A stretch of DNA of 25,001 nt from a virus, in IMG/VR virus record IMGVR_UViG_3300011420_000109, positions 1 through 25,001 of that record. One strand, written 5' to 3'. Shown here piece by piece: positions 1 through 25,001 of this stretch. A program made the translations under genes and the position numbers. The notes below the pieces were generated by a model, which saw only the letters and a list, made by a program, of their open reading frames with translations, was not told the origin of the DNA and searched no databases. Each line of letters begins with the position of its first letter. The stretch's first letter is position 1.

Positions 1-91
1 CGCCGCGGGCACCGCGTTGTTCGTCGCGCTGGAAACCAAGAACAACTCGGCCGGACCTGCGAACGCTCGCATCCGTGTTGAGGTCGTTTAA
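1..91 (+). CDS. C-terminal end of a probable capsid cement/decoration protein (partial)
   Basis: Only the last 29 codons are present, read from base 2 and ending at TAA 89-91. The tail reads AAGTALFVALETKNNS and then about a dozen more residues, ending VEVV. The small beta-strand-like, Ala/Gly/Val-rich end and the position 35 bases upstream of the major capsid gene fit a small capsid cement protein, such as the DUF2190-type proteins often found just before this kind of capsid gene. That is a positional inference: too little sequence remains for a family call. It could also be the end of a scaffold or protease gene. Confidence 0.5.
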   Translation, partial: AAGTALFVALETKNNSAGPANARIRVEVV

Positions 92-94
92 CTA

Positions 95-110
95 GCGTCT
101 TAACAGACGT
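95..110 (+). other. Small stem-loop upstream of the capsid gene
   Basis: CGTCT (96-100) pairs with AGACG (105-109) around the loop TAAC, and a G-U pair at 95/110 could close it. It sits between the upstream stop and the capsid Shine-Dalgarno site GGAGGA. The stem is short and may be chance. It is listed because the next two intergenic gaps also hold stem-loops. Confidence 0.3.
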
Positions 111-126
111 CCTGGAGGAATTTGAG

Positions 127-1134
127 ATGTTTGAAAACATGCGGTTTACGACCGGCAACACCAAGAGTCCGATCGCCGGTGCGTTGCTTCGTTCACTCGG
201 AGAGAATGGTGAACTCTCTATCGCGTCGTTGCGGTCGCTCTCGCCGTTGAGTGATCGTGCGCAGATCGCGGTCGACAAGGCCGTGGTTGAGGTTGGTCTC
301 GAACGTCTGACGTTCGCTGCCGACATCATGGCAGCGGGTCTGACCTACCCACTGACCGATCCTCTGTCGGTCACCCAGCTCGAGTGGGAAAGCACCGGAA
401 AGTCGGGCGGTGCACAGCGCACGATGTCTCCGTCGGCTCGTGGTGAAAACCAGTTGCCGGATCGCATCATCAATCGGTTGCCCATCTATCTGACCACCGA
501 CGACTTCAGCCTCGGCATCCGCACGTTGAAGATGTCGCAGCGAGTCGGTCAGCCGTTGGACACCGCGCTAATCAAGCAGGCCACTCGTCGTGTCAATGAG
601 GCCATCGAGGATGCGGCCATCAACGGTACGACCACCGTTGACGGTTCAGCACTCGTAGTCGGTGGTTACGGCGCACCCGGTCTGTTGAACGCTCCCAACG
701 CCAACGTTCACACGTTGACCGCCTCGTGGGTTACCGCGACCGGTGATCAGATCTACACCGACGTTGCGGCGATGATCTCGAAGTTGCAGGCTGACAAGAA
801 GTACGGTCCCTACAACTTGTATGTCGGCACCGCGTTCGGTGGTGGCATCGACCGCGACTTCAAGGCCAACGGTACGTTGACGATTCGTCAGCGACTGCTT
901 GCCATTGACCAGCTTCAGAGCATCAAGACCGCCGACATGCTCCCTGTCAACAAGGCTGTGATCGTGCAGATGACCTCGGATGTCATCGACATGGTCACCG
1001 GTCAGCCACCCACGGTCATTCCGTGGACGTCACTCGATGGCTTCACGCTCTTCTGGCTCGTGATGGCCATCATGGTGCCTCGAGTTCGTTCGGACTACGA
1101 TGGCAACAGCGGGATCGTCATCGGAAGTGTGTAA
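127..1134 (+). CDS. Major capsid protein, HK97 fold, encapsulin-like family
   Basis: This is the 335-residue shell subunit of the phage head. The stretch at residues 118-168 (LPIYLTTDDFSLGIR, later GQPLDTALIKQATRRVNEAI, then ED and NG) matches the pattern of encapsulin-like capsid proteins: a beta strand, the DF-x-L-x-x-R segment and the long spine helix. The C-terminal half (GPYNLYVG, TIRQRLLAIDQ, VQMTSDVIDMV, then PRVRSDYDGNSGI) is also typical of this family. There is no long N-terminal delta domain, so assembly probably relies on a separate scaffold or on none. GGAGGA lies 9 bases before the ATG. A stem-loop follows the stop. The fold assignment is from remembered family patterns, not a search. 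Confidence 0.88.
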   Translation: MFENMRFTTGNTKSPIAGALLRSLGENGELSIASLRSLSPLSDRAQIAVDKAVVEVGLERLTFAADIMAAGLTYPLTDPLSVTQLEWESTGKSGGAQRTMSPSARGENQLPDRIINRLPIYLTTDDFSLGIRTLKMSQRVGQPLDTALIKQATRRVNEAIEDAAINGTTTVDGSALVVGGYGAPGLLNAPNANVHTLTASWVTATGDQIYTDVAAMISKLQADKKYGPYNLYVGTAFGGGIDRDFKANGTLTIRQRLLAIDQLQSIKTADMLPVNKAVIVQMTSDVIDMVTGQPPTVIPWTSLDGFTLFWLVMAIMVPRVRSDYDGNSGIVIGSV

Positions 1135-1143
1135 ACACAAATC

Positions 1144-1167
1144 GGGACCGGCTGTGAATCCGGTCCC
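1144..1167 (+). terminator. Stem-loop after the capsid gene (weak terminator or mRNA-stabilising hairpin)
   Basis: GGGACCGG (1144-1151) and CCGGTCCC (1160-1167) form a perfect 8-bp, GC-rich stem with the 8-base loop CTGTGAAT. No T-run follows, so this is not a canonical intrinsic terminator. Just after the most abundantly made virion protein, it more likely protects the 3' end of capsid mRNA or attenuates readthrough. Confidence 0.6.
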
Positions 1168-1190
1168 ATCATTGAGCAGGAGACAAAGCA

Positions 1191-1544
1191 ATGCCTCAGA
1201 ATGATCCTAGAACAGCACCCGACGGAACGGATACGCGTTCCGGTCCTGACCCAGCAACTCCGCATCCGGCGCCCGGTGGCGTCGGAACAGCAACCGACGG
1301 CGTGAAGAACCCACCAGGGCGAAATCCACCGGCGGCGAATCCTGTGACGGCACCCGGAACGACGGCGCCCGCGCCTGCGCCCGACGTAAAGAAGACGCCA
1401 ACTGACGGTAAGGGTGGTGATGCTTTGTCAACGCCCGGTCCGCACAACACAGTCATCGAACAGGCACCTCCTGGTTCGACAAGCACAACCGTTCCACAGC
1501 AAGTGCCCAAGCAGGGCGGGTCAACCACACCGGTCAAATCGTAA
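1191..1544 (+). CDS. Pro/Thr-rich low-complexity protein, possible virion decoration protein
   Basis: I do not recognise a family. The 117-residue product has about 25 Pro, 18 Thr and 6 Ser, with many Gly, Ala and Asp, and no Cys, Phe, Trp or Tyr. It should therefore be an extended, disordered polypeptide, with mucin-like composition. AGGAG lies upstream of the ATG with good spacing. It sits between the capsid gene and a TIG-domain gene whose N-terminus has similar composition, which suggests a capsid surface fibre or linker. Thr/Pro-rich chains are common acceptors of O-linked sugars, so it may be a substrate of the glycosyltransferase cassette downstream; that is inference. An overlapping reverse-strand frame is also open, as expected from the biased composition. 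Confidence 0.72.
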   Translation: MPQNDPRTAPDGTDTRSGPDPATPHPAPGGVGTATDGVKNPPGRNPPAANPVTAPGTTAPAPAPDVKKTPTDGKGGDALSTPGPHNTVIEQAPPGSTSTTVPQQVPKQGGSTTPVKS

Positions 1545-1555
1545 GGAGTTTTCAA

Positions 1556-1897
1556 ATGGCAGACAAACCGGAAGCACCTCCAGTGACTACACCGGAAACA
1601 CCAGTGACGGCGGCACCACCCTCAGGTGCACCTTCACCTCCTACGCCACCAGCACCGCCTCCGTCAACACCTGCAAAGGCCGGGGCATTTAAGTTTACGG
1701 GCACGGGTCCTGGTGGTCCCTTTAACATCGATGGTGAAGGCTTTGGTTTGACTAAAGGCCGTGTCACCATCGGTGGACGCGATGCCACCGTTACACGCTG
1801 GACCGATACAAGCATCAAGGGCTTTGTCCCTCCTGACTTGAAACCCGGACCTATCGAGGTGACGATGGACGATAAGAAAGTCATGGCGAGGTTGTAA
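1556..1897 (+). CDS. Pro-rich stalk plus IPT/TIG immunoglobulin-like domain protein
   Basis: The 113-residue product has two parts. Residues 1-42 are a Pro/Ala/Thr/Ser-rich linker (for example PPTPPAPPPSTPAK). Residues 43-113 look like one IPT/TIG immunoglobulin-like domain: FNIDGEGFG, then VTIGGRDATVTRWTDTSI, then VPPDLKPGPIEV, which is the usual G-x-G-F, strand, W-x-D-T-x-I and V-P order. AAGGAG precedes the ATG. Placed among head genes, it is probably a head decoration or fibre protein exposing an Ig-like domain on a flexible stalk. Ig-like decoration is well known on phage heads, but its role here, such as weak binding to cell or mucus glycans, is inference. Two more TIG domains occur in the tail protein at 14402-15922. 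Confidence 0.78.
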   Translation: MADKPEAPPVTTPETPVTAAPPSGAPSPPTPPAPPPSTPAKAGAFKFTGTGPGGPFNIDGEGFGLTKGRVTIGGRDATVTRWTDTSIKGFVPPDLKPGPIEVTMDDKKVMARL

Positions 1898-1902
1898 GCC
1901 GG

Positions 1903-1927
1903 TCGGGGAGAACGTTGTTCTCCTCGA
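1903..1927 (+). terminator. Strong stem-loop between TIG decoration gene and head-tail adaptor gene
   Basis: TCGGGGAGAAC (1903-1913) pairs with GTTCTCCTCGA (1917-1927), an 11-bp stem with one G-U pair and a 3-base loop GTT. No T-run follows, and the next Shine-Dalgarno site AAGGAG begins a few bases later. It may attenuate transcription or set a processing boundary between abundant head proteins and low-copy connector proteins. Confidence 0.6.
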
Positions 1928-1945
1928 CAACTTAAGGAGCAAGAA

Positions 1946-2524
1946 ATGCCACTCGTCGTTACACCTGGATCTGGGCTGGCTGATAGCTATGCGAGTCTTG
2001 TTGAGGCTGCCTCTTATGATGCTGCCTATCGAGGTGGTATCTTTGACACCGTTTGGACTGCTGCAACAGATGCGAAACGTGAGGCCGCGCTACGAACTGC
2101 AGCTCACTTACTCGACGCATCTTTTGTGTGGACCGGCGTGGCTATCGATGCCATACAAGCACTTGCGTGGCCGCGATCTGGGATGTTAAGCCGTAACGGA
2201 TTTGCGATCACCGAAGGTGTGATCCCACAAGACTTAAAGAACGCGCAGGCAGAGTTTGCACGTCAGCTGTTGGCTGCGGATCGCGCGGCTGATGATGACG
2301 TCGCACGCATGAACCTTCAGAGCCTGGGCGTTGGTTCGGTTAGCTTATCGTTTAAGAAGGCCGATACTGACGCAAACGCACTAGCACTTCGTAGTCAAGC
2401 GTTTGCATACCTATCAAACGTTGTGCCTGATGCGGTTAAGTCGTGGTTGGTTCCGTCGTGGTTTGTTGCACCGCTGTTGAGTGAGGTTGTGCAACGATAC
2501 GCGGAATTTGATGTGATCCCATGA
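1946..2524 (+). CDS. DnaT-like head-tail adaptor (connector) protein
   Basis: This 192-residue protein matches the phage family named 'putative DnaT-like ssDNA-binding protein'. Despite the name, that family behaves as a head-tail connector subunit that docks on the portal ring. Visible family features are an N-terminal SYASLVEAASY segment, a helix with AALRTAAHLLDASFVW, the motif ALAWPRSGM near the middle, and the helix PQDLKNAQAEFARQLL. The usual Y-x-x-L-x-E-A-x-x-Y and L-x-W-P-R signatures are both present. AAGGAGC sits well before the ATG. Its stop overlaps the start of the next gene by 4 bases (ATGA), so the two should be translated together. Confidence 0.82.
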   Translation: MPLVVTPGSGLADSYASLVEAASYDAAYRGGIFDTVWTAATDAKREAALRTAAHLLDASFVWTGVAIDAIQALAWPRSGMLSRNGFAITEGVIPQDLKNAQAEFARQLLAADRAADDDVARMNLQSLGVGSVSLSFKKADTDANALALRSQAFAYLSNVVPDAVKSWLVPSWFVAPLLSEVVQRYAEFDVIP

Positions 2525-2904
2525 GCTTACTTGATATCGTCCGTTCAGGCGTTAAGTTAGCTGACAAGCTGACAGACTCACTTCAGTCAACAGTGACATA
2601 CGAGCGTCACACCGGTGATGATGGATATGGAACCGATATATTTGCCGCGCCTGTGACACTAAAAGCTGTCGTTGATTGGAAGCAAAAGCATCTTCGAACA
2701 TCAACAGGTGAACTGTCGGTAAGTCGTGCTTCGGTGATGTTCATTGACATTGCGGAGCTAAACGCTGCCACAGGAGGTGCTGGTCTCAACGATGGTGATC
2801 GAATCACGTTAGCCGACGGTACCACAGGTCCGATACTGGACATGAGCGGATTTATCGACGCGGGAACTGGACATCCTGTTGCGACGGAGGTGTTCCTTGG
2901 ATAA
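2521..2904 (+). CDS. Probable head stopper / head completion protein
   Basis: The 127-residue protein starts at an ATGA overlap with the adaptor gene. It is a small, beta-rich protein with segments such as STVTYERHTGDDGYGTDIF, VVDWKQKHLRT and LNDGDRITLADGTTGPIL. A charged N-terminal helix followed by a small beta-barrel is the usual build of siphovirus head-closure proteins (SPP1 gp16 type), and the position directly after the adaptor supports that. I cannot see a diagnostic motif, so the call rests mostly on order and size. Its last codons carry the Shine-Dalgarno site for the first glycosyltransferase gene, which starts inside it. Confidence 0.65.
   Translation: MSLLDIVRSGVKLADKLTDSLQSTVTYERHTGDDGYGTDIFAAPVTLKAVVDWKQKHLRTSTGELSVSRASVMFIDIAELNAATGGAGLNDGDRITLADGTTGPILDMSGFIDAGTGHPVATEVFLG
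2886..2899 (+). promoter_or_regulatory. Ribosome binding site and TTG start for the first cassette gene
   Basis: GGAGG at 2886-2890 lies 6 bases before TTG 2897-2899, inside the stopper gene. This chooses TTG 2897 over another TTG at 2879, which has no comparable site and would add RRRCSL. The product then begins MDKLTICFTYFK, as expected for a GT-A N-terminal strand. Confidence 0.75.
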
Positions 2905-3664
2905 GCTCACGATTTGCTTTACGTACTTTAAGAGCTTAAGCTTATCAAACCTCGAGGCCGCGTTGTATACGGTGCGACAACAGGATCTCCCACGAGTTCA
3001 GTCAATCATCATTGTGGATAACGATTCACCTGATGAACGTCAGTCCATTCAAAACATTATCAATGACATGCAGTTTCCGGTGCCCGTTGAACTGCTCTCA
3101 TTTAAACACGGAGATGCAACCAAGACACACTCATGGTCTACAAATGTTGCGATCTCACACGCCACCACGCCTTGGGTCTTGTTTACACGTGCTGATTACC
3201 TACTTGACTTTAACTTGCTGTTGAAATTTTATGAGGTGATGGCGTCAAAGCCACGTGACTGGGACGGTTTTATTACTGGAAACGTGTATCACCTACAACC
3301 TGACATCGGCGCCTGTAACACGATAAACTGGCGACGTTTCGGACCATCAGAACTTCGTGCGTTACCGGGAACTGAAGAACAATACATGGTCATTGACGCA
3401 GGCGTGTGGATGATACGTCGTCAAGCACATCAGCGAGTTGGTGGTTTAGACGAATCACTCACGGCGTGGGGTCACGCACAAACACACTTTCAGTATAAGC
3501 TTCACCAGACGGGAACCGAATTTGTTCGCATACCACAACCGCTATTCTTTCATCCAATGCATGGGGCGCCGAGAGACATCTCACTTGCACATCAACAGTT
3601 ACAAGAACGCGGCATCAACATAAAAGAACTGTGGGCACGTTACGAGGGAGTTCAACCGTACTAA
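2897..3664 (+). CDS. GT-A (family 2-like) glycosyltransferase
   Basis: The 255-residue product has a GT-A nucleotide-sugar transferase build. An N-terminal strand (LTICFTYFK) is followed by SIIIVDNDSPDE at 36-47, the usual first acidic site of GT2 enzymes. A helix with N83 follows, then VLFTRADYLLDF, where R98-A-D100 occupies the DXD metal/nucleotide position. Later, GVWMIRRQAHQRVGGLDE is the familiar acceptor-side segment. No signal peptide or membrane segment is visible, so it should act in the cytoplasm. It overlaps the stopper gene by 8 bases and the next gene by 1 (TAATG). The first Asp of DXD being Arg is a mild departure. Donor and acceptor cannot be read from sequence. Confidence 0.82.
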   Translation: MDKLTICFTYFKSLSLSNLEAALYTVRQQDLPRVQSIIIVDNDSPDERQSIQNIINDMQFPVPVELLSFKHGDATKTHSWSTNVAISHATTPWVLFTRADYLLDFNLLLKFYEVMASKPRDWDGFITGNVYHLQPDIGACNTINWRRFGPSELRALPGTEEQYMVIDAGVWMIRRQAHQRVGGLDESLTAWGHAQTHFQYKLHQTGTEFVRIPQPLFFHPMHGAPRDISLAHQQLQERGINIKELWARYEGVQPY

Positions 3665-4446
3665 TGAGACCCTACAATCGTTCGTTACACCCAGACGACT
3701 ATCAGTTTCTTGTGAAGTGGGATGCTGAACTACGTGTTCACCTACAAGACATGGTCAATCGTGGTGTTCCACATCGTGAGTGGCATCCTCATCGATTCTG
3801 GGAATATGCAAGCATCCTCCAGCAGCTAGAAGAACTTGGTGTCTCTGAACGCGCTGAGATGATTGACCTTGGTAGTGGTGCGTCGTTCTTTGACCCGTAT
3901 CTGACAACCCAGTTTCCGTTGTTGTGCTGCACAGACAACATGCAGTATGGTGATATCAGTCCTGAGGTTGAGGCTCAGCGACGCGCGTTCAACATCTCAC
4001 TACCACTGTGGGCCATCGACATCGAAGATATGCGTGAGGGAGCTGTTCCAGGATGGGGTGGCGCGACAGACAAGTTTGATGTGACGATGTGTATCTCGTC
4101 CATCGAACACGTGACGAACCACGATAAGGCGATGTGGGAACTCATCCGCATCACCAAGCCAGGTGGGTACATCTTCATCACCTCGGATTATTTTCGCGAT
4201 ACTGACCACTGGAATGTATCGGTGTCCAAGCACTTACAGATAACGCCATACACTCTTGACTACGTGTCGAGTATCCCAAGTACGTTCGGACTTGATTTTG
4301 TTGGGTCAACTGACTTTGAATACAAGGGAGACTTCGTTCATAATTACAGCTTCGTTAACCTCTGTCTTCGTAAACGTGCGGCATCCACTTCTGCGGTTGC
4401 ATCTAAGCAACTGGCGGATGACAACGGAAAGGCACCAACCAAATGA
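3664..4446 (+). CDS. Class I SAM-dependent methyltransferase
   Basis: The 260-residue protein has a Rossmann methyltransferase core. Motif I is IDLGSGAS at residues 67-74, the SAM-binding Gly loop. An acidic strand end follows (CCTDNMQ), then FDVTMCISSIEHV, which is the motif IV/post-IV area of the Methyltransf_11 type, and ITKPGGYIFIT, the usual strand after motif IV. The residue modified cannot be deduced; O-methylation of a sugar made by the neighbouring transferases is the natural guess. The start at 3664 shares one base with the preceding stop, and the end overlaps the radical SAM gene by 4 bases. DNA methylation is unlikely: no DPPY- or PCQ-type motif is visible. Confidence 0.82.
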   Translation: MRPYNRSLHPDDYQFLVKWDAELRVHLQDMVNRGVPHREWHPHRFWEYASILQQLEELGVSERAEMIDLGSGASFFDPYLTTQFPLLCCTDNMQYGDISPEVEAQRRAFNISLPLWAIDIEDMREGAVPGWGGATDKFDVTMCISSIEHVTNHDKAMWELIRITKPGGYIFITSDYFRDTDHWNVSVSKHLQITPYTLDYVSSIPSTFGLDFVGSTDFEYKGDFVHNYSFVNLCLRKRAASTSAVASKQLADDNGKAPTK

Positions 4447-6047
4447 GCAACATCATTCCGGCTTCGTCGCTCAACAGCGCGTATCAGATGTCGTCTGGTG
4501 GTTCTTGTGATTCTGTGACGACATCTGGTCTGCCACTGCGCAAGATCCCAAGAAAGAAAATTCACTGTATTCTTCCATCATCGCCGTGGCTCGCCGATAG
4601 TAAGACTAACGTGCCGCTCGGTGTGCTCTACATCGCCGGGCTTCTTCGTGAGCAAGGGCACGAAATTGTCGTCACTTCCATGCTCGACAAGCGGTATGAG
4701 GGGAACATTCATCTGCCTGACGAGGTCATGGATAGTGACGTCCACATGTTTGGGTTCTGTACTCCGCAGTTCGGTGAGGCGCTGGAGCTTGCGGCTTATA
4801 TCAAAGATCGCAACCCCGAGGCTCTACTTGTCGCTGGCGGGCCGCATCCTTCATATGAGCCGAGGGAGGTCTACGAAGCCGGACGGCAGGAGCATTACCA
4901 TTATAAGGGTACCTTGTCATCGCGACGTGATTACAAGGCAGCAGACGGACGCCGATTGTTCGACTCTGTTGTGGTGATGGAAGGTGAGGTAGCGGTTCTA
5001 CAACTTCTATCAGACTGGGACGCGGGCAAATTGCAACCGTATTACTACGGTGATAAGGCTGACGCCATGGACCTCGATGCCATCCCGTTTCCAGCCTGGG
5101 ATCTGCTGCCGCACGATCACATCTACAACGACGGCGTCGCGGTGATGAAGAAGAAGTTCTTCCCGAATGAGGCGCATCCTGACGCGTCTAGCGCGGTGAT
5201 GTCCCTCATTGGCACACGCGGCTGCCCTTACAAGTGCACCTACTGTAGCACGCCGTGGATCGGCCAAAAGCCGCGCTACCGCTCGCCGCACAACATCATC
5301 GCAGAGATGTCGCTGGTGATGGACAAAGGCGTACGCATGTTCAAGTTCCAAGATGACACTTACACCTTACACAAGACCAAGCTGCGCGAGTTGGCCGACG
5401 CCGTCGACTCCGCCTTCGGCCGCGACGCCTTCGCCGCGCGCATCCACACGCGCGTCAATACGATGGACGATCACGTAGCAGAATCGCTCAAGCGCATGTC
5501 ATGCAAGGTGACGTGCTTTGGCGTTGAGTCCGGGTCCCAGCGCGTTTTGGACGCGAACCAAAAAGGCACGAAGGTAGCCCAGAACACCGCCGCCATCATC
5601 AACGCCCACAACCACGGATTCTACACCATCGCGTTCCTCGTCATCGGCATGGCAGGTGAGACGATGGAGACGATGAAAGAGACACAAGACTGGCTCTTGT
5701 CTGTCAAACCGTATCTGAACTCGTGTAACCTTGCTGTCGGTATCCCATATCCCGGTAGTCAGTGGTGGACTGACCCGCAGAAGAGTGGCATCGACATCAT
5801 CGACTACAACTACGACAACCAGTGGATCGTTGGTTTCTCCGCGCGTGACGAGGTACTTGTTCGTCCACACGGTTGCACTATCGAGGAAATGTTCAAGATC
5901 AAACGAGAGATGTTTGATTTCCTCGTGTATCACGGCTGGGCAAAAGCCGAGTGGGATGATGATGTTCGCATTCGTCAACAGCAAGAACAGGCAGCCAAAG
6001 ACGGAACGCTAACGGCGGCGTCCGGACTCACATACGCAGGGCACTAA
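4443..6047 (+). CDS. Radical SAM enzyme with probable N-terminal cobalamin-binding domain
   Basis: The 534-residue product is a 'B12-binding domain radical SAM' type protein. After about 38 residues, an N-terminal Rossmann-like domain runs from IHCILPSSPW through VPLGVLYIAGLLREQGHE to the motif GGPHPSYEPREV (G132-G133-P134) and VVMEGEVAV. The His of the classical DxHxxG cobalamin motif is not visible, which is common in this class. The radical SAM core carries GCPYKCTYC, with C261, C265 and C268 as the 4Fe-4S ligands. CFGVESGSQRVLD and IGMAGETMETM are the typical later strands. Such enzymes often methylate unactivated carbon or phosphorus, or rearrange rings. Bases of about 4560-5660 are much more GC-rich than the neighbours, suggesting recent acquisition. 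Confidence 0.88.
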   Translation: MSNIIPASSLNSAYQMSSGGSCDSVTTSGLPLRKIPRKKIHCILPSSPWLADSKTNVPLGVLYIAGLLREQGHEIVVTSMLDKRYEGNIHLPDEVMDSDVHMFGFCTPQFGEALELAAYIKDRNPEALLVAGGPHPSYEPREVYEAGRQEHYHYKGTLSSRRDYKAADGRRLFDSVVVMEGEVAVLQLLSDWDAGKLQPYYYGDKADAMDLDAIPFPAWDLLPHDHIYNDGVAVMKKKFFPNEAHPDASSAVMSLIGTRGCPYKCTYCSTPWIGQKPRYRSPHNIIAEMSLVMDKGVRMFKFQDDTYTLHKTKLRELADAVDSAFGRDAFAARIHTRVNTMDDHVAESLKRMSCKVTCFGVESGSQRVLDANQKGTKVAQNTAAIINAHNHGFYTIAFLVIGMAGETMETMKETQDWLLSVKPYLNSCNLAVGIPYPGSQWWTDPQKSGIDIIDYNYDNQWIVGFSARDEVLVRPHGCTIEEMFKIKREMFDFLVYHGWAKAEWDDDVRIRQQQEQAAKDGTLTAASGLTYAGH

Positions 6048-6706
6048 TGTATTCGAAGATCTCTGTTCTCGTGCCGACACGTGGTCGTGTGACCATGTTG
6101 ATGACGCTACTCGACTCCTACGATCGCACAACTGTAGGATTTGAAAATGCGTCTGAGCTGGTGTTTCGTGTTGATGATGACGACCTTGAAACGCAATCTT
6201 TTTTGGCCGGTGAACATATGATCATCGGACCGCGAGAGAAGGGTTACGAGAGCTTACCACAGTTCTTTAATGAACTTGCAATGGTGGCATCAGGAGATAT
6301 CTTGATGCTAGGCAATGATGATGTGGTGTTTGTTACCGAAGGCTGGGCGCCGAAGATCTTGGAGGTCGCTAATCATTTCCCTGATGGCGTGTTTAACATT
6401 GGAGTGAAGACGCATAACGTGGATCACTACCCACTGTCAACCGTATCTAAGACTGTGGTGAACAAGTTAGGTTTCTTGTTTGATCCACGCATCTTTTGGG
6501 GTGACATCTTCCTTCGAGATGTGATAGGCAGGCTCGAACGCAACGTGATGCTTGAGGACGTTGAGATCCAACATGTGTGGGCGGGCTACGCTCCTGACCA
6601 AACCTTCATCGAGGGTGAATTAGCTCGTCGTTCTAATTGGATGGCGCATCACGTGCAAGCCGTTGATGAAGCTGAAGCAAAACTCAAGGAGTTGATGGTT
6701 GCGTGA
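6047..6706 (+). CDS. GT-A (family 2-like) glycosyltransferase
   Basis: The 219-residue protein begins with KISVLVPTRGR, the classic first strand and loop of GT2 enzymes. A first acidic cluster lies at RVDDDD (41-46), and the probable DXD metal site is GNDDVVF with N90-D91-D92. IFWGDIFLRDVI follows in the region where acceptor-binding residues lie. There is no membrane segment. It shares one base with the preceding stop (TAATG) and overlaps the next gene by 4 bases, so it is in the same translational unit. Its codon use returns to that of the phage background, unlike the radical SAM gene just before. The sugar donor and acceptor are unknown. Confidence 0.8.
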   Translation: MYSKISVLVPTRGRVTMLMTLLDSYDRTTVGFENASELVFRVDDDDLETQSFLAGEHMIIGPREKGYESLPQFFNELAMVASGDILMLGNDDVVFVTEGWAPKILEVANHFPDGVFNIGVKTHNVDHYPLSTVSKTVVNKLGFLFDPRIFWGDIFLRDVIGRLERNVMLEDVEIQHVWAGYAPDQTFIEGELARRSNWMAHHVQAVDEAEAKLKELMVA

Positions 6707-7269
6707 GCATTAGCTTTATCGTCGCTACACAGTGTCGAGAAACAATAGCTGCGACGTTAGCGTCCATCGAATGTTGGCCGGGCGACGAAATTCTTGTTGT
6801 GAGTGACATGTCACTAAACTTACACATGCAAAGTTTTGTGATGAACAATAAGTATGTGAAATGCATGCATCATCTAGCTGGTAATGACTGGGGTCACACA
6901 GAACGTAACTTTGCGATGCCTTATGCGAAAGGTGACTACATCGCTCATCTCGATGATGATGACGTGTATGCGTTGAATCACCGCGTGATCATGGAAGGTG
7001 TTCTTCAAAAATATCCGGGTCGACCGGTCATCTTTCGAATGCGATACAAGAACGGAGCAATTCTGTGGCGTGATAGGATCGTTCGCGTTGGAAACGTGGG
7101 CACACCGATGTCACTCTTACCGAATGATCCAATGAACCGCGGTGAGTTTGGTTCTTACTACGGTGGTGACATTTTCTATCTTGAAAGTTTTGCCGCACGT
7201 GCTGGTTACGCATCTGAGGACTTCGTTTGGTCTGAGGAAACGACGGTGTTGATTCGACCGCACACATAA
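6703..7269 (+). CDS. Small GT-A (family 2-like) glycosyltransferase
   Basis: The 188-residue product starts at GTG in a GTGA overlap with the previous gene. It carries a first strand SISFIVATQCR, a helix ending GDEILVVSD, the segment RNFAMPYAKGDYIAHLDDDDVY with DDDD at 84-87 as the DXD site, and a C-terminal WSEETTVLIRP. These are GT2-type features. It is shorter than the other three GT-A enzymes here, so the C-terminal acceptor part is minimal or the gene has been trimmed. It has no hydrophobic export or membrane segment. An acceptor role in the same glycan pathway is inferred from the operon. Confidence 0.78.
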   Translation: MSISFIVATQCRETIAATLASIECWPGDEILVVSDMSLNLHMQSFVMNNKYVKCMHHLAGNDWGHTERNFAMPYAKGDYIAHLDDDDVYALNHRVIMEGVLQKYPGRPVIFRMRYKNGAILWRDRIVRVGNVGTPMSLLPNDPMNRGEFGSYYGGDIFYLESFAARAGYASEDFVWSEETTVLIRPHT

Positions 7270-7276
7270 GGAAAGA

Positions 7277-7939
7277 ATGATGAAGCCTGTCTATCTTGGA
7301 GTGCCGGTGTTACGTCGATATGATTTGCTTAGGCAGTTACTGTTATCAGCCGACGCTGGAACTGTTAAGCCTGAGCTTGTGGTGATTATCGACAACGGAA
7401 AGAAAGATGATCACGTTGCCGAAGCCATCAGTGATCTCTCATTTCCTGTTGAAGTGTTCACACCGGCGATACCACTAGGAGTGGCGTCCTCATGGAATCA
7501 TCTCATTCAACGGCTTCCGGAAGAACGCATCATCACCAATGACGACATCACGTTCGAATTGGACTCTGTTGAAAAGCTTCGTGATACACCTGGTGATCTG
7601 GTTTTTGGTTATGGCTATTCGTGTTACTTGATACGAGACAGTGCGATTCAGAAGATCGGACTGTTTGATGAGGCCATCTCTCCAGGGTACGCATACTGGG
7701 AAGACATCGACTACGACATGCGAGTACGCATGGCGATTCACCACGGTGTCGATTTTGTGCAGGTCAACGCTCCGTGTGTGATCAATCACCTCGGTAGCCA
7801 AACAAACGTGTGGGCAACAGCGGAAGAGATCGAGGACCATCACCGAAAGTTCGGTGTTGCAAGGACAAACTTCAAGAACAAATGGGCGCATCTTCCTGAG
7901 GAGATGCAACATCCGGCGCTGGTTGGAGCAAAATCATGA
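7277..7939 (+). CDS. GT-A (family 2-like) glycosyltransferase
   Basis: The 220-residue protein starts VYLGVPVLRRYDLL, then LVVIIDNG near residue 34-41, and the segment IPLGVASSWNHLIQ at 65-78, where GT2 enzymes usually have an LGxxxxxN loop. IITNDDITFE follows, with N88-D89-D90 at the DXD position. AYWEDIDYDMRVRM matches the W-E-D-x-D-x-x-x-R acceptor/base motif of rhamnosyltransferase-like GT2 enzymes. AAGGA precedes a double ATG; 7280 is an equally good start. It is the only cassette gene with a gap (7 bases) before it. It overlaps the next gene by 4 bases. Confidence 0.82.
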   Translation: MMKPVYLGVPVLRRYDLLRQLLLSADAGTVKPELVVIIDNGKKDDHVAEAISDLSFPVEVFTPAIPLGVASSWNHLIQRLPEERIITNDDITFELDSVEKLRDTPGDLVFGYGYSCYLIRDSAIQKIGLFDEAISPGYAYWEDIDYDMRVRMAIHHGVDFVQVNAPCVINHLGSQTNVWATAEEIEDHHRKFGVARTNFKNKWAHLPEEMQHPALVGAKS

Positions 7940-9111
7940 AGAAGCTGTTGTGGGTTGGAGATGCCGGTGTTCCATCAGGATTTGCACGCGCGACTCACGA
8001 GATTCTCGATGTGTTACGTAAGACATACGACATCACGGTGCTTGGGATGAGCTATCGAGGTGATCCGCATGATTACCCGTATCCCATCTACGCGGCGATG
8101 GCTGGTGGTGATCAGATGGGTCTAGGTCGACTGATCTGGATGTGTGACACGGTGAAGCCCGATGTCATCGTTCTTCAGAACGATCCGTGGAACATTCCAG
8201 CGTACATTCAGTTGCTCGCTGACTTTCCCGAACATGCGAACATCCCGGTTGTGGCGTGTGTTGCCGTTGACGGTAAGAACGTTCCGACACGAAGCATGAA
8301 TGGCCTTGCCCATGCGATCTTTTGGACACAGTTTGGTCTTGATGAAGCTCGCATCGGCGGCTATAATGGACCTGCATCTGTCATTCCGTTGGGTGTCGAT
8401 CTCAACGTTTACTTTCCACTTGATAAGAAAGAGGCTCGTCAGCGTCGAACGAGTAGTGACTTTTATCAAGACAAGTTTATCGTGGGCAACGTGAACCGCA
8501 ATCAACCACGAAAGCGTTGGGACTTAACCATCAAGTACTTTGCCCAGTGGGTAGAGTGGATGCACGTTGAAGATGCGTTCTTGTACTTACACGTCGCACC
8601 CACAGGTGATAAGGGTGTCAACGTTCAGCAGCTGTGCAAGTACTACGGAATTCTCGAGCGTCTCATGCTTGTTGAACCACACGTGTTTTACGGTATCGCC
8701 GAACACGAGATGCGAGACACGTGCAACTGTTTTGACGTGTCTATCAACACCGGTCAAGGTGAGGGCTTTGGACTTACGACCATTGAGGCGATGGCGTGTG
8801 GTGTTCCGTGTATTGCACCTGATTGGTCGGGTCTTGGTGATTGGGCAAAGGATGCGATCGAGCTAATTCCTTGCACCTCAACGGCGGTTGGCCCACCTTA
8901 CATCAACGTTATCGGTGGCATTCCTGACCAAGCGATGTTCATGGCCGCACTTGATAAGGTTTATCGTGATCATTCACATCGTGCTACGTTGAGAAAGTTA
9001 GGTTTGAGACGTGCTGCAGAAATGCGCTTCAACTGGAAACATATCGGTGAGCGTTACGTTGAAGAGATCGGACGTGTTCTTCAGCCGAGTGAATCACTAA
9101 CGGAGGCATGA
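7936..9111 (+). CDS. GT-B (family 4/1-like) glycosyltransferase
   Basis: The 391-residue protein has the two-Rossmann GT-B plan. The N-terminal domain starts KKLLWVGDAGVPSGFARA, with a Gly-rich loop. The linker region has VIPLGVDLNVYFP and FIVGNVNRNQPRKRWDL, the characteristic start of the C-terminal donor-binding domain. The E-x7-E donor motif is EGFGLTTIE with E276 and E284, followed by AMACGVPCIAPDWSG. These are strong GT4 signs, so it uses a nucleotide-activated sugar in the cytoplasm. It overlaps the previous gene by 4 bases and shares one base with the next structural gene. It is the last cassette gene and the only GT-B enzyme. Confidence 0.9.
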   Translation: MKKLLWVGDAGVPSGFARATHEILDVLRKTYDITVLGMSYRGDPHDYPYPIYAAMAGGDQMGLGRLIWMCDTVKPDVIVLQNDPWNIPAYIQLLADFPEHANIPVVACVAVDGKNVPTRSMNGLAHAIFWTQFGLDEARIGGYNGPASVIPLGVDLNVYFPLDKKEARQRRTSSDFYQDKFIVGNVNRNQPRKRWDLTIKYFAQWVEWMHVEDAFLYLHVAPTGDKGVNVQQLCKYYGILERLMLVEPHVFYGIAEHEMRDTCNCFDVSINTGQGEGFGLTTIEAMACGVPCIAPDWSGLGDWAKDAIELIPCTSTAVGPPYINVIGGIPDQAMFMAALDKVYRDHSHRATLRKLGLRRAAEMRFNWKHIGERYVEEIGRVLQPSESLTEA

Positions 9112-9533
9112 TGCCAAATGAAGTGCGAGGCGTCGCCGCTATGAATGACAAGATTCGAAGCTTTACACGACAATTTCCTGCGATCGTGCGTCCGGCTATG
9201 CGTGAGGAGGCTGAGGTTGAGGCGACCGAATCAAAGAAGCGTGCACCAGTGTATAGTGGTCCAACGGGGCCCAACTATCCGATACCCGGTGTCTTACGTG
9301 CGTCAATTCACGTTGAGGGTCCGTTTCAACGCGGCTCTGTGATCTACGCCGACATCGTCGCCGGTGGTGCTGCAGGTGCATACGCCTTGAGCCAACATGA
9401 AGAGCTTGATTGGTTTCACAAGATCGGAGAGGCAAAGTACATCGAGTCTGTCATCATGGAATCACGTGCGTTTATGGCCGCACGACTAGCCGCAAACATT
9501 CGTAACAGGATCGCGATGTTAGGTGGGCTTTAA
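9111..9533 (+). CDS. HK97 gp10-like head-tail connector / tail completion protein
   Basis: The 140-residue product fits the HK97 gp10 family: an N-terminal helix, RAPVYSGPTGPNYPIPGVLRASI (the usual 'P..TG.LR.SI' area), then YALSQHEELDWFH and GEAKYIESVI, which match the Y-A-x-x-x-H-E and A-K-Y-L-E signatures. It belongs to the neck between head stopper and tail terminator. CGGAGG at 9101-9106 is 1 base from ATG 9108 but 4 bases from ATG 9111, so 9111 is preferred; ATG 9141 is a third option. It normally follows the stopper gene directly; here 6.2 kb of sugar-modifying genes lie between them. Confidence 0.82.
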   Translation: MPNEVRGVAAMNDKIRSFTRQFPAIVRPAMREEAEVEATESKKRAPVYSGPTGPNYPIPGVLRASIHVEGPFQRGSVIYADIVAGGAAGAYALSQHEELDWFHKIGEAKYIESVIMESRAFMAARLAANIRNRIAMLGGL

Positions 9534-9534
9534 G

Positions 9535-9954
9535 ATGTTCTTAGATGAACTAATTAGTGTATTCGTGGCCGCCGGAGTGGGCACGTTTAACACAAACATC
9601 TTTGCTTCGACAAAGGCAAACATACCACCTGGTGATGGGCCATATCTTAGTGTTGTTGAGACGGGTGGGTCTGGCCCAGAGGACACCCATAACTCACAAA
9701 AACTACCGGCATATGTTCGACCGAACGCACAGGTCGTAGCGAGAGCAAAATCATATTCGGTAGCGAGAACGATGGCCGGAGCGGCATATGCGGCCGTGTA
9801 TCCGGTAAAAAATCAACTGGTCAGTGGTGTCTGGTGGCGTCAGGTTAATTGTTTACAAGAGCCATTTGATATGGGCGCTGATGACGTTGGGCGAGTGCAA
9901 GTTGCGTTTAACATTCAGGTAACCAGGCGGCCTAACGCCGCTATGAGCCAGTGA
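9535..9954 (+). CDS. Tail terminator protein
   Basis: The 139-residue protein resembles phage minor capsid/tail terminator proteins, which cap the tail tube and join it to the head. Family-like features are the opening FLDELISVFVAAGVG helix, PYLSVVETGG, PAYVRPNAQVVARA, a central helix with MAGAAYAAVYP, and the end W-R-Q-V-N-x-L-Q-E-P-F-D-M-G-A-D-D-x-G-R, where the 'P..lG.De.gR....n' ending is typical. GGTGGG precedes ATG 9535; an in-frame GTG at 9523 lies inside the previous gene without a good site. Order (gp10-like, terminator, tube) supports the call. Confidence 0.8.
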   Translation: MFLDELISVFVAAGVGTFNTNIFASTKANIPPGDGPYLSVVETGGSGPEDTHNSQKLPAYVRPNAQVVARAKSYSVARTMAGAAYAAVYPVKNQLVSGVWWRQVNCLQEPFDMGADDVGRVQVAFNIQVTRRPNAAMSQ

Positions 9955-9967
9955 GGGAGCTTTCACT

Positions 9968-10624
9968 ATGAGTAACGCGGTCACATCAACTGGAATCTTG
10001 GTTAAGAGAGGCGCGATCGTGCCTATCGCAGCTAAGACCATTTCCACGAACAGCCTCGCGAATCCGACCGTGGTTACGACCTCCACGGCCCATGGATTAT
10101 CAAGTACTGACGAGGTCACGATTACAGGGTCGAACTCCACACCTTCCATCAACGGTACTCACAGGGTTACTGTGTTGTCACCGACCACGTTCTCAATTCC
10201 GGTGAACGTAACCATCGCTGGAAGCGCCGGTTCGGTACAGCCCATCTTTACGACCATCGCCGAGATCACCGGAGTCACACCTGGTGGTAAGAGTCGTAAC
10301 AAGATCGAAACATCGACGCACAACGAACAAACCGAGAGTCATCTCCTCGGTATCTTGCGTCAGTCTGATCCTGCGTTGAAGATCAACTACATCGGTAGTG
10401 GTGACGCATCTCATGATCAGTTGCAGTACGACATCGACAACAACATTAAGGCCAACTGGAAGTTCTTGTTCCCGTCTGGAGTGGCACGAACCGGACAGGG
10501 ATACGTTCAGCAGTTCATGTATGATGAAGCTGCAGTTGACAGCAAGCAGGGCGCGAACATCATCATCACGTGGGCAGGCCGTGTCACCGAGTCGGTGGAA
10601 GCACCCCGTGCGATTGATGCCTAA
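9968..10624 (+). CDS. Major tail tube protein with an inserted FCCH-like domain
   Basis: The 218-residue protein is placed and built like a siphovirus tail tube subunit: a start strand (GILVKRG), then TTIAEITGVTPGGKSRNKIE with THNEQTE, the usual tube motif, and a C-terminal beta region. Between these, residues about 24-91 carry an extra module: NPTVVTTSTAHGLSSTDEV, then SINGTHRVTVLSPTTFSIP. This 'HGL...V.I.G......NGT..V......F.I' pattern is the small repeat that databases label as ubiquitin-activating E1 FCCH-like in phage structural proteins; no ubiquitin function is implied. The insert probably projects from the tube surface. AGGGAG precedes the ATG. Confidence 0.8.
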   Translation: MSNAVTSTGILVKRGAIVPIAAKTISTNSLANPTVVTTSTAHGLSSTDEVTITGSNSTPSINGTHRVTVLSPTTFSIPVNVTIAGSAGSVQPIFTTIAEITGVTPGGKSRNKIETSTHNEQTESHLLGILRQSDPALKINYIGSGDASHDQLQYDIDNNIKANWKFLFPSGVARTGQGYVQQFMYDEAAVDSKQGANIIITWAGRVTESVEAPRAIDA

Positions 10625-11220
10625 TGACACTCGAGGAGTTTGAAAGAAGATGCGAACCGGAGGCTAAGGTACATGAAGACCGTCTTCTCCGGTTCGTATC
10701 AAGTCCACAGGAGCACACTCTTGCGTTAGATACGGCGATTCAGTTAGTGTTGTTTAGACTCAGTGTCGCAAACATCCAGGTTGCGATGCTTAAAGCAGAG
10801 ATAGAACGGGGTAAACTTATGGCAGTAGCTGCAGAAGTTCAGGTTAAGAAGTTATCAATCGATGACGTGGTTGCCGCACCTGACACGAAGTTCGTGACAG
10901 AGCTTGTGGAAGAGTGGGGCGGCTCAGTCACATTTGGCTCCATCGACGCTGGTTCGATGCTCGAGTTTGTTGATGAGGGTAAGGATGATCGTGCGAGTTC
11001 AATGCTCTCACTCATCGTGCGAAGCTTTATCAATCCTGATGGCTCACGTGTGCCCAAGGCTGATATTGCACGTCGCACCGAGGAGTGGAAGCGAAAGGAT
11101 GTCACGGTCGTCAACCGACTACTCGACGTGGTGATGAAACTCAACGGTGTGTTCATCACAAAGCCTGAAATAAAAAACGCCTTGGGCGAAGTGCAGATCG
11201 GCGCTTCGCCCACCGTTTAG
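10624..11220 (+). CDS. Tail assembly chaperone, lambda gpG-like (zero-frame product)
   Basis: This 198-residue protein is the short tail assembly chaperone that keeps the tape measure soluble and guides tube assembly. The context is the classic one: tube gene before, a short overlapping frame after, tape measure next. The C-terminal half (SSMLSLIVRSFINPDG, ADIARRTEEWKRKDV, VVNRLLDVVMKLNGV) is helical, as in chaperones of this type. The start shares one base with the tube stop (TAATG). Near its end, codons ATA AAA AAC hold an in-phase slippery heptamer at 11172-11178. Without slippage, translation stops at TAG 11218-11220. Confidence 0.8.
   Translation: MTLEEFERRCEPEAKVHEDRLLRFVSSPQEHTLALDTAIQLVLFRLSVANIQVAMLKAEIERGKLMAVAAEVQVKKLSIDDVVAAPDTKFVTELVEEWGGSVTFGSIDAGSMLEFVDEGKDDRASSMLSLIVRSFINPDGSRVPKADIARRTEEWKRKDVTVVNRLLDVVMKLNGVFITKPEIKNALGEVQIGASPTV
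11172..11212 (+). promoter_or_regulatory. Programmed -1 ribosomal frameshift site with downstream stem
   Basis: The heptamer A_AAA_AAC (11172-11178) is in phase with the upstream frame (ATA AAA AAC). After a 4-base spacer, TGGGCGAAGTG (11183-11193) pairs with CGCTTCGCCCA (11202-11212), giving 11 bp with one G-U pair and an 8-base loop. A -1 slip enters a frame with no stop until TGA 11544-11546. Slippery sequence, phase, spacer, stem and the correct open frame all agree. Confidence 0.93.
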
Positions 11221-11546
11221 CACACGAGCGCGGCTGGGTGAATGTCGATGAGATGCTTCGGCAAATCGACACTCACCAGTTTAATGAGATAAGGGCGCTT
11301 GCGGAGATCGAGCCGTTTGGTGAAGATCGGATGGATATCCGCTTCGCCATTCTGGCCTCTGTTATCGCAGGTTCTGCTGGTGCTAAGGCAAAGGATGGGC
11401 AACCGTATAGTGCCGAACACTTTCTTCGTGCGCTACGCTTTGAACCCGAGACTGAAGCACCAAAGCAATCACTCGAGTATCAGACGCAGGTTCTGAACTC
11501 GTGGATAGACGGTTCAAATCGTATGTTTGCTGAAAAGGGAATGTGA
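11178..11546 (+). CDS. Tail assembly chaperone, gpT-like C-terminal extension made by -1 frameshift
   Basis: The frame gives about 122 residues when entered by the -1 slip at 11178, making a fusion of about 307 residues from 10624 to 11546 (185 + 122). The junction reads RLGRSADRRFAHRLAHERGW, then VNVDEMLRQIDTHQFNEIRA and EIEPFGEDRMDIRFAILA. The segment from DEML to IEPFGEDR has the helix plus 'PfGe.r.D.r.a' pattern of lambda gpT-like extensions. An independent start would be GTG 11238, which has no convincing ribosome site and would lose the first 20 residues. The long form is a minor product that links the chaperone to the tape measure. The stop overlaps the tape measure start (TGATG). Confidence 0.85.
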   Translation, partial: RLGRSADRRFAHRLAHERGWVNVDEMLRQIDTHQFNEIRALAEIEPFGEDRMDIRFAILASVIAGSAGAKAKDGQPYSAEHFLRALRFEPETEAPKQSLEYQTQVLNSWIDGSNRMFAEKGM

Positions 11547-14398
11547 TGAGTCTACTTGACATCGGCACACTTTCAGGTACGATTGAACTTGATGATCGTC
11601 TTACAGCCGCGCTTCATCAGATCACCGGAAAGGTTGAGTCGTTTGCTGACAAGTTTGTTGACGCGTTAGGCCCACTTGGAGTTACGATAGGCGTTTTAAG
11701 CGGAGCGGTCATCGGTCTAGGCGCTACCATCGTCACACTTGGTGTGAAGGGTAGTGAGATCAATGATGTTACCGAAGGCTTTGATCGTCTTTCTGGTAGC
11801 GTTGAAAATGCAGAGGCGATCTTACAATCTATGCGTGACGGCATCGTTGGCACGATGACTGACATGGATCTGATGGAACGCGCGAATCGCTTGTTAGCGT
11901 CAGGTGTGAAGGCCAACGCCGATGACTTTGGTGTCTTAACAGCGGCCTCAAAGATCTTAGCAAATGAGGGCTTTGGAAGTGTTCAGAGCATCATGTCACA
12001 GGTTGACAGAGGCATGCAGACCGGTCAGGTTACGAGGTTAGGTCGCATCGGCATCACTCTTGACTTGAAGGAGGCCGAGTTAGCGTATGCAACCTCAATG
12101 GGCAAGGCTGTATCTGCACTCACAACTGAACAATCACTTGAGGTCAGACGTGTTGCGCTGCTAGAGGCCGCAAACAAGATCGTGAAAGATGCAGGTGCCA
12201 TCAATCTATCCTTTGCCGATCGCATACATCAAGTGTCAACTGCGATTAAGAACTGGGTGAACGAATTTGAGAGTGCGATCGCAAAGTCACCTAATGTGAC
12301 GAATGCTTTTCTGGCGATCAAAGGTGCCATTGAGAAAGCATTTGGCGGTAGTAGTCAAGACATGATGGAATGGGCACTTAAGTGGGTTAATCGTTTTGCC
12401 GACTTCGTTGGCAAATATGGCCCACCGATTATCAAGACGTTTGGTGAGATTAAGACGTGGATCGGTAACGTCATCGACACTGTCGTTAAAGCGTGGAACG
12501 CGATTCCCGACTGGTTAAAGAACATCGCACGAGATGCAGCACTCGCGGGCGCCGCTCTTTATATCACCAGCAAAGCGTTTTCAACCATTCAAGCGTCGAT
12601 GGAAGGCATCTCCGGTGAGGTTCGCGAGGGTGGCATGCGTAGCATCGTATCCGAGTGGGCTACGATTAGCGATGCGACGATCTCAGTTGGTAAACTGTTT
12701 AGTGAATACATTCCGAACGTCCTCGAGGTAAGTGGTGCAGCATTTGTTGCTTTACGCCTTAAGACTGCAGCCTTAGGCGAAGGTTTAGCTATTGCCGCAG
12801 GTTCTGGAGCCGTCTTCTTAGCACAGATGGCAACTGGTATCATTGTTGTGGCCGCTGCTGCAGCGGTGATCACCGCAGCTTATCAAGCTTATAAGTTGTG
12901 GACAGAAAACGCTGAACGTGCCGCGAGTGCCGAAAAACAGGCCGTGATAGATCGTCAGAACCTCGTGCGTATCAACACGGCGTTAGGCACTTCATACACA
13001 GATCTTAATGAGGTTAGTAAGGCATGGCCAGAGCATCTAAAAGATGTGGCAGAGAAGACGGCTAAAGCTGCATCAGTCACGGCCGAGCTTTCCGAGTGGG
13101 AGAAGGCACACAAGGCAGCTCTTGACAGTTTATTTGGTTCACTCGTGGCGGCGGCTGGACAGCTCGATGTGACAAGTGAGGCCATCGCAAAACTGAACTT
13201 GAACCAGTTGCTTAGTCATGAAGGTTCGAAGATGGCGATCCAACTGTGGGATCAACAGATCGAAAAGGGTAAGCAGCTAAATGATGAGGAGTCGAGGCGT
13301 TATAATCTCATCATAACTAGTCGCTTAGCTGAAGAGTTCTATTCATTAGCGAAGTTGGCGAATACAAAGGTCACACTTGAACAGATCGAAGCTCTTAGAA
13401 AATTAGGCATGCGAGAGACGGAGATCGCAGAGCATTATAAGACAAACATCACCGCACTTAAGGCTTACTCCGACGCAAAACTTAAGATTCGTGAACTCGA
13501 TGAGACACTTGTGGCCTCTGATTTAAGCACGAGTGCAACCGCACACCAACAAAAGGTCGCGCAGTTTGAGAAGGAATACCAACAGGCGATAAAGTTTCTC
13601 GATATGCGTTTTGCCCATAACGTAGAGATCGCAAATAAAGAGCGTCAGCTTCGTGATGATAAGATCGCACAGGACGGTACTAACTGGAATGGTATCGTAG
13701 CACAATCACGTGAGGCGCTACAGGAGATCGCCGACGCGTATCGACGCGAGTTTGACATGATGGTTTTAAGCGGTAAGACGTTTAACCAGGATGTCTGGGA
13801 CGCGATGCGCGATAAGATCACCGCAGCACAAGACGCGGTTCACGGTTACGGACTCGCACATCAAAATTCAATGGAACTTGCGGCCGCTGCCGCGAAAAAG
13901 TTAGCTGATGAACAGGAAGCGGTTAATCAAAAGCTAAAAGAGGAGATGGAACTTCGTCGCACTATGACGATCGTAAGTGATCGTTACACATCGGCACAAT
14001 TTTTAGAGGCGGCGACCGGTCTTGGACACGGCATTACCGCAGCAGACATGCGACAGATGGTCACCAGTGGCATGGGCTCACTTCCAGAAATACTTAAGGC
14101 TGCTCAAGACGCGTTTGCGGCACTTGGTAGTGGCATTAATGGCTTTAATCAAAAAGCGATCGACCTATGGCTTGCGATGGGCGGAAGTATTCCGTCTGAC
14201 TTAACTACAGCCGCCGCGAGACCTACGTTAGCCAATAATCAAGTTGTTGCACCAGCGTCTGCTGGTGTAGTTGGTAAGGGTTGGGGTGACATTAACAATA
14301 CCTTTCACGTTAACGGGACGGCCGAGGAGAGTGCACGACAGATCGGTGACATTCTAATGCGTAACTTAAAGTCTGGTCGTCAGTTCGGGACTGTATAA
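11546..14398 (+). CDS. Tail tape measure protein
   Basis: The 950-residue protein is the longest helical, Ala-rich product in the tail block and directly follows the chaperone pair. It has an amphipathic N-terminus, hydrophobic segments near residues 43-66 (GVTIGVLSGAVIGLGATIV) and around 405-445 (GAVFLAQMATGIIVVAAAAA), and long charged helices with coiled-coil character in the second half. By the rule of about 0.15 nm tail length per residue, it predicts a tail near 140 nm. ATG 11546 overlaps the preceding stop and has AAAAGGGA at a good distance; an in-frame GTG one codon earlier is less likely. No peptidase or lysozyme motif was seen. Confidence 0.9.
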   Translation: MSLLDIGTLSGTIELDDRLTAALHQITGKVESFADKFVDALGPLGVTIGVLSGAVIGLGATIVTLGVKGSEINDVTEGFDRLSGSVENAEAILQSMRDGIVGTMTDMDLMERANRLLASGVKANADDFGVLTAASKILANEGFGSVQSIMSQVDRGMQTGQVTRLGRIGITLDLKEAELAYATSMGKAVSALTTEQSLEVRRVALLEAANKIVKDAGAINLSFADRIHQVSTAIKNWVNEFESAIAKSPNVTNAFLAIKGAIEKAFGGSSQDMMEWALKWVNRFADFVGKYGPPIIKTFGEIKTWIGNVIDTVVKAWNAIPDWLKNIARDAALAGAALYITSKAFSTIQASMEGISGEVREGGMRSIVSEWATISDATISVGKLFSEYIPNVLEVSGAAFVALRLKTAALGEGLAIAAGSGAVFLAQMATGIIVVAAAAAVITAAYQAYKLWTENAERAASAEKQAVIDRQNLVRINTALGTSYTDLNEVSKAWPEHLKDVAEKTAKAASVTAELSEWEKAHKAALDSLFGSLVAAAGQLDVTSEAIAKLNLNQLLSHEGSKMAIQLWDQQIEKGKQLNDEESRRYNLIITSRLAEEFYSLAKLANTKVTLEQIEALRKLGMRETEIAEHYKTNITALKAYSDAKLKIRELDETLVASDLSTSATAHQQKVAQFEKEYQQAIKFLDMRFAHNVEIANKERQLRDDKIAQDGTNWNGIVAQSREALQEIADAYRREFDMMVLSGKTFNQDVWDAMRDKITAAQDAVHGYGLAHQNSMELAAAAAKKLADEQEAVNQKLKEEMELRRTMTIVSDRYTSAQFLEAATGLGHGITAADMRQMVTSGMGSLPEILKAAQDAFAALGSGINGFNQKAIDLWLAMGGSIPSDLTTAAARPTLANNQVVAPASAGVVGKGWGDINNTFHVNGTAEESARQIGDILMRNLKSGRQFGTV

Positions 14399-14401
14399 AC
14401 C

Positions 14402-15922
14402 ATGAGTCGATTATTTGCTGCGCGTACCGACAGCACCTCTGGCAACGTCGACATCCTGTATTCAGATGACGGTGTCAACTTTGTCTTAGCTGTTGACGAT
14501 CACTACATCGCCTCACCACGAGGTTTCTGTGCAGGGCCGCGCGACCAAGTCTATTGGGGTAGCAACCAAGATTACCCGACAAACGGCGGAGCCATCTACA
14601 CGTGGGACGGCGCAGCGGTCGTCGAACTCGTCGGCACACCGACTGACTGCTACAACTCCAGCGGCCTCGCGTGGAGCAGGGATGATGCCCGTTTATACGC
14701 TGCCTTCAACCACGACGTCACACCGAACGTCGGCTACTGGGACGATGCGTTAGAGACATGGACGATGCTGGCAGATGCGGCGTCGCTGATCGGATCCGGA
14801 ACGACTGCTGGCCACATTGCGATGACGTCGGATCCTGTGACCGGCGCGCACATCGACCTGTTCGCCATGAGGACAGGCGGCAGCGACGCCGTGCTGCGGT
14901 GGGGCGGCAGTAGCTGGGTCGTTGACATCGCCGTGACCGCAGGCAGCGTCTTCGGGTTCGACCCAAGCGGCAATCACCAGCTCGCGCACATGCTCGCTGA
15001 TGGCGACGTGCTCTACCTGTTCTACCAGAACAAGACCGCTGGAGGCACACCGAACAAGACCATCTTTAAGCGCGACGCCGCAGGCACGTGGACGGACATC
15101 TCGCCGCCGGACGCGGCTGTGCAGTACGGCACGTTCCGCGCTGGCGCGGTGCACGAGGGAGACCTCTACGCCTTCTTCTACACGCCCACGTTCTCGGTGA
15201 TGCAGATCTGGAAGCGCAGTGGCACTACGTGGTCGATGGACTTCGACTCGCTTGCTGATAACCCGACGTCCGCATTCGGTTGGTTTAATGCCATGCTGTC
15301 GTGGAACGGCGAACTCTACGCAGCACCTGAATACAATGCCGGGACTGACAACTACATTCTCGTCAAGACAGGCGGCACGTGGGCGCATCGCACACTAACT
15401 GACGCCGCGTTCAACTTCGCCGTGGTTGCGACTGGTATCACGATCATCGAGGTGATTCCTAACAACGGTAACGTTGCTGGTGGTGACACGGTTGAGGTCA
15501 TCGGAACACTTTTTGATCCTAACTGTGAGGTTTTGTTTGCAAATCTCTTTGCGATTGATGTGGTCGTAAATAGTCCCGAGTCGATTACGTGTAAGGTTCC
15601 CCCGCATGCGTTAGGATTAGTAGACGTCACCGTAACGAATCCAGATGATGGTGGATTTGACGTCGGTGATGATCTATATGAATACACAGAGTTAGCAGAG
15701 TTGAACATTGACTGTGATGCGATCACGCCATCAAATGGTAGCATGGCTGGTGGAACAGCTATCACCATCAACGGTTCCGGTTTTGTATCGGGCATGCTTA
15801 TCTACTTTGATGATGTGTTAGCTACGAGCATCGTGTTCGTAAACTCAACGCAATACACGTGCGTGACTCCGGCTCATCAGGTTGGGCCTGTGGATATCAA
15901 GATGGTCACACCGATACCGTAA
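14402..15922 (+). CDS. Tail protein: beta-propeller-like domain plus two IPT/TIG domains
   Basis: The 506-residue product has two parts. Residues 1-340 carry at least six spaced repeats of a hairpin with a W/K...G.W core: IYTWDGAAVVEL, VGYWDDALETWTML, VLRWGGSSWVVDI, IFKRDAAGTWTDI, QIWKRSGTTWSMDF and ILVKTGGTWAHRTL. Together with LYAAF, LYLFYQ and ELYAAPE strands they suggest a kelch/sialidase-like propeller. Residues about 346-430 and 434-506 are two IPT/TIG domains (IPNNGNVAGGDTVEV; ITPSNGSMAGGTAITINGSGF). The position after the tape measure suggests a tail-tip adhesion protein. The propeller DNA is GC-rich and the TIG DNA is not, suggesting domain acquisition. No catalytic sialidase residues were identified. 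Confidence 0.75.
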   Translation: MSRLFAARTDSTSGNVDILYSDDGVNFVLAVDDHYIASPRGFCAGPRDQVYWGSNQDYPTNGGAIYTWDGAAVVELVGTPTDCYNSSGLAWSRDDARLYAAFNHDVTPNVGYWDDALETWTMLADAASLIGSGTTAGHIAMTSDPVTGAHIDLFAMRTGGSDAVLRWGGSSWVVDIAVTAGSVFGFDPSGNHQLAHMLADGDVLYLFYQNKTAGGTPNKTIFKRDAAGTWTDISPPDAAVQYGTFRAGAVHEGDLYAFFYTPTFSVMQIWKRSGTTWSMDFDSLADNPTSAFGWFNAMLSWNGELYAAPEYNAGTDNYILVKTGGTWAHRTLTDAAFNFAVVATGITIIEVIPNNGNVAGGDTVEVIGTLFDPNCEVLFANLFAIDVVVNSPESITCKVPPHALGLVDVTVTNPDDGGFDVGDDLYEYTELAELNIDCDAITPSNGSMAGGTAITINGSGFVSGMLIYFDDVLATSIVFVNSTQYTCVTPAHQVGPVDIKMVTPIP

Positions 15923-15931
15923 GGGAAGCGC

Positions 15932-16357
15932 ATGGCAAAAAGTAACTACTTCGAGAACGCGCTGCTCAAGTTAATCTTTAACGCAATAACGATTGATGGC
16001 CTTGCACAAGACCAAGTTATCGCGCCACTTACACATGTGGTCGTCGCACTACATACGGCCGACCCAGGTGAGGCAGGTACACAAGCGACAAATGAGATCG
16101 CATACACCGGTTATCTTCGAGTTCCGGTTCCACGCACAACGGCTGGTTGGACCGTGACGAATAATTCTGTATCACCTGCGGCACCCATTAGTTTTGCCGA
16201 GATGACCGACGGAGTGGGTGGACCTATCACGCATATCAGTGTCGGTGATGGCATTTCAGATCGAATCATCTACCGTGGCGCGTTAACACCCAACATTAAC
16301 GTGTCACTTGGCGCGGTTCCACGCCTTGACACCACTAGTGTGATCACAGAAGAGTAG
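15932..16357 (+). CDS. Small phage structural protein (gp80-like tail fibre-associated family)
   Basis: The 141-residue protein matches a common small phage structural type: SNYFENALLKLIF at the start, VVVALHTADPGEAGTQ, a Y-x-R-V-P-V strand, then ISFAEMTDGVGGPITHISVGD and IIYRGALTPNINVSLGAVPRL. The order 'SNYLENALL ... VALhTADP ... GY.R ... F ... G.vThf.i.D ... yG.Lt....v..G' is familiar from mycobacteriophage-type structural proteins (gp80-like), whose exact role is not settled. A good AAGGGA site precedes the ATG. The gene is between the propeller-TIG gene and an unrecognised structural gene, so it is probably a minor tail component. Confidence 0.7.
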   Translation: MAKSNYFENALLKLIFNAITIDGLAQDQVIAPLTHVVVALHTADPGEAGTQATNEIAYTGYLRVPVPRTTAGWTVTNNSVSPAAPISFAEMTDGVGGPITHISVGDGISDRIIYRGALTPNINVSLGAVPRLDTTSVITEE

Positions 16358-16372
16358 AAAGAGAGACAAGTA

Positions 16373-17491
16373 ATGAGACTCGCAACTCACAGCGATAAGC
16401 TTGAGCGATGGCTCGGAACGGCAACGGTTGAACAGATATCAGCTTCCATGAAAGATTGGTATGGCCCACCGATCGCCGTTGGTAACGTTCCAGGTGCGGT
16501 CTTCGTATGCCGTGGTGGTGACTTTCGAGGTCGTATCACTGCCGGTCAGGTGGCCCCGCTAATCGACTACTACGAGCAGCGTCTGAAGCGCATCTTTCGT
16601 AACGCGTCACGTCGTCAGCTCACGCAACTGAACACTGGATTTTCAAGCGTATCGGACCTCATCCTCGAGGCTACGCAAGGTGGGAAGTCGCGAAAATTTC
16701 ACATGCATAAGGTTGGTGTGACGCATGTGGTTGGTGCCTCTTATTCTCATTGGGGATACGGAAGTTCGCCCAGCGCTGGTGCGGCAGCCTCGGCAGCTCC
16801 AGGCGGTGATGCACCAACTAGTGTCACGTTAGGGGCGTACCCGTTTACTAACCCTGCGGGAACCGACACGCAGCACTTCGTAGATGCGTCGATCATGGCC
16901 GATCTTGGGCCAAGTCAACTACTGCTCTATGATCGAATCTTTCAAGTTGCAAAGACGATGAACTCAAACCCTACCGAGTCAGTGACCGGTGTGCCGACGC
17001 GTTATCAGAGCAGTACGCCGGGGCTTGCTGATTTTGCCGGAGGCAACTTTGCGTTTCCTGAGGTGTTTACGGTACTTGCGGCTGGTGCACACAACTGGAC
17101 AGTCTGCAAGTATCGTAATGAGCTTGGCACAGATGCTGTGTCATTCCCATCTACTGCAGGCGTGAGTGCCGCTGCTGCTGCACGCATTGATCTTCCGGTG
17201 AATAGCTGGTTTATGCCACTAGCTGCCAGCGACACAGGTGTGAAGGATTTAGATCAGTTACAGTATGATACGTCTCTCATCGCAACAGGCGCGATTAACT
17301 GGGTGATCGGACATCCGATCGTCTTCATGCCAGTGCCGTTAGCCAACGCGATGCAGACGATTGACGGTATCATGACCGCGTTCAACCTTGTGCGAATCTT
17401 CAATGATGCCGCACTGGCCACACTTGACGTTATGAAGAGCAACACTACTGCCACTACGTGGAACGGGATCTTTACCACCGTAGCAGGATAG
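16373..17491 (+). CDS. Unrecognised tail-region structural protein, 372 residues
   Basis: I do not recognise this gene. The product has an N-terminal part with WLGTATVEQISASMKDWYG and GDFRGRITAG, a helix GQVAPLIDYYEQRLKRIF, a Ser/Ala/Gly-rich flexible stretch near residues 130-145 (SPSAGAAASAAPGG), and a compact C-terminal half with NSWFMPLAASDTGV, GAINWVIGHPIVFMP and IMTAFNLVRIFNDAAL. No signal peptide, membrane segment or catalytic motif is seen. It lies between the small structural gene and the hub, where a distal tail or baseplate ring protein would be expected, so that is the best guess. Its Shine-Dalgarno site is the GAAAGAGAG region upstream of the ATG. Confidence 0.6.
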   Translation: MRLATHSDKLERWLGTATVEQISASMKDWYGPPIAVGNVPGAVFVCRGGDFRGRITAGQVAPLIDYYEQRLKRIFRNASRRQLTQLNTGFSSVSDLILEATQGGKSRKFHMHKVGVTHVVGASYSHWGYGSSPSAGAAASAAPGGDAPTSVTLGAYPFTNPAGTDTQHFVDASIMADLGPSQLLLYDRIFQVAKTMNSNPTESVTGVPTRYQSSTPGLADFAGGNFAFPEVFTVLAAGAHNWTVCKYRNELGTDAVSFPSTAGVSAAAAARIDLPVNSWFMPLAASDTGVKDLDQLQYDTSLIATGAINWVIGHPIVFMPVPLANAMQTIDGIMTAFNLVRIFNDAALATLDVMKSNTTATTWNGIFTTVAG

Positions 17492-17494
17492 CTT

Positions 17495-20400
17495 ATGAGC
17501 GGTTTGCCTCCACAGTTGATCTGGGCTCCGAAGTACACGTGGCACGATCCTAGTATACCACTACGAATCGAACCTGAGATCTTGCTGACGTCGTTTTCGA
17601 TCGCCGGTACGTCTAGTTCAACGTGGCAAGGTAATAAGGTTCGTGCCATCACGTGTGAGGGAGTGTTCACGTATACTCCGATGGTTGGTCAGGTTTGGGA
17701 CGGTACGTTACGTCGTGATCCTGAGATCACCATTCATGATGCATATAACGATTCACCAAACATCTCATCATTCACTGATGAGGAGGAGCCGCAACTTGGT
17801 GCAAACGTCCAACTTGACATGGGAGATGGTATTGGTGTATTAGCCGGTGGTCTGGTGCAAGCTACGCTCATGCGTTATGAGGGGCTTAAGGAACAACTGG
17901 TTTGGGATGCAACGATCGCGGACCACAAGTGGTTGCTAAATAAGAGACGGCCGTTTGGTTGTTTTTATGATGTTTCAGCGACCACAATTGCACTATCACT
18001 CATTGCAGATTACGCTCCGTCTGATTATTCAGGTGCAGGCGTCGCATTAGACTTGCCAAAGATCAGCGTTGAGTTTAATGGACAGTTGAACTTTACTGAA
18101 TGCTTTTCAAAGATCTGTTCACTCATCAACGGTAAGTGTCGCGTTGATAAGAACAAAGTTATACACCTCTTTCAGTTCGAGGCCGTTTCACCACCAGATC
18201 CTATTAACGACGCGAACATAGATCTGTTACGTGATATTCCCATCACGCTTCATAAGGACATTTCACAGATTAGAAACCGTGTATTTGTGCGAGGTGCGTT
18301 TGCACATTTGTTAGTTGATGAGAGCGGTCAAGGAATCGAGTATGTCGGCGGTCAGATCGGTGGTCGCCCTGGCGCTGTTAGTGCGGTGCCAGTTAACTTT
18401 GAACTAGAAGGTGGAAGTGACACTATTCCAACGGTTGGTGATATCGTTATCATCACCGTTGTGGTGGGTTCAGTTGGTAGAAATCCTGCATGCGCGATTA
18501 GCGGTTATACTGCACTTGGTCAGCTTAACGTGGCAGGAGCTGACTATGACACCAGTATGAATGTGTCTTGGAAACGCATGGGCGTGGTGCCAGACACATC
18601 CTTCACATTACCAAGCTCAGGCAACGTCGCTGATGCTCAAAGTTACACCGTGCAAGTGTTTAGAGATGTGCATGCCACTGCTCCACTTGACGTTACATCC
18701 ATTGGTTTAACCGGTGTTGGAACCGCACGTCCGGATCCGGCAGAGGTGACACCGTCTTCACTCGGTGCTGTGATCGTTGTCTGTGCTGGTGGCGCATCAT
18801 CCGTTGGAGAATCATACATATCTCCGGTTAACTTTGAGAGTGATTTTCTAACAGGCAATGTCGTTGACACCACAAACGCGATGATCGGCTCAGGCTACGC
18901 GAGGTGGACATCATCTAGTCCTGTAGACCCGTCTCAGTATGGTGGTGGCTCAAATAGTCTAACAGATTCGTGGGCAGCTTACACAATCGTACTTCGTCCT
19001 GCAGTGTCGATAGCATTTTCAGACGTGCCCGTTCAACTTCAGGTTGACGGTAAGGACATCTTCAACCCGAGTGGTGGTCAGATCATCATCGGTTGTCAGA
19101 TCGCGAATTACACGGGTGTGACTGAAAGTCTGATCTATCCGCCACCTGACGCTAGCGCGTTCACACCTCCCACCTGCGGCGCGAACGCCGACAACACAAG
19201 TGCAGGCGTCATTAAGACGCGTGTGCGCTATAGTGTGGCGTTTATCATCAACGGGAAGGAGTCGCAGCGCGGTAACAATAACCACGAGTTCACCTACGGG
19301 AATCCGACCGGCGAGATCTTGCAGGCTTCTGCAGCTGGTATGTCGAGTTTTAGCGCCTTCGTTCGCCTACCAGGAGAGGGTTTTATCCCTTACGGAGGTT
19401 CTGAGTATCAGCTTGGCGCGGCCGACTCGCTCGGTGGCATCATGACTAACGGCATGGCAATCGGTGTTGGCGCAGACGGAAGTGGTATCCCTGGCGCGCT
19501 TCGCTTCGAAGGTATAGGCACGCTTGGAGATCCGCGTCTAACACAGCTAATATTCTGGCGGCGTTCGCTCGTGTCGCTACCGGGCGATCCGCAGATAGGG
19601 CAGTACATGCACGAGGCTGGGCGCATCGCTAACGGCGCCACAGAGTGGACTGACACAAAATCAGATGAGAGCCTCGGTAACCTAATCCCACCGATAGGTG
19701 AAGTTAGGGTGGACGCGAACGGTAAAAAGACGCCACCGATACTTGTGAACTCGGGTGAAAACTACACCGGTAGCCGATCCTTTATCTGGGGCATTGCAAG
19801 TGGACCTCCTGGCACCACGGCGCGCAAGATCTACAGGCAGGAAGCATATAACGATAACTTCGTTTCTGCTGACTGGACCGAGCCTGAATTGTGCATGACC
19901 ATCAACAATAACATTTACATCGGTGGACAACTTGGCGTGGTCGGCCAAGTCGGTGAGGCCATCGAGGACACGAAGCCGACACGTGTGTTTAGCTGGCAGC
20001 GCACGGCAAATCGTGGTCCAACGTTGTTAGGTCCGCCACCACAGCAACCTAGGCGAGTGTTCATACTTCAGAATGTAACCGGGTTAACTCACCCAGTACG
20101 TGAAGGTGATGAGGTTGCGATCTGGATGCAAGTGGAAGATTTTCCATCACAGCTTGCAATGGCAACGATCGAAGGTGGTGATGGCATTCACGAGTACATC
20201 ATCCTTGATGACACCTTACGTTCAGATGCAGAACTTTTGAGACGTGGAAACGCCGAACTCACACTGTTCAAAGATCCGATCTGGACGGTGACTTACTCAA
20301 CGTGGGATATGAAATCTATAAGTGGTGCGTCTGTTCAGTTCAACCTTACAAACCCACCTATCGTCGCCGATCTACTCATCACCGATGTGACCGTTGACAA

Positions 20401-20518
20401 GATTCACGTCTTTGGTGATAATGAAAGTTCTCACCGACCACGTTATTCTGTGACGGCGTCAAGTGTTAAGTTTACACTTGACGACTTGTTACGACGTGCG
20501 TTGTTAAGACCGTTCTAG
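17495..20518 (+). CDS. Large tail-tip / baseplate hub protein with an inserted jelly-roll-like domain
   Basis: The 1007-residue product is the largest tail-tip protein. Residues 1-280 look like hub domains: RAITCEGVFTYTPMVG, PEITIHDAYND, VQLDMGDGIGVLAGGLVQ, then KNKVIHLFQF and KDISQIRNRVFVRGAFAH. Residues about 283-498 are an inserted module: VNFELEGGSDTIPTVGDIVI, DTSMNVSWKRMG, DAQSYTVQVFRDV, PLDVTSIG and VIVVCAGG, a pattern met in unrelated phage fibres and probably a carbohydrate-binding jelly roll. After it the hub resumes (PVQLQVDGKDIF), followed by fibronectin-like and beta-rich segments. It should open the tip and contact the host. No peptidase motif was seen. Confidence 0.72.
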   Translation: MSGLPPQLIWAPKYTWHDPSIPLRIEPEILLTSFSIAGTSSSTWQGNKVRAITCEGVFTYTPMVGQVWDGTLRRDPEITIHDAYNDSPNISSFTDEEEPQLGANVQLDMGDGIGVLAGGLVQATLMRYEGLKEQLVWDATIADHKWLLNKRRPFGCFYDVSATTIALSLIADYAPSDYSGAGVALDLPKISVEFNGQLNFTECFSKICSLINGKCRVDKNKVIHLFQFEAVSPPDPINDANIDLLRDIPITLHKDISQIRNRVFVRGAFAHLLVDESGQGIEYVGGQIGGRPGAVSAVPVNFELEGGSDTIPTVGDIVIITVVVGSVGRNPACAISGYTALGQLNVAGADYDTSMNVSWKRMGVVPDTSFTLPSSGNVADAQSYTVQVFRDVHATAPLDVTSIGLTGVGTARPDPAEVTPSSLGAVIVVCAGGASSVGESYISPVNFESDFLTGNVVDTTNAMIGSGYARWTSSSPVDPSQYGGGSNSLTDSWAAYTIVLRPAVSIAFSDVPVQLQVDGKDIFNPSGGQIIIGCQIANYTGVTESLIYPPPDASAFTPPTCGANADNTSAGVIKTRVRYSVAFIINGKESQRGNNNHEFTYGNPTGEILQASAAGMSSFSAFVRLPGEGFIPYGGSEYQLGAADSLGGIMTNGMAIGVGADGSGIPGALRFEGIGTLGDPRLTQLIFWRRSLVSLPGDPQIGQYMHEAGRIANGATEWTDTKSDESLGNLIPPIGEVRVDANGKKTPPILVNSGENYTGSRSFIWGIASGPPGTTARKIYRQEAYNDNFVSADWTEPELCMTINNNIYIGGQLGVVGQVGEAIEDTKPTRVFSWQRTANRGPTLLGPPPQQPRRVFILQNVTGLTHPVREGDEVAIWMQVEDFPSQLAMATIEGGDGIHEYIILDDTLRSDAELLRRGNAELTLFKDPIWTVTYSTWDMKSISGASVQFNLTNPPIVADLLITDVTVDKIHVFGDNESSHRPRYSVTASSVKFTLDDLLRRALLRPF

Positions 20519-20526
20519 GAAGAAGT

Positions 20527-20985
20527 ATGAAACTCTATCCAAATGATGCTGGCATCAAGTCAAAGCTTACACCTACACAGGTCGTCGCGATGACCATCTG
20601 GGCCGAAGCACGGGCTGAACTGATCGAGGGTGAGGTCGCCGTTGGTTGTGTAATAAGAAATAGGGTGTTACGTCCTAAACGTTTCGCCGACACGTGGGCA
20701 GGTGTGTGTTTAGCTAAGTGGCAGTTTAGCTGCTGGATCCCACAGGGTGGTGAGGCCAACTACAACATGCTCATGAGACGTTGTGAGACGGCACAATCCG
20801 GTCTCGCACCGTGGCCACCACAACAGCTGTGGGTTGCAGAGGGTATTATCAGTGGAGCCATTGAAGATCGGGTTGCAACCGCTGATCACTACTATGCGTC
20901 GTGGATGCCCAAGCCTCCAGCTTGGGCGGTTGGCGTTCAACCGGTCATGGTGATCGGAACGCATCGTTTCTATAGGATTCAGTAA
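20527..20985 (+). CDS. SleB-type cell wall hydrolase (virion lysin or endolysin)
   Basis: The 152-residue product matches the Hydrolase_2/SleB family of peptidoglycan-cleaving lytic transglycosylases. TIWAEARAEL (23-32) holds the catalytic Glu E27. EGEVAVGCVIRNRVL follows as in the family, then KWQFSCW, the conserved Q-F-S-C-W turn. The C-terminal HYYASWMPKPPAW is the other recognised segment. There is no signal peptide or membrane anchor, so it needs a holin or acts from the virion. It is close to the usual size of the catalytic domain alone. Placement between the hub and a glycosidase-like gene fits a tail-tip lysin as well as an endolysin. AGGAAG precedes the ATG. Confidence 0.88.
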   Translation: MKLYPNDAGIKSKLTPTQVVAMTIWAEARAELIEGEVAVGCVIRNRVLRPKRFADTWAGVCLAKWQFSCWIPQGGEANYNMLMRRCETAQSGLAPWPPQQLWVAEGIISGAIEDRVATADHYYASWMPKPPAWAVGVQPVMVIGTHRFYRIQ

Positions 20986-21008
20986 CGGATCAACAAAAAG
21001 GGGCAAGT

Positions 21009-22784
21009 ATGGCAAACTCCAGTCCTCCGTGGCCACCTCAGCTCGACGAAGAGGCAAGAGGTTTTTGGATTCAGCTTCAGTCAAAGTACACCGGCGGAAG
21101 CATTGATGCGATCGGTTCGGTTCGTTGGCCCAGTGAGTGGCGCATGCACCGTGCTAACGGCTTATCGACATCACTCTCGTTTCAGATCGTCTCTGACGCC
21201 ATCGATGCGATTCGGTCTGGTGGTCAACCACTACCAACACCTCCGGGCCCGTATGATGTGCCGTGGCAGCCAGAGATGGATGCCGATTGTCAAGCGTTTA
21301 TTGACGCGCTACGGGCCGCCTATCGTGACGAACATCCTAATAAACCACAAGATGTTGACGGTTTAGGTTACACACGGTGGGGTAGTGATTACCGAATCGC
21401 ACGTGCGAACGGTTTGAATCACGAGCGTGCGACGAACAAGGTCCTCGGTGCTATTCGTCGCATCTGGAACATTCCGTTACCCGTCACCGAAAATCGCAAT
21501 CGCCTAAGCGGTGTGCTCAAACAAGTTGGGTGGCAGTCGTTCGACGAGACGGGTCCTAAGATCTACCTATTCTGTCACACGATGTCATTTCTGTCTGACT
21601 GGTTTAGACTTGAGAAGCGGGAGCGTGTTAAGAATTCGCTACGCATCATCGCTAACAAGTATGGAGGCATCCGTTACTGTGATGTCCTCGGTTACTACGA
21701 TAAGAACCGTGATGGTGAATCACCATGGACGGCGTGGTTGGGTAAAGAACTCACACCTGTCCAGTTTATCTCGCACTCTGGTCGAACGATCTCACCTACT
21801 CCCGGCTACTGGGAAGGCTATCGAGAGTTATTGTTGTTCTGTCACGAGCTTAAGCTCAAGGTAATGTGTGATCGCGGTGATCTCAACGGTTTGACGACAA
21901 GACAAAAGATCACACATATGGAGAGCGTCGGGCGCATGTTTGGCAGCCTCGGTTCGATAGGATCCGAAGTGTTAGGTGCGCTGTTTGCGTTGAATGAACC
22001 GTGGCAGAACGGCGGTGGTGATCCTATCGACGTGCAGTTACTTAAGGACATGATCTGGGCCTTTGAACGCGGTGCGGGTTGGCTACCATCGTGTGTTGGC
22101 CTCGGTGATCCCGGCGGACAGGGACTCGAGTCTGAGGATCCTGCCTCACTCATCGCGCTCGCGCCTGATCCTGCTACTTGCATCGTTGTACACGGTAACC
22201 GCGGTTCACACGATCATATCATCGAGCACTATCGCGGCTACGGTTACGATCAGACGATTCGTGATCACAACAAGAAGGTGTGGAACCGGGAGCCGGTCGG
22301 TGGTGGTCCGGGCGTGTCTGTCGGTCAGGTGAATGATCCTGAGGTGTTATGTGGAGTGGTGTTAGGTGCGCTAACCTCGGGTCAACAGTTCACCTTCATG
22401 TCCGGTGCGGGTGTGTTCGGAGAGGGCCTCGTCGAGGAGATGCCGGGCTTCAATGAGGTGGCACGTCTCACGGAGTGGTTACCGGATGACATCGCCGACT
22501 TCACCATCGTGATTCACTCGGGTGATCGATTTAAGGGAACGCGAATCATGGCCGCCGTTGATCCAACCCGGTTTGACGCGTCACATCACGCCGACGGTAG
22601 ATTCGCCGCCGTGCTTCATACTGTCGAGACATCGGGCAACCCACTCCCGTGTGAACGCGCCTGTTCAGAGTTCACGGTCATCAATCCGGTCACGGGCGAC
22701 GTTGAGAGGTCGGGTCCCATCAAGGTAGGAGAGAAGTTCAAGCATGAGGGAAAGGTTCGACTCGTCATCGGTAAACTTTCGTAA
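21009..22784 (+). CDS. Glycoside-hydrolase-like TIM-barrel protein with two N-terminal repeats
   Basis: The 591-residue product begins with two related repeats (residues 8-69 and 86-153) sharing W-x-P-x-x-D, a helix, then R-W-x-S-x-x-R-x-x-R-A-N-G-L. They look like small helical binding modules. Residues 155-540 resemble a TIM-barrel glycoside hydrolase: KIYLFCHTMSFLSDWF, IRYCDVLGYYDKN, LLLFCHELKLKVMCDRG, LFALNEPWQNGG with E330 as a possible acid/base, and WNREPVGGGPG with E428 as a possible nucleophile. The family is not certain and activity is unproven. Next to a wall hydrolase and the hub, it may be a tail depolymerase. AAGGGG precedes the ATG. Confidence 0.68.
   Translation: MANSSPPWPPQLDEEARGFWIQLQSKYTGGSIDAIGSVRWPSEWRMHRANGLSTSLSFQIVSDAIDAIRSGGQPLPTPPGPYDVPWQPEMDADCQAFIDALRAAYRDEHPNKPQDVDGLGYTRWGSDYRIARANGLNHERATNKVLGAIRRIWNIPLPVTENRNRLSGVLKQVGWQSFDETGPKIYLFCHTMSFLSDWFRLEKRERVKNSLRIIANKYGGIRYCDVLGYYDKNRDGESPWTAWLGKELTPVQFISHSGRTISPTPGYWEGYRELLLFCHELKLKVMCDRGDLNGLTTRQKITHMESVGRMFGSLGSIGSEVLGALFALNEPWQNGGGDPIDVQLLKDMIWAFERGAGWLPSCVGLGDPGGQGLESEDPASLIALAPDPATCIVVHGNRGSHDHIIEHYRGYGYDQTIRDHNKKVWNREPVGGGPGVSVGQVNDPEVLCGVVLGALTSGQQFTFMSGAGVFGEGLVEEMPGFNEVARLTEWLPDDIADFTIVIHSGDRFKGTRIMAAVDPTRFDASHHADGRFAAVLHTVETSGNPLPCERACSEFTVINPVTGDVERSGPIKVGEKFKHEGKVRLVIGKLS
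21030..21467 (+). repeat. Two tandem protein repeats at the N-terminus of the glycosidase-like protein
   Basis: Repeat 1 covers residues 8-69 (21030-21215) and repeat 2 residues 86-153 (21264-21467). Shared positions include W8/W86, R39-W40/R123-W124, S42/S126, R45/R129 and the block R48-A-N-G-L/R132-A-N-G-L. They are diverged at DNA level, so the duplication is old. Confidence 0.75.
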
Positions 22785-22793
22785 GGAGACACA

Positions 22794-23255
22794 ATGATTA
22801 TCAAGTGTGTGTTGGTTCTAACACTCGTTGGTGTGATGTTGGCGTGTGGGCCAAAGTTACCTCCGAACACCTCGGTTGAGGCAAAGACGGCCGTGCGTGC
22901 CACACAGGTGATCGCTGGACTGCGTGCCACACTGCCGGTGTTGAAGGCTTCGACGTGTCAGCCGACGGTTCCTAAGCCGTGCGTGCAACCGGCCGACGCG
23001 TTAAAGATCGTCGATAACATCGAAAAGGCCGCGAACGTTGGCCTCGAACTCGGTCAGGTGTTAACGCTACTTGACAACGCGACGCTCGAGCCTGATAAGG
23101 TTGACCTACAGCAGAAGGCGCGCCTCATCTTAACGGTGCTACAGGGCATCTTGACTAACAGCGCGTTGTTGCCATTGGAACCCGAGGCTCGCGCTCTGGT
23201 CGCCAACATGTTCACAAACGTCACCGCGTTACTGTTCGCGGTGTTTGGAGGTTAA
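22794..23255 (+). CDS. Phage-encoded lipoprotein
   Basis: The 153-residue product begins IIKCVLVLTLVGVMLACG: a charged start, a hydrophobic stretch and the lipobox M-L-A-C18, so signal peptidase II should cleave before C18 and lipidate it. The mature part is mostly helical and polar, with a pair of Cys near residues 54-65 (STCQPTVPKPCVQP) and helices such as VDNIEKAANVGLELGQVL. I do not recognise the family. Its position after lysin genes would fit a lysis-associated lipoprotein (outer spanin) or a superinfection-exclusion lipoprotein. No matching inner spanin is visible. AAGGAG precedes the ATG. A lipoprotein argues for a membrane-facing role during late infection. Confidence 0.78.
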   Translation: MIIKCVLVLTLVGVMLACGPKLPPNTSVEAKTAVRATQVIAGLRATLPVLKASTCQPTVPKPCVQPADALKIVDNIEKAANVGLELGQVLTLLDNATLEPDKVDLQQKARLILTVLQGILTNSALLPLEPEARALVANMFTNVTALLFAVFGG

Positions 23256-23256
23256 G

Positions 23257-23520
23257 ATGGGAACGGGTGAAGGAAAAACCGCAAGTGATGCGTTCATCAA
23301 CGTCATCGGGCAGATCAATCCGCTGATCGTTCTAGCGGCTGGAATCATCAACTCGGTGCGAAAGATCCGTGATGCGGCCGCCGCCGCCAATCCGGCCGAC
23401 GCTGATAACATGCCGACTGACGCAGAGCTCATCGAGAGATTACTCACGGAGAGTGGGCTACTGAAGCTCGAGGCTAACGAGCTACGTGAGTTCTTAAAGA
23501 CACTGTTACCGAAGGAGTAG
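23257..23520 (+). CDS. Small protein with one hydrophobic segment, holin candidate
   Basis: The 87-residue product starts at ATG 23257, chosen because GGAGG (23247-23251) lies 5 bases before it; an in-frame GTG at 23245 lacks such a site. Residues about 14-35 (FINVIGQINPLIVLAAGIIN) form the only hydrophobic segment. An Ala-rich stretch follows, then an acidic helix LIERLLTESGLLKLEANELR ending in KTLLPKE. The layout (one hydrophobic helix, charged tail, last gene of the late operon after lysin genes) is compatible with a class III-like holin, but the segment is weakly hydrophobic and a soluble helical protein is equally possible. Confidence 0.62.
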   Translation: MGTGEGKTASDAFINVIGQINPLIVLAAGIINSVRKIRDAAAAANPADADNMPTDAELIERLLTESGLLKLEANELREFLKTLLPKE

Positions 23521-23537
23521 TCGATCACATGCGTGCC

Positions 23538-23552
23538 GCCTGGAGTGCAGGC
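23538..23552 (+). other. Small stem-loop in the convergent intergenic gap
   Basis: GCCTG (23538-23542) and CAGGC (23548-23552) pair around the loop GAGTG. It lies between the last rightward stop and the main terminator and may only be chance structure. Confidence 0.3.
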
Positions 23553-23588
23553 TGCCCCGGTCTGTAGGTGCGTGGTGTGGTCACTAGG

Positions 23589-23626
23589 CCGGACGGAGAG
23601 AGATCTCCGTCCGGTTATTATTTTTT
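23589..23626 (+). terminator. Intrinsic terminator of the rightward late operon
   Basis: CCGGACGGAGA (23589-23599) pairs perfectly with TCTCCGTCCGG (23604-23614), closing a GAGA (GNRA-type) tetraloop; TTATTATTTTTT follows (23615-23626). This is a strong rho-independent terminator on the + strand. The leftward gene ends within its T tract, so the hairpin also separates convergent transcripts; on the minus strand no T-run follows. Confidence 0.92.
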
Positions 23627-24022
23627 CTTACGAACCGGATTCGGACTACGAAACACATCTGGGTTAACCAGCGGACCGTTTGGCGTTAACGGCACGAAGT
23701 TACCGCCGTAGTAGATCTGTTCACGTCGGCGTGGTTCTACTGGCGGTAAACGTTGTGCGGCCGTGAACGGCCACGACGGGTCATACTGGCTGATGGTGAA
23801 CGTTGGACCTCGGTACTGACGTGCATCGAGGAGCAGCTGAGTGTCACGTGCAGAGTCGATGATCGACTGCGGCATGACAAACGGTGTCGTCGGTTGGTCG
23901 CTCTTCTCGTGGAAGATATAGCCCGCGTGACGTCGTCCTGTGTAGTCCAGGTTGGAATACACAGGCGATTGCGCGAACGCGCTAGTGGACACGAGGACGA
24001 GAGCAACGATTAGGTAACGCAT
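23618..24022 (-). CDS. Exported protein with Sec signal peptide, unknown function
   Basis: The 134-residue product begins MRYLIVALVLVSTSAFAQS, a textbook Sec signal peptide with a probable cut after AFA (residue 17). The mature part of about 117 residues is rich in Pro, Arg, Tyr and Gln, has no Cys, and ends in a basic tail RSPNPVRKKK. I do not recognise it. AAAGGAG lies 5 bases before the ATG. It is the last gene of the leftward cluster and overlaps the gene before it by 13 bases. Since a phage rarely exports soluble proteins without purpose, a periplasmic or envelope role is likely. Confidence 0.75.
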   Translation of the reverse strand: MRYLIVALVLVSTSAFAQSPVYSNLDYTGRRHAGYIFHEKSDQPTTPFVMPQSIIDSARDTQLLLDARQYRGPTFTISQYDPSWPFTAAQRLPPVEPRRREQIYYGGNFVPLTPNGPLVNPDVFRSPNPVRKKK

Positions 24023-24246
24023 ACGTTCTCCTTTCCGGTGATGACACTGATGGTGAATGGGATGTCACGATCACCCCAGTCATTACGGTAGTAACGACGA
24101 AGTGATTCGACCCCGTCATCACCGTCACAGTTCCACAGTTCGGGTTCACCGTCGAACCACGCAATGACGAGGAGCGTGTGTTGCAGAGCCGACGTGCTCA
24201 TCTTCTGAAAGCCGTTCCACTCGACGTTGTCACTGATGAACTTCAT
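24010..24246 (-). CDS. Small unrecognised protein, 78 residues
   Basis: The product is mixed alpha/beta in appearance: MKFISDNVEWNGFQKMSTSA, then LLVIAWFDGEPELWNCDGDD, then SLRRYYRNDWGDRDIPFTIS. No signal peptide, membrane segment or known motif is seen. AAAGGAG lies upstream of its ATG. It overlaps the upstream gene by 4 bases and the downstream gene by 13, so all are translated from one leftward mRNA. The tight packing and good ribosome site support a real gene; function unknown. Confidence 0.7.
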   Translation of the reverse strand: MKFISDNVEWNGFQKMSTSALQHTLLVIAWFDGEPELWNCDGDDGVESLRRYYRNDWGDRDIPFTISVITGKENVCVT

Positions 24247-24593
24247 TCACTCTCCTTTAAAAATGTCAGGTCGATCTTCTCACGAAGGTCGAAGTAACGT
24301 TTCGTCCACTCTGGGTCACCTGGTTTGAACCCGTGGCTGTTGACCGCACAGGTGTGTAGCGTGCACAACGGTCGTAGGTGAGGTTCAACGGTGCAACCGT
24401 TTGGACCCATGAATCGTAATGTCGGGTGAGAAGTTCGTGTGAGTGTGATGCCGTGTTGGTCGAGTGCGATCTCTTCGGCCATACCACAATACATGTCATC
24501 ACAACACGAGTGTGGAATCTTACAGTTCTTGGCACACTCTGGTGCTGTTAGCTCCGACATCTCACGAAAGAGGGTAACGGTTTCAGGCTTCAC
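24243..24593 (-). CDS. Cysteine-rich small protein, possible metal-binding (YkgJ-like pattern)
   Basis: The 116-residue product has eight Cys: C20-x3-C24-x5-C30-C31-x4-C36 early, and C67, C77, C82 later, with PHLRPLCTLHTC in the last group. A 'C..C....CC' cluster followed by G-C and R-P-x-C segments resembles the metal/Fe-S-chelating YkgJ (CxxCxxCC) family, but spacing is not identical, so this is a weak call. GTG at 24593 is used as start because it makes a GTGA overlap with the upstream stop; an in-frame ATG lies 11 codons later. The end overlaps the next gene by 4 bases. It is cytoplasmic, with no signal peptide. Confidence 0.7.
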   Translation of the reverse strand: MKPETVTLFREMSELTAPECAKNCKIPHSCCDDMYCGMAEEIALDQHGITLTRTSHPTLRFMGPNGCTVEPHLRPLCTLHTCAVNSHGFKPGDPEWTKRYFDLREKIDLTFLKESE

Positions 24594-24907
24594 GACTCAC
24601 CAAACGGATATGCCCGGCGTCGACTTTCGTTAAGACCGTGATAAACCGCGGTGCTGTGCGTTGCGATCCAGTCACTCAACTTTGGGCCTGCGTGATAACT
24701 CCCACGGTTGGACCGAAAGGCTAAGCCGTGTGCTTCAAGCTTTTTTCCCTCATCACGGTCATGAATGACGACCCTACCGAAGTAACCGTCACCAACCTGA
24801 AGAAGCTCATCAAGAAGTTCCATCATCTCGTGAGTCACCTCGAGATCACCGACCATAACTCGCGGGATGTGACGAACGACAGTCTTTGGGTCAAGGACAG
24901 TAATCAT
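24590..24907 (-). CDS. Small unrecognised protein, 105 residues
   Basis: The product starts MITVLDPKTVVRHIPRVMVG, has a helical segment THEMMELLDELLQVGDGYFG, a strand RVVIHDRDEGKKLEAHGLAF, and a basic, His/Ser-rich C-terminal third. I see no known motif, signal or membrane segment. The start lies in an ATGA overlap with the upstream partial gene, and the stop overlaps the next gene's GTG start by 4 bases. The Shine-Dalgarno sequence is weak, which fits translational coupling. It belongs to the same leftward operon. Confidence 0.7.
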   Translation of the reverse strand: MITVLDPKTVVRHIPRVMVGDLEVTHEMMELLDELLQVGDGYFGRVVIHDRDEGKKLEAHGLAFRSNRGSYHAGPKLSDWIATHSTAVYHGLNESRRRAYPFGES

Positions 24908-25001
24908 GGCATCTCGTCTCGTAGCCCTGCTATGTCGTGAGTGGGACCTCCTACCGGTACCTGTTTCGCAAAGTCCGCATACCTCTTCCAGATGTCCGGG
25001 A
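24904..25001 (-). CDS. C-terminal end of a leftward gene (partial)
   Basis: Reading the minus strand from the window edge, one frame stays open for 31 codons and ends at TGA 24906-24904, overlapping the next start as ATGA. The visible end reads PDIWKRYADFAKQVPVGG and then PTHDIAGLRDEMP. The remaining part is too short to assign. The overlap style matches the rest of the leftward cluster, which supports it as a real gene end. Confidence 0.6.
   Translation of the reverse strand, partial: PDIWKRYADFAKQVPVGGPTHDIAGLRDEMP

Follow-up and report, generated by a model that had tools for sequence, protein, structure and literature searches.

The window analysed here, a virus record of 25,001 bases whose structural and enzyme genes all lie on the + strand, carries seven enzyme genes within its head-tail block (2897-9111). 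With a probability of roughly 0.6, we propose that these genes encode a cytosolic phage pathway that builds a C-methylated glycan on the virion, with enzymes that are exchangeable at this site. The proposal builds on the gene content of the cassette, its conservation and purifying selection, a one-for-one swap between its radical SAM enzyme and members of a sugar C-methyltransferase family, and the existence of empty and partial sites. In the proposed pathway, which would probably be expressed late together with the structural genes, five soluble glycosyltransferases would use host nucleotide sugars, the radical SAM enzyme would alter one sugar at a carbon atom, with C-methylation as the most likely reaction, and a class I methyltransferase would probably contribute an O-methyl group. 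The glycan would be placed onto a virion protein, where it may serve in shielding, adsorption or stability.

Seven enzyme genes at a variable connector-gp10 site

Downstream of the major capsid protein gene (127..1134; phrog_771, 3e-19; phrog_264, 9e-13), the gene series comprises a head-tail adaptor, a connector, the seven enzymes, a gp10-like protein, a further connector, the tail tube, a chaperone and a probable tape-measure protein. The adaptor Ad1 (1946..2524; phrog_477, 5e-28) precedes the head-tail connector that delimits the variable glycan site on the left (2521..2904; phrog_3881, 4e-9), and the right border is set by the gp10-like tail completion/connector gene (9108..9533), which shows a weak match to phrog_5 (1.6e-4) and an HK97-gp10_like score under the cut-off. 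The first cassette gene, encoding the GT-A glycosyltransferase GT1 (2897..3664; PF00535, Glycos_transf_2, 1.3e-7), starts at a TTG codon and overlaps the connector gene. It is followed by genes for a SAM-dependent class I methyltransferase (MT; 3664..4446; PF08241, Methyltransf_11, 6.6e-7), probably an O-methylating enzyme, and for a B12-type radical SAM enzyme (rSAM; 4443..6047; PF04055, Radical_SAM, 7.5e-19; PF02310, B12-binding, 2.7e-11). The remaining genes encode three further GT-A glycosyltransferases, namely GT2 (6047..6706; phrog_14945, 4e-15), GT3 (6703..7269; PF00535, Glycos_transf_2, 1.2e-6) and GT4 (7277..7939; phrog_29879, 2e-23, with Glycos_transf_2 slightly under the cut-off), and a GT-B glycosyltransferase (7936..9111; phrog_2170, 3e-33, with GT4-conflict and Glycos_transf_1 matches). 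GT2 has no Pfam match; its AlphaFold model (pLDDT 90.5) resembles GT-A enzymes such as SpsA, and its GNDD motif is invariant, as is the DDDD motif of GT3. Taken together, the Pfam and phrog matches and the GT2 model identify five glycosyltransferase genes, and all seven genes that the initial annotation had listed (four GT-A, one GT-B, MT and rSAM) were found in place. Adjacent genes share a few bases at most junctions, as would be the case in a single translated operon. A recent import was not apparent from base composition, as the cassette, at 48-56% GC, shows no clear difference from its surroundings.

The major capsid protein (127..1134) served as the query to collect relatives with and without the cassette. 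Among the records found in this way, L057, L059 and L058 carry the connector and gp10 genes without an insert, 20, 56 and 194 bp apart, respectively, in agreement with the earlier claim that the two genes are normally adjacent, and the Glycos_transf_2 family gave no match across the 19-121 kb of the empty-site records. After removal of near copies, the connector-gp10 interval was empty in three lineages, held GT-B alone in five, GT-B with other sequence in 13 and the rSAM cassette in two records, while the other cargo at the site includes further glycosyltransferases and methyltransferases. The cassette had initially been described as inserted into the connector block; its position between connector and gp10 holds, but the interval represents a variable locus for glycan genes rather than the product of a single insertion.

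In group A (the window, L001, L004, L006, L008 and others), where the cassette sits between connector and gp10, GT-B adjoins gp10 in the relatives and is the sole occupant of the site in several. This constant place beside gp10 suggests that GT-B probably catalyzes the first or protein-linked step. Overall, the locus would resemble a bacterial capsule locus in that its borders and GT-B stay constant whereas the enzymes in between are exchanged, which alters the glycan. A broader proposal, to which we give somewhat less than even odds, is that tailed phages possess, flanked by fixed connectors, a variable 'coat glycan' locus, a counterpart of bacterial capsule and O-antigen loci, at which sugar-tailoring enzymes, including rSAM and the C-methyltransferase, are exchanged and the particle surface is altered.

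Amino-sugar variants of the locus were also observed, in which a cupin and a DegT/DnrJ-type sugar aminotransferase follow the connector (L049, 5789-7275; L066, 12966-14446). Behind its connector, L052 (12382-15037) likewise encodes, at this site, a cupin, a DegT/DnrJ aminotransferase and a distant sugar C-methyltransferase. Among isolated phages, Synechococcus phage S-CBS4 (gp014-gp016) carries a GT-B relative (32%, full length) and a methyltransferase in its head gene block; unlike in the window, rSAM is absent and the genes lie between portal and capsid rather than between connectors.

Recurrence in uncultured phages

Copies of rSAM are present in 31 viral contigs (60-91% identity) and on one contig of a MAG labelled Sulfuricaulis (L033, 87%), and a profile search for further carriers returned nothing beyond these 31 viral contigs. 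After L033, cellular relatives share 20-30% identity. The isolated-phage collection held no rSAM match above 25% identity, no phage nearly identical to the window and no close copy of the cassette. GT1, GT2 and GT3 accompany rSAM in nearly all rSAM loci, and a neighborhood search recovered the same gene set in about 30 contigs of uncultured phages, most of them fragmentary records, with the conserved order GT1-(MT)-rSAM-GT2-(GT4)-GT3-(GT-B). MT is missing from some of these cassettes, and GT4 precedes GT3 in many relatives, the reverse of the window order. Because of this recurrence, chance grouping of the cassette genes is excluded. The combination, previously regarded as uncommon, is indeed absent from isolated phages but conserved among uncultured ones, and we found no earlier account of it in the open-access literature.

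Phages of group C (L010, L016, L026, L027 and others) possess a different capsid family (phrog_617), unrelated to that of group A. Here, the cassette lies 3' of the portal gene and a collagen-like fibre gene and 5' of the head-tail adaptor gene, and it includes extra GT-like genes. The same head-tail placement in two unrelated structural settings argues for a link between the cassette and the particle. An exception to this placement is the 116-kb phage record L024 (6148-11620), in which MT, GT1 and rSAM are located near DNA polymerase/replication genes, away from the structural genes; L024 was rejected as a full cassette, since GT2 was not found in its record. In a further, unrelated phage record (L156, 8008-12175), three consecutive genes encode a GT2-like fusion, a B12-type rSAM that is distantly related (28%) and an NDP-sugar epimerase-like protein; here, rSAM and sugar genes are paired independently.

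Proposed target and candidate acceptors of the glycan

The virion is the best reading of the glycan target, and we infer it from the soluble enzymes, the structural-block position in two capsid groups, the lack of a hydroxymethylase and the precedents for glycosylated phage particles described in PMC12363180 and PMC12619734. Glycosyltransferases of phages, such as those of pelagiphages (PMC7029224), are often interpreted as remodelling the surface glycan of the infected host, and such a role, in excluding other phages or in helping release, would accord with the fact that our analysis names no virion acceptor. We nevertheless consider it unlikely, as the cassette contains neither a flippase nor a membrane-bound glycosyltransferase, the trait of serotype conversion, and none of its seven proteins has a membrane segment (highest 19-residue hydropathy, 1.41). 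The position within the structural block in two capsid groups speaks against it as well.

Hypermodification of the phage DNA, in which sugars would be added to hydroxymethylated bases and then methylated as a defense against restriction, appears rather improbable. A thymidylate-synthase-type hydroxymethylase was detected in none of the 19 (incomplete) records, with the control positive in nine genomes, and both capsid groups have the cassette genes inside the head-tail block. The neighbors of rSAM, MT and GT1 in L024 are, on the other hand, replication genes, and there are precedents for viral glycosyltransferases that act on DNA and attach a variety of glycans to it (Pyle et al. 2024, cited by PMC12619734). 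A search for the Tet_JBP dioxygenase matched 0 of 18 records, with no control signal in that search.

Attachment to the virion, the reading that we prefer, has parallels in the mycobacteriophages Che8, Corndog and Myrna, for which virion glycosylation is described (Freeman et al. 2023, according to the citing text of PMC12363180). The virion target of the phage-encoded glycosyltransferases has been shown there, whereas here the genes point to it, and the comparison with Corndog and Che8 made in the initial annotation stands as an analogy only; in the isolated-phage collection, the matches of GT1, GT2, GT-B and rSAM include no mycobacteriophage. To our knowledge, these three mycobacteriophages have neither an rSAM nor an exchangeable cassette between connector genes. 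As to the methylated glycan of several sugars that had been proposed on the particle, its synthesis by the cassette is well supported, and the enzyme swap and the AprD4 relation presented below place the modification more specifically on a sugar carbon; its attachment to the particle is suggested by gene position and the soluble enzymes. Few examples of glycosylated phage particles are known; if our reading is correct, uncultured environmental phages build and diversify their own surface glycans from a conserved, widespread locus.

Most of the S/T/P-richest proteins of the loci are encoded right after the capsid gene. In the window, the capsid gene is immediately followed (1191-1897) by genes for two short proteins rich in S/T/P, of which the second contains an IPT/TIG domain; both are possible decoration proteins. 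S/T/P-rich and IPT proteins were rejected as a general acceptor, since L004 carries a full cassette without them and empty-site phages retain the IPT gene; collagen-like fibres were rejected because they are present only in capsid group C. No general acceptor was thus found among these candidates, each being restricted to part of the loci. In group C, the collagen-like fibre gene is located upstream of the glycosyltransferase genes (L010, 6196-7116; also L011, L012, L016, L021, L026, L027 and L030), and in L010 the next gene matches a sialyltransferase family (phrog_4603). A weak E1_FCCH-like module was identified in the tail-tube protein (window, 9968-10624; L011, 20309-21583). Similar S/T-rich stretches occur in other structural proteins of the relatives (e.g. 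the L033 adaptor), so the module may represent a mobile domain.

The radical SAM enzyme and its replacement

Both a radical SAM core and an N-terminal B12-binding domain (PF02310, 43.8 bits against a cut-off of 32.1) are present in rSAM, which assigns it to the B12-type (class B) radical SAM enzymes, and the cysteines of its CxxxCxxC motif (C261, C265 and C268) are invariant in 21 sequences. Cobalamin binding is predicted from these features; AprD4 retains a B12-type domain without using cobalamin. Across pairs of loci, the median amino-acid identity of rSAM is 0.81 at a four-fold-site identity of 0.43, compared with 0.48-0.59 at 0.31-0.38 for MT and the glycosyltransferases. MT, the glycosyltransferases and the structural proteins together are 39-59% identical, and the four-fold degenerate sites of all genes fall between 0.30 and 0.44. 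The protein is therefore highly conserved while its synonymous sites are as scrambled as those of the other genes, which demonstrates strong purifying selection on rSAM and rejects recent transfer as the cause of its high identity. The divergence of MT tracks that of rSAM (r = 0.88).

The GT2 search turned up cassettes without rSAM. In seven contigs, the rSAM slot is occupied by a protein of ~405 residues with the architecture PF08421+PF13489+PF08484 (Methyltransf_13, methyltransferase and Methyltransf_14, present in L130 and L146), which aligns over its full length with the D-mycarose 3-C-methyltransferase MtmC and with TcaB9 (E values of 1e-37 to 1e-40). Among the loci with a visible slot, 52 hold rSAM, 10 hold the C-methyltransferase, and none holds both or neither; these counts include overlapping loci and correspond to about 29 and 7 distinct contigs, several of which are close relatives. 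In phylogenetic trees, the C-methyltransferase cassettes fall among the rSAM ones, consistent with one event for GT1 and at least two for GT2, whose tree requires three label changes, at least two of them forced by well supported branches. The slot is thus shared by rSAM and relatives of sugar 3-C-methyltransferases of the TcaB9, MtmC and KijD1 type, which are non-homologous to rSAM and use a different chemistry. Such a natural swap of two non-homologous enzymes is a rarely available clue to the reaction of an uncharacterized radical SAM family, although sharing one slot need not imply an identical reaction.

rSAM shares the CxxxCxxC motif and the B12-type N-terminal domain with AprD4, HpnJ, BchE, PhpK and TsrM, of which AprD4 acts on a sugar. 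It differs from the cellular B12-type enzymes in its low identity (about 20-30%, with scores far under every NCBIfam cut-off) and in forming a phage-borne clade with conserved terminal peptides. The nearest solved structure is AprD4 (with the sugar compound paromamine), both by sequence (1e-18) and by the AlphaFold model, which is of moderate confidence (pLDDT 69) and was read at the fold level only. B12-dependent radical SAM enzymes that C-methylate sugar rings are known from gentamicin biosynthesis, namely GenK and GenD1 (PMC4340712). Their likeness to rSAM is one of proposed reaction type, and they differ in belonging to bacterial antibiotic pathways with small-molecule substrates. Together, the slot swap, the AprD4 relation and the known sugar C-methylating enzymes point to a sugar carbon as the substrate and favor C-methylation. 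Sugar chemistry of the cassette is well supported, and we consider C-methylation of a sugar carbon the most likely reaction of rSAM, with deoxygenation as the main alternative.

Under that alternative, the glycan would still be placed on the virion, and rSAM would be a sugar dehydratase/deoxygenase similar to AprD4, its closest structural relative, which is itself a dehydratase and does not methylate. This seems quite unlikely, given that rSAM reaches 67.2 bits where the AprD4 family (NF033070) requires 500, that the partner at the slot is a C-methyltransferase, and that no AprD3-like reductase occurs among the cassette genes or the other annotated genes of the window, a fragment. That rSAM and the glycosyltransferases are mere neighbors with separate purposes, as its far higher conservation than that of the adjacent genes and its separation from GT2/GT3 in L024 might suggest, is highly improbable in view of the gene order conserved in about 30 contigs and the one-for-one replacement by a protein related to sugar-methylating enzymes within that order. 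If C-methylation on the virion is correct, the cassette extends the B12-type radical SAM enzymes by a clade that is carried by phages and whose sugar substrate can be tested.

Both ends of rSAM are conserved, comprising the first 30 residues (SxYQMS...C...SGLP) and the last 12 (TYAGH), which have low confidence in the model and are possible docking peptides. In L139 (5981-8836; a contig shared with L030), the rSAM gene is interrupted by an in-frame intein of ~418 residues, with Hint and Intein_splicing matches, positioned immediately before the third cysteine of CxxxCxxC. An overlapping open reading frame in another frame inside this intein (7014-7982), which has no Pfam match, might encode a homing endonuclease.
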